Shown: one piece after another, positions 1-47,421 of the stretch
How the letters are laid out: each line of letters starts with the position of its first letter
Position numbering within the stretch: the first letter of the stretch is position 1
Origin: Magnetococcales bacterium
GTDB lineage: Bacteria; Pseudomonadota; Magnetococcia; Magnetococcales; JADGAQ01
Assembly (NCBI GenBank): GCA_015231925.1
Contig: JADGAQ010000011.1
Location: 1-47,421 of the forward strand
Direction of reading: 5' to 3'
Length of the DNA stretch: 47,421 bases
Translations under genes and position numbers: made by a program
The notes under the pieces: generated by a model
Databases searched by the model: none
Told to the model about the DNA's origin: nothing
The model's input: the letters and a program-made list of their open reading frames with translations, nothing else

Positions 1-1018
1 GCCGACGGGCCACCAGAGGATCCAGCAGCGGCCAGAGCAGATTACCCAGCAGGCCCGAACCCTTGCCTTGTTGCGAGAGAAAACGCCGCCAGCCGATGAC
101 CTGGGCCAGGGCCACCAGTTGTCTCATGGCCCAGGAGGCCCCCTGCAGCCGTTTTTCCACCTCCGCGTGGATGCGTTCGTAAATGCGCGGCACCGATATC
201 AATACCGTGGGACGCAGGGTCACCAGGTCCTCTCCCAGGGTGGCGATGGAACGGGCGTAAGCCACCTGGGAGCCGGCCATCATGGGCAGATAGTAACCGG
301 CGGTCCTCTCCAGGGCGTGGGAAAGGGGAAGAAAGGAGAGAAACAGATCCTCCCGATAGGCGGGTACGTAACGCAGGGCGTTGAAGGCGTCCGCCAGGAG
401 ATTGCGGTGGGAGAGCATCACCCCCTTCGGACGACCGGTGGTCCCGGAGGTATAGATCAGGGTGGCCAGTTGGTAGCCGTCGCGCACGGTCTGCTGAAAG
501 CTGTGGGCTGCTTCGGGCAGCCACTGACGGGCCAGGATGACCTCCCCGCCGGACTCCGGTTCCGTGTTCAGCAGCGCCACGATGCGCAAGGCGCTCCCCA
601 GCTCGCTACGATAGGGTTGCAAGGCGGTCAGGGAGGCGGTATCGTCGATCACCAGAAGCCTCGCCTCGCTGTTTTTCAGCATGTAGACCACGTTTTCCGC
701 CCGGTCGTGGCTGTAGAGGGGCACCACCACCAAACCGAGGCCAAGGGCCGCCATGTCCACCGCGACCCACTCCCAACGGTTGCGCATCTGGATGGCCACC
801 CGGTCTCCGGGTTGCAGTCCCTCCCGCGCCATGGCGGCCTGCCAGCGCCCCGCTTCCCGGGCCACCTCGGCCCAGGTCATGGTATACCAGACCGCCAGAC
901 TTTCGTCATATTGATGATAGGCGACGCTGTGCGGCGTCTCCCGGACCCGCTCCTTGAGCAGATCACCGAGGGCAAAGACCCGCCAGGGGGCCGTGATATC
1001 CAGGGTTCCCCTTTTCAT
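1..1018 (-). CDS. Long-chain acyl-CoA ligase (AMP-forming), 3' end outside window
   Basis: Activates free fatty acids to acyl-CoA with ATP, the entry step to beta-oxidation. 339 codons lie in the window before the left edge cuts the gene. The AMP-binding P-loop signature YTSGTTGRPKGVMLSHRN is at residues 189-206, followed by LSFLPLSHALER and a long-chain ligase-like stretch (SVPRIYERIHAEVEKRL). The family is the long-chain (FAA1-like) type rather than E. coli FadD proper, so I give no symbol. The start at 1018 is set by a strong GGGAGGTGAG ribosome site a few bases upstream. The first 56 bases overlap the end of fadJ, so it is the last gene seen of the fad operon and is probably translationally coupled. 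Adenylation function is well supported; substrate chain length is inferred. Confidence 0.9.
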   Translation of the reverse strand, partial: MKRGTLDITAPWRVFALGDLLKERVRETPHSVAYHQYDESLAVWYTMTWAEVAREAGRWQAAMAREGLQPGDRVAIQMRNRWEWVAVDMAALGLGLVVVPLYSHDRAENVVYMLKNSEARLLVIDDTASLTALQPYRSELGSALRIVALLNTEPESGGEVILARQWLPEAAHSFQQTVRDGYQLATLIYTSGTTGRPKGVMLSHRNLLADAFNALRYVPAYREDLFLSFLPLSHALERTAGYYLPMMAGSQVAYARSIATLGEDLVTLRPTVLISVPRIYERIHAEVEKRLQGASWAMRQLVALAQVIGWRRFLSQQGKGSGLLGNLLWPLLDPLVARR

Positions 1019-3089
1019 GTCTCACCTCCCATTGCGGCAGACGTTCCAGTAATTGGGCATCCGCCCACCCTGGATCGGGTTGAAAACGCTGCCCGTATTT
1101 CTGATGGAGTTTTTCCAGTACGCGGCAGGCCGGTTCCGGGCCACGATTGGCCAGATAGCGCATGGGGCCGCCCCGGAACGGGGCGAAACCGGTGCCGAAG
1201 ACCACGCCGGCATCCAGCAGATCGGCATCTTCCACCAGCCCCTCCCGCAGACAGGCCACCGCTTCGTTGCACAGGGCCAGGAAGAGGCGATCTTCCATCT
1301 CTTCGGGTGGGGTGCCCGGAAACGCCACGCGGCACTCCTTCTTCTGTTTGCCCTGATACCGGTAGAAGCCCTGGCCGCTCTTGCGCCCCAGATGGCCCGC
1401 CGCGACCATGTCTCTCAGGTACTGGGGCAGATGCCGTTCTCCCGAGTGTTTCTCGAAGTTGTTGGCCACCGAGAGGCAGATGTCCAGCCCGACGGTATCG
1501 GCCAACTCCAGTGGGCCCATGGGCATGCCGAATTGCAGGGCCATGGCATCCACCACCGGTGGAGGGGCCCCTTCCGCAACCAGCAGGAAGGCCTCCAGCA
1601 GGTAGGGCATCAATACCCGGTTGACCAGAAAACCGGGGCTGCTTTTCACCGGCAGGGGCAGACGGTTGATGCGCTGTCCGAAGCGGCAGCCCGCCGCCAC
1701 CACCTCCGGGGAGGTATGACGCCCGTGGACCACCTCCAGCAGCTCCATGCAGGCCACCGGATTGAAGAAGTGCAGCCCCAGGAAGCGTTCCGGGCGCTCC
1801 AGCACACTGGCGATCTCCTCCAGGGGAATGCTGGAGGTGTTGGTGGCCAGCAGGGCCCCGGGTTTCATCCTCGGTTCCAGGTTTTTGCACAGGTTCTGTT
1901 TGGCTTGCAGATTTTCGAAAATGGCCTCGATGACCACATCCGCCTTGGCCACCCCGTCGCCGTGGGGATCGGGGATGAGGCGGTCCAGGGCGTCGCGGAC
2001 CAGTCGGGGCTCCCGCAGTTTGGCGGTGAAGAGGCCGGCGGCGCGTGCCACGGCTCGGGCCACGGCGGGCAGATTCTGGTCCTGCAGCGTGACCCGCAGG
2101 CCTTGCAGGGCGCACCAGGCGGCGATGTCGCCCCCCATGACGCCGGCTCCGATGACGTGTACCGCCTTGGGGTCGAAGGGGCTCTCCCGCCCCAGTCCCT
2201 TCATGCGATCCCGCAGACCGAAGAGATGTACCAGGTTGCCGGAGGTTTCGCCGACCATCAGCCGGGCCACCGAGTCGGCCTCTTCCACCAGCATGCCTTG
2301 GGTGTCGCCGCCCCGGCGCCAGAGATCCAGCACGGCGAAGGGTGCGGGATAGTGGGCTTGGCGCACCCGTTTGGCCGTTTGGCCTCGCAGCCAGGGGGTG
2401 AGCAGGTGGCGCACGGGCCAACTGTTGGCCAGACGATGCAGCCTGGAGGGTGTTTTGGGAGCGGGCGGGTTTACCAACAACCGGTTCACGGCCTGTTCCG
2501 CGTAACGCGGAGCGGTCACGATATCCACCAGCCCGAGCTTGAGGGCGGCCTTGGCGTGAAGGGTGCGCCCGGTCAGGATCAGGTCCAGAGCGGGCAGGGG
2601 GCCGATGAGCCGGGGTAGGCGCACCGTGCCGCCGAAACCGGGATGGATGCCGAGTTTGACTTCGGGCAGACCCAGACGGGTGGCGGGATCGTCCACGGCG
2701 ACGCGGTAACGGCAACACAAGGCCAGTTCCAGTCCGCCGCCGAGGCAGAAGCCCCGGATCAGCGCCACGCTGGGGAAGGGCAGGGTATCGAGTTTGTGGA
2801 AGATGGGCAGCGCCCGGCGAATGGCGAGGCGGGCCTGCTCCTCATTTTCCAGGGTGACGAACTCCTTCACGTCGGCTCCGGCGATGAAGCCCGATTTCTT
2901 GGCGGACTGGATCACCAGCGCCGCCGGCTGCCGGGCGATGATGGCCTCCAGAGCCTCGTCGAGTTCCGCCAGCACCTCTCCGGAGAGGACGTTGGCGGAA
3001 CCGTTGGCGTAATCGGCGTTCAACCAGACCACCGTCTCCCCTTCGAAGCGGGCGTTCCAGTGGCGACCGGTAAAGAATTGGCTGTCCAT
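963..3089 (-). CDS. fadJ: Fatty oxidation complex alpha subunit FadJ (enoyl-CoA hydratase / 3-hydroxyacyl-CoA dehydrogenase)
   Basis: Bifunctional beta-oxidation enzyme of 708 residues, close to the E. coli FadJ length. The N-terminal crotonase domain (about residues 1-190) shows FIAGADVKEF, GFCLGGGLELALCCR and LPEVKLGIHPGFGGT. The C-terminal dehydrogenase (from about residue 300) has the Rossmann motif GAGVMGGDIAAWCALQG, the ATNTSSIPLEEIA segment and the catalytic-histidine region GLHFFNPV. ATG 3089 was chosen because the crotonase domain begins directly after it; the reading frame stays open further upstream, across fadI, but that part is non-coding. It starts 11 bases after the fadI stop and its end overlaps the acyl-CoA ligase start. 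FadI is the expected thiolase partner. High certainty; fadJ rather than fadB is suggested by the pairing with FadI. Confidence 0.95.
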   Translation of the reverse strand: MDSQFFTGRHWNARFEGETVVWLNADYANGSANVLSGEVLAELDEALEAIIARQPAALVIQSAKKSGFIAGADVKEFVTLENEEQARLAIRRALPIFHKLDTLPFPSVALIRGFCLGGGLELALCCRYRVAVDDPATRLGLPEVKLGIHPGFGGTVRLPRLIGPLPALDLILTGRTLHAKAALKLGLVDIVTAPRYAEQAVNRLLVNPPAPKTPSRLHRLANSWPVRHLLTPWLRGQTAKRVRQAHYPAPFAVLDLWRRGGDTQGMLVEEADSVARLMVGETSGNLVHLFGLRDRMKGLGRESPFDPKAVHVIGAGVMGGDIAAWCALQGLRVTLQDQNLPAVARAVARAAGLFTAKLREPRLVRDALDRLIPDPHGDGVAKADVVIEAIFENLQAKQNLCKNLEPRMKPGALLATNTSSIPLEEIASVLERPERFLGLHFFNPVACMELLEVVHGRHTSPEVVAAGCRFGQRINRLPLPVKSSPGFLVNRVLMPYLLEAFLLVAEGAPPPVVDAMALQFGMPMGPLELADTVGLDICLSVANNFEKHSGERHLPQYLRDMVAAGHLGRKSGQGFYRYQGKQKKECRVAFPGTPPEEMEDRLFLALCNEAVACLREGLVEDADLLDAGVVFGTGFAPFRGGPMRYLANRGPEPACRVLEKLHQKYGQRFQPDPGWADAQLLERLPQWEVRHEKGNPGYHGPLAGLCPR

Positions 3090-3100
3090 ATTCCCCTCCT

Positions 3101-4411
3101 TCAGACCGCTTGCAGCATCATGGCTCCGCCCTGGCCCCCGCCGATGCAGAGGGAGGCGACGCCGCGGCTGCCTTGGCCCGCCTGTTTCAACTGGTGGGCC
3201 AGGTGCAGGATGATGCGGGCTCCGCTGGCTCCCACGGGATGTCCGATGCTGATGGCTCCCCCGTCCACGTTGAGCCGTTGCGGATCGATGCGACCCAGGG
3301 GCGCGTCCCGTCCCAGTTCGGTTTGGCAGTAGCTCTCGTCGGCCAGGGCTTCGACACAGGCCAGCACCTGGGCGGCGAAGGCTTCGTTGATCTCCCAGAG
3401 GTCGATGTCGTCCAGGTTCAGTCCGGTTTTGCGCAGCAGCTTGTCGATGGCGTGAACCGGTCCCAGCCCCATCTGCTCCGGGGCCACCCCGGCCCAGACG
3501 GCGGGGTCGAGCTGGGCCAGGGGTTGCAGTCCGTGGCGTGCCACCGCCTCCTCGCTGGCCAGCAGCAGCCAGCAGGCCCCGTCGGTGATCTGGGCGCTGT
3601 TGCCGGCGGTGAGAAGGCCGTAAGTGCGATCGAAGACCGGCTTGAGCTGGGAGAGGGACTCCAGACTGGAGTTGCGTCGCAGTCCCTGGTCTTCCGGGAA
3701 GAGCTGTCCTTCCCGGTCCATCAGGGGCACCAGTTCTGCGGCCAGGGAGCCCTTGTCCACAGCCTGACCCAGGCGGGCATGGCTTTGCAGGGCGAAGCGA
3801 TCCATGCTGTCCCGGGCGATGTTGAAACGGTGGGCCAAAATTTCGGCGGTCTGACCCATGGAAAGACCGACGGTCGGATCGGTCAGACCCCGCAGAAGCA
3901 CCACCACCGGGTTGAGCCAGGCGGGACGCAGGGCTGCCAGGGCCTTGAGCTTCTCCACCCAGGTGCGACTGCCCCGCCAGCGTCCCAGCCAGTCCACCAG
4001 CTCCGGGCTCCATTGCAGGGGGGCGTGGCTCATGGCTTCGGTACCGCCGGCCAGGATCAGGTCCGCCATGCCCAGGGCGATGCTTCGCGCTGCCGTATCC
4101 ACCGCCTGCATGCCGGAAGCGCAGTTGCGTTGCACCGTCATGGCGGTCACCTGTTTCGGACAGCCCATGCGCAGGGCCGCCACCCGGGCCACGTTGGCTT
4201 CGTCCGGGGACGGTACCACACAGCCCAGAATGACCTCGTCCAGATCCCCCGGCTCCAGGGGCTGACGCAGCAGCAGCAGCCGTCCGCTCAAGGCGGCCAG
4301 ATCGGCGGCGCTGAAGGGGTTGCGGGCTCCGGCCACCTTCAGGAAGGGTGTGCGGCACCCGTCCACCAGGTAGACCGGGCGTCGATTGTCGTGGTTCGGG
4401 CTGCTGTTCAT
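3101..4411 (-). CDS. fadI: Acetyl-CoA acyltransferase (3-ketoacyl-CoA thiolase) FadI
   Basis: Thiolase of 436 residues that cleaves 3-ketoacyl-CoA in the last step of each beta-oxidation turn. Family signatures are complete. The nucleophilic cysteine is in NCASGMQA (Cys97), and LAGGTEAMSHAP, INEAFAAQ, GHPVGASGARI and the second active-site cysteine in CIGGGQGGAM follow. The length and the insert around residues 130-175 fit the FadI branch better than FadA. A GAGGGAGG ribosome site precedes ATG 4411, and that ATG overlaps the fadE stop as ATGA, so translation is coupled to fadE. The gene is followed after 11 bases by fadJ, its expected complex partner. No defects are visible. Confidence 0.95.
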   Translation of the reverse strand: MNSSPNHDNRRPVYLVDGCRTPFLKVAGARNPFSAADLAALSGRLLLLRQPLEPGDLDEVILGCVVPSPDEANVARVAALRMGCPKQVTAMTVQRNCASGMQAVDTAARSIALGMADLILAGGTEAMSHAPLQWSPELVDWLGRWRGSRTWVEKLKALAALRPAWLNPVVVLLRGLTDPTVGLSMGQTAEILAHRFNIARDSMDRFALQSHARLGQAVDKGSLAAELVPLMDREGQLFPEDQGLRRNSSLESLSQLKPVFDRTYGLLTAGNSAQITDGACWLLLASEEAVARHGLQPLAQLDPAVWAGVAPEQMGLGPVHAIDKLLRKTGLNLDDIDLWEINEAFAAQVLACVEALADESYCQTELGRDAPLGRIDPQRLNVDGGAISIGHPVGASGARIILHLAHQLKQAGQGSRGVASLCIGGGQGGAMMLQAV

Positions 4412-6723
4412 GCCGCTTCCTCCCTCATCAAATGAGCTGTTGCAAAGGCATCCACTTGGATTACCCGCCGGCGCAGGACTTCTGCCCGCTTGATGGCGGC
4501 TGCTTCGGTTTCGGCGATCAGGTTGGCCTGCAGGGCCTTCTCCAGGGAGAGGGGACCGGGCAGACCGAGGGTCTCCTGCAGATGCCGGAGTTTGCGTTCC
4601 ACGGGCTCGGCGTTGAGGGTGGCTTGCAGGGCCTCTTCCAGATCCGCCAGGGCTTCTCCGGCAAAGGTCGGCAGGAAGATGCCTTCGGTCAGACGATTGC
4701 GCAGGGCCCCCGGCGTCATGACCAGCTCGGCAAGTTGCAGGGTCAGCTTGTCACTCGGAGGCTGACAAAAGGCTCCCCACGGCAGGGCCAGCCTTTTCAG
4801 CAGACGACCCATGTACGGCAGGGGGAAGTTGTCCAGAAAGCCGGTCAGGGACTCCTGGGCATGATGGGTCAGGTGGGTCAGAGACCACTCCGCCAGGGGG
4901 CGCTCCTCTTCGAGCTGTCCCCGATCATGGTATTGCTTCAGCACGGCGGAAGCGAAATAGAGGTCGGAGAGCATGTCCGCCAACCGCCCCGAGAGGGCCT
5001 CCCGGCGTTTCAGGCTGCCGCCCAGCACCAGCAGGGCCAGATCGGCCACCAGGGCGAAGAGGGTGGTGAGGCGGTTGAGCTTGCGGACCAGCTGGGCCTG
5101 CCAGCCGTCGAAGGGCACGGCTTGCAGTCTGCCTCCGGTCAGCCCGTGCCATGCGGTGCGCAGGCCGTTGCCCAGGGCGAAGCGGACATGGCTCCAGAAG
5201 GCCTTGTCGAAATCGATCAGCCCCTGACGGGGATCGGCATGATCCAGAGCGGCCAGCTCCTTGAGCAGGAAGGGGTGGGCCCGGATGGCCCCCTGCCCGA
5301 AGACGATGAGAGTGCGGGTGAGGATGTTGGCGCCCTCCACGGTGATGCCCACCGGGATGGATTGATAGACCGGGGCCAGCAGATTGCGCGGACCCCGGCA
5401 GATGCCCGCGCCGCCCAGGATATCCATGGCGTCGTTGATCACCCGGCGCATGCGCTCGGTCTGCTGGTATTTGGTCAGGGCGGAGATTACCGAGGGCTTT
5501 TCCCCGCCATCGACGGCGCTGGCGGTCAGACGACGGGCTGCCTCCATGAGATAGACCTGACCGGCCATGCGTCCCAGCACTTCGGCGACGCCTTCGAAAC
5601 GGCCCACCGGCAGTTTGAACTGTCGCCGCACCCGGGCATAGGCCCCGGCAACCCGAACGGCCAGTTTGGCGCCGCCGGTGCTGAGGGCCGGCAGGGAGAT
5701 GGAGCGTCCTTCCGCCAGGCAGTCCATCAGCATGCGCCAGCCGTTTCCGGCCTGCTGCGGTCCGCCGATGATCATCTCCAGGGGCAGAAAGACCTCGCGG
5801 CCCTCCGTGGGGCCGTTCTGGAAGGGCACGCCCATGGGATCGTGGCGGGCCCCGATGACCATGCCCGGCGTGCCCACCGGCACCAGGGCCAGGGTGATGC
5901 CACGATCGCTCTCTTCACCCAGCAGGTGGTCGGGGTCTTCCAGGCGGAAGGCCAGTCCCAGCACCGTGGCCACCGGTCCCAGGGTGATGTAGCGTTTGTT
6001 CCAGTTCAGGCGCATGCCCAGAACCTCGCGCCCTTGGTAGCGGCCCCGGCAGACCACGCCCCGGTCGGGAATGGAGCTGGCGTCGGAACCGGCTTCGGGG
6101 CCGGTGAGGGCGAAACAGGGGATCTCCAGCCCCGCAGCCAGGCGGGGCAGATAGTGGTTCTTCTGTTCGGTGGTGCCGTAGTGGCGAATGAGTTCCGCCG
6201 GTCCCAGGGAGTTGGGCACCATGATGGTGACGGCGGCGGTGACGCTGCGGCTGGAGACCTTCAGGACCACCGCCGAGTGGGCCATGGCCGAAAAGCCCAG
6301 CCCGCCGTACTCCCGGGGAATGACCATGCCGAAGAAGCGGTTCTCCTTGATGAAGCTCCAGACCTGGGGCGGCAGGTCATGGTCCACGGCGTTGATCTTC
6401 CAGTCGTCGAGCATGCGGCACAAGGTTTCAACCGGACCGTCCAGGAAAGCCTGCTCCTGCGGCGAAAGCGGCGGCATGGGACGCTGCATCAGGCTTTGCC
6501 AGTCGGGTATTCCGCCGAAGATCTCCCGGTCCCACCAGACCGTGCCGGCTTCCAGCGCCTCCTTTTCCGTGGCGGAGATCGGTGGCAGGGCCCGGCGGAA
6601 GAGATCCTTCAGGGGGCGGGAGAGAAAGCGGCGACGCAAATCGGGCGTCAGCAGGGTCGAGGCGGCCACAACCCCGCCGAGGGAAGCCGCCAGAGTCAAC
6701 AGGCTGGTCAGAGTTACTGGCAT
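4408..6723 (-). CDS. fadE: Acyl-CoA dehydrogenase FadE
   Basis: First oxidation step of beta-oxidation: FAD-dependent acyl-CoA dehydrogenation, with electrons passed to ETF. The protein has 771 residues; E. coli FadE has 814. Residues 1-25 form a hydrophobic segment consistent with membrane association. GTVWWDREIFGGIPDW, IPREYGGLGFSA, IPCFALTGPEAGSDA and ILGGAGICRGPRN follow the FadE pattern, and the long C-terminal extension (DUF1974-like) is present. ATG 6723 is preferred over the GTG one codon upstream because it forms a TGATG junction with the stop of the upstream hydrolase gene and has a GGGGG tract at suitable distance. etfB and etfA, encoding its probable electron acceptor, lie about 24 kb away. 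Confidence 0.94.
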   Translation of the reverse strand: MPVTLTSLLTLAASLGGVVAASTLLTPDLRRRFLSRPLKDLFRRALPPISATEKEALEAGTVWWDREIFGGIPDWQSLMQRPMPPLSPQEQAFLDGPVETLCRMLDDWKINAVDHDLPPQVWSFIKENRFFGMVIPREYGGLGFSAMAHSAVVLKVSSRSVTAAVTIMVPNSLGPAELIRHYGTTEQKNHYLPRLAAGLEIPCFALTGPEAGSDASSIPDRGVVCRGRYQGREVLGMRLNWNKRYITLGPVATVLGLAFRLEDPDHLLGEESDRGITLALVPVGTPGMVIGARHDPMGVPFQNGPTEGREVFLPLEMIIGGPQQAGNGWRMLMDCLAEGRSISLPALSTGGAKLAVRVAGAYARVRRQFKLPVGRFEGVAEVLGRMAGQVYLMEAARRLTASAVDGGEKPSVISALTKYQQTERMRRVINDAMDILGGAGICRGPRNLLAPVYQSIPVGITVEGANILTRTLIVFGQGAIRAHPFLLKELAALDHADPRQGLIDFDKAFWSHVRFALGNGLRTAWHGLTGGRLQAVPFDGWQAQLVRKLNRLTTLFALVADLALLVLGGSLKRREALSGRLADMLSDLYFASAVLKQYHDRGQLEEERPLAEWSLTHLTHHAQESLTGFLDNFPLPYMGRLLKRLALPWGAFCQPPSDKLTLQLAELVMTPGALRNRLTEGIFLPTFAGEALADLEEALQATLNAEPVERKLRHLQETLGLPGPLSLEKALQANLIAETEAAAIKRAEVLRRRVIQVDAFATAHLMREEAA

Positions 6724-7757
6724 CACACACCCCCTTTTCCCGGATGGAAATGACCTCTCCAGCGTCGGCCCGTCACGCTGGACCAGAGTTTGGCGAAGCC
6801 GGAATCACTGCTGCAGGGATCTCTCTGCCAGCGCCAGGCCCAGTTTGCGCTGTAACCCTGCAGAGGGGACTTCCAGGAGTGAACCCGCTCTCTCCAGGTG
6901 AGCGCCGCTTGCGGCTTCTCCTCCTGGCCGGTCTCGTTCTCCGCGTAACAATCCCCTTCCATGTTGCAGACCACCCCCTCCGTGGCCCAGGGGAAGTTGC
7001 GGTAGTTGCTCAGGTCGTCGCCCCCCAGCAGGGGGTATTTGACGATCTGAAAGTAGGGCGATACGTCGAAATCCCGCGGGGTGAAGAGTCGGAAGTTGCG
7101 CGGGTAGAGTCGCAGCATGCCGGTTTGATCGCGCTGAATGACCGGCAGAATGGGAAAACGCACCGCCATGAAGGCCTGGGCCAGCATGGAGGAGCAGACG
7201 GCACGGGTTTGCGGACCCGGATTGTGCTGGAACAGACTCGATCCCCAGCGCCGGGGCAGGATCGAATAGGGCAGAAGGAAGCGGGCCAGATCCACGATCT
7301 GGCGAATGTTGTAAGAGAGCCCCAGCATGCCGGCGGCGTAGTGGATCACCGCCTGGGTGTCCACCGGGCTGATGCCCGTGGGGCGGGCGATGCGCAGGTG
7401 GTTGAGGCGGTACTTGGCCAGGGAGGAAACCACCGTGCCCCGGTCCATGAGGGCCTCGATGATCAGGGGTTCGTCGGGGCTCTCCTCCCAGAAGCCGGCG
7501 ATGCGGTTGCGCAACCCTTCGTCCGCGATCCGGTTCAGCCGTCCGATATAGAGAGCGGCGTGGGACCAGGGACTTTGGGTGATGATCTTGATCACCTCGC
7601 TGACATGGCTCTTGCCTTCCACCAGGATGACATCACCCGGTCGGATGGCGGCGCATAAGCGATCGTAATTGCAGAGAGGCATCCCTTGAGGTGGTTTTTC
7701 TTCGCTCAGCCACCGTAATATCCGGTCATACCCCCATTTTCCCAGCCCCCGTGACAT
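6723..7757 (-). CDS. YiiX/YebB-like NlpC/P60 superfamily hydrolase (permuted papain fold)
   Basis: 344-residue protein of the YiiX-like branch of the NlpC/P60 superfamily. In these circularly permuted papain-fold proteins the catalytic His precedes the Cys. Visible candidates are His66 in SPWSHAALYIG, Glu101 in LIIEALMDRG and Cys188 in RAVCSSMLAQAF; RPGDVILVEG at residues 39-48 is the usual beta-strand lead-in. Known relatives include lipid- or peptide-bond hydrolases, and the substrate here is unknown. ATG 7757 has a GAGGGAGGGG ribosome site. Its stop shares one base with the fadE start, making it the first gene of the fad operon, so a role in releasing or handling acyl chains is a reasonable inference. 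No signal peptide is visible. Confidence 0.75.
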   Translation of the reverse strand: MSRGLGKWGYDRILRWLSEEKPPQGMPLCNYDRLCAAIRPGDVILVEGKSHVSEVIKIITQSPWSHAALYIGRLNRIADEGLRNRIAGFWEESPDEPLIIEALMDRGTVVSSLAKYRLNHLRIARPTGISPVDTQAVIHYAAGMLGLSYNIRQIVDLARFLLPYSILPRRWGSSLFQHNPGPQTRAVCSSMLAQAFMAVRFPILPVIQRDQTGMLRLYPRNFRLFTPRDFDVSPYFQIVKYPLLGGDDLSNYRNFPWATEGVVCNMEGDCYAENETGQEEKPQAALTWRERVHSWKSPLQGYSANWAWRWQRDPCSSDSGFAKLWSSVTGRRWRGHFHPGKGGV

Positions 7758-8090
7758 GGCCCCCTCCCTCGAAAGGTCCATAGGGCAATCCCTCGCGTTA
7801 CCAGACTCCGTTTTTTTGCGGTTGCAACATACATCCCATTGATATTCCGGATTATTCTGTTTACCCAGTTCGACAAATTTTGCACAAGATCGTTTCATGT
7901 GGGTATGAATTATTCTTTCTGCGTCGCATAAATTATCTACTTGAAAAAACAGGTGAATTTTGCATTGCACCAGGTCTCGTCGCGGTGAAGATCCCGCCGG
8001 CCCCCGGACAGGGTGGGTGGATGCGGCAGGAGAAGTGTCGTAATATGGGCAATGCGGGATCTTTGGGGACGAACGGTCGGATGGAGTGCG
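7758..8090. other. Divergent intergenic region between the fad operon and the ymdB-like gene
   Basis: 333 bp separating two divergent transcription units. The part from about 7800 to 7960 is clearly richer in A and T than its surroundings, as expected for a promoter region. One plus-strand candidate is TTGCAC (7880-7885) with an 18-base spacer to TATGAA (7904-7909). I could not find a convincing minus-strand promoter or a recognisable FadR-type operator by eye. Open frames crossing the region have no ribosome sites and no recognisable protein, so I see no gene here. Confidence 0.5.
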
Positions 8091-8906
8091 ATGCAGCCTT
8101 TTGCCATACTGATGTTGGGGGATGTGGTCGGAAAGAGCGGACGCCAGGCGCTGGCCCGGCATCTGCCCCGGTTGAAGGCCTCGCTGGGGGTGGACATGGT
8201 CATTGTCAACGGTGAAAATGCCGCCAATGGCATGGGGCTCACCCCCAAGATTGCCGACGAACTCTTTGCCGCCGGGGTGGATGTGTTGACCTCGGGCAAT
8301 CATATCTGGCGATTTCGGGAGATCGTCGACTATCTGAAGCGGCAGCCCCGCCTGTTGCGACCGGCCAACTATCCACCGACCACGCCGGGGGTTGGCAGTT
8401 GGGTCTGGATCTCCCGCGAGGGGGTGCGGGTGGGGGTGATCAATCTGCTGGGCCGCACCTTCATGGATGCCGCGGACTGCCCCTTCGCCTGTGTGGATCG
8501 TCTGCTGAGCGCCTGGGAACAGGAGCGGGCCTGCGATCTGGTGGTGGTGGACTTCCATGCCGAGGCCACCTCCGAAAAGAATGCCATGGGCTATTACCTG
8601 GATGGTCGGGTCACCGCCGTGGTGGGAACCCATACCCACATTCCCACCGCCGATGCCCGCCGCCTGCCACGGGGCAGCGGATTCATCACCGATGTGGGCA
8701 TGAGCGGTTGCTACCAGTCGGTCATTGGTGTCACCGTGGAGAGTGTGCTGCCGGGATTTCTGACCCGCATGCCGGTGCGTTTCGAAACCGCCGAGGGGGA
8801 GGCCACCCTGTGCGGCGTCAAGATTGTGGCCATGGTGGGTTCCGTGGGTTGTCTCTCCATGGAACCGGTGCGATTTGGTCCGGATTTATCAGCTACCCAT
8901 CCTTGA
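8091..8906 (+). CDS. TIGR00282/YmdB-family metallophosphoesterase
   Basis: 271-residue calcineurin-like phosphoesterase of the YmdB family; the Bacillus member hydrolyses 2',3'-cyclic mononucleotides. The metal-binding motifs are all visible: LGDVVGKSGR near the N-terminus, VNGENAANG, TSGNHIW, DFHAEATSEK, VGTHTHIPTAD and TDVGMSG. ATG 8091 is chosen because it opens directly into the family N-terminus (MQPFAILMLGDVVG) and has GGAG about five bases upstream; the open frame further upstream has no family residues. It lies 12 bases before the purC ATG, so the two are probably co-transcribed. Family assignment is firm; the physiological substrate is not. Confidence 0.9.
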   Translation: MQPFAILMLGDVVGKSGRQALARHLPRLKASLGVDMVIVNGENAANGMGLTPKIADELFAAGVDVLTSGNHIWRFREIVDYLKRQPRLLRPANYPPTTPGVGSWVWISREGVRVGVINLLGRTFMDAADCPFACVDRLLSAWEQERACDLVVVDFHAEATSEKNAMGYYLDGRVTAVVGTHTHIPTADARRLPRGSGFITDVGMSGCYQSVIGVTVESVLPGFLTRMPVRFETAEGEATLCGVKIVAMVGSVGCLSMEPVRFGPDLSATHP

Positions 8907-8918
8907 GGACGTTTGACG

Positions 8919-9644
8919 ATGCAAAAACGGGAAAAGCTCTACGAAGGCAAGGCCAAGGTTCTGTTCGCCACGGACGATCCCCATCGGGTCATCCAATACT
9001 TCAAGGATGACGCCACGGCGTTCAACGGGGAGAAGCGGGGCAGCATCGCCGACAAGGGGGTGGCCAACAACCTCATCGCCTCCCGCCTGATGACGGTGAT
9101 CGAGGCGGTGGGCATTCCGACCCACTTCGTGCAGCGGCTCGATGCCCGGGATCAACTGGTGCGCCGGGTGCGGATTCTGCCGGTGGAGGTGGTGGTGCGC
9201 AACCGGGTGGCTGGTTCCCTGGCCAAGCGGTTGGGACGGGAGGAGGGGGAGAGTCTGGCCCGGCCTCTGGTGGAGTTCTACTACAAGTCCGACGAGCTGG
9301 GCGATCCGTTGATCCTTCGGGAACACGCCGAGGCCTTCGGCTGGGCCACCCCGGCCCAACTCGACCGGCTGCTGGAAATGACCCGGCGCATCAACGATAT
9401 TTTGCGCGGTTTTTTTGCGAACATCGGTATCCAACTCGTTGATTACAAACTGGAATTCGGTGTGCCGAGCGACGGTTCCCACGAGCTGGTCCTGGCCGAC
9501 GAGATCTCCCCGGACACCTGTCGCCTGTGGGATATGGAAACGGGCATGAAACTGGACAAGGACCGCTTCCGCCGCGATTTGGGCGGTGTGGCTGAGGCTT
9601 ACCAGGAAGTGTTGCGTCGTATGGGCCTGCAACCGGCGGAGTAG
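8919..9644 (+). CDS. purC: Phosphoribosylaminoimidazole-succinocarboxamide synthase PurC
   Basis: SAICAR synthetase of purine biosynthesis, condensing CAIR with aspartate using ATP. 241 residues, the usual size of the stand-alone enzyme. Signatures are YEGKAKVLFATDDP at the N-terminus, FNGEKRGSIADKG, VEVVVRNRVAGS and LADEISPDTCRLWD. ATG 8919 gives the standard N-terminus (MQKREKLYEGKAKV). A TTG two codons upstream at 8913 is nearer to the GAGG at 8905-8908 and remains a possible alternative. purL follows after three bases, an unusual direct purC-purL junction with no purS or purQ between them. Confidence 0.95.
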   Translation: MQKREKLYEGKAKVLFATDDPHRVIQYFKDDATAFNGEKRGSIADKGVANNLIASRLMTVIEAVGIPTHFVQRLDARDQLVRRVRILPVEVVVRNRVAGSLAKRLGREEGESLARPLVEFYYKSDELGDPLILREHAEAFGWATPAQLDRLLEMTRRINDILRGFFANIGIQLVDYKLEFGVPSDGSHELVLADEISPDTCRLWDMETGMKLDKDRFRRDLGGVAEAYQEVLRRMGLQPAE

Positions 9645-9647
9645 CGG

Positions 9648-12600
9648 GTGAGCACGGACAATCGCCTCTTTGTGCTTCGGGAAGGTCCCCGGTCCCTCTC
9701 CGCCTTTCGCCTGGGGCGGCTGCGTCAGGCCGTGGGGGAGCTTCTGCCCCCGGAAGGCGGCCTGACCGGCCGCTTCATCCACCTGCTGCGCCTGGAGAGG
9801 GGGCTCTCCCCGGAGGAGGAGGCGACGCTGAGCCGCCTGTTGCATTACGGTCCCCGCGAGGAGGCCTGCGAAGAGCCGGTCTCCTTCTCCCTTTGGGTCA
9901 TGCCCCGTCCGGGAACCCGCTCCCCCTGGTCCACCAAGGCCACCGACATTCTGCAACGCTGCCACCTGCCGGTGGTGCGCATCGAACGGGGCAGTCGTTA
10001 CGACTTCTCCGGGGTGGCCGACAGCGCCGAATTCCGTCGCGAGGTGGCCGGTTTGCTGCACGACCGCATGACCCAGGTCGTGTTGCACGCCCCGGACTCG
10101 TTGAGCGAGCTGCTGGACGAGCGTCCTCCGGGGGTGTTGCGGCGCATTCCGCTGATGATCCACGGGGTCAAGGCCCTCAAGGAGGCGGATCGGGCCATGG
10201 GGCTGGCCCTGGCCGCCGACGAGATCGACTATCTGGTGGAGCATTACCGCCGTCTGGGGCGGGATCCCACGGATGTGGAACTCATGATGTTCGCCCAGGC
10301 CAATTCGGAACATTGCCGCCACAAGGTTTTCAACGCCGCCTGGATCCTGGAGGGGGAGGAGCGGACGGAGACCCTCTTCGGCATGATCCGGCACACCGAG
10401 GCGGTTTCGGGTCAGGGCACCATTCTGGCCTATCGGGACAACGCGGCCATCGTGGAAGGGGGGGAGGGCCACTGGTTCCATCCCGACGCGCGGGAGGGGC
10501 GCTATGCCGAGGTGGCCGACACCCAGCACCTGATCATCAAGGTGGAGACCCACAACCATCCCACGGCTATCTCTCCCTATCCGGGGGCGGCCACGGGATC
10601 GGGAGGGGAGATCCGCGACGAGGGGGCTACCGGACGCGGCTCCACGCCCAAAGCGGGTTTGTGCGGGTTTTCGGTGTCCAACCTTTGTCTGCCCCAGGCC
10701 CACCGGCCCTGGGAGGGGGATTACGGCAAGCCGGACCGCATCGCCTCCGCTCTGGAGATCATGATCGAAGGCCCCATCGGCGCGGCGGCCTTCAACAACG
10801 AATTCGGGCGGCCCAACCTGCTGGGCTACTTCCGCACCCTGGAGGCCTGGGTGGGCGGCGAAATGCGCGGCTATCACAAGCCCATCATGATCGCCGGAGG
10901 CATCGGGGCCATCTCCTCCCACGGGTTGGAAAAACTCCCCCTGCCCGAGGGGGCGCTGATCATTCAACTGGGCGGCGCGGGTCTGTTGATCGGGCTGGGC
11001 GGGGGGGCCGCCTCCTCCAAAACCAGCGGATCCTCTTCCGAAGCCCTCGACTTCTCCTCGGTGCAGCGCGACAACGCCGAAATGCAGCGCCGCTGTCAGG
11101 AGGTGATCAACCGCTGCTGGCAGGCGGGGGAGACCAACCCCATCCTGTCGATCCACGACGTTGGCGCGGGCGGACTGGCCAACGCGGTGCCCGAACTGGT
11201 GCATGGCGGGGGCGTCGGGGCCCGGCTGGAGCTGCGGGATATCCCGGTGGACGACACCGGCATGTCGCCCATGGAGATCTGGTGCAACGAGTCCCAGGAA
11301 CGCTATGTGCTGGCCATCACCCCGGAGCGACTTGGCGACTTCGAAAGGCTGTGCCGCCGGGAGCGCTGTCCCTTTCACGTCATCGGGACCGCCACCCGTG
11401 AAAAACGCCTGGTGCTGACGGATCGTCTGACCAAAACCCGCCCCATCGACATGGACCTGGAGATTCTGCTGGGCAAACCGCCGCGCATGACGCGCCGGGC
11501 CACCCACCGCAAGGTGCCCCTGCCGCCGGTGATCCTGGACGGCATCGAACTGGGCGAGGCCGTGCGCCGGGTGTTGCAACTGCCGTCGGTGGCGGCCAAA
11601 CACTTCCTGATCACCATCGGGGACCGCAGTGTCACCGGTCTGGTCTCGCGGGATCAGATGGTGGGGCCCTGGCAGGTTCCGGTGGCGGATGCGGCGGTGA
11701 CGGCCCGCGCCTATCGGGGATACGAGGGCGAGGCCATGGCCATGGGCGAACGCACCCCGGTGGCCCTGGTGGATGCAGCCGCTTCGGGGCGGCTGGCAGT
11801 GGGCGAGGCCTTGACCAATCTGGTGGCCGCGGACGTGACCGATCTGTCGCGGGTCAAACTCTCCGCCAACTGGATGGCCCCGGTGGGCCATCCGGGGGAG
11901 GACGCCAACCTGTTCGACACCGTTCGGGCGGTGGGAATGGAGTTGTGCCCCGCTTTGGGCATCGGCATTCCCGTGGGCAAGGACTCCCTCTCCATGAAAA
12001 CCGTCTGGCAGGAGCAGGGGCGGGAGAGGTCGGTCACCGCGCCCCTCTCCCTCATCGTCTCGGCCTTCGCCCCGGTGCGGGATATCCGCCGCACTCTGAC
12101 GCCCCAACTGCGCGTCGAGCCGGACTCCCTGCTGGTGCTGGTCGATCTGGGCATGGGACGCAACCGTCTCGGCGGTTCGGCCCTCTCCCAGGTACACGGT
12201 CTGGTGGGCGGCACCCCGCCGGATCTGGACGATCCCGGTCGTCTGAAGGCCTTCTTCGCCGGAGTGCGGCAACTGGCGCGGGAGGGATTGATCCGCAGTT
12301 ATCACGACCGCTCCGACGGTGGCCTGCTGGCCACCCTCTGCGAAATGGCCTTCGCCGGTCACGCGGGTTTCCGCGTGGAGCTGGAACCCCTGGGAGCCAA
12401 TCCCCTGGAGGTGCTTTTCGCCGAGGAACTGGGGGCGGTGCTGCAGATTCCCGCTTCCGCCTGGACCCGTGTGGCCAGGGTTCTTTCCGCAGCGGGGTCA
12501 CTGCATCGCCTTGGCGCCCCGGAGGCCGGAGACCGGTTGCACTTCACCTGGAGGGGCGCGACGCTGCTGGACGAAGACCGGGTGGATCTGCAACGCCTCT

Positions 12601-13535
12601 GGATGGAGACGACCTGGCATCTGCAAAGCCTGCGGGATAACCCCGAGTGCGCCAGGGAAGAGTACGACGCCCTGCTGGACCGCGCCGACCCCGGTCTGTC
12701 GGCCCGGTTGAGCTTCGACCCCGCCGAGGATATCACCGCGCCGTTCATCGGCAGCGGGGTTCGTCCCAAAGTGGCCATTCTGCGCGAGCAGGGGGTCAAC
12801 GGTCATGTGGAGATGGCGGCCGCTTTCGACCGGGCCGGGTTCGACGCGGTGGACTGCACCATGAGCGATGTACGGGACGGGGCCCGCGACCTGAGCCATT
12901 TTCAGGGCCTGGTCGCCTGCGGAGGCTTCTCCTTCGGCGATGTGCTGGGCGCGGGCGAGGGCTGGGCCAAATCGATCCTTTTCGACCCCCGGTTGCGGGA
13001 GCGTTTCCTGGACTTCTTCGCCCGTGGCGACACTTTTGCCCTGGGGGTGTGCAACGGCTGCCAGATGATGTCCAATCTGAAAGAGGTCATTCCCGGCGCC
13101 GCCGAGTGGCCCCGTTTCGTGCGCAACGTCTCCGAGCAGTTCGAAGCGCGGCTGGTCATGGTCGAGGTGCAGCCTACGCCGTCGATCTTTTTCCGGGACA
13201 TGGCCGGCTCCCGTCTGCCCATCGTCTGCTCCCACGGCGAAGGACGGGCCGAATTCGCTTCCGACGGGGCGGACGAATCGTTGCGCCGGGCCGGGTTGGT
13301 GCCGTTGCGCTACGTGGACAACCACGGGCGGGAGGCGCGCCGTTATCCGGCCAATCCGAACGGCTCTCCGGGCGGACTGGCCGCCGTGACCAGCCCCGAC
13401 GGGCGCGTCACCATCATGATGCCCCATCCGGAACGGGTGTTCCGCACCTGCCAGCTCTCCTGGCATCCGGAGGAGTGGGGCGAGGAGAGCCCCTGGTTGA
13501 GACTGTTCCGCAATGCCCGATCCTGGCTGAAATGA
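9648..13535 (+). CDS. purL: Phosphoribosylformylglycinamidine synthase PurL, single-chain form
   Basis: FGAM synthase converting FGAR and glutamine to FGAM in purine synthesis. At 1295 residues it is the full-length form carrying the PurS-like, synthetase and glutaminase parts in one chain. Visible features are FAQANSEHCRHKVFNA, KVETHNHPTAISPYPGAATG, SIHDVGAGGLANAVPE and IPVGKDSLSMKT. The C-terminal class I amidotransferase has nucleophile Cys1135 in LGVCNGCQMM and His1260/Glu1262 in MMPHPERVFR. GTG 9648 is the start, with GGAG just upstream inside the purC end. The single-chain form is typical of gamma- and betaproteobacteria; many alphaproteobacteria use separate PurS, PurQ and PurL. Confidence 0.97.
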   Translation: MSTDNRLFVLREGPRSLSAFRLGRLRQAVGELLPPEGGLTGRFIHLLRLERGLSPEEEATLSRLLHYGPREEACEEPVSFSLWVMPRPGTRSPWSTKATDILQRCHLPVVRIERGSRYDFSGVADSAEFRREVAGLLHDRMTQVVLHAPDSLSELLDERPPGVLRRIPLMIHGVKALKEADRAMGLALAADEIDYLVEHYRRLGRDPTDVELMMFAQANSEHCRHKVFNAAWILEGEERTETLFGMIRHTEAVSGQGTILAYRDNAAIVEGGEGHWFHPDAREGRYAEVADTQHLIIKVETHNHPTAISPYPGAATGSGGEIRDEGATGRGSTPKAGLCGFSVSNLCLPQAHRPWEGDYGKPDRIASALEIMIEGPIGAAAFNNEFGRPNLLGYFRTLEAWVGGEMRGYHKPIMIAGGIGAISSHGLEKLPLPEGALIIQLGGAGLLIGLGGGAASSKTSGSSSEALDFSSVQRDNAEMQRRCQEVINRCWQAGETNPILSIHDVGAGGLANAVPELVHGGGVGARLELRDIPVDDTGMSPMEIWCNESQERYVLAITPERLGDFERLCRRERCPFHVIGTATREKRLVLTDRLTKTRPIDMDLEILLGKPPRMTRRATHRKVPLPPVILDGIELGEAVRRVLQLPSVAAKHFLITIGDRSVTGLVSRDQMVGPWQVPVADAAVTARAYRGYEGEAMAMGERTPVALVDAAASGRLAVGEALTNLVAADVTDLSRVKLSANWMAPVGHPGEDANLFDTVRAVGMELCPALGIGIPVGKDSLSMKTVWQEQGRERSVTAPLSLIVSAFAPVRDIRRTLTPQLRVEPDSLLVLVDLGMGRNRLGGSALSQVHGLVGGTPPDLDDPGRLKAFFAGVRQLAREGLIRSYHDRSDGGLLATLCEMAFAGHAGFRVELEPLGANPLEVLFAEELGAVLQIPASAWTRVARVLSAAGSLHRLGAPEAGDRLHFTWRGATLLDEDRVDLQRLWMETTWHLQSLRDNPECAREEYDALLDRADPGLSARLSFDPAEDITAPFIGSGVRPKVAILREQGVNGHVEMAAAFDRAGFDAVDCTMSDVRDGARDLSHFQGLVACGGFSFGDVLGAGEGWAKSILFDPRLRERFLDFFARGDTFALGVCNGCQMMSNLKEVIPGAAEWPRFVRNVSEQFEARLVMVEVQPTPSIFFRDMAGSRLPIVCSHGEGRAEFASDGADESLRRAGLVPLRYVDNHGREARRYPANPNGSPGGLAAVTSPDGRVTIMMPHPERVFRTCQLSWHPEEWGEESPWLRLFRNARSWLK

Positions 13536-13548
13536 GAGGGAGCAAGAC

Positions 13549-14346
13549 ATGACGGACGATTTCGGGGAGGAGTTGGAGGAGACGGCCCTGCCGGAAGAAG
13601 AGCCGAAAGGGGCGGGTTCGAAGGCAATGGTGATCCGGCTCGTCATCCTGGTCGTGCTGGTGATCGTCCTGGGAGTCGGGGGCTATTTTCTCTACAAAAA
13701 GATGAAAGCTCCGGATCCGGCCAAGCTGGAACGGGCGGCGGCTCTGGAAAAGGCGGCCAAAAAGGATCCCTGGATCGATCTGATGGGGGATCTCCAGAAG
13801 CAGGGCAAGATTCTGGCTCCGGTCCCTGTCGAGGACAAGCCGTCGGGAGGCGGTCCCGAAGTCGGGGCCAATCGGCCCAAGGAGAATCCACTGATCTGGG
13901 TGGATGAGCTGAAGCTGGACAAATCCCCCCAGGATGAACGGGTTCTGTCGATCCACCTGATCAACCTCTCGCCCGAAACCCTGCAGGATGCTCTGGTGGA
14001 GTTCACCTTCCGCAACGCCCGCAAGGAGGTGGTGGCGAAGCGCGTGGTCAATCCGCTGGTGGTAACGGGGAGTTTCAACGGGGATCTGGTGCGTCCCCTG
14101 AACAGCGGCAAGGCGCGGCGTTTCCTGCTCAGCCTGCACGGCATTCCGGAAAACCTCACCGCGCTTCCGGAATGGAAGGTGGTGCGGCACGCCGCGACGC
14201 TTTCCACCGAGGCGCGTCCCGCCGGATCGGCGGAGGAGGGGGAGGAGGATCTCTCCTTCGGCAAGACGTCAGTGGCGGCGGCTCCGGCCCCGGCCAGACC
14301 GGCTGCGGGAAAAAGGGAGTCCAAACCCCCTTCGGCGGCGCATTGA
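13549..14346 (+). CDS. Unknown membrane-anchored protein with C-terminal beta-rich domain
   Basis: 265-residue protein I do not recognise. An acidic cytoplasmic N-terminus (residues 1-25) is followed by one membrane helix at about 27-49 (MVIRLVILVVLVIVLGVGGY), a charged linker, and a domain at about 115-205. Segments there such as VLSIHLINLSPETLQDALVEF resemble the Ig-like folds of FxLYD or DUF3426-type domains in pattern only. The C-terminus is low-complexity, rich in Ala and Pro. The gene has a strong GAGGGAG ribosome site, starts 13 bases after purL and ends 13 bases before the Maf gene, so it is likely part of the same transcript. Topology suggests the domain faces the periplasm. Confidence 0.75.
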   Translation: MTDDFGEELEETALPEEEPKGAGSKAMVIRLVILVVLVIVLGVGGYFLYKKMKAPDPAKLERAAALEKAAKKDPWIDLMGDLQKQGKILAPVPVEDKPSGGGPEVGANRPKENPLIWVDELKLDKSPQDERVLSIHLINLSPETLQDALVEFTFRNARKEVVAKRVVNPLVVTGSFNGDLVRPLNSGKARRFLLSLHGIPENLTALPEWKVVRHAATLSTEARPAGSAEEGEEDLSFGKTSVAAAPAPARPAAGKRESKPPSAAH

Positions 14347-14359
14347 GAGGGGGAGGACC

Positions 14360-14944
14360 ATGAGACCGCCGACGCTGGTTCTGGCTTCGACCTCGATCTA
14401 TCGCCGGCAGATGCTGGAACGGTTGCAGGTGGATTTTCTCACCGATGCGCCACCGGTTGCGGAGCATGCGGTTCCGGGGGAGACCCCCCTGGCGCTGGTG
14501 ACGCGCCTGGCCCGGGAGAAGGCGGGCTCCCTGGCGGAAAAATACCCGAACGCCCTGATCATCGGCGGGGATCAGGTGGCCGCCCTGGGGGAGCGCATCC
14601 TGGGTAAGCCGGAATCCCCGGAGCAGGCCCGGGAGCAGCTTCGACAGGCTTCCGGACATGCCCTGGTCTTTCTCTCCGGGTTGTGTCTGTACAACAGCGC
14701 CAAAAGCGCCTGGCAAGTGGAGGTCGTGCCCTTTACGGTCCATTTCCGCTCCCTGGACGAGGCGACCATCGACCGTTATCTGCAGCGTGACCAGCCGTTC
14801 GATTGCGCCGGGAGTTTCCGCTCCGAGGGTTTGGGGGTGGCGCTGTGCGAGCGCATGGAAGGGGAGGATCCGACCTCGCTTCTGGGTTTGCCGCTCATCG
14901 CCTTGTGTCGCATGATGCGACACGAAGGCTATCCGATTCCATAA
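14360..14944 (+). CDS. yceF: Maf-family nucleotide pyrophosphatase, YceF type
   Basis: 194-residue Maf protein. These house-cleaning pyrophosphatases hydrolyse non-canonical nucleoside triphosphates, and the YceF branch prefers m7GTP. The N-terminal LASTSIYRRQML is the Maf signature. GGDQVAAL and the YceF-like stretch CAGSFRSEGLGVAL with PTSLLGLPLI support the YceF branch rather than the dTTP/UTP-specific YhdE branch. The ribosome site GAGGGGGAGG is just upstream of ATG 14360. It sits between the unknown anchored protein and a rhodanese gene, all on the same strand with short gaps. The m7GTP preference comes from the family and is not shown by the sequence itself. Confidence 0.9.
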   Translation: MRPPTLVLASTSIYRRQMLERLQVDFLTDAPPVAEHAVPGETPLALVTRLAREKAGSLAEKYPNALIIGGDQVAALGERILGKPESPEQAREQLRQASGHALVFLSGLCLYNSAKSAWQVEVVPFTVHFRSLDEATIDRYLQRDQPFDCAGSFRSEGLGVALCERMEGEDPTSLLGLPLIALCRMMRHEGYPIP

Positions 14945-14962
14945 ACTCAAGCTGAGGGAAAC

Positions 14963-15814
14963 ATGGCGCAGTCGACGACGCTGGGAGGGCCGGAGGGGGA
15001 ACGTTTCGTTTCGGGGGAGTGGCTGCAGGCCAATCTGCAACGGGAGGATCTGCGCCTTGTTCAGGCGGGAGGGGAGTCCTACTATCCCCAACTGCACATT
15101 CCGGGGGCGGCGCTGATGATGCCGAGGGAGATCCTGACGGAGCGGGACGGCGTGCCGGGCATGCGGGAGAGGCCGGAGGTGCTGCGGGCTCTCTTCGGAC
15201 GCCTGGGTATCCGCGAGGAGAGCCGGGTGGTGGTTTACGACGCGGCGGGCGGTCTGGATGCCAGCCGACTGGTATGGACCCTGGCTTCCATGGGTCATGA
15301 GCGGGCGGCGGTGCTGGATGGCGGCATGAACATCTGGTATACGGAGAAGCGTCCGGTAACGGGCGGCCCCGAGACCATTCCCCCGGTCGGGTTCACGCCT
15401 CGGGAGAACCCGGAACTTCTGGCTTCCATGGAGGAGGTTCTCCGGTTGGCGGAGCAGGGGGGGGAGACCCTTCTTCTCGATACCCGCAGTTCCGGGGAGT
15501 ATACGGGAAACCTGATGCGGGGCCCCAGGGGCCATATTCCGGGAGCGCTTCATCTGGATTGGACGGAGTCCATGGTGGATGCCAAAAACCCGCGCCTGAA
15601 AAGCCGCGAGGCGTTGCTGGCGCGCCTGGCTCAGGTCGGGCTGAGGGAGGCTTCCCAGGAGGTGATTCTCTATTGTCAAACGGCGCACCGGGCCTCCCAA
15701 ACCTGGGTATTGCTGCGCCATCTGGGATTTTCCCGTGTGAAGCTCTATGACGGCTCGATGGCCGAGTGGGTTCTGCGCCAATTACCGCTGATTGCCGGAG
15801 AGAGTCCTCGCTGA
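14963..15814 (+). CDS. Two-domain rhodanese sulfurtransferase
   Basis: 283-residue protein with two rhodanese domains. The N-terminal, catalytically silent domain spans about residues 12-135 (DLRLVQAGGESYYPQLHIPG; VVVYDAAGGLDASRLVW). The C-terminal catalytic domain spans about 155-280 (LLLDTRSSGEYTG; HIPGALHLDW). The active-site loop reads CQTAHRAS, which carries the catalytic cysteine but lacks the CG-S/T-G-V-T loop of mercaptopyruvate sulfurtransferase. A thiosulfate-type or other sulfur donor is therefore more likely than mercaptopyruvate. A GAGGG site precedes ATG 14963. Its product may supply sulfur for tRNA or cofactor thiolation, but nothing adjacent settles this. Confidence 0.87.
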   Translation: MAQSTTLGGPEGERFVSGEWLQANLQREDLRLVQAGGESYYPQLHIPGAALMMPREILTERDGVPGMRERPEVLRALFGRLGIREESRVVVYDAAGGLDASRLVWTLASMGHERAAVLDGGMNIWYTEKRPVTGGPETIPPVGFTPRENPELLASMEEVLRLAEQGGETLLLDTRSSGEYTGNLMRGPRGHIPGALHLDWTESMVDAKNPRLKSREALLARLAQVGLREASQEVILYCQTAHRASQTWVLLRHLGFSRVKLYDGSMAEWVLRQLPLIAGESPR

Positions 15815-15847
15815 GAGGGTTTCGTCGTCCGGAGAGGGGAGTGACCG

Positions 15848-17203
15848 GTGTTCGATGCACTGAGTGAACGTCTGGAGACGGTATTCAAAAAGCTGCGGGG
15901 CATGGGCAGCCTGACGGAAGAGAACATTCGCGAGGCCATGCGCGAGGTGCGCATAGCCCTTCTGGAAGCGGACGTTCATCTGGAGGTGGTCAAGTCCTTC
16001 ATCGCGGCGGTGCGCGAAAAGGCCGTTGGAGTGGAGGTGCTCAACTCCCTGACGCCGGGCCAGCAGGTGATCAAGATCGTTTACGACGAACTGGTCACCA
16101 TCATGGGGGAGGCCAACGAACGGCTGAAACTGGCGGTTCAGCCCCCGGCGGTGATCATGATGGTGGGTCTTCAGGGTTCGGGCAAGACCACCACCTCGGG
16201 TAAGCTGGCCAAGCGCATGCTGCAACGGGAGAAGAAGCGCACCCTGCTGGCCTCGCTGGATGTCTACCGTCCGGCGGCCATGGAGCAGTTGCGCACGGTG
16301 GGTCGTCAGGCGGGCGTCGACGTTCTGCCCACCACCCCCCAGGAGAAACCGCGGGATATCGCGCTGCGAGCCCTGGACGCGGCGCGGAAAGGGGGGTTCG
16401 ACTGCCTGATTCTCGATACCGCCGGGCGGTTGCATGTTGACGAGGCGCTGATGACCGAGCTGGTGACGGTCAAGGAGGCGGTCCATCCGGCGGAGATTCT
16501 GCTGGTGGCGGACTCTATGACCGGCCAGGATGCGGTGACGGTGTCGCAGCGTTTCAACAGCACCCTCGATCTCACCGGGGTGATTCTGACCAAGAGCGAC
16601 GGCGACGCCCGGGGCGGCGCGGCGCTTTCCATCCGGCACGTCACGGGCAAGCCGATCAAGTTCCTGGGTACGGGCGAGGCCCTGGAGGCCCTGGAGCCCT
16701 TCCATCCGGATCGCATGGCCTCCCGCATTCTGGGCATGGGGGATGTGTTGACCCTGGTGGAAACCGCCATGGAGAAGGTGGATCTCCAGGAGGCGGCCAG
16801 GCTGCAGGAGAAGCTGGAGAAGACCGACTTCACCCTGGCCGACTTTCTCGACCAGATGCGCCAGATTCGCAAGATGGGTCCCATCGGGGATCTGGTCAAA
16901 ATGATTCCCGGAGCCCGCAAGCTGCTCCAGGAGCGGCAGACCGACGTGGACGAGAAGCAGATGAAGCGGGTGGAGGCCATCATTCTCTCCATGACGCCCG
17001 AGGAGCGGCGTCGCCACCAGATTCTCAACGCCTCCCGCAAGAAGCGCATCGCCAAGGGTTCGGGAACCTCGGTGCAGGAGATCAACCAGCTGCTGCTGCA
17101 GTTCGCCCAGACCCAGAAGATGATGAAACGCATGACCCGCCTGGGGCCGGCGGGGATGAAGCGGGGAGGCCTGGGGGCCTTGTTCGGCAGGGGGATGCGG
17201 TAG
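15848..17203 (+). CDS. ffh: Signal recognition particle protein Ffh
   Basis: GTPase subunit of the bacterial signal recognition particle, which binds signal sequences together with 4.5S RNA and docks with FtsY. 451 residues in the order N domain (1-90), G domain with P-loop GLQGSGKTTTSGKLA near residue 107, DTAGRLHVDEAL, TKSDGDARGG and the methionine-rich M domain. The C-terminal tail carries the Met/Gly/Arg cluster around KMMKRMTRLGPAGMKRGG. The start is GTG 15848 with GGGGAG seven to twelve bases upstream. It precedes rpsP by 178 bp, which contain a separate promoter, so the ribosomal genes need not depend on ffh transcription. No 4.5S RNA gene was recognised in this window. Confidence 0.97.
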   Translation: MFDALSERLETVFKKLRGMGSLTEENIREAMREVRIALLEADVHLEVVKSFIAAVREKAVGVEVLNSLTPGQQVIKIVYDELVTIMGEANERLKLAVQPPAVIMMVGLQGSGKTTTSGKLAKRMLQREKKRTLLASLDVYRPAAMEQLRTVGRQAGVDVLPTTPQEKPRDIALRALDAARKGGFDCLILDTAGRLHVDEALMTELVTVKEAVHPAEILLVADSMTGQDAVTVSQRFNSTLDLTGVILTKSDGDARGGAALSIRHVTGKPIKFLGTGEALEALEPFHPDRMASRILGMGDVLTLVETAMEKVDLQEAARLQEKLEKTDFTLADFLDQMRQIRKMGPIGDLVKMIPGARKLLQERQTDVDEKQMKRVEAIILSMTPEERRRHQILNASRKKRIAKGSGTSVQEINQLLLQFAQTQKMMKRMTRLGPAGMKRGGLGALFGRGMR

Positions 17204-17247
17204 GGAGGGGCTTCGGGCCGGGTCATGGGGGTTTTTGGCAGGAACTC

Positions 17248-17275
17248 TTGACTGGCGGCGGAACATCAGTAAAAT
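17248..17275 (+). promoter_or_regulatory. Sigma-70-type promoter for rpsP-rimM-trmD-rplS
   Basis: TTGACT at 17248-17253 and TAAAAT at 17270-17275 are separated by 16 bases and lie about 105 bp before the rpsP start. Both boxes match the sigma-70 consensus at five of six positions. It is the only strong promoter-like pair in the ffh-rpsP gap. Confidence 0.6.
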
Positions 17276-17381
17276 AAACTGCTTTTTTCCGGTAAGGAGA
17301 GTCGAGGACGGGCCGATGGTTCGGAACGTTCGGCTGAAGCCGGGGACTCCACACTGAGGAAGACAGAGGAAGAGGGGCATC

Positions 17382-17633
17382 ATGGCAGTCAGGATTCGGT
17401 TGCAACGGCGTGGATCGAAGAAGCGTCCGGTTTATGCGGTGGTGGTGGCGGATCAACGTATGCCGCGTGACGGGCGCTTTCTGGAAAAGGTCGGGGTTTA
17501 CGATCCCCGCAAGGAGGCCGACAAGCTGGCCCTCGAACTGGAGCGCGTGACCCATTGGGTCAAACAGGGAGCCCAGCCCTCCGAAGGACTGGCCGCTCTC
17601 CTGAAGAGAGAGTCCATCTCCCTGGCCGGTTAG
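17382..17633 (+). CDS. rpsP: 30S ribosomal protein S16
   Basis: 83-residue ribosomal protein S16 of the small subunit. The N-terminus MAVRIRLQRRGSKKRPVY and the stretch RDGRFLEKVGVYDP are diagnostic. An AAGAGGGG site precedes ATG 17382. It leads the classic rpsP-rimM-trmD-rplS operon: rimM begins one base after its TAG stop, suggesting coupled translation. No anomalies in length or sequence. Confidence 0.98.
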   Translation: MAVRIRLQRRGSKKRPVYAVVVADQRMPRDGRFLEKVGVYDPRKEADKLALELERVTHWVKQGAQPSEGLAALLKRESISLAG

Positions 17634-17634
17634 C

Positions 17635-18162
17635 ATGCCTCGGATTGCCGGCTCCTGGATCGCGGTGGGTCGCATCCGGGGGTCGTTCGGGGTGCGCGGC
17701 GACCTGAAGGTGGAGCCCTGGACCGGAACACGGGAAGCCCTGTTCCGGTTTCGGCAGTTATGGATGGGCCAGGATCCGCTGACCGGACCTTTGCAACCGC
17801 TTGCGGTCGAGTCGTGGCATCCCCACGGGGCCACCGACTGCACCCTGAAAACCGGCACGTTCGCGAATCGGGAAGAGGCGGCGAAGTGGCGCGGCTCTCT
17901 GTTGTGGCTGCCTCGGGAGGAGTTGCCCGAGGTTGAAGAGGACGCCGTCTACTGGGTCGACCTGCTCGGTGCCCGGGTGGTCGACGGCGACGGGGTGGCC
18001 CTGGGCCTGGTGGAAGAGATCCTGGAAACGGGGGCCAACGACGTGCTGGTGATCCGCGATCCCCAGGGGGAAGAGCGGCTCCTGCCCTTCACCGCCGAAG
18101 TGGTGCGCCACTGGGATGAAACCGCCCGCGTTCTGACCGTCAGCCTCTTTCCGGGTTTGTGA
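17635..18162 (+). CDS. rimM: Ribosome maturation factor RimM
   Basis: 16S rRNA processing factor that binds S19 and assists 30S head maturation. 175 residues with the N-terminal RimM barrel (VGRIRGSFGVRGDLKVEPWT) and a C-terminal PRC-like barrel beginning near YWVDLLGARVVDG and containing NDVLVIRDPQGEERLLPF. It has no obvious ribosome site of its own and starts one base after the rpsP stop, so it is probably translated by coupling. Its position between rpsP and trmD is the conserved bacterial order. Confidence 0.96.
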   Translation: MPRIAGSWIAVGRIRGSFGVRGDLKVEPWTGTREALFRFRQLWMGQDPLTGPLQPLAVESWHPHGATDCTLKTGTFANREEAAKWRGSLLWLPREELPEVEEDAVYWVDLLGARVVDGDGVALGLVEEILETGANDVLVIRDPQGEERLLPFTAEVVRHWDETARVLTVSLFPGL

Positions 18163-18227
18163 TTCCGGGTGGTGGGGAAGGGATCCGGCGGTGTCGCTCC
18201 GTCCAGTCCGAGGGAGGCGTCGGGGCA

Positions 18228-18995
18228 ATGCGCTTTTCGGTGCTAACCCTGTTTCCGGAGATGTTCTGCGGTTTTCTGGAAGCTTCCATGGTCAAACGCG
18301 GCCTGGAGCGGGGTCTCTTCGCGGTGGATCTGGTGCAGATCCGGGACTTTGCCCCGGAACCGCACCGGCAGGTTGACGATGCCCCCTTCGGTGGCGGGCC
18401 GGGCATGGTCATGAAGGTGGATTGCCTGGCCAGGGCCTTGGATGCGGTGGTCACGCCGCAGACAGAAGTGGTCTACCTGACGCCCCAGGGGCTGCCCTTC
18501 ACCCAGGAGTCGGCTGCCGAACTGTCCAACCTGGAGCATGTGGTGTTGCTTTGCGGCCACTACGAGGGGATCGACGAACGTATCGTGGCCAGTCGGGTCG
18601 ACCGGGAATACTCCTCGGGAGACGTGGTGCTGACCGGCGGGGAACTGCCCGCCATGATGATCGTCGATGCGGTGAGTCGTCTGTTGCCGGGCGTTCTGGG
18701 GGATCCGGAGAGCGCCGCTTGCGACTCGTTTCAGCACGGGTTGCTGGATCACCCCCACTACACCCGTCCGGCAAGCTGGTCGGATGGGCGCGGCGGCAAG
18801 GTGGAAGAGGTGCCGGAGGTGTTGCGCTCCGGGGATCACGGGCGGATCGCCGCCTGGCGTCGTCGTCAGGCTCTGCTGCGCACCCTGATTCGCCGCCCCG
18901 ATCTGCTGGGGCAGGCACGCTTGACCCGTCACGAACAGCGCCTGCTGGAGGCGTTGCGTCGGGAGTTGGATGCGGAAGAACCCCTCGACCGGTGA
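18228..18995 (+). CDS. trmD: tRNA (guanine-N1)-methyltransferase TrmD
   Basis: Methylates G37 of tRNAs with a G at position 36, preventing frameshifting; a SPOUT-fold enzyme with a trefoil knot. 255 residues. Signatures are GGGPGM at 55-60, LCGHYEGIDERI at about 108-119, SSGDVVLTGGELPAMM and LLDHPHYTRP. The start is placed at ATG 18228 because the family N-terminus MRFSVLTLFPEMF begins there and AGGGAGG lies ten bases upstream. The frame is open back to 18159, but that part shows no conservation. It is followed by rplS after 88 bp. Confidence 0.97.
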   Translation: MRFSVLTLFPEMFCGFLEASMVKRGLERGLFAVDLVQIRDFAPEPHRQVDDAPFGGGPGMVMKVDCLARALDAVVTPQTEVVYLTPQGLPFTQESAAELSNLEHVVLLCGHYEGIDERIVASRVDREYSSGDVVLTGGELPAMMIVDAVSRLLPGVLGDPESAACDSFQHGLLDHPHYTRPASWSDGRGGKVEEVPEVLRSGDHGRIAAWRRRQALLRTLIRRPDLLGQARLTRHEQRLLEALRRELDAEEPLDR

Positions 18996-19083
18996 CCGGA
19001 GGGGGGTGAAGCGGATTGTTGTTTAGACTTTTCAAGGGACCATCGGTGGTTCCGGCAATGCCAAGCCATGAAGGAATGGGTGC

Positions 19084-19431
19084 ATGAACGCGCTGCAACG
19101 CTTTGAGGAAGCCCAGATCAACAGTCGGGTGATGCCTGCTTTCGGAGCCGGCGATACCTTGCGGGTCCACGTTCGCGTGGTGGAAGGAACCCGCGAACGC
19201 ATTCAGGTCTACGAAGGGGTCTGCATCGGGCGGCACAATGCCGGATTCGGCTCCTCGTTCACGGTACGCAAGATCTCCTTCGGCGAGGGTGTGGAGCGGA
19301 TTTTCCCCCTCTTCTCCCCGCTGATCGACAAGATCGAGGTGATGCGTCGAGGTCTGGTGCGTCGCGCCAAGCTCTATTATCTGCGCGGCCGTACCGGCAA
19401 GGCGACCCGCATCAAGGAGAAGCGGGTCTGA
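19084..19431 (+). CDS. rplS: 50S ribosomal protein L19
   Basis: 115-residue L19 of the large ribosomal subunit, near the 30S interface. Signatures are [39 protein letters not shown] and [20 protein letters not shown]. The 88-bp gap after trmD holds an imperfect hairpin (GGGACCA-TCGG-TGGTTCC, about 19037-19054) just before the ribosome site. It may only be RNA structure in the leader. rnhB begins three bases after the stop, so the two are likely co-transcribed. Confidence 0.98.
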
Positions 19432-19433
19432 GT

Positions 19434-20090
19434 GTGCCCCACTTCCAGATGGAACAAAGCCTCTGGGGCCGGGGCACGCAACGGATTTGCGGCATCGACG
19501 AGGCGGGGCGGGGGCCGTTGTGCGGCCCCGTCGTGGCCGGGGCGGTCTGTTTCGCCGCCGGGCACGAGGCCGCGATGCTGGAAGGGTTGGACGATTCCAA
19601 ACGGTTGAGTTCCCGCGACCGGGAGAGGCTCTTCGACACCATCACCCAGCAGGCTCTCGGCTGGAGCGTGGCGGTGGCGGAGGCCGGGGAGATCGACCGG
19701 ATCAATATCCGGCAGGCCACCTTGCTGGCCATGAAACGGGCTGTCGAGGGCCTGCCGGAAGTGCCGCAATGGGTGCTGGTCGACGGGCGGGATCTGCCAC
19801 CCGGCCTGCCCTGTCCAGGACAGGCCGTCGTCAAGGGCGATGCCCTCTCCCTCAGCGTGGCGGCCGCCTCGGTGCTGGCCAAGGTGTGGCGGGACCGGAT
19901 CATGGATCAGTTGGCCGAACGCTTTCCCGGTTACGGCTGGGAGCGAAACCGGGGCTATCCCACCGCCGATCATCTGGCCGCCCTGAAACGCCTTGGGGCG
20001 ACTCCCCAGCATCGACGGTCCTACGCTCCGGTGAAGGCCCTCCTTGACTTTTCCGACAGCGCATCCCATCTGTTCTCTTCGGAGCCATGA
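19434..20090 (+). CDS. rnhB: Ribonuclease HII
   Basis: Removes ribonucleotides from DNA and cleaves RNA in RNA/DNA hybrids. 218 residues if started at GTG 19434, three bases after rplS; an in-frame ATG at 19449 is an alternative start five codons in. The catalytic acidic motif GIDEAGRGPLCGPVVAGAV is present, with LDDSKRLSSRDRE, VDGRDLPPGLP and SVAAASVLAKVWRD. The last codons overlap a sigma-32-like promoter and reach the hrcA region. Confidence 0.95.
   Translation: MPHFQMEQSLWGRGTQRICGIDEAGRGPLCGPVVAGAVCFAAGHEAAMLEGLDDSKRLSSRDRERLFDTITQQALGWSVAVAEAGEIDRINIRQATLLAMKRAVEGLPEVPQWVLVDGRDLPPGLPCPGQAVVKGDALSLSVAAASVLAKVWRDRIMDQLAERFPGYGWERNRGYPTADHLAALKRLGATPQHRRSYAPVKALLDFSDSASHLFSSEP
20043..20071 (+). 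promoter_or_regulatory. Sigma-32 (RpoH)-like promoter before hrcA-grpE
   Basis: CTTGACT at 20043-20049 and TCCCATCT at 20064-20071 are separated by 14 bases. This matches the heat-shock consensus CTTGAAA-N14-CCCCATNT at five of seven and seven of eight positions, with consensus spacing. It lies inside the 3' end of rnhB, about 60 bp before the preferred hrcA start. The dnaK promoter has the same geometry. Confidence 0.6.
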
Positions 20091-20128
20091 GGCTCCACCC
20101 ACTTGTCAGGTTGTGTCGGGACGGAAAA

Positions 20129-21223
20129 ATGTTGACCCAGCGGCAACACGATGTCCTGGAACAGGTTGTCCGCCTCCACATCGAGGAGGGCGGCCCCGTC
20201 AGCTCCAGTCGGGTCCGGGATCTTTTGCGGGAGGATCTTTCGGCGGCTACGGTGCGTGGCGTCATGGCCGAGTTGATCGATATGGGCTTTTTGCAGCAAC
20301 CCCACACCTCGGCGGGACGGGTACCGACGGAACGGGCCTATCGCCGCTATGTGGAAGGCTTGCAACTGATCGCGCCCATTGCCCGCAACGAGGCCAACGA
20401 CCTGCAACGCGCCTGTCGCTCCGGTGGGGAGGACATGCACCTCACCCTCCAGGAGGTGAGCCGGACCCTGGCTCTCTCCACCGATTGCACCTGCATGGTG
20501 CGCCCTCCCAGCCTCGATTTGGCCGTGTTGAAGCGCATCCAGTTCATCAAACTCTCCGGCGGTCGCAACGAGATCAACCGGATTCTGGTTCTCCTGGTTT
20601 CCCACTCGGGCCAGATTCAGAACCGCATCGTGCCCGTGCGCGCCTATTTCGTGCAAAAGGAGCTGGACAGCTTCTGCAGCGCCCTGAATCGTCAGTTCAG
20701 CGGCATGCGGCTCGCCGAAATTCGCGCCGCCCTGGCCAGGGAAGTCACCCTGCGGGAGAAAAATCTGGAGGCGCTGCGTCGCAAGCTCCTGGATACCCTG
20801 CTCCAGGGAACCCGAAGCGCCGGCTTGATCATCAACGGGCAGTTGACCATCTCCGGCCTCGATGCCACTCCGGCCTTCGCTCCGCTGGGTGAGGTGCGGG
20901 AGAAGGCGGTCATCCAGGAGAAGAAGCGGCTGATGCAGTTGCTGGACGGCTGCCTGGAAGCCGAGGGGGTGCGCTGGTTCATCGGGGTCAGTCCGGTATC
21001 GGGCAAGGGGGAGAATTGCTCCGTGGTGGCGGCCAAGTTCGCCGGTCCGGAGAGCGCCATGACCGGATCTTTGGGATTGGTGGGGCCGTTGCGCCTCGAT
21101 TATGCGCATATCATACCGCTGGTGAAATTCACCGCCGAATTATTGACCCGATACTGGTCCGGAACCCTGGTCGGGGAGGAGGCGGCGGGAGAAGGGGCTG
21201 CCCGGCTGCCGCCGAAAGCGTAG
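20129..21223 (+). CDS. hrcA: Heat-inducible transcription repressor HrcA
   Basis: Repressor that binds CIRCE operators of chaperone genes and is kept active by GroEL. 364 residues from ATG 20129. The N-terminal winged helix is clear (LTQRQHDVLEQVVRLHIEEG; LSAATVRGVMAELIDMGFLQQPHTSAGRVPTERAYRRYV, given here from two adjoining family blocks). The C-terminal part has the HrcA-type segment GPLRLDYAHIIPLVKFTAEL. An in-frame ATG at 20087 overlaps the rnhB stop as ATGA and would add 14 residues; I prefer 20129 because family members start near MLTQRQ. No CIRCE was seen near this gene or dnaK, so its targets (typically groESL) are probably elsewhere. Confidence 0.94.
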   Translation: MLTQRQHDVLEQVVRLHIEEGGPVSSSRVRDLLREDLSAATVRGVMAELIDMGFLQQPHTSAGRVPTERAYRRYVEGLQLIAPIARNEANDLQRACRSGGEDMHLTLQEVSRTLALSTDCTCMVRPPSLDLAVLKRIQFIKLSGGRNEINRILVLLVSHSGQIQNRIVPVRAYFVQKELDSFCSALNRQFSGMRLAEIRAALAREVTLREKNLEALRRKLLDTLLQGTRSAGLIINGQLTISGLDATPAFAPLGEVREKAVIQEKKRLMQLLDGCLEAEGVRWFIGVSPVSGKGENCSVVAAKFAGPESAMTGSLGLVGPLRLDYAHIIPLVKFTAELLTRYWSGTLVGEEAAGEGAARLPPKA

Positions 21224-21278
21224 CCTCGGGTGCGATTACGGTTTGTGACGGGTGTCGGCGTGTCGGGAGGATGGAAAA

Positions 21279-21899
21279 ATGGCGCAAGAGATGGACTGTG
21301 GTGAAAACGAAATGAGCAACATCTCTCCGTCCGGCGGAGCGGATGAGGAGTCAATCGTTCTGCCGGAGGAGAAAGGCCCTGCCGAAAGTCGGGAGGAGTT
21401 GGCCCAGCAGTTGGCCCAGCTTCAGGCCCGCTCGGAGGAGTTTCGCCATCAGTATCTCTCCGCTCTGGCGGAGATGGAAAACCTGCGCAAGCGCACCCAG
21501 CGGGAGATCGAACAGGTACGCAAATTTTCCCTGGAACCCTTCTCGCGGGATTTGTTGACCGTGGCCGACAATCTGGAAAGGGCACTGGGGGCGGCGCGTC
21601 TCAGCGGGGACGAAAACGCGGAGAGTACTCCCGTCCTCAAAGGTCTGGTGGACGGGGTGCGTATGACCCGCGATGAGCTGGATCGCACCTTTCGCAAACA
21701 CGGCATCAGTCGTATAACGGCCATGGGATTGCCGTTCGATCCCAATCTGCACCAGGCCATGATGCAGGTGCCATCGCCGGATCAGGAGCCGGGAACCGTG
21801 GTTCTGGAGATGCAGACGGGTTATCTTTTGCACGAGCGGTTGTTGAGACCGGCCATGGTGGGAATTGCCGCCGTGCCCCCCCCGCCCGCCGATTCGTGA
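21279..21899 (+). CDS. grpE: Nucleotide exchange factor GrpE
   Basis: Nucleotide exchange factor for DnaK. 206 residues from ATG 21279, which has GGGAGG eight bases upstream; an open frame reaching back to 21252 ignores that site. The protein has an acidic disordered N-terminus (1-40), a long coiled coil (about 40-80, with YLSALAEMENLRKRTQRE), the four-helix region and the C-terminal beta domain (ITAMGLPFDPNLHQAMMQ; TVVLEMQTGYLLHERLLRPA). It lies 55 bp after hrcA and 126 bp before dnaK, which has its own heat-shock-type promoter. Confidence 0.96.
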   Translation: MAQEMDCGENEMSNISPSGGADEESIVLPEEKGPAESREELAQQLAQLQARSEEFRHQYLSALAEMENLRKRTQREIEQVRKFSLEPFSRDLLTVADNLERALGAARLSGDENAESTPVLKGLVDGVRMTRDELDRTFRKHGISRITAMGLPFDPNLHQAMMQVPSPDQEPGTVVLEMQTGYLLHERLLRPAMVGIAAVPPPPADS

Positions 21900-21909
21900 G
21901 CGTGGAGCC

Positions 21910-21938
21910 ATTGACAAACGCCCGGCGCGTTCCCATAT
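21910..21938 (+). promoter_or_regulatory. Sigma-32 (RpoH)-like promoter before dnaK
   Basis: ATTGACA at 21910-21916 and TCCCATAT at 21931-21938 are separated by 14 bases. They match CTTGAAA-N14-CCCCATNT at five of seven and seven of eight positions. It is located 88 bp before the dnaK ATG, giving a leader of roughly 75-80 nt that contains a perfect hairpin. Confidence 0.7.
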
Positions 21939-21952
21939 GAAAAGCACGGCTT

Positions 21953-21972
21953 CCACTCGAAATGTCGAGTGG
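21953..21972 (+). promoter_or_regulatory. Hairpin in the dnaK 5' leader
   Basis: CCACTCGA (21953-21960) and TCGAGTGG (21965-21972) are perfect reverse complements around the four-base loop AATG. The stem begins shortly after the predicted transcription start. It does not match CIRCE (TTAGCACTC-N9-GAGTGCTAA). It could be an RNA stability element or a repressor site; the sequence does not say which. Confidence 0.5.
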
Positions 21973-22025
21973 GGTTCATTCCACGACCGGCTTTTCAGGT
22001 ACACATCCAGGCGGAGAGACTTGCC

Positions 22026-23951
22026 ATGGCAAAGGTGATTGGCATTGATTTGGGGACGACGAACTCCTGCGTAGCCATCATGGAAGGTGGTTCCCCCAAA
22101 GTGATCGAAAACAGCGAGGGCAACCGCACCACCCCGTCGATGGTGGCTTTCGCCTCCTCCGGGGAGCGGCTGGTTGGTCAGGCGGCCAAGCGGCAGGCGG
22201 TTACCAATCCCACCAATACGCTTTTTGCCATCAAACGGTTGATCGGGCGTCGTTACGAAGACCCGATGACCCAGAAGGACATCAAGCTGGTGCCGTACAA
22301 GATCGTCAAGGCGGACAACGGCGACGCCTGGGTGGAAGCGACGGGTCGTCGCATCAGCCCTTCCGAAGTTTCCGCGATGATTCTGCAGAAGATGAAGCAG
22401 ACGGCGGAAGATTACCTGGGCGAGAAGATCACCGATGCGGTGATCACCCTGCCGGCCTATTTCAACGATGCCCAGCGTCAGGCCACCAAGGATGCGGGCC
22501 GCATCGCCGGCCTCAACGTGCTGCGGGTCATCAACGAACCCACGGCGGCGGCGCTGGCCTACGGTTTCGACAAGAAGCAGGGGCAGACCATCGCCGTGTT
22601 CGACCTCGGCGGCGGCACGTTCGACATCTCCATCCTGGAGATCGGGGACGGGGTCTTCGAGGTTAAATCGACCAACGGGGATACCTTCCTGGGTGGGGAG
22701 GATTTCGACCAGGCCATCATCGACTACCTGGCCGACGAGTTCCGCAAGGAGAACGGGATCGACCTGCGCAAGGACAGCATGGCCCTGCAGCGCCTCAAGG
22801 AGGCGGCGGAAAAAGCCAAGATCGAACTGTCCAACAGCACGCAGACCGATATCAACCTGCCCTTCATCACTGCCGATGCTTCGGGTCCCAAACACCTGAA
22901 CGTCGGTCTCTCCCGCCCCAAGCTGGAGAGCCTGGTGGACCAGCTGGTGCAGCGGACTCTGGAACCCTGCCGCGTGGCGTTGCGCGATGCCGGTCTCGGC
23001 GTTTCCCAGGTGGACGAAGTGGTGCTGGTGGGCGGCATGACCCGCATGCCCAAGATCCAGAAGGTGGTGACCGACTTCTTTGGCCGCGAGCCTCACAAGG
23101 GGGTCAATCCCGATGAGGTGGTGGCCATCGGCGCCGCCATTCAGGGCGCGGTTCTCAAGGGTGAGGTCAAGGATGTCCTGTTGCTGGATGTCACCCCTCT
23201 CTCCCTGGGCATCGAGACCCTGGGCGGGGTATTCACCAAGCTCATCGACAAAAACACCACCATTCCCTCCAAGAAGTCGCAGATTTTTTCCACAGCGGCG
23301 GACGGCCAGTCGGCGGTGACCATCCGCGTGGCTCAAGGCGAACGCGAGATGTTCGGGGATAACAAGTTGTTGGGCCAGTTCGATCTGGTCGGCCTGCCTC
23401 CGGCTCCCCGGGGTGTACCCCAGATCGAGGTGACCTTTGATATCGATGCCAACGGTATCGTCAATGTCTCCGCCAAGGACAAAGGCACCGGCAAGGAGCA
23501 GTCCATTCGCATTCAGGCCTCGGGCGGACTTTCCGAAGCCGAGATCAAGCGCATGGTGCGGGAAGGTGAGCAGTTTGCCGCCGAGGACGGCAAGAAGCGG
23601 CAGTTGATCGAGGCGCGCAACAATGCCGACTCCGCGATCTACTCTGTCGAGAAGTCACTCAAGGAGCTTGGGGACAAGGCGGATGCCAAGTTGAAGTCCG
23701 AGGTGGAAAAGGCCATTGCCGATGTCAAGGAGGTAATGGACAAGGATGACGCCGAAGTCATCACCACCCGTACCCAGGCGTTGGTGGAACTGGCCATGAA
23801 GGTCGGTGAAGCGGTCTACAAGGATCAGGGCGAACCGCCTCCGGGTGCGGGCGGTCCCCACCAGGGGGGCCAGGGCGGAGGCAAGTCGGCGGGCAAGGGC
23901 GGTGCCGACGATGTGGTGGAGGCGGAGTTCGAAGAGGTCAAGGACAAGTAG
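22026..23951 (+). CDS. dnaK: Chaperone protein DnaK (Hsp70)
   Basis: Major Hsp70 chaperone, 641 residues, a standard length. The ATPase domain carries [18 protein letters not shown] near residue 5, [35 protein letters not shown] and [13 protein letters not shown]. The linker and substrate domain follow ([27 protein letters not shown]-like [11 protein letters not shown]). The C-terminal tail is Gly/Gln-rich and ends in the acidic [12 protein letters not shown] typical of proteobacterial DnaK. ATG 22026 has GGAGAG upstream. It has its own sigma-32-like promoter and is separated from dnaJ by a small terminator-like hairpin. Confidence 0.98.
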
Positions 23952-23983
23952 GACGCCGCGTTCCGGCGGATGTATGGGTGTGG

Positions 23984-24003
23984 AAGGTGGCGACACCTTT
24001 TTT
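23984..24003 (+). terminator. Small intrinsic terminator between dnaK and dnaJ
   Basis: AAGGTG (23984-23989), loop GCGA and CACCTT (23994-23999) form a six-base stem followed by a run of T to 24003. The short stem suggests partial termination. It lies 33 bp after the dnaK stop and 40 bp before dnaJ, where it could keep DnaJ levels below DnaK. Confidence 0.55.
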
Positions 24004-24042
24004 CTATAGGGGTTGTTGAGTTGCCGTCGTCGGTGTTGCGAG

Positions 24043-25206
24043 ATGCCTAAGGACTTTTACGAACTGCTGGGGGTGCCACGTAATGCCGACGAGGCCCAAC
24101 TCAAACAGGCCTACCGCAAGTTGGCCATGCAGTACCATCCCGACCGCAATCCGGGGAACAAGGATGCGGAAGCCAAGTTTAAAGAGATCAATCAGGCTTA
24201 CGAGGTCCTGAAGGATCCGCAGAAACGTTCCGTTTACGATCAATTCGGCCATGCCGGATTGAATCAGGGCGGCGGTGGCGGTGGTGGTCCGGGCGGCTTT
24301 TCGGCAGACGGATCCCAGTTCAGCGGTTTCGGGGACATCTTCGAAGAATTCTTCGGGGACATCTTCGGTAACAGCCGTGGTGGCGGGGGAGGGCGTGGCA
24401 ATCGGTTCGGCCCCATGCGGGGCGACGACCTTCGTTACGACCTGGGCGTCACCTTGGAAGAGGTCATGGAAGGCACCGAAAAGCGGGTGCGTTTTCCGAC
24501 CATCATCGGTTGTGAAACCTGCCGGGGCACCGGGGCGAAAGCGGGCAGTGGCCCGGAAGTCTGCAGCATGTGTTCCGGATCGGGGCAGATGCGCACGCAG
24601 CAGGGTTTTTTCGCCATCTCCCGCCCCTGTCCGACTTGTCGTGGGCAGGGACAGATCATTCGGGATCCCTGTAACGATTGTCATGGTCAGGGGCGTGTCC
24701 GCAAAGAGCGCACCATCACGGTGAAGGTTCCCCCCGGAGTCGATTCGGGGAACCGTATCCGCTTGACTGGCGAGGGTGGGGCGGGCTTGTTTGGTGGTCC
24801 TCCCGGTGATCTTTATATCGGTATCGAAGTGGAGGCTCATCCCTTTTTCCAGAGGGAGGGGCCCAATCTGCTTTGTCAGGTTCCGGTGACTTTTCCGCAG
24901 GCGGCGTTGGGCGAAAAGCTCGATGTGCCAACTTTGAACGGCAAGGCGCGGGTCAATCTTCCCGCCGGATGTCAGACGGGCAAGCACCTGGTTTTGCGGG
25001 GCAAGGGGCTGCCTCACCTCAATCGGCCCGGGGTTTACGGGGATCTGGTGGTTGAGGTGCGGGTGGAGACGCCGGTCAATCTCAATCGTCGGCAGCGGGA
25101 GTTGCTGGAGGAGTTCATGCGGGTGTCGGAAACCGATTCCCAGCCGGAATCGACCTCCTTCCTGGACAAGGTCAAGGAATTCTTCGATAAAAAGATCTCT
25201 TCCTGA
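24043..25206 (+). CDS. dnaJ: Chaperone protein DnaJ (Hsp40)
   Basis: Co-chaperone that stimulates DnaK ATPase and delivers substrates. 387 residues from ATG 24043 (MPKDFYELLGVPRNADE). The J domain (1-70) has the HPD motif in MQYHPDRNPG. A Gly/Phe-rich linker follows (about 75-125). The zinc domain has four Cys pairs (CETCRGTG, CSMCSGSG, CPTCRGQG, CNDCHGQG), and the C-terminal substrate domains are intact. There is no convincing ribosome site before the ATG. Together with the preceding terminator-like hairpin this suggests modest expression. An upstream in-frame ATG at 24013 adds non-conserved residues and was rejected. Confidence 0.96.
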   Translation: MPKDFYELLGVPRNADEAQLKQAYRKLAMQYHPDRNPGNKDAEAKFKEINQAYEVLKDPQKRSVYDQFGHAGLNQGGGGGGGPGGFSADGSQFSGFGDIFEEFFGDIFGNSRGGGGGRGNRFGPMRGDDLRYDLGVTLEEVMEGTEKRVRFPTIIGCETCRGTGAKAGSGPEVCSMCSGSGQMRTQQGFFAISRPCPTCRGQGQIIRDPCNDCHGQGRVRKERTITVKVPPGVDSGNRIRLTGEGGAGLFGGPPGDLYIGIEVEAHPFFQREGPNLLCQVPVTFPQAALGEKLDVPTLNGKARVNLPAGCQTGKHLVLRGKGLPHLNRPGVYGDLVVEVRVETPVNLNRRQRELLEEFMRVSETDSQPESTSFLDKVKEFFDKKISS

Positions 25207-25328
25207 GTTCCTTTCTGTCGTGTCTGTATGATTAATCCCGGGGTCTTGGGGGATTATCCTCCCCCCGGCGGGATGTGGAGCGGTGCCTCAGGGTTTTTCT
25301 GATTACATTCGCTCACTCAGGGCAAGCT

Positions 25329-25376
25329 GGTCGTGCCAAGGGCCAATCATTCGGACGATTGGCCCTTGGCACGACC
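25329..25376. repeat. 20-bp perfect inverted repeat
   Basis: Arms at 25329-25348 and 25357-25376 are exact reverse complements around the eight-base loop ATTCGGAC. The arms begin with GGTCGTGCC and end with GGCACGACC. There is no T-run after either arm, so it is not a typical intrinsic terminator. Confidence 0.85.
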
Positions 25377-25381
25377 GATGG

Positions 25382-25458
25382 CAGGCTCGCCCGGCTCATG
25401 GTCATGCTTTTCGGCGAAAGGCCGCTGAAGAAGCATGACCATGAGCCGGGCGAGCCTG
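25382..25458. repeat. 28-bp perfect inverted repeat
   Basis: Arms at 25382-25409 and 25431-25458 are exact reverse complements (start CAGGCTCGCCC, end GGGCGAGCCTG) around a 21-base centre. The centre contains its own CGGC-GAAAG-GCCG mini-stem. It begins six bases after the neighbouring 20-bp inverted repeat. Perfect identity over 28 bp suggests recent origin or selection for the structure. Confidence 0.85.
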
Positions 25459-25578
25459 AAAGGATAGAGTAATTCCGTTTCTGTTTCATTTTTGCATTAT
25501 TGCAGGGGTCTGGGGATCATCATGGTCCCCAGCCGGGGTTTGGGGACGGAGTCCCCAATGTGTTGTCTTTGACTTGTT

Positions 25579-25630
25579 TTGTTCTTTTATTCCCCTGGAA
25601 GGGGAGCCTTCCAGAGGAATAAAAGAACAA
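25579..25630. repeat. 24-bp inverted repeat with one mismatch
   Basis: Arms at 25579-25602 and 25607-25630 pair over 24 positions with a single C/A mismatch around loop GGAG. The AT-rich outer half (TTGTTCTTTTATTCC) and GC-rich inner half (CTGGAAGG) differ sharply in composition. The structure sits in the middle of the hairpin array. Confidence 0.8.
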
Positions 25631-25799
25631 GAAAAAACCAAAAATAGAACCTCGGAGGCTCTGCCTCCACAATTCGGCAGGAAAGCCGAATTGGACGCCG
25701 CAAAGCGGCGCCCGAAGGGCGAGGGCCATGGATGGCCCGAGTCCAATCTCCGCCGGGGGGGATAATCCCCCCGGACCCCCGTGATTTGGAGGGCGATTG

Positions 25800-26615
25800 A
25801 TGAGCGAACCTCTTCTGGGAATCGGTCTCTTCGGTGTCGGAGGCCGTATGGGGCGCATGCTGGCGCAGGCCGTTCTGGTCCAGGAAGGGTGCCGTCTGAC
25901 CGGAGGCTGCGATCACGCCGCATCCGGCGTCATCGGTCGCGACTTGGGCGACCTTTGCGGTGTCCCACCCCTTGGCGTAACCGTCTGCGAAAATCCCGAC
26001 CAACTCTTCACCCAATCCGACGTCATCATCGATTTCTCCATCCCCGAAGCCACCCTGCGAAACCTCGACCGGTCCCGGAGTTTCAAGAAGCCATTGGTCA
26101 TCGGAACCACCGGTTTGGATGCTCCGGGGCGGGAGGCGGTGACCGCCTTGTCTCGCGAAGTTGCCGTGGTCATGTCCCCTAATTTCAGCATCGGCGTCAA
26201 CCTGCTCTTTCAGTTGAGCCAACAGGTGGCTAAAACTCTGGGGGAAGAGTTCGATATCGAAATCATCGAGGCCCATCACCGCCACAAGGTGGATTCCCCC
26301 TCCGGAACGGCCCTGCGACTTGGTGAGGGCATCGCCAAGGCCCTGGGACGCGATTTAAGCCGTGATGCCGTCTACGGCCGCCAGGGAGCGGTCGGAGCCC
26401 GCCCCCGCTCCACCATTGGCTTCGCCACCATCCGTGGCGGGGATGTGGTCGGAGACCATACCGTTCTCTTTGCCGGTGAAGGCGAGCGCATCGAGTTGAC
26501 CCATAAGGCCTCCAGTCGCATGTCCTTTGCCAAAGGAGCGGTAATGGCCGCCAAATGGGTGGTGGGACGTCCACCGGGACTGTATGATATGGGACACATA
26601 CTGGGATTGCAGTAA
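25800..26615 (+). CDS. dapB: 4-hydroxy-tetrahydrodipicolinate reductase DapB
   Basis: Reduces hydroxy-tetrahydrodipicolinate with NAD(P)H in lysine and diaminopimelate synthesis. 271 residues. The nucleotide-binding GVGGRMGRM lies near the N-terminus, SDVIIDFSIPEATL and IGTTGL follow, and the catalytic His/Lys region EAHHRHKVDSPSGTALRLGE is intact. ATG 25800 is chosen over the TTG one codon upstream because GGAGGG at 25788-25793 is six bases before it. The ribosome site lies directly after the hairpin array, so the array forms the upstream leader of this gene and could influence its expression. Confidence 0.97.
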   Translation: MSEPLLGIGLFGVGGRMGRMLAQAVLVQEGCRLTGGCDHAASGVIGRDLGDLCGVPPLGVTVCENPDQLFTQSDVIIDFSIPEATLRNLDRSRSFKKPLVIGTTGLDAPGREAVTALSREVAVVMSPNFSIGVNLLFQLSQQVAKTLGEEFDIEIIEAHHRHKVDSPSGTALRLGEGIAKALGRDLSRDAVYGRQGAVGARPRSTIGFATIRGGDVVGDHTVLFAGEGERIELTHKASSRMSFAKGAVMAAKWVVGRPPGLYDMGHILGLQ

Positions 26616-26775
26616 GCGAGGATAAGTCACGGACTTTCACTCTGTGATTCCTTTGTTTTCATTCGTATCGATTTGCAGCAGAATCGCCCAGCTTGCGATC
26701 TTCTTTTTCGGGGCTTGTTGGCCGAAAAGGGGGTTTGTGGGTTGTTACTAACCGTCAAGGCAGAGGAGAAACGGC

Positions 26776-27117
26776 GTGGACAGCATCGAGGTGGCATCGA
26801 TCAAGCCGGGTCAGGAGTTGACCCTTACCTTTGGCAACCGGGACGCCGTTTTGACCAAACTGGAGGCCTCCCGACACTTCAAGGTGGACTCCTGGTTCCC
26901 CGAGGAGCAGGAGATTTACATTCTGGATGATGTCATCCAGGAGGACGAGTTGCTGCATTACGCCTTCGAGCCCATCGAGAACTACGCCGCTCTTCTGCAG
27001 GAGGAGTCCAAATCCTTCGGGGTCAAGCGCCGCATCCAGGATTTTCTGGGCCGCACCCTGGACACGCTGGAGATGGAGGAAGAAGAAGAGGAAGAGGACG
27101 AAGAGTCCGAAGAGTAG
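26776..27117 (+). CDS. Small acidic protein of unknown function
   Basis: 113-residue protein I do not recognise. The first 60 residues have alternating hydrophobic strands (QELTLTFGNRDAVLTKLEAS; FKVDSWFPEEQEIYILDD). A helical stretch follows (ENYAALLQEESKSFGVKRRI), and the end is a strongly acidic tail (EMEEEEEEEDEESEE). No signal peptide, membrane helix or cysteine pattern is present. GTG 26776 is supported by GAGGAGAA five bases upstream. It lies 160 bp after dapB on the same strand and is followed by a bidirectional terminator. The acidic tail suggests a nucleic-acid mimic or a chaperone-like tail, but nothing more can be said. Confidence 0.7.
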   Translation: MDSIEVASIKPGQELTLTFGNRDAVLTKLEASRHFKVDSWFPEEQEIYILDDVIQEDELLHYAFEPIENYAALLQEESKSFGVKRRIQDFLGRTLDTLEMEEEEEEEDEESEE

Positions 27118-27190
27118 AACGGGGGCTTCTGTTCCGGTATGCGGGGGGATGATACCCCCTGGACCTCTGTGTTTCCATCCAGGCAGCATA

Positions 27191-27228
27191 AAAAAACCAC
27201 CCATCCCGCAAGGGATGGGTGGTTTTTT
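27191..27228. terminator. Bidirectional intrinsic terminator
   Basis: A 17-bp perfect stem (27191-27207 with 27212-27228) around loop GCAA, with six A at one end and six T at the other, so it works on both strands. It lies between the convergent ends of the small acidic protein gene and the cytidylate-kinase-like gene. It is the clearest terminator in the window. Confidence 0.93.
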
Positions 27229-27252
27229 ATCACCCGGATCTCTCCTGACCGT

Positions 27253-28014
27253 TCAGCCTTCCGAAGAGTCCATGGTCAGGCCAATGTTCCCCTCGACGCC
27301 CGGCTCATTTTCGACAACGGCCACTTTCGGCGGAGCAATCGCCAAGCCCGCTTTCCCCATGGCCAGAAGTATCAGCTCCACAGCTGCCGGGGGGTCGAAA
27401 AGATCGGTGTTGATCACCAGATCGAACTCCTCCTTGTCGGAAGGATAACGCTTCTTCAGCCGGTCGACAAAACCGTCCCGCTCCATATTGGTTCGTTCGA
27501 TCAGGGCTCTGGCTTTGACCTTCTTGATGTCCAAACGCTCCGAAACCCGCTTGATGGTCGTGTCGGCGGAAGCCGTGATCTTCACCCGCAACACGGGATA
27601 ACGCACCAGGAGAATATGAGCCCCGCGCCCGACGATAACCCCGCCGGAACGCAGAATGCCCAGCAGAACCCGGGTCAGATTGCGCAGGTATTGCTCCTTG
27701 TTGGTGCCTTTCTTGGACAGAAAGGCATGCACGAAATCGTCCCACAAGTTGGTAACGCGCTCATCCAGACGTTCCATCAAATGCTTGTCGGATTTGGCTA
27801 CTTTGATGATGTTGTGCAGAAGTTCCCGGTCATACAGGGGGACTTGCAGCCGCTCCGCCAGCAAACGGGCGATTTCGGTCCCCCCGGCGCCGAACTGACG
27901 GGAGAGGGTGACCACGGGAAACCGGTATTCCCCGGAGCCCGGGGTTTCGCTCGATTCCGCGAAGAGTCCCGCTCCGACGATGGATTGGATAAGACCAAGA
28001 TTTTTATTTCCCAT
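27253..28014 (-). CDS. Cytidylate kinase-like family protein
   Basis: 253-residue P-loop protein of the cytidylate kinase-like family (PF13189 type), distinct from housekeeping Cmk. FPVVTLSRQFGAGGTEIAR (residues 32-50) matches the family's modified P-loop. VPLYDRELLHNI, RSGGVIVGRGAHILL and a DLVINTDLFDP-like segment near the C-terminus follow the same pattern. The start is uncertain: ATG 28014 gives a family-like N-terminus but GAGG lies too close; an in-frame ATG at 28068 has no ribosome site. Function in this family is mostly unproven. The neighbouring polyphosphate kinase on the same strand suggests a nucleotide phosphorylation role, which is inference. Confidence 0.82.
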   Translation of the reverse strand: MGNKNLGLIQSIVGAGLFAESSETPGSGEYRFPVVTLSRQFGAGGTEIARLLAERLQVPLYDRELLHNIIKVAKSDKHLMERLDERVTNLWDDFVHAFLSKKGTNKEQYLRNLTRVLLGILRSGGVIVGRGAHILLVRYPVLRVKITASADTTIKRVSERLDIKKVKARALIERTNMERDGFVDRLKKRYPSDKEEFDLVINTDLFDPPAAVELILLAMGKAGLAIAPPKVAVVENEPGVEGNIGLTMDSSEG

Positions 28015-28089
28015 ACCTCGTATTTCACCCGTATGGCGGAGATGGTTTCGAAGGGGAGTAACACCCATCAAGACACATACGCGAAAGCG

Positions 28090-28114
28090 AAGGCCGGTCG
28101 GTGTGACCGGCCTT
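28090..28114 (-). terminator. Hairpin after ppk2
   Basis: AAGGCCGGTC (28090-28099) and GACCGGCCTT (28105-28114) form a perfect ten-base stem, 27 bp past the ppk2 stop. No T-run follows on the minus strand, so it is either an inefficient terminator or an RNA 3'-end stabiliser upstream of the cytidylate-kinase-like gene. Confidence 0.5.
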
Positions 28115-28140
28115 CCGAAGTCCATTCGCGAGGTCAGGGA

Positions 28141-29034
28141 TCAATCAAAGCCAAGCTCTTCCTGAACGGTGCGAACCAGGCGATGGTCGTAGTCCAGAAG
28201 ATCCTTGTTCTTGCCCGTGTAGTCCAGGCAGCTCAGGAAATAGCGCAGACTTTCGGTACGGGCGCGCTTTTTGTCGTCCGACTTGATGATGGTCCAGGGC
28301 GCGGAAGAGGTGTTGGTGTAGAAGAACATGTCTTCCTTGGCCTTGGTGTACTCTTCCCACTTGTCCTGGGACTCTTTGTCCACCGGGCTCAGCTTCCACT
28401 GCTTGAGGGGATCCTCGCGGCGGGAGTTGAAGCGGCGCAACTGCTCTTCCTTGCTGACCGAGAACCAGAACTTGAAGAGAATGATTCCGGAATGAACCAG
28501 CATGCGCTCGAATTCGGGCACGGCGCGCAGGAACTCACGCACCTCCTCCTTCTCGCAGAATCCCATGACCCGTTCCACGCCGGAGCGATTGTACCAGGAA
28601 CGGTCGAACATGACGATCTCGCCACCGGCGGGCAGGTGCTGGATGTAGCGTTGGAAGTACCATTGGGTACGTTCCTTCTCCGTCGGCTTTTCCAGAGCGA
28701 CGACACGGCAACCGCGGGGGTTGAGGTGTTCCATGAAACGCTTGATGGTGCCACCCTTGCCCGCGGCATCCCGACCTTCGAAAATGCCCAGGATCTTCAG
28801 GCCGTTCTCCTTGACCCAGTTCTGCATCTTGACCAGCTCGATGTGGAGGGGCTCCATCTCCTTGAGATAATCCTCCTCGCTCAACTTCTTGAGCTTGGGA
28901 CGGGAGCTGGGCAGCGCCTTTTTGCTGCCTGCGCCAAGGATGATCTGGGCATGGGCATGGGCGTGGGGCAGGGTCTCCTCGCCATGAACCGGCTTCTTGG
29001 CAGGGATTTTGACATGCTTGGATTTGTCGGACAT
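28141..29034 (-). CDS. ppk2: Polyphosphate kinase 2 (PPK2)
   Basis: Transfers phosphate between polyphosphate and nucleotides. 297 residues. Walker A is GRDAAGKGG at 87-95, Walker B is in MFDRSWYNRSGVERV (about 142-156), and the lid region has RREDPLKQWKLSP. A single PPK2 domain of this size suits class I enzymes, which phosphorylate NDPs; preference for GDP or ADP cannot be read here. A His/Ala stretch (HAHAHA, 24-29) lies in the variable N-terminus. ATG 29034 is fixed by GAGGAG just upstream. The cytidylate-kinase-like gene follows on the same strand, and a CHAD protein lies divergently, consistent with a polyphosphate locus. Confidence 0.95.
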   Translation of the reverse strand: MSDKSKHVKIPAKKPVHGEETLPHAHAHAQIILGAGSKKALPSSRPKLKKLSEEDYLKEMEPLHIELVKMQNWVKENGLKILGIFEGRDAAGKGGTIKRFMEHLNPRGCRVVALEKPTEKERTQWYFQRYIQHLPAGGEIVMFDRSWYNRSGVERVMGFCEKEEVREFLRAVPEFERMLVHSGIILFKFWFSVSKEEQLRRFNSRREDPLKQWKLSPVDKESQDKWEEYTKAKEDMFFYTNTSSAPWTIIKSDDKKRARTESLRYFLSCLDYTGKNKDLLDYDHRLVRTVQEELGFD

Positions 29035-29455
29035 ATGCTCCTCGTCAGGTATACGGTGGTATACAATCAACCCGGAATCAACAACGCCTTGCACGGCGAA
29101 CCCGTTCACCCGGCACACCCGAAACACCCGGGCGTTCCGGTACAGAGCGTCCAGACCGGGCCATCGCGGGAATCCCTTTGCGGAATCACGGTGCCCGGTT
29201 CCTTCTTCAGGAAAACCGGTTCCACTATATTTCGATTAAGGGCATCTGTCCAGCGACCCCGGGAGAAATATCCATTCCATCAGCGAAATGGCGTGAGTGC
29301 CGTGCCGTGGAATGTGGGATGCCCCTCAGCCTGCTTATGGACAAAAGCCTCAAATTTCGTTAAAATCCCCCTTTGTACCAAAGGGAGGGAGAGAAGGATT
29401 GATATTTTGCGTACCGGGCCCAGACCAGGCCCGCAACAGCCATAAGGGGATGAAA
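29035..29455. other. Divergent region between ppk2 and the CHAD gene
   Basis: 421 bp without a credible gene. It includes a tandem GGTATAC pair near 29049-29065 close to the ppk2 start, a promoter-like pair at 29338-29366 facing the CHAD gene, a seven-base inverted repeat at 29369-29385 over the predicted start point, and a leader hairpin CGGGCC-N7-GGCCCG at 29415-29433. Nothing was recognised in 29100-29330. Confidence 0.55.
29338..29366 (+). promoter_or_regulatory. Sigma-70-type promoter for the CHAD gene
   Basis: TGGACA (29338-29343) and TAAAAT (29361-29366) each match the consensus at five of six positions with the ideal 17-base spacing. The predicted start falls inside the inverted repeat CCCTTTG-TAC-CAAAGGG (29369-29385), a possible operator. 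Confidence 0.6.
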
Positions 29456-30388
29456 ATGGGTTCGATCGAGATGAAGCCCGTGGCTTTGAGCCCCGAGCTA
29501 AGCACGGAAGAGGCCTTCGGGCAAATTCTGGCGGCCAATTTCCAATTCATGCTGGAATGGGCTCCCATTGCTTATGAAGGCAAGGATATCGAAGGCGTTC
29601 ACCAGGTCCGGGTGGCGTTGCGTCGCTTGCGCTCCGCCGTCGTGGTGTTTCGCAAGGCGATTCCGCGCACCATTTCCGATCCCTGGGGCGAAGAGATGCG
29701 CTGGGCCGCCGGCGAACTGGGCACGGCCCGCGATCTGGACGTTCTCATCTCCGAGGGATTCGCGGTCATGAAGGACAAAATTCCCCTGCCCGAAGGCGAG
29801 GCGAAGCTGCTCGACATCGCCAAGGCCAAACGGGAACAGGGCTACGAGCGGGTGCGCGCCATGTTCGACAGCGAGCGCTACACCGCCTTTCGGGAAGGCT
29901 TCGATCAATGGCTGGAACAGAGAGGCTGGTATCAGGCCGACCTGGAAGGGGTGGTGCGGGAGAAGATGCGGGCCAGCATTCTGCGCTTCGCCGTCAAGAT
30001 CCTGGGCAACCGTTTCGGAACCGTGATCGGGGCCGGACAGGATATCGGCACACTCTCCACCACCGAGCTGCACCAGTTGCGCATCGAATGCAAGAAGCTG
30101 CGTTACGCCACCGAATTCTTCACTCCCCTGTTCAATAAAAAGAGCATGAGTGACTTCAACGTGCATCTCAAGGGGCTGCAGGGTATCCTGGGGATCATGA
30201 ACGACGTCACCGTGACCCACCACCTCATGGAAAGCCTGCTGGATGGGGTCGCCGACCACGAAACCCTGCTCTACGCGGGCGCTCTGGTGGGTTGGCGTTC
30301 CAGACAGTATCAAGAGTTGCGCGGCAATCTGGGGCCCGCCTGGGCCACCTTCGTGAGCGCCCCGGCTCCCTGGGTTTTGAACCGATAG
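29456..30388 (+). CDS. CHAD-domain protein
   Basis: 310-residue protein consisting almost entirely of a CHAD domain, a histidine-rich helical bundle known to bind inorganic polyphosphate. Both repeats show the family motif: VHQVRVALRRLRS at 48-60 and LHQLRIECKKLRYATEFF at 205-222. The basic residues would contact polyphosphate. The start is ATG 29456 with AAGGGGA six bases upstream. No CYTH domain is fused, unlike many CHAD proteins. The gene lies divergent from ppk2, which makes a role in binding or localising polyphosphate granules likely. The pairing is inference from context and known CHAD biochemistry. Confidence 0.92.
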   Translation: MGSIEMKPVALSPELSTEEAFGQILAANFQFMLEWAPIAYEGKDIEGVHQVRVALRRLRSAVVVFRKAIPRTISDPWGEEMRWAAGELGTARDLDVLISEGFAVMKDKIPLPEGEAKLLDIAKAKREQGYERVRAMFDSERYTAFREGFDQWLEQRGWYQADLEGVVREKMRASILRFAVKILGNRFGTVIGAGQDIGTLSTTELHQLRIECKKLRYATEFFTPLFNKKSMSDFNVHLKGLQGILGIMNDVTVTHHLMESLLDGVADHETLLYAGALVGWRSRQYQELRGNLGPAWATFVSAPAPWVLNR

Positions 30389-30391
30389 TTA

Positions 30392-30432
30392 CCGGTCGGG
30401 TTGACCGGGGGAACCGATCGGTTCCTCCGGTC
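30392..30432. terminator. Overlapping hairpins at convergent gene ends
   Basis: Two competing structures lie between the CHAD gene and etfA: CCGGTC-N5-GACCGG (30392-30408) and a larger palindrome in which 30403-30417 pairs with 30418-30432, with one G-T pair, containing GGAACCGATCGGTTCC at its centre. The right arm enters the etfA stop codon. There is no T-run, so termination efficiency is uncertain. Confidence 0.5.
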
Positions 30433-31372
30433 ACGATGCCTCGAGACGGGCCAGCCATTCCGGCAGTACCTTCCGTAAATCCTGATTGATCACATAATCG
30501 GCGATGGCGCAGATCGGGGCGCCGGCATCCCTGTTGATGGCCACGATGGTTCCCGCGCCCTTGATTCCGGCCAGGTGCTGCACCGCGCCGGAGATTCCGA
30601 TGGCGATGTAGAGCCGTGGCGCGATGATCTTTCCCGTCTGTCCGATTTGCCAGTCCCCCGGAGCCAGTCCGGCATCCACGGCGGAACGGGTGGCCCCGAT
30701 GGCCGCTCCCAACCGGGTCGCCAGTTGTTCCAGCAGCGCGAAACCGCCTTCCGCTTCCACCAGACCTCTTCCGCCCGCCACCACGATGGCCGCGCTGCCC
30801 AGCTCCGGACGGTCTCCCGGAGAGGCGCGGAATCCCCGGAACGCCGCGTGAGGAAGGGAGGTCGCCGGAGGGGCCAACCATTCGGTCGGTGGTTGGGTCG
30901 TGGCGGGCAGCGCCCTGGGAAAGGCGCTGGGACGCACGCTCAACAGCAGGGGGGAAGTTTCGGGAGGGGCTTGTATCGTCTCCAGGATGTTTCCGGCGAA
31001 GGCCGGGCGCACGAAGCGATGCGGCCCGTCGATGGCCACGATTTCCGGGATGAAGGGGGCGGCGATCCGGGCGGCCAGGCGGGGCAGGAGCTGACGACCG
31101 AAGGAGGTGGCCGGGGCCAGGAGGGTGCGATAGCGCCCGGCAAGCGAAGCGACGAGGTCGGCCAGGAGTTCCGGGGTCTGCCCGGCCAACGCGGGATGGC
31201 GGCAGAGCAGGAGCCGTTCGAGGCCGGCGGGGAGGGCGATGGGCTCCTCCAGGGGCCAGCCGGCGATCAGCATCTCCAGGGGGCCCGGGAGGGCGGCGGC
31301 GGCTCCGACCGTATGCCAGGTCGCCGTGGTCAACTGCCCGCCCCGGGTCTCCGCCAGAATCAACCGGCTCAT
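30431..31372 (-). CDS. etfA: Electron transfer flavoprotein alpha subunit
   Basis: FAD-binding subunit of ETF, which shuttles electrons from acyl-CoA dehydrogenases to the quinone pool. 313 residues. The C-terminal FAD motif is clear (QIGQTGKIIAPRLYIAIG with SGAVQHLAGIKGAG), and GGRGLVEAEGGFALLEQLA and ATRSAVDAGLAPGDWQIGQ are as expected. The N-terminal domain is more diverged and rich in Ala and Pro. The start at 31372 overlaps the etfB stop as ATGA and there is no separate ribosome site, so translation is coupled. Likely partner of FadE; ETF-quinone oxidoreductase is not in the window. Confidence 0.93.
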   Translation of the reverse strand: MSRLILAETRGGQLTTATWHTVGAAAALPGPLEMLIAGWPLEEPIALPAGLERLLLCRHPALAGQTPELLADLVASLAGRYRTLLAPATSFGRQLLPRLAARIAAPFIPEIVAIDGPHRFVRPAFAGNILETIQAPPETSPLLLSVRPSAFPRALPATTQPPTEWLAPPATSLPHAAFRGFRASPGDRPELGSAAIVVAGGRGLVEAEGGFALLEQLATRLGAAIGATRSAVDAGLAPGDWQIGQTGKIIAPRLYIAIGISGAVQHLAGIKGAGTIVAINRDAGAPICAIADYVINQDLRKVLPEWLARLEAS

Positions 31373-32124
31373 GGTGTGGTGAATTCGGGTCGCAGACGCG
31401 CCATCAATTCGGCGACATCGCGCAGAAGGTGTCCCCCAGGACGGGGAGAGGGCTCCCTGCGGGCCACTACCGGGCAGCCGGGAAGGAAGGGCAGCGACAA
31501 TGCCGCCGCCTCCAGCCGTTCCACCCGTTTGCGCCGGGCGGCCAGAATGGCGGGCAGGGTCACGCATCGCGGCTCGCCCAGACGCAAATCGGCGCTGATG
31601 ACTCCCGGTGGATGGAGATAGCGGCTTTCCAGTCCACCGTCCACCTCCCGAAGCAGTGTCACTCCCCCCTCGCCGTCCGGCGGGCCGAGTTCGACCACCT
31701 GACTGGCTTGCGCCCATCCCAACAGGCCCGCTGCCATCATGCCGGTGACGCCCAGATCCCGATCCACCCCCTGGCGTCCGGTGAAGAGCCAGGCGGCCCC
31801 GACCTGCCGGGCCGTCTCCGCCAGAATGGCGGCGGCGGTTCCGGCGTCCGGCGCTTCGGCAAGCTCGACCAGAATGGCCCGGTCGCTACCCATGGCCAGA
31901 CAGGTGGACAAGCCTTCCGACCAGGATGGCGGGCCGGCGGAGACCACGATCACCTCGGTGGCCACCCCGGCCTCCCGCCAGCGCAAGGCGGCTTCCAGGG
32001 CGATGAGGTCGAAGGGGTTGGGCACCTCCGCCGCATCGCCGCACTCCACGGCGAAACCATCCGGGCCCAGTCGGGCCGGATGGTTGGGATCAGCCACCTG
32101 CTTGATGCCGACCAGCAGAATCAT
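31369..32124 (-). CDS. etfB: Electron transfer flavoprotein beta subunit
   Basis: AMP-binding partner of EtfA. 251 residues: MILLVGIKQVADP at the start, NPFDLIALEAALRWREAG, FTGRQGVDRDLGVTG and the recognition-loop region ISADLRLGEPRCVTLPA. After about residue 215 it has a Pro/Arg-rich tail (CPVVARREPSPRPGGHLL). The start at 32124 overlaps the dsbA stop as ATGA and has GAGGG six bases upstream. Order on the minus strand is osmC, dsbA, etfB, etfA. The usual etfB-etfA order is kept, but pairing with dsbA is unusual. Confidence 0.94.
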   Translation of the reverse strand: MILLVGIKQVADPNHPARLGPDGFAVECGDAAEVPNPFDLIALEAALRWREAGVATEVIVVSAGPPSWSEGLSTCLAMGSDRAILVELAEAPDAGTAAAILAETARQVGAAWLFTGRQGVDRDLGVTGMMAAGLLGWAQASQVVELGPPDGEGGVTLLREVDGGLESRYLHPPGVISADLRLGEPRCVTLPAILAARRKRVERLEAAALSLPFLPGCPVVARREPSPRPGGHLLRDVAELMARLRPEFTTP

Positions 32125-32768
32125 GGCGCCCTCTGGGCCAGCTCCTCGATCACCTGGAACATGCGGAACAGATCCCCCTTGCTCATGACGGGGGTGACGC
32201 GGTAGCGCCCGTTGATCACCAGCGTCGGGGTTGAACGGACGCCCCACTCCTTGGCCTGGTTTTTCGCCTGGTTCACCTTGGCGGTGACGCCGAAGGATTG
32301 CATGTGGGCCTGAAAGGTGCCGGGATCCAGCTTGAGGCTTTTGGCCAGGCGCAGCAGTTCCTCCATCTTTTCGATATCGCCGCTCTCCTCGAAATGCAGG
32401 CGGAAGATGGCGTTCTGCATGGCCTCCCCCTGACCCAGATAGGTTGCGGCGAAATAGGCCCGCAGCGGCAGATCGGTCTGATTGCCCCAGAAGATGGGCA
32501 GGGAACGAACGAGGAAGCGTTCCCGGTTCTTCCGGGCCCACTCCTCGAAGGAGGGGTGCAGGTTGAAGCAGTGCGGGCAGGTGAAGTTGAACACCTCCAC
32601 GATCTCCGCCTTGCCTTCCGCCGAGGGAACAGGCGGTTGAACGAGTTCGTAATCCTCTCCGGCCTTCAGCTCCGCAGCCGTTGCTGGCGGAACCACCGGT
32701 ACGGCCCAAACGAGAAGGGCGCCGAAAAAAAGAGCGGACCAGGTGCGACGGGACAGGTTGGTTTTCAT
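32121..32768 (-). CDS. dsbA: Thiol:disulfide interchange protein DsbA
   Basis: Periplasmic oxidase that introduces disulfide bonds. 215 residues with a Sec signal peptide (basic MKTNLSRR, hydrophobic 10-27, probable cleavage near Ala31-Ala32). The thioredoxin-fold active site NFTCPHCFNLHP has Cys64 and Cys67, and the cis-proline loop is in RSTPTLVING. The CPHC pair is the classic DsbA dipeptide. It begins seven bases after osmC ends and its stop overlaps the etfB start. The electron partner DsbB is not in the window. High certainty for DsbA. Confidence 0.95.
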   Translation of the reverse strand: MKTNLSRRTWSALFFGALLVWAVPVVPPATAAELKAGEDYELVQPPVPSAEGKAEIVEVFNFTCPHCFNLHPSFEEWARKNRERFLVRSLPIFWGNQTDLPLRAYFAATYLGQGEAMQNAIFRLHFEESGDIEKMEELLRLAKSLKLDPGTFQAHMQSFGVTAKVNQAKNQAKEWGVRSTPTLVINGRYRVTPVMSKGDLFRMFQVIEELAQRAP

Positions 32769-32775
32769 GGCACGA

Positions 32776-33204
32776 TCAGGCCGTTTCCACGATGGTGAAG
32801 GTGAAGTGCATCTTTGCGGTTTTGGACAGCATGGCCGAGGCGGAGCAGTAGGTCTCTTCGGAGAGGCGGATGGCCCGTTCCACCGCCGCTTCCGGCAAGG
32901 CCTTGCCGGTGACGGTGAAGTGAACGGTGATGTCGGTGAAGACCTTCGGATCCGTGGGGGCGCGTTCCGCGCTGATTTCGGCCACGCAATCGGTAACCGT
33001 GTGGCGGCCTTTGCGCAGAATGGTCACCACGTCGATGGAAGAGCAGCCGCCCATGCCGAGCAGCAGCAGTTCCATGGGGCGGATTCCGAGATCACTGCCC
33101 CCCACCTCTTTGGCGGCATCCATGACCAGGGCATGGCCGGAACCCGATTCACCCAACATCAGCAGACCTTCAACCAGTTTGACGCGCGCCGTGAGATTGG
33201 CCAT
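32776..33204 (-). CDS. OsmC family protein
   Basis: 142-residue OsmC/YhfA-type protein. Members reduce organic hydroperoxides with a reactive cysteine pair or act in related thiol chemistry. Conserved features are the central helix LGIRPMELLLLGMGGCSSIDVV with the first Cys (here split over two blocks) and the second Cys in EETYCSASAML, spaced as in the family. The start at ATG 33204 has GAGG about ten bases upstream and gives the usual N-terminus (MANLTARVKLVEG). It is first of the osmC-dsbA-etfB-etfA unit, which starts back to back with the DHH gene. Confidence 0.9.
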   Translation of the reverse strand: MANLTARVKLVEGLLMLGESGSGHALVMDAAKEVGGSDLGIRPMELLLLGMGGCSSIDVVTILRKGRHTVTDCVAEISAERAPTDPKVFTDITVHFTVTGKALPEAAVERAIRLSEETYCSASAMLSKTAKMHFTFTIVETA

Positions 33205-33295
33205 TGTTGCACATCCTCTTGTCTGGAAATGGAAAGGCTTCCCCTTCGGGAATCCGCTCAGGCTCTCCCTCTCTTCCCGGCAAGTCAATGTCTGC

Positions 33296-33325
33296 TTGGG
33301 AAAATGGGCAAGAGGGGGTTATACT
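33296..33325 (+). promoter_or_regulatory. Candidate promoter for the DHH-lipA-lipB unit
   Basis: TTGGGA (33296-33301) and TATACT (33320-33325) are separated by 18 bases. The -10 matches at five of six positions, the -35 at four. It lies 43 bp before the DHH gene start in the divergent gap with osmC. Confidence 0.45.
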
Positions 33326-33367
33326 GCCACACTTCCGCCATGGTATCCCCCGATACGGAGAACGCCC

Positions 33368-34471
33368 ATGTCCCAGGTCGCTGCAAGCGGCATGATGGAT
33401 GAGAAGACCCAGGAGCTCAAGAGCTTGCTGGAATCCAAAAGCCGGGAACGTCACGTCGTGGTGATTCAGGACTATCCGGATCCCGATGCGCTCTCTTCCG
33501 CCTTCGCCTATCGCATGATCGCCGCCGAGTTCGGCATCGAGTGCGATATCGTCTACGGCGGGCGCATCAGCCATCAGGAGAACCTGGCACTGATCAATCT
33601 GGTCAACATTCCGGTGAAACGCTGGGAGAATGACGAGATCGGCCTGCGCCGTTACCAGGGAGCGATTTTCGTGGACTCCCAGGGCACCACCACCTCCTTG
33701 ACGAGCCTGCTGGAACGCGAGAAAACCCCCGTGATCGCCATGATCGATCACCATGTGGCTCAGGAGAGGATCCCCTCCGTTTTTCAGGATCTGCGTCCCG
33801 TGGGAGCCTGCGCCTCCATCCTGACAGCCTACCTGAAACAGGGCCTGCTGACCCTTCTTCCCGGCAAGGAGGAGCATCGCCGCCTGGCCACGGCTCTCAT
33901 GCACGGCATCATTTCCGATACCGGCTCGATGATCAAGGCCCTTTCCCTCGATTTCGAGGCGGCGGCCTTCCTGCAACCCTTCGTCGATTCCGAGCTGCTC
34001 ATGGAGATCCTGCACCAGAAGCGCAACCACAAAGTGATGGAGATCATTCGGGTGGCGCTGGCGGATCGGGACAAACGGGACGGTTTCTGTATCGCCGGGG
34101 TGGGCTATCTGCGCTCCACCGACCGGGACGCCATTCCCCAGGCAGCCGATTTTCTGCTGACCGAAGAGAACATCCATACCGTGGTGGTCTTCGGCGTGGT
34201 GGTCAATACCGGAGGCGAGGATGTGATTCACGGCAGTTTGCGTACCACCAAACTGACCCTCTCCCCCGACACCTTTTTGAAAGAGGCCCTGGGTCAGGAC
34301 GAAAACGGCCACTTCCACGGCGGGGGCAAGGCCAACGCCGGGGGGTTCGAAATCTCTCTGGGCTTTCTCTCGGGTCAGGACGATCCGGAGATGGACCGGG
34401 TCAAGTGGGAGGCCTTCAACAGCAAGATCCGGCGCAAGTTGCTGCACAAGATCGGCGTGGAGACCAAGTGA
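33368..34471 (+). CDS. DHH/DHHA1 phosphoesterase (NrnA-like)
   Basis: 367-residue phosphoesterase of the DHH superfamily, resembling NrnA-type nano-RNases or pAp phosphatases. Metal-binding motifs appear in order: YPDPDALSSAFAY, FVDSQG, MIDHHV and GIISDTG. The C-terminal DHHA1 domain ends with GGGKANAGG, where many relatives have GGGH; the lysine in place of histidine is worth noting. ATG 33368 has GGAG seven bases upstream. The stop overlaps the lipA start as TGATG. Substrate could be short RNA, pAp or another phosphoester; the sequence does not decide. Confidence 0.88.
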   Translation: MSQVAASGMMDEKTQELKSLLESKSRERHVVVIQDYPDPDALSSAFAYRMIAAEFGIECDIVYGGRISHQENLALINLVNIPVKRWENDEIGLRRYQGAIFVDSQGTTTSLTSLLEREKTPVIAMIDHHVAQERIPSVFQDLRPVGACASILTAYLKQGLLTLLPGKEEHRRLATALMHGIISDTGSMIKALSLDFEAAAFLQPFVDSELLMEILHQKRNHKVMEIIRVALADRDKRDGFCIAGVGYLRSTDRDAIPQAADFLLTEENIHTVVVFGVVVNTGGEDVIHGSLRTTKLTLSPDTFLKEALGQDENGHFHGGGKANAGGFEISLGFLSGQDDPEMDRVKWEAFNSKIRRKLLHKIGVETK

Positions 34472-35343
34472 TGGCTGCCCCGGTCGTGGCCAAACCGCGC
34501 TGGTTGCGGGTGGAAGCGCCGTTGTCCACGGAATTTCTGCAATTTCGCCGACGTTTGCAGGGTCACGGCGTGGCCACGGTCTGCGTCGAGGCCAACTGCC
34601 CCAACATCGGCGGCTGCTGGCGGGGCGGCAGCGCGGCGTTCATGATATTGGGCACCCGCTGTACGCGGCGTTGTGCTTTTTGCGACGTGGAGACCGGACG
34701 GCCCGACGCGGTTGATGCCGAAGAGCCGCAGCGGTTGGCCGCTCTGGTGGCGGAGGTGGGTTTTTCCCATGTGGTGTTGACCTCCGTGGACCGGGACGAT
34801 CTGGAGGACGGAGGGGCCGGCCATTTCGCGGCCTGCATCGAGGCCTTGCGCGCCTTGCCCCACACCCCTCGGGTCGAGGTGCTGACACCCGATTTCCAGG
34901 GCCGCGCGGCGGATCTGGAGACGGTGTTGCGAGCCCGACCCGCGGTGTTCAACCACAACATCGAAACCGTCTCCCGCCTTTGGCCGCAGGTCAAACCCGG
35001 ATCCCGTTTCCTCACCTCGCTGACCCTCCTGGCCCAGGCGCGACGCTGGCGTGACGCCGGGGCCGAGGTGGTGGTCAAATCGGGGTTCATGCTGGGGCTG
35101 GGGGAGACGGCGGAAGAGGTCTACGAGCTTCTGGACCAGCTTCGCGATGCCGGGGTGGAGATGCTGACCATCGGGCAATATCTGCGTCCCAGCGCCAAAC
35201 ACCATCCGGTCGAACGCTACTGGGAGCCGGAATGGTTCGAGCTGTTGGGGCGCAGGGCGAAGGAGATGGGTTTCTCCCGGGTGGCCAGTCATCCCCTGGT
35301 ACGCTCTTCCTGGCATGCCGGTGAACTGCTGCATGATTCCTGA
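34471..35343 (+). CDS. lipA: Lipoyl synthase LipA
   Basis: Radical-SAM enzyme that inserts two sulfurs into protein-bound octanoyl groups. 290 residues. The auxiliary cluster motif has Cys38, Cys43 and Cys49 (CVEANCPNIGGC), and the radical-SAM cluster is CTRRCAFC with Cys64, Cys68 and Cys71. The C-terminal VRSSWHAGE corresponds to the usual RSSYHA serine ligand motif with Trp for Tyr. VLTPDFQGR and FNHNIETV are also typical. The ATG shares one base with the DHH gene stop. lipB follows with an 11-base overlap, so octanoyl transfer and sulfur insertion are encoded together. Confidence 0.97.
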   Translation: MAAPVVAKPRWLRVEAPLSTEFLQFRRRLQGHGVATVCVEANCPNIGGCWRGGSAAFMILGTRCTRRCAFCDVETGRPDAVDAEEPQRLAALVAEVGFSHVVLTSVDRDDLEDGGAGHFAACIEALRALPHTPRVEVLTPDFQGRAADLETVLRARPAVFNHNIETVSRLWPQVKPGSRFLTSLTLLAQARRWRDAGAEVVVKSGFMLGLGETAEEVYELLDQLRDAGVEMLTIGQYLRPSAKHHPVERYWEPEWFELLGRRAKEMGFSRVASHPLVRSSWHAGELLHDS

Positions 35344-36025
35344 GACGACCTTCCTGCTGCGACGCCATCGGCGTCAATCCTACGAGGTGGCGCTTGCGGA
35401 GCAGCGTCGGCAGGTGGAGGCCATCGTCGCCGGTTTGGCCTTGCCCACCCTGATTCTCACGGAGCATGATGCGGTCTATACCGTGGGTCGTTCGGGAGAG
35501 CGGGAGAGGGAGGTGCTGGCGCCGGGAACGATCCCCGTGGTGGCCACCGATCGGGGCGGACGCACCACCTATCACGGGCCGGGGCAGTTGGTGGCCTATG
35601 TGCTGACGCCCCTCTTTCCCCGTCTGGTGGGGGTGAAGGCCCATGTGGAGCGGCTGGAGGCCTGCGTGATCGACACCCTCTCCCGGTTGGGCCTGGAGGG
35701 GGAGCGGGATGCCCGGGCCCCCGGCGTCTGGGTGCGGGGCGCCAAGATCGCCGCCCTGGGGGTGCGGGTGTTTCGGGGAGTGAGCTATCACGGCCTGGCG
35801 CTGAATCGGGATCCGGATCTGTCGGCCTACGGCGGCATCGTGCCCTGTGGGTTGCATCGTCCGGTGACCTCCCTGGCCGCCTTGGGCCTTTCCCTGTCGC
35901 GGGAGACTCTGGAGACCTTGTTCCTGGAGAGTTTTGGGCGCATTTTTGCGGTAGGATCCTGGCAAGTGGAACGCGAAGAGGATACACATCATGGCTCGCC
36001 CCATCACGCCGTGTCTGGCGGTTGA
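35333..36025 (+). CDS. lipB: Octanoyl-[acyl carrier protein]:protein N-octanoyltransferase LipB
   Basis: Transfers octanoate from ACP to lipoyl domains before LipA acts. 230 residues. DRGGRTTYHGPGQLVAY (73-89) is the family signature. The catalytic Cys172 is in GIVPCGLHRPVTSL, and Lys138 is in RGAKIAALGVRV. ATG 35333 overlaps the end of lipA by 11 bases and lacks a strong ribosome site. The C-terminal 15-20 residues look non-conserved and overlap the NUDIX gene start by 35 bases. The lipA-before-lipB order is less common than lipB-lipA. Confidence 0.96.
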   Translation: MIPETTFLLRRHRRQSYEVALAEQRRQVEAIVAGLALPTLILTEHDAVYTVGRSGEREREVLAPGTIPVVATDRGGRTTYHGPGQLVAYVLTPLFPRLVGVKAHVERLEACVIDTLSRLGLEGERDARAPGVWVRGAKIAALGVRVFRGVSYHGLALNRDPDLSAYGGIVPCGLHRPVTSLAALGLSLSRETLETLFLESFGRIFAVGSWQVEREEDTHHGSPHHAVSGG

Positions 36026-36428
36026 CATCATCATCGAACTGCCCCGTCTGCCACAGCGACCCTTCGTCCTGATCGAACGGCGCTTTCCGCCTCCGGGATG
36101 GGCCATTCCCGGAGGGTTCGTGGATGTGGGGGAGACCATCGAGGCCGCCGCCGTGCGGGAGGCGCAGGAAGAGACCGGCCTGAAGGTGACGCTCCAGGCC
36201 TTGCTGGGCATTTACTCCGATCCGGCCCGGGATTCCCGGGGACACACCGTCAGCGCCGTCTATGTGGCCACCGCCGACGGACTGCCCGAGGGGGCGGACG
36301 ACGCCGCCCGGGCCATCGTGGTCTCCCTCGATGCCCTGCCGGAACCGATCGCTTTCGACCATGGACGCATTTTGGAGGACTACCGTGTCTATCGGGAACA
36401 GGGAACATTGCCGAAAATCGGGAAATGA
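35991..36428 (+). CDS. NUDIX hydrolase
   Basis: 145-residue NUDIX hydrolase. The NUDIX box Gx5Ex7REUxEExGU is complete, from Gly42 through Glu48, Arg56-Glu57, Glu60-Glu61 to Gly63-Leu64 (GGFVDVGETIEAAAVRE begins it). The single-domain layout resembles ADP-ribose or sugar-nucleotide pyrophosphatases, but the substrate is unknown. ATG 35991 is supported by AAGAGGAT seven bases upstream and lies inside the lipB end. Its own end overlaps the start of the protease gene by 44 bases, continuing the chain of overlapping genes. Confidence 0.9.
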   Translation: MARPITPCLAVDIIIELPRLPQRPFVLIERRFPPPGWAIPGGFVDVGETIEAAAVREAQEETGLKVTLQALLGIYSDPARDSRGHTVSAVYVATADGLPEGADDAARAIVVSLDALPEPIAFDHGRILEDYRVYREQGTLPKIGK

Positions 36429-37803
36429 GCCTCGCCGCCGGGTGGGGCGCCTTCTGGGCGGCCTGGGACTGCTGCTGGCGCTGGGGACGGCTGCCGTGGT
36501 GGAAGGGGGGCTGCCGTGGTCCCTCGGCAGCGAGCCGGTGCCTTCGCTGGCGCCCATGCTGGAAAAGGTGACGCCGGGGGTGGTCAATATCGCCGCAGCC
36601 TCCGTGGTGCAGATGACGGAAAATCCCCTGTTCAACGATCCCTTCTTCAAGCGCTTTTTCGAACTGCCCTCCCTGGGGCGTCCCCGGGAGAGGGTGCAAC
36701 GCTCCCTGGGTTCCGGGGTGGTCATCGACGCTCGTGAGGGCTTGGTGATCACCAACAGCCATGTGATCGGCCAGGCGGAGCAGATTCGCGTCGGCCTGAG
36801 CGACGGTCGTATTCTGGAAGCCCGCAAGGTGGGGGTGGATCCCGATACCGATGTGGCGGTGATCCGCATTCCCGGTGAAAACCTGACCGCCCTCTCCCTG
36901 GGGGATTCGGACGGGCTGCGGGTGGGGGATTTCGTGGTGGCCATCGGCAATCCCTTCGGTCTGGGCCAGACGGTGACCTCCGGCATCGTCAGCGCCCTGG
37001 GACGGCGTGGGCTGGGGATCGAGGGCTATGAGGATTTCATCCAGACCGACGCCTCCATCAATCCCGGCAACTCCGGCGGGGCGTTGGTCAATCTGCGTGG
37101 CGAGCTGGTGGGCATCAATACCGCCATTCTGGCCAAGGGGGGCGGCAACGTCGGCATCGGCTTCGCCATTCCCGTCAACATGGCCCGCCGCATCGTGGCC
37201 CAATTGACCGAATACGGCGAAGTGCGACGCGGTCTGCTGGGGGTGCAAACCCAGGATCTGACCCCGGAACTGGCCCGCGCCCTGGGCTTTTCGGCACCGG
37301 AAGGGGCGCTGGTCAGCGGTGTGGTCAAGGGTTCCGCCGCCCAGAAGGGGGGCATTCAGGTGGAGGATGTCATCGTGGAGGTGGATGGCCGCCCGGTGCC
37401 CGACTCCGCCTCCTTGCGCAATGCCATCGGCCTGGTGCGCATCGGCGAAAAGGTGCGCCTCTCCCTGATGCGCGGGGGCAAACGCCTCGAAAAGGAGGTG
37501 ATCGTCACCCTTCCTTCCAAGGAGACGGTTGAGGGTGGGCGGGTCGATGCCCGGCTGAAAGGGGCGACTCTGGAGACCGAGAGCCTGCCTCCCGAAGGGG
37601 ATGAGGGCATCCTGGTGAAGAAGATCGAGCCCCAGTCTCCCGCCGCCCGCCTTGGCTTGCAGGCGGGCGACCGGCTGATCGCGGTCAATCGCAAGAAGGT
37701 GCAGAACCAGACGGAGTTGAGCGAGGCCATCGGCTCGGTCAAACAGGGTCTGTTGCTGCAAGTGATGCGGGGCAAGGAAAACTTGCTGATCATGCTGCGA
37801 TGA
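36385..37803 (+). CDS. degP: DegP/HtrA-like periplasmic serine protease
   Basis: 472-residue S1C protease for envelope protein quality control. A basic N-terminus and hydrophobic segment (about 21-40) form a signal peptide or anchor. The trypsin-like domain has His126 (ITNSHVIG), Asp156 (DPDTDVAVI) and Ser230 (INPGNSGGAL), and two PDZ domains follow (about 270-360 and 385-470; GLLGVQTQ and EGILVKKIEPQSPAARLG). Start GTG 36385 is set by GGAGG at 36374-36378; it overlaps the NUDIX gene by 44 bases. The open frame upstream is NUDIX sequence in another frame. DegP, DegQ and DegS-like paralogs cannot be distinguished here. Confidence 0.93.
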   Translation: MSIGNREHCRKSGNEPRRRVGRLLGGLGLLLALGTAAVVEGGLPWSLGSEPVPSLAPMLEKVTPGVVNIAAASVVQMTENPLFNDPFFKRFFELPSLGRPRERVQRSLGSGVVIDAREGLVITNSHVIGQAEQIRVGLSDGRILEARKVGVDPDTDVAVIRIPGENLTALSLGDSDGLRVGDFVVAIGNPFGLGQTVTSGIVSALGRRGLGIEGYEDFIQTDASINPGNSGGALVNLRGELVGINTAILAKGGGNVGIGFAIPVNMARRIVAQLTEYGEVRRGLLGVQTQDLTPELARALGFSAPEGALVSGVVKGSAAQKGGIQVEDVIVEVDGRPVPDSASLRNAIGLVRIGEKVRLSLMRGGKRLEKEVIVTLPSKETVEGGRVDARLKGATLETESLPPEGDEGILVKKIEPQSPAARLGLQAGDRLIAVNRKKVQNQTELSEAIGSVKQGLLLQVMRGKENLLIMLR

Positions 37804-39017
37804 AGAGCGTCTCATTGCATCTCAAAGCTGCCGGTAGCGCCGCCCCGGCTCCTCCCACCCCCCAGGGACCGATTGCCCTGGTCTACGGATTTCGCGCCTT
37901 TTTCCTGCCGGCGCTGCTTTGGTCCGTGGTGGCCATGGGTCTCTGGCTCGGCCTCTTTTCCGGGGAGCTTGTCTGGTCGGGCGCCCTCTCTCCCTCCGCC
38001 TGGCACGGCCACGAAATGCTCTTCGGGGCGCTGGCGGGGCTGGCCAGCGGCTTTTTGTTGACGGCGGTGGCCAACTGGACCGGGCAACCGCCCTTCCGGG
38101 GCTGGCCGTTGGCCCTGTTGCTCTTCGGGTGGCTGGCGGGTCGTTTCATGGTGGGTTTCGCCGCTCTCTTCCCCCCCTGGCTGGTGGCGGTGGTGGACGG
38201 CTCCTACCTCTTCGTGTTCGCCGTCATTCTCTTCTGGCCCATGGCCCGCACCCGGCTGTGGATCCATGCCGTCTTTCCGCCGCTGTTCGTTTTGTGGGGG
38301 CTGGGCAACCTGCTGTTCCACCTGGATGGACTGGGACTTCTGCACGGCGGCGCCACCCTGGGCCTGCGCCTGGGGGTGGACGCCCTGCTCTGGATCATCG
38401 TCATTCTGGCGGGGCGCATGTTCGTCAATTTCACCAAATCGGCTCTGCCCCCGGCGGAGCAGGCCGGGTTCCGGCCGCCGCCTGTCGTGGAAATGGCGGC
38501 GCATCTGGCCATGGCGGGGGTCATCCTGGCGGATCTGCTGGCCCCCGATTCCCGTCTGAGCGGCGCGGTGCTGCTCGGGGTGGGAGGGGTTCATCTGGTG
38601 AGATTGATGGGTTGGCGTTCCGTGCGGGTGGCCCATGTGCCCATGGTGTGGGTGCTGCATCTGGGCTATTTGTGGCTGGCCCTGGGCTATCTGTTGCGGG
38701 GGGCGGCCCTGCTGTGGGCGGTCTTGCCGGAAACCACGGCCTGGCATGCCCATACCGTGGGGGCGTTGGGCCTGATTGCCGCCGGTATCGTGCCTCGGGT
38801 ATCCATGGCCCATACCGGTCGACCGGTGGCCATGCAGCGCTTGCTGTGGCCGGTTTTTCTTCTGTTGGCCGGTGCGGTGTTGGTTCGTCTGGCGGGGGCT
38901 TCCTATGCCGTGGGGATTTTGGGTTCCGGTGTGTTGTGGATGGCGGCCTTTTCACTGGAGGCTTTTCTGCTCTGGCCCATGCTGACGAGACCACGCATCG
39001 ACGGAAGGCCCGGATGA
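37800..39017 (+). CDS. nnrS: NnrS family protein
   Basis: 405-residue polytopic membrane protein of the NnrS family, heme- and copper-containing proteins linked to nitric oxide resistance. About ten to twelve hydrophobic segments are visible. The conserved early motif is in SAWHGHEMLFGALAG, and histidines recur in WHAHTVGALGLIA and PRVSMAHTGRPV, as expected for metal or heme ligands. The start at 37800 overlaps the degP stop as ATGA. It ends the six-gene overlapping chain. No denitrification genes are nearby, so a general nitrosative-stress role is the best inference. Confidence 0.92.
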   Translation: MKSVSLHLKAAGSAAPAPPTPQGPIALVYGFRAFFLPALLWSVVAMGLWLGLFSGELVWSGALSPSAWHGHEMLFGALAGLASGFLLTAVANWTGQPPFRGWPLALLLFGWLAGRFMVGFAALFPPWLVAVVDGSYLFVFAVILFWPMARTRLWIHAVFPPLFVLWGLGNLLFHLDGLGLLHGGATLGLRLGVDALLWIIVILAGRMFVNFTKSALPPAEQAGFRPPPVVEMAAHLAMAGVILADLLAPDSRLSGAVLLGVGGVHLVRLMGWRSVRVAHVPMVWVLHLGYLWLALGYLLRGAALLWAVLPETTAWHAHTVGALGLIAAGIVPRVSMAHTGRPVAMQRLLWPVFLLLAGAVLVRLAGASYAVGILGSGVLWMAAFSLEAFLLWPMLTRPRIDGRPG

Positions 39018-39044
39018 GACCTACTTTTGACTTTCAATATGTTG

Positions 39045-39149
39045 CCTTTAAAGTATCAAAAAAAGAAAATGTTCTATTCTTTGACTTTATCTATTTCCGT
39101 TAAATAAATTATATTATATAAAACCAAACAACAGAAAAAGTCAAACAGG
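39045..39149. mobile_element. Degenerate copy of an AT-rich inverted-repeat element (MITE-like)
   Basis: This stretch shares TATCAAAAAAAGAAAATG, GTTCTAT and CTTTGACTTT (39054-39089) with the left arm of the element at 44762-44938, and has a similar AT-rich centre. Its right arm is reduced to AAAAAGTCAA followed by diverged bases (39135-39149), where the histidine kinase ends. The kinase stop codon lies in this remnant arm. It sits between the convergent ends of nnrS and the kinase. It contains no coding sequence. Confidence 0.65.
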
Positions 39150-40469
39150 AAAGCGCAGGCTGATACTCAACCCCCCCAACCCCGCCGAGTCCCCCAAAAC
39201 CAGCTCCGCCTCATGCAGTTTGGCGATGCGCGCCACAATGGAAAGCCCCAGTCCGCATCCGTAGGAATCGGTTGCCGCACCCCGTTTGAAGGGCTGCAAC
39301 AGGGTCTCCCGCTCCGCTTCGGGAATGCCCGGTCCCGAATCCTCCAGCCGGAACAGAACTCCCGACTCCCCCCCTTGCAGCACGGCCTGAATCCGGCCTC
39401 CCTGTGGCACATAGCGAATGGCGTTGTCCAACAGGTTGCGGAACAAAATGGCCAGCATGGCCTCTTCTCCGACGATGCGGAACGGCGGATCGATCTCCTC
39501 CAGGGAGATGTCGATCTGTTTTTCCAGTGCCAGATGGACCAGTTCACCCAGAACCTGTTTGAGCGGCGTTTCCAGTGAGACGATGGCCGTGCCCTTTTCG
39601 GTGATATTGGGTTCCAACCGCGCCAGGGTCAGCAGTTGGGCCACCAGGTGGGTGGCTCGGTCGCAGCCGACCAGAATCTGCTTCAGGGCGTTGTCGCGCT
39701 CGGCGTCGTTGCGGGCCCGCACCGCGACCTGGGCCTGAATGCGCAGACTGGCCAAAGGGGTGCGCAGTTCGTGGGCGGCATCTGCGGTGAAACGCCTCTC
39801 CCGCTCCAGGGTCCGGTCGACACGGGACATCATCTCGTTGATGGCGGACAACAGAGGCTGAATCTCCTGGGGACCGCTCGGCGCAATGGGAGTGAGTTGC
39901 CGACAGGAAAGACCGGCAATCTCATGGGAGATGCGGCTCAGGAAGGATAATTGCCGCCCGATGAGGTGCCACAGCACCCACCCCAGAAGCGGCAAAGCCA
40001 CCAGCAGGGGCAGCAGCACCTGCAGCAGAATGCGATCGGTGAGTTCGTTGCGTACCCGATAGCTTTCGCCCACCTGGATGGCATGGCCGTTATCATCGGA
40101 GGCGAGGTGAAAGATGCGCCACTGCTCTCCATCCATCCACCGGTCGGAGAACCCCGCTTTCAGGGAGAGAGGGGCCTCGGGCATGTTGGGGGAACGCATG
40201 ATCAGCCGGTTTTCCCGCCAGATTTGGAAGGCGATTTTCTTTTCGTACCGGTGCCCGTCACCATCGTTGCCCGCGAGGGAGGGCATGGTTCGGGAGGCGG
40301 GGTCGTGGGTCAATCCGTCCAGAACCCGAGCGGCTTGGGCCAGTTGGGCGTCGAAAAGCTCCTCCACCTCGTGCCGGGCGCGAACATAGGTCAGAAGCCC
40401 GATGAGAAGCCAGATGACCAGAAACGCCGACAGCACCACCTCCAGCAGATTGCGACGGATGGAGACCAT
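39141..40469 (-). CDS. Sensor histidine kinase, QseC/PmrB-like
   Basis: 442-residue membrane sensor kinase. Two membrane helices (about 11-28 and 148-170) flank a periplasmic domain of roughly 118 residues. HAMP-like sequence, a HisKA domain with phospho-acceptor His233 (DAAHELRTPLASL) and a HATPase domain (NLLDNAIRY; EDSGPGIPEAE; GCGLGLSIV) follow. ATG 40469 begins one base after the regulator stop; an in-frame ATG at 40490 inside the regulator would add seven residues. The input signal is unknown; divalent cation or envelope-stress sensing is typical of relatives. Its stop lies in an AT-rich repeat remnant. Confidence 0.93.
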   Translation of the reverse strand: MVSIRRNLLEVVLSAFLVIWLLIGLLTYVRARHEVEELFDAQLAQAARVLDGLTHDPASRTMPSLAGNDGDGHRYEKKIAFQIWRENRLIMRSPNMPEAPLSLKAGFSDRWMDGEQWRIFHLASDDNGHAIQVGESYRVRNELTDRILLQVLLPLLVALPLLGWVLWHLIGRQLSFLSRISHEIAGLSCRQLTPIAPSGPQEIQPLLSAINEMMSRVDRTLERERRFTADAAHELRTPLASLRIQAQVAVRARNDAERDNALKQILVGCDRATHLVAQLLTLARLEPNITEKGTAIVSLETPLKQVLGELVHLALEKQIDISLEEIDPPFRIVGEEAMLAILFRNLLDNAIRYVPQGGRIQAVLQGGESGVLFRLEDSGPGIPEAERETLLQPFKRGAATDSYGCGLGLSIVARIAKLHEAELVLGDSAGLGGLSISLRFPV

Positions 40470-40470
40470 T

Positions 40471-41130
40471 TCAGTGCTTTTCCATGACATAGCCGATGCC
40501 GCGCACGGTACGGATCAGTTCGGCGTCGAACTTGCGGCGCAGGCGGTGGACGAAGACCTCCAGGGTATTGCTTTCGGCCTCCCCCTCCCAGCCGTAGAGG
40601 GTGTCGATCACCCGTTCCCGAGTGACCACGCGCCCGGCGTTTTCCAGCAGCAGAAGCAGCAGGGCGTATTCCCGCGGGGAGAGATCGACGCGGTTGCCGT
40701 ACCAGAAGACTTCGTGGCTGGAGGGGATCAGCAGCAGGGGTCCGTTTTCCAGTTGGGGTGAACTGCGGCCATGGCTGCGGCGCAGCAGGGAGCGGATGCG
40801 CGCCGCCAGTTCCTCCAGGTCGAAGGGTTTGACGAGGTAGTCGTCGGCCCCGCCATCCAGACCACGAACCCGGTCGGCAACCGTGTCGCGGGCGGTGAGC
40901 ATCAACACCGGCAGGGCAACCCCCTGTTTTCTCAGACGGGCCAGAACCTCGATTCCGGAGAGTTTCGGCAGGTTCCAGTCCAGGATCAGCAGGTCGAAAC
41001 GGTCGGTTTCCAGGGCTTGCGCGGCCTCTTCGCCGTCCTGCAGCCATTCGACGGTATACCCTTCCTGGGCCAGACCGGTGCGTATGCCGTCTCCCAGCAG
41101 GGTATCGTCCTCCACCAGGAGCAGGCGCAT
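40471..41130 (-). CDS. OmpR-family response regulator, QseB/PmrA-like
   Basis: 219-residue DNA-binding response regulator paired with the kinase downstream. The receiver domain (1-115) has acidic residues in VEDD, phospho-acceptor Asp51 (LILDWNLPKLSG), the Thr in MLTARD and the Lys in VKPFD. The winged-helix effector (about 125-219) has LSPREYALLLLLLENAGRV and a recognition-helix region around SNTLEVFVHRLRRKF. GGAGGAAT precedes ATG 41130. It follows the lipoprotein gene by 21 bases, so the regulator is probably co-expressed with the envelope proteins upstream. Confidence 0.95.
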   Translation of the reverse strand: MRLLLVEDDTLLGDGIRTGLAQEGYTVEWLQDGEEAAQALETDRFDLLILDWNLPKLSGIEVLARLRKQGVALPVLMLTARDTVADRVRGLDGGADDYLVKPFDLEELAARIRSLLRRSHGRSSPQLENGPLLLIPSSHEVFWYGNRVDLSPREYALLLLLLENAGRVVTRERVIDTLYGWEGEAESNTLEVFVHRLRRKFDAELIRTVRGIGYVMEKH

Positions 41131-41151
41131 GGGGATTCCTCCATCAAGGTA

Positions 41152-42603
41152 TTATGGGGTGTAGTGAAACAGACGGTCCAGCAAATCGGCATCGTCGAAG
41201 TGGCGCTGACCGGAAAAGGAGGTGGCATGGTGTCCCCACTGCCGCATGGCGCCCGGTTCGGGCACGCCCATGGGCCAGAAGAGCCAGCGTTCGCCCCGTT
41301 CGGAACCGGTCACGATGCCGTCCGCCCCGAACAGGCTGCGGTGCGCGGCGCCGTCCGGCAGGGAGCGCAGGGTTTGATACTCCTCCCAGGCATAAGGTAC
41401 CCGCAGCGGGGAGGGAGCGTGGTGAACGCGCTGTACGAAGTGGCTGCCGTGGGCCAGCCGGATGGTGGCGCGGGGGGCGCTCTCCAGGGGTTGGGGTGCG
41501 AAGGCGGCCTCTTCCGAAAGGGTTTCCGGCTCTTTGGGCTTCAGACCCGGTGCAGGGAAGAAAAGGTGATAACAACCGCAATTGTGAATGGTATCCTGCA
41601 GGAGGGGTTGACCGTCGGTTCCCAGGGTGACCCGCCAGGTCAGGCCGTCGAGATTGCCCCCCAGCAGATCGAAGGGGGAACTCATGGGTCGGGCGGGAAA
41701 CCAGAGGATGTAGTTGAGCTGCGTCAGGGTCCGGCCCTGAAAACGGGTATGGGAGAGGTGGCGGTAGACCATGGGCTTGGCGGTGTTGACCCGTGGTTGG
41801 CCCTTTTCCAGGACGATTTCGCCGGGTTGGTCGGCCCATGAGGCGACATCCACCTCCCAGGTCGGGGCAAAGGTGGCGAAAAGCCGCTCCCGGAGGGAGG
41901 GATCCAGGGCCGGGGTGCCCAGGGGATGGTCGGCCATCGCTTTCAGAAGCGGTTTCAGCTCTTCCGGGGAGAGGGGAGCGATCTCTTCCGGGGGCGCATA
42001 GCTGATCAGGTTCCCTTCAACCGGCAGAGTGTCCAAGGGGGTGGCGAAGGTCTGCCCGATCTCCCGATGCAGACGGGTCACACCCCATTTCATGGGTTGC
42101 ACCGTCAGCCAATAGAGGCCCAGAAGCTGTTTCCAGGATTGGTATTCCGGGGGCACCGCGACCGTCCGCCGCACGCTTTCCAAGCCGGAGGCGTTTTCGT
42201 CGGCCCGACGCAGAAGGGCGGAACAGCGTTGCAGGCTGTTTCGGGCCTGCTCTTTCCACTGCGGAGGGGCCTGCAGATTGGCCAGTTCCACCCCTGAGCC
42301 GGTCAGTCCCGAGGCCTGGGCCAGGTCGAGCCAGGCGTCGCGGGCGGGCAGGGTGGCGGTGGCGGCCAGAAAGCGGTCCACCCGATAGTGGGGATATCCG
42401 GGCAAGGGCACGGTCTGGGCATCGTTCACGCCTTGGTGTCCCACCTCATCGGCCAACTCCGCGTAAAAGGCGCGGCAGGAGGGGATATCCGTCGCGTCGG
42501 GCAGAGCAAGAGGGGAGAGCGATCGGGGTTGGCTGGCGCATCCTCCCAGCAGCGATACCCCCAAGGAGAGCGGTAGAACGAACCGGGAAAGAAGGCCGGG
42601 CAT
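41152..42603 (-). CDS. Large predicted lipoprotein of unknown function
   Basis: 483-residue protein with a lipoprotein signal peptide: hydrophobic 7-20 and lipobox LGGC with Cys22. The residues after it (Ala-Ser) do not give a clear inner-membrane retention signal. The mature part is rich in Trp, Tyr and Pro, with motifs such as HNCGCYHLFFPAPG, LNYILWFPARPMSSPFD and RWLFWPMGVPEPG. I cannot place the family or name catalytic residues. It starts seven bases after the SRPBCC gene and is followed by the two-component pair. The unit may sense or remodel the envelope, which is inference from gene order. Confidence 0.85.
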   Translation of the reverse strand: MPGLLSRFVLPLSLGVSLLGGCASQPRSLSPLALPDATDIPSCRAFYAELADEVGHQGVNDAQTVPLPGYPHYRVDRFLAATATLPARDAWLDLAQASGLTGSGVELANLQAPPQWKEQARNSLQRCSALLRRADENASGLESVRRTVAVPPEYQSWKQLLGLYWLTVQPMKWGVTRLHREIGQTFATPLDTLPVEGNLISYAPPEEIAPLSPEELKPLLKAMADHPLGTPALDPSLRERLFATFAPTWEVDVASWADQPGEIVLEKGQPRVNTAKPMVYRHLSHTRFQGRTLTQLNYILWFPARPMSSPFDLLGGNLDGLTWRVTLGTDGQPLLQDTIHNCGCYHLFFPAPGLKPKEPETLSEEAAFAPQPLESAPRATIRLAHGSHFVQRVHHAPSPLRVPYAWEEYQTLRSLPDGAAHRSLFGADGIVTGSERGERWLFWPMGVPEPGAMRQWGHHATSFSGQRHFDDADLLDRLFHYTP

Positions 42604-42610
42604 GGCGGTA

Positions 42611-43210
42611 TCAGCTTTTTTCGGCGCTGGAGGATACTGCCGCCACCGAGGTGGCCAGCCGTTCCAGATTGTTCATCATGTCCAGGGAGCGTCGGAAGAG
42701 GAGGTCGGCGACGATGGGGGGGCCCAGCAACGGGGGAATCAGCAGACGGGGCGTCATGCGGGCCTCGACGGTGACACGGGTCAGGCCGGGGGACTCTTCC
42801 ACGAACTGCCAGAGGGAACTCCCTTTTTCGTAATCGCTCTCTTCGGGTACGATGGTCACCATCAAATCGCCGTTATCCGTCTGCCGCACCTCCTGGGTTT
42901 GCACCAGGCGGGGACAGAAGAGGAAGAGACACTCCTGCATGACCACCCGCATCTTTTCGACCCGTGGCTTGTCCGAGGCCAGGCGGCGGCTCTCCACGAT
43001 GGTTCGGTTGAGTTGTCCAAGATGATCGAAATCGGTGATGAGTTTGCGCAGCAGTTCGGGCTCTCCCTGTACGCGCATCTCCAGGTGCAGGGTGTACTCT
43101 CCCGAGGCATGCCCTACGCTGGAGCGAAGCACCTCCCCAGCCGGGGCTTCCGCGCAAAACAGGGTGGCAAGTGTCAATAGAACGGCAATAACCTGGCAAA
43201 GAGGCTTCAT
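42611..43210 (-). CDS. Exported SRPBCC-superfamily protein
   Basis: 199-residue protein with a signal peptide (MKPLCQVIAVLLTLATLFCA; likely cleavage after Ala24) followed by an SRPBCC/START-like fold. Supporting features are DFDHLGQLNRTIVESRRL, DNGDLMVTIVPEESDY, WQFVEESPGLTRVTVEARM and the long C-terminal helix with MMNNLERLATSV. This family binds hydrophobic ligands such as lipids or quinones, and an exported member is less usual. ATG 43210 is preferred because the signal peptide starts there; an open frame extends to 43249. It is the first gene of the lipoprotein-regulator-kinase unit and is divergent from ahpC. Confidence 0.83.
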   Translation of the reverse strand: MKPLCQVIAVLLTLATLFCAEAPAGEVLRSSVGHASGEYTLHLEMRVQGEPELLRKLITDFDHLGQLNRTIVESRRLASDKPRVEKMRVVMQECLFLFCPRLVQTQEVRQTDNGDLMVTIVPEESDYEKGSSLWQFVEESPGLTRVTVEARMTPRLLIPPLLGPPIVADLLFRRSLDMMNNLERLATSVAAVSSSAEKS

Positions 43211-43349
43211 CTTCGATCCGTCGACCCGTTGGAAATCCGTGAGATCCATTGAGGCTCAAAAGCAAGCATAATCCGTGCAATGTTAAAAAGTCCTGAACGA
43301 AGGAGTGGATGCCGAAGGCGAAAGAGGAAGAGGGAATGCGATTTTTCTG

Positions 43350-43377
43350 TTGACACGGCAACAAAATTGATTATAAA
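43350..43377 (+). promoter_or_regulatory. Sigma-70-type promoter for ahpC-sodB
   Basis: TTGACA (43350-43355, perfect) and TATAAA (43372-43377) are separated by 16 bases, 106 bp before the peroxiredoxin start. The leader contains a small GATCG-AAA-CGATC inverted repeat near 43389-43401 that could be a hairpin or an operator. I cannot identify an OxyR site by eye. Confidence 0.7.
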
Positions 43378-43483
43378 TTGACAGCCAGATCGAAACGATC
43401 CGCTGCAAGGCGTCTGGGAGAAACAATGAACCCGTTTTCGGGGCAAAGCGCCCCTTGATTTGCACGATTGAGGAGATGAAACG

Positions 43484-44080
43484 ATGAGCGTATTGGTCAC
43501 CAAGCAGGCCCCCGATTTCACCGCCCAGGCCGTGATGCCGGATGGCTCCTTCAAGTCCCTCAGCTTGTCGGAGTACAAGGGCAAGTATGTGGTTTTGTTC
43601 TTCTATCCGCTGGACTTCACCTTTGTGTGCCCCTCGGAGATCATTGCCTTCGACCATCGTCTGCAGGAGTTCAAGAATCGTGGCGTGGAGGTGATCGGTG
43701 TGTCGGTGGACTCCCACTTCTCCCACTGGGCCTGGCGCAACACGGCGATCAAGGATGGGGGTATCGGTCCCGTGCAGTATCCCCTGGTGGCCGATCTGAG
43801 CAAGCAGATTTCCCGTGACTACGATGTGCTGATCAATGACACCGTTGCCTTGCGGGGTTCTTTCCTGATCGACGCCAAGGGTGTGGTGCGGCATCAGGTG
43901 ATCAACGACCTGCCTTTGGGGCGCAATGTCGACGAGATGCTGCGCATGGTGGATGCCCTCCAGTTCACCGAGCAGCATGGTGAAGTTTGCCCCGCGGGTT
44001 GGAACAAGGGCAAGCCGGGCATGAAGGGCAGCACCGACGGTGTGGCCAGCTATCTGGCTCAACACGCCAGCGAGCTGTAA
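43484..44080 (+). CDS. ahpC: Typical 2-Cys peroxiredoxin (AhpC/TSA family)
   Basis: 198-residue thiol peroxidase that reduces hydrogen peroxide and organic peroxides. Peroxidatic Cys49 is in [13 protein letters not shown] and resolving Cys169 in [14 protein letters not shown]. The C-terminus extends past the resolving Cys ([19 protein letters not shown]), giving the YL-type helix seen in peroxide-sensitive typical 2-Cys enzymes. The ribosome site is GAGGAG eight bases before ATG 43484. sodB follows after 29 bases, so superoxide and peroxide removal are encoded together. AhpF was not seen; the electron donor may be thioredoxin or another system. Confidence 0.95.
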
Positions 44081-44109
44081 TCGGCCCCTTGAGACACGGA
44101 GAAACGAAC

Positions 44110-44691
44110 ATGGCTTTTGAATTGCCTGCACTCCCTTACGGGATGGATGATCTGGCTCCCCATATTTCCCGGGAGACCCTGGAGTTTCATTACGGCAAAC
44201 ATCACCAGACCTACGTCACCAACCTCAACAATCTGGTCAAGGGGACCGATCTGGAGGGGTTGAGCCTGGAGGAAGTGGTTCGCAAATCCTCCGGTGGGGT
44301 GTTCAACAACGCCGCTCAGGTATGGAACCACACGTTTTACTGGAACTGCCTGAGCCCCAAGGGTGGCGGCGCTCCCGGCGGCGCTTTGGCCGAGGCCATC
44401 AATGCCAAGTTCGGCTCTTTCGAGGCCTTCAAGGAGGCCTTCACCAAGACGGCGGTGGGCACTTTCGGTTCCGGATGGGGCTGGCTGGTCAAGAATGCGG
44501 ACGGGTCGCTGGATCTGCTCAGCACCAGCAACGCCGGGACCCCGATGACCGAGGGCAAGAAGGCTTTGTTGACGTGCGATGTGTGGGAGCATGCCTATTA
44601 CATCGATTTCCGCAATGCCCGGCCCAAGTATGTCGAGGCTTTTTGGAATCTGGTGAACTGGGAGTTCGTGGCAGCCAATTTTGCCGCGTGA
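44110..44691 (+). CDS. sodB: Iron superoxide dismutase
   Basis: 193-residue Fe-type superoxide dismutase. Metal ligands are visible at His27 ([12 protein letters not shown]), His74 ([11 protein letters not shown]), Asp157 and His161 ([17 protein letters not shown]). [11 protein letters not shown] and the overall pattern match Fe-SOD more than Mn-SOD; a cambialistic enzyme cannot be excluded. No signal peptide, so it is cytoplasmic. ATG 44110 has GGAGAAAC upstream; the open frame reaching back into ahpC is in another frame. An intrinsic terminator follows, closing the ahpC-sodB unit. Confidence 0.97.
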
Positions 44692-44720
44692 CGATCCGGT
44701 TGTGACAGCAGTACCGAAGA

Positions 44721-44744
44721 AGCGGGCCGCGAGGCCCGCTTTTT
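44721..44744 (+). terminator. Intrinsic terminator after sodB
   Basis: AGCGGGCC (44721-44728), loop GCGA, GGCCCGCT (44733-44740) and a T-run to 44744 form a classic Rho-independent terminator 29 bp after the sodB stop. Confidence 0.92.
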
Positions 44745-44761
44745 GCGGTGGAGGGCAGATT

Positions 44762-44938
44762 CCTTTTAATATTTTATCTTTTAACTATCAAAAAAAGAAA
44801 AATGTTCTATCCTTTGACTTTCTTTCTCCTGTATAAAATGAGTCCACAAATATTATAGATATATAAAAGAGCAAATAAAAAAAGTCAACGGACAGAACAT
44901 TTTCTTTTTTTGATAATTAAAAGATAAAGATTAAAAGG
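44762..44938. mobile_element. AT-rich MITE-like element with long terminal inverted repeats
   Basis: 177-bp element, strikingly AT-rich against GC-rich neighbours. The left arm (44762-44825) and right arm (44877-44938) are reverse complements with about five mismatches and two single-base indels. Each begins CCTTTTAAT and contains TATCAAAAAAAG and TGTTCT. The 51-bp centre has TATAAAA-like runs but no coding potential. A related sequence lies at 39045-39149. No clear target duplication can be defined; AT occurs near both ends. The right end abuts the glycosyltransferase gene and could supply its promoter. No transposase is present, so it would have moved in trans. Confidence 0.75.
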
Positions 44939-44983
44939 ATGCTGCTACCTCGTTGCCGTTTAGCCACTCCCTCGGGAAGAGAC

Positions 44984-46090
44984 GTGAAAATAGCCCTGGT
45001 TTCCACCGGACACGGTCGCATTCATCGCGGATTCGAGGCCTTTACCGGCAGTCTGTTCGAGAATCTGCGCCGCCGGGTTCCCGATCTGGATGTGACCCTC
45101 TTCGCCGGTGGCGGTGAGCCGGAAGAGCGGCGAGTGGTGGTGCCGAACCTGCACCGCCACGACCTTCCCGCCCGCTGGTTCGGGGAGTTCCGCGCCAATC
45201 TGCTGGAAAAACGCTCCTTCGCTCTCGCGATCTACGCCCATCTTCGCCGGGGCGGCCATGATCTGGTGCATTACAACGAACTGGTCATGGGCAGCGCCCT
45301 GTTTCATCTGCGGCGTCGTTTCGGCGGCCATTTCAAGCTGCTCTACTGCAACGGTGCGCCATCCCCCGCAGTGCATTACCACCATCGCTGCGACTACGCC
45401 CAGCTTCTGACGGGTCCGGGATTCGAAGAGGCGGTGAGCTTCGGCATGGAGGCCCGACGCCTCTTTCTTTTGCCCTACGGCCTGGACGCGGACCGGTTTC
45501 ACCCACGCACGGCCCTAAGCCGGGAAGCCGTGCGGCGGGAGTTGGGCATTCCGCCCGAGGCGGTGCTGGTGCTGACGGTGGCGGCGTTGAAGCGCGAACA
45601 CAAACGCATCGACTACCTGCTGCAGGAGATGGGCGGATTACCGGAGCGTTACTGGCTGGTGGCGGCGGGGCAGCGCACGGGCGATACCCCGGCGCTGGAG
45701 GAGGAGGGGCGGCGTCTGCTGGGCGACCGCTTCCGCTTCCTGACCTGGCCTGCGGAGCGTGTGGCCCTGCTCTACGGCGCGGCGGACCTCTTCGTGCTGT
45801 GTTCCCTGACCGAGGCCTTCGGACTGGTGACGGTGGAGGCGATGTTGTCGGGTGTGCCGGTCATCGCCCATCGTGGACCGGTCTACCAGTGGCTGGCGGA
45901 AGGAACCGGGGCGCGACTGATCGACATGGCGCAAGAGGGGCGCTTGCGGCAGGCCATTGCGGAAATGCCGCAGGCCCTGCCGACAAGGGAACGGGAGGAG
46001 GCGGCCTTCCGGCGCTTCTCCTGGGAGATGCTGATTCGGGAGTATGTGGCCATGTACGAATCCGTTTGCAGCGGATCACCTCTCTCCTGA
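44984..46090 (+). CDS. Glycosyltransferase family 4 protein
   Basis: 368-residue GT-B fold glycosyltransferase with retaining GT4-type features. The N-terminal domain starts MKIALVSTGHGRIHRGFEAF. The C-terminal donor domain has LTVAALKREHKRIDYLL and the EX7E motif in EAFGLVTVEAMLSG (two Glu eight residues apart). GTG 44984 is preferred: it has GGGAAGAG upstream and gives the canonical N-terminus. An in-frame ATG at 44939 overlaps the inverted-repeat element. The acceptor is unknown; a role in cell-surface glycan synthesis is inferred from the convergent GT2 gene. Its 3' end overlaps that gene by 15 bases. Confidence 0.92.
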   Translation: MKIALVSTGHGRIHRGFEAFTGSLFENLRRRVPDLDVTLFAGGGEPEERRVVVPNLHRHDLPARWFGEFRANLLEKRSFALAIYAHLRRGGHDLVHYNELVMGSALFHLRRRFGGHFKLLYCNGAPSPAVHYHHRCDYAQLLTGPGFEEAVSFGMEARRLFLLPYGLDADRFHPRTALSREAVRRELGIPPEAVLVLTVAALKREHKRIDYLLQEMGGLPERYWLVAAGQRTGDTPALEEEGRRLLGDRFRFLTWPAERVALLYGAADLFVLCSLTEAFGLVTVEAMLSGVPVIAHRGPVYQWLAEGTGARLIDMAQEGRLRQAIAEMPQALPTREREEAAFRRFSWEMLIREYVAMYESVCSGSPLS

Positions 46091-47044
46091 AGGAGAGGGG
46101 TAAATGACCGTCGGGGTGATGTGGGCGTACGCCGAGGTGGTCAGAGGCGGGCGAATCCGCTCGCGATCCCGTCGCCATTTGCCGTGAATGGGTAGGAGGT
46201 CGCGCAGGATCCCCCCGAAAATCGCCCCTTCCGCAAGCAGGGGACGCCATTGCCACCGGAAGAGGAATTGTCGGCATCGGGCCAGGAACAGGTGCAACGC
46301 CGAGCCGGTGTTTGCCAGGAAGGAGCGGTTGGGATCCGCCAGTTTGTAAATATAATAGTTGCGTGATTTCAAACGGTTGACCGCCTGATTCTGCGCCATG
46401 GAGCCGCCGGCGAAGTGGCGGGCCAGGGCGTTGGGGACCAAACCCACTCGAAAGCCTTGATATCGAGCCCGGCGGCAGAAATCGGTCTCCTCCCAGTAGA
46501 AGAAGAGGAAGGGGTCCAGCGCGCCCACCTGTTGCACACACGCCCGGTTGACCATCAGGAACGAGCCTTCCACCCAATCCACCTCCTGGACTTCGCGACT
46601 GCCCTGACGCATGGCGGGGAGCAGTTGCGGGTGTTTGCCACACATGTAGCCATTGGGTTGGTCCGATTCCCAGTCCAGGAAGGCTGGACCGAGAATGGCG
46701 CAGGGGGAGGATTCCGTAGCGCGTTGCATGGCTTGCAGGCAGCCCTCTTCGAGCCGGAGATCGTTGTTGGCCCAGATGACCCAGTCGCAGCCATCGTCGA
46801 AAGCGATGGGCATGGCCAGATTGTAGGCCATGCTGTAGCCCAGATTTTGGGGAAAACGGATGTGGATCACCTCGGGATGGTGTTCTTCGACCCAGGAGAG
46901 GCTGTCGTCCGTACTGGCGTTGTCCACCAGATAGAGGCGCACCGGAACGCCCGATTGTTTGGCGAGAGAGGGCAGCAGGGTCTCCAGCCACCGTTTGCCA
47001 TTCCAGTTCAGAATCAGGATGCCGAGCGGAGGAGGGGTGGTCAT
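46076..47044 (-). CDS. Glycosyltransferase family 2 protein
   Basis: 322-residue GT-A fold glycosyltransferase. Visible features are GILILNWNGKRWLETLLPSL, YLVDNASTDDSL, NLGYSMAYNLA, the DXD-like VIWANNDLRLEEGC, and VEGSFLMVNRACVQQVG followed by FFYWEETDFCRRARYQG. This pattern is close to rhamnosyl- and related transferases of polysaccharide synthesis, but the sugar cannot be told. I chose ATG 47044 because the domain begins right after it with CGGAAA upstream; ATG 47107 in frame would add 21 residues. A C-terminal region with WRWRPLL-like basic residues may lie at the membrane. The stop is in the hairpin shared with the convergent GT4 gene. Confidence 0.9.
   Translation of the reverse strand: MTTPPPLGILILNWNGKRWLETLLPSLAKQSGVPVRLYLVDNASTDDSLSWVEEHHPEVIHIRFPQNLGYSMAYNLAMPIAFDDGCDWVIWANNDLRLEEGCLQAMQRATESSPCAILGPAFLDWESDQPNGYMCGKHPQLLPAMRQGSREVQEVDWVEGSFLMVNRACVQQVGALDPFLFFYWEETDFCRRARYQGFRVGLVPNALARHFAGGSMAQNQAVNRLKSRNYYIYKLADPNRSFLANTGSALHLFLARCRQFLFRWQWRPLLAEGAIFGGILRDLLPIHGKWRRDRERIRPPLTTSAYAHITPTVIYPSPSGER
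46078..46101. terminator. Hairpin at convergent glycosyltransferase ends
   Basis: ACCTCTCTCC (46078-46087) pairs with GGAGAGGGGT (46092-46101) around TGAA, with one T-G pair. Most of the GT4 stop codon (46088-46090) lies in the loop, and the GT2 stop (46076-46078) overlaps the left arm. No T-run is present, so termination is possible but unproven. Confidence 0.45.
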
Positions 47045-47296
47045 GGTTTCCGGTGTATCCCTGGGCAAGACCGGTTGGGGCGATGGGTCGGCAGTCCCGT
47101 TTTCCATGTGTCGCCGCAATTCGAAACAAGCCGGTGAATGCTACCACAGGGTTGTTCCGAGAGACAGGCCGATTTCCGGGGCTTACACAGGGGATTGTCC
47201 TGGAGGAATGGGGAATCTGGTATCGCGGGGAACACCCTGCTAAACTCCAAGGAGGCGGCGTCGGCGCAACCCCCAACTTTCAACCATCGCGACATC

Positions 47297-47421
47297 ATGC
47301 ATGCTATTTTTTATTTTTGTCTTTTCTTCTATGTGGCGGCGTTGGCCGGGCTGCAGACGGTTTACGGCGGGGTTTTTTCCAATATTCGCTGGGGCTTGCT
47401 GGGTGCGTCGTTTCTTTTTGG
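47297..47421 (+). CDS. Start of a predicted membrane protein, cut by window end
   Basis: 41 complete codons from ATG 47297 run into the right edge. The first 40 residues are hydrophobic and aromatic (HAIFYFCLFFYVAALAGLQ; GGVFSNIRWGLLGASFLFG), consistent with one or two membrane helices at the start of a polytopic protein. No convincing ribosome site precedes this ATG, and the frame is open upstream without another good start, so the exact start is uncertain. The family cannot be named from this fragment. It is divergent from the GT2 gene. Confidence 0.45.
   Translation, partial: MHAIFYFCLFFYVAALAGLQTVYGGVFSNIRWGLLGASFLF

Follow-up and report, generated by a model that had tools for sequence, protein, structure and literature searches.

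The 47,421 nucleotide stretch of Magnetococcales DNA analyzed here (the window) contains, between a superoxide dismutase gene and a gene for a GT4 glycosyltransferase, an imperfect palindrome at positions 44762-44938. As read from the sequence, it is composed of a left arm of 64 bp (44762-44825, + strand), an AT-rich centre of 51 bp (44826-44876) that has no counterpart in other copies, and an inverted right arm of 62 bp (44877-44938, - strand), and the two arms are reverse complements of each other except for 5 mismatches and 2 indels. A repeat search recovered the arms as three ungapped pieces, and the arm profile introduced below matched them at 44765-44819 and 44883-44932. The GC content of the element is 34-36%, versus about 60% around it. 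Folding of the + strand gave -59.9 kcal/mol (z -11.6) and folding of the - strand gave -73.2 kcal/mol (z -12.9); for neither strand was any of 200 shuffles equally stable. Together, the sequence, the repeat search, the GC content and the folding bear out the long, AT-rich reverse-complementary arms described in an earlier note on this DNA, and confirm that the inverted repeat is real and highly non-random.

Directly upstream of the element, a separate GC-rich hairpin followed by a T-run (44717-44746, + strand) is probably the intrinsic terminator of the superoxide dismutase gene; a terminator consensus scan, which applies its own loop and stem rules, had no entry for this hairpin. The earlier note also placed the element against the 5′ end of the glycosyltransferase gene and suggested that it may supply promoter sequence there. 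An ATG at 44939 does abut the right arm, but the glycosyltransferase is likely to start at a GTG near 44984, about 45 bp from the arm, because codon statistics and a Shine-Dalgarno-like sequence (GGAAGAG) favor this position. The promoter suggestion found no backing, since promoter-like sites were not above chance (one, versus 0.6 expected). The window harbors a second member, a single left arm at 39033-39086 (+ strand) located between the convergent genes for an NnrS family protein and a histidine kinase. Judging from its letters, AAAAAGTCAAACAG at 39133-39150 (- strand) is probably the truncated remnant of the right arm that was paired with it, and a TTTGAC in this putative remnant seems to supply the TGA stop codon of the histidine kinase gene.

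The palindrome belongs to a large dispersed repeat family that has at least about 170 copies in one genome. The source assembly is a draft MAG of 4.51 Mb in 358 contigs that is 97% complete, and BLAST against it gave at least 88 matches when 40 of 294 candidates were scored. The 20-base arm core TATCAAAAAAAGRAAATGTT, with at most 2 mismatches, occurs in this genome at 352 sites (179 on one strand and 173 on the other), and the reversed pattern at none. When an arm profile was applied to 2.19 Mb read directly, a sample that covers 48% of the draft MAG and is enriched for matches because it was partly picked for them, 283 arms were found, and none in reversed sequence. Neighboring arms in this sample that lay no more than 900 bp apart were in '+-' order 103 times and in any other order 7 times. 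The unit is formed by two facing, inverted, AT-rich arms of 54 bp around an unconserved centre, which in the facing pairs of the sample measures 21-786 bp (median 72), and the density of elements across the sample is uneven. Arms are also present at or near several contig ends of the source assembly (G000), for example at the starts of C46, C51, C53 and C56, so that part of its fragmentation may stem from the repeats of this family. In a class of elements with longer centres, the centre holds a GC-rich repeat family that is also widespread outside arms. This second palindromic family, of the GGGTCCAGGGCAGCGCCCTGGGAC type (for example at L040:5001-5410 and in longer centres), gave 222 matches in the 2.19 Mb, of which 40 fall between paired arms and a further 42 are at most 400 bp away from an arm. 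A third kind of repeat, GC-rich and with multiple hairpins (GGCGGGCTCGCTTTTTGGCC type, L037:5890-6170), is located beside some single arms.

The arm core is absent from 46 of 47 other Magnetococcales genomes. The only other member of the order that has it is the public MAG Magnetococcales bacterium nNGHbin13 (G008), where it is found on just two contigs, L105 (G008:C153) and L106 (G008:C253). Elsewhere this MAG contains a second pyrB, 77% identical, and a second gspE homologue, and the source genome gave no match to pyrB, and none to gspE that exceeds about 50% identity. Because the MAG holds these duplicates and the source genome is without them, the two repeat-carrying contigs are most likely mis-binned pieces of the lineage of the window. 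Apart from such contigs, a scan of GTDB contigs produced only isolated short matches (Patescibacteria, Bacilli) in which the rest of the arm was missing. The earlier note took the difference in composition as a sign of foreign origin; no viral contig that was searched carried the repeat. Rfam gave nothing for the element at gathering thresholds; its matches by E-value were mostly AT-rich microRNA models, far under their thresholds, and were rejected. No description of such a repeat was found among the papers searched that name Magnetococcales, repeats and transposition.

A pyr locus on a contig that we take to be mis-binned has elements in the pyrR-pyrB gap (216 bp) and in the pyrB-pyrC gap (438 bp), the latter containing three right arms in head-to-tail tandem. 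The tandem of three right arms at L105:2872-3037 is exact, with a 54 bp unit, and the motif TTTGACTTT is present at both ends of each of its arms; at about 2617-2640 of L105 the start of an arm is nested inside another arm. Among 12 relatives that share this gene order, 11 have a pyrB-pyrC gap of -6 to 14 bp and one has a gap of 122 bp, and the median length of their pyrR-pyrB gaps is 65.5 bp; 128 kb of relatives' loci yielded no arm. The pyrB-pyrC element is thereby shown to be inserted where relatives have an empty site. At the locus of the window's own element, the glycosyltransferase was not found beside the dismutase in the relatives' loci. A target-site duplication was not detected at 68 element pairs, whichever offset or length was considered (best z 2.2).

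The earlier note had read the palindrome as MITE-like and mobile, the alternative being a structural element present just once and kept at the same place in every relative. The additional copies in the source genome, the nearly complete absence of the core from the order (the exception looking mis-binned) and an empty site in relatives, although for the pyrB-pyrC member and not for the window's own, all agree with mobility. A classical MITE is the main rival of the reading that we prefer; it would have arisen by deletion from a DDE insertion sequence, and the transposase of the latter would move it as double-stranded DNA by acting on its terminal inverted repeats. The family resembles MITEs of DDE insertion sequences in that its many dispersed copies are small and non-coding and have long terminal inverted repeats; in addition, a relic centre is common to some copies, and an insertion is seen in the pyr gene cluster. 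The MITE label fits less well with the missing target duplications and with the unshared centres, and the transposase with the same ends that the note called for did not come up: a search for four Pfam families gave one DDE_Tnp_1 match and four rve matches in the source genome, and the flanks fetched for these five loci (about 1.5 kb) contained no arm. Nor did this genome give a match to TnpB or to PF01797 (Y1/RAYT), although the latter search was positive in five controls, among them E. coli. The arm variants are moreover in linkage equilibrium without subfamilies, and the two arms covary at the same positions (see below), which a double-stranded transposon does not need. With target duplications and subfamily structure missing, and centres unshared, this rival is weakened, and we consider it unlikely. 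Two spans of 2 kb between facing arms, L065:9184-11236 and L084:1552-3810, hold a gene pair for an AAA_21 ATPase and a DUF4276 protein and a gene with weak resemblance to MvdD-type ATP-grasp genes. The idea of a cargo transposon was put aside, as two cases can be accounted for by independent neighboring elements.

The arms deviate by about 7% from their consensus, very unevenly: conservation reaches 99% or more at 21 of the 54 positions, and polymorphism is 40-50% at a few others. Within an arm, the variable sites assort freely (median r2 0.002, that is, linkage equilibrium), no subfamily structure is apparent among arm variants and no recent parent-daughter pair was seen among copies. The centres, on the other hand, are mostly unrelated between copies and nearly all unalignable. 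A relic core was nevertheless detected in 15 of 135 centres and in none of 1234 controls, and copies that have it show 23% divergence in the core and 7% in the arms. The relic core implies that the copies share, at least in part, a common ancestor element, and the difference in divergence implies that the arms, and not the centre, are constrained or corrected. At conserved positions, divergence is higher in single arms (3.8%) than in paired ones (2.5%; p 0.006, weakening to p 0.06 when all positions are counted), a relation that Bertels and Rainey predicted and saw in 2011 for REPIN singlets and doublets (PMC3116915). Uneven conservation and freely assorting variants would also suit binding sites of a chromosome-organizing or other sequence-specific DNA-binding protein, kept by purifying selection and immobile today. 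However, several hundred lineage-specific sites require a copying mechanism, the covariation by pairing described next is unexpected for duplex sites and the density of elements is uneven, and we regard this reading as highly improbable.

Agreement at the same position between the two arms of an element amounted to 4680, versus 4629 +/- 12 after permutation, and none of 2000 permutations reached the observed value. The covariation is restricted to the diagonal and to positions 10-35 (r 0.16-0.39; off-diagonal mean 0.003, sd 0.11), with none at arm positions 45-55 or at position 4, and is strong for elements with centres of up to 100 bp (283 versus 239 +/- 6) and weak for longer centres. Since shared ancestry alone would link neighboring sites too, the covariation is explained by pairing in a stem, acting through selection or through hairpin-templated correction. 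Covariation confined to the diagonal, in arms whose variants assort freely, is a clean sign of hairpin-dependent evolution, and it supports the conclusion that the hairpin forms in vivo.

The position of the elements relative to genes was counted with a simple codon-based gene caller. Divergent gaps are avoided (5 of 155 elements, versus 176 of 643 element-free intergenic gaps, p 3e-13), convergent gaps are enriched (54 of 155 versus 68 of 643, p 4e-12), and in 71 of the 96 co-directional cases the element is nearer the stop codon of the upstream gene. In 83 of 156 cases a stop codon is found no more than 30 bp away from the element; its distance from the arm is often 8-19 bp, and at times the stop seems to be provided by the arm. 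The same bias to 3′ ends is shown by REPs (PMC3733652). All 10 informative co-directional elements with a 7-nt inner-arm deletion have it in the promoter-proximal arm (p 0.002, one post hoc test), whereas relic centres are unoriented relative to transcription (8:5), a hint that, for the transcript, the promoter-distal arm is the more important one. These observations raise the possibility that the family is, whatever its origin, an RNA element selected at 3′ ends, for instance as a bidirectional terminator or as a hairpin that stabilizes transcripts or is cut by RNase III, in which the A-tract of the arm, the stem and the U-tract would act on the transcripts of the upstream gene. Its location right after stop codons and away from promoter regions, the stronger stem covariation with short loops and the one-sided inner deletion are all in line with this. 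Loops of 21-786 nt are not, and neither is the element inside the pyrBC gene pair, which is tightly packed in relatives. Canonical terminators beside elements are not rarer, and this and the loop lengths do not fit an intrinsic bidirectional terminator, whose GC-rich stem would have a short loop, precede a U-tract and take the place of other terminators. A preference for G-U pairs on the sense strand was discarded: it was suggestive at positions 35 and 45 only, was not significant in the outer stem and is in the inner stem partly an alignment artefact of the deletion variant. We judge an RNA element to be an improbable explanation of the family, and a function at RNA 3′ ends to be possible as a secondary role.

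The copy number, the paired architecture, the 3′-end location, the empty insertion site and the arm covariation incline us, with a little more confidence than doubt, to view the family as REPIN-like, that is, as non-autonomous mobile palindromic repeats that are unrelated in sequence to known REPs; the lack of a detected target-site duplication, the relic centre and the greater divergence of single arms count in favor of this as well. The missing covariation at arm positions 45-55 and at position 4, and the failure to see a recent parent-daughter pair among the nearly unalignable centres, count against it. Like REPINs or REP doublets (PMC3116915), its members have two arms that are inverted and conserved, with a spacer between them that is less so, form hairpins, are extragenic, occur in hundreds of copies that are mostly doublets with more diverged singlets, and show compensatory changes. 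Its arms, however, are 54 bp long and far more AT-rich, compared with roughly 20-40 bp for REPs, its centres are almost entirely unshared, no RAYT was found and the arm consensus has no GTAG/CGTC tag. The element behaves as a REPIN but is not classed as one, because RAYT and tag are both missing. It also resembles the REP/BIME elements downstream of genes (PMC3733652) in its preference for convergent and unidirectional gaps, its closeness to stop codons and its occasional supply of a stop. From these it differs in sequence, length and composition, and in having no association with a Y1 transposase. ERIC and Correia (NEMIS) elements are similarly imperfect palindromes of at least 100 bp, intergenic, present in many copies and likely co-transcribed with neighboring genes; their sequences are unrelated to the family, and they have a more conserved internal region instead of two arms around a free centre.

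Under the REPIN-like reading, two sequence-constrained inverted arms of 54 bp would act as one unit that folds into a hairpin and is transposed in that form. The unit would have reached at least about 170 sites in this Magnetococcales lineage, with copies either inserted or tolerated immediately 3′ of genes. Once in place, a copy would lose its centre to decay or replacement, and the arms would be kept by base-pairing constraint or hairpin-templated correction, and also through sequence-specific recognition by a putative enzyme acting in trans. A more specific version, which we put forward only tentatively and think rather unlikely in its entirety, is that an enzyme other than a RAYT recognizes the 54-bp AT-rich arms and copies the hairpin repeats, the loop being either not copied or not preserved, and that copies are recruited as oriented 3′-end elements in which the promoter-distal arm must stay intact.

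The family described here is a large, apparently undescribed population of intragenomic repeats in magnetotactic bacteria that has the architecture of REPINs but no RAYT, and that differs from known REPs in its arms and composition. Its placement at 3′ ends makes a role at transcript ends testable. If the REPIN-like reading is true, then either REPIN-like spread needs no Y1 transposase or such populations are able to outlive their transposase.
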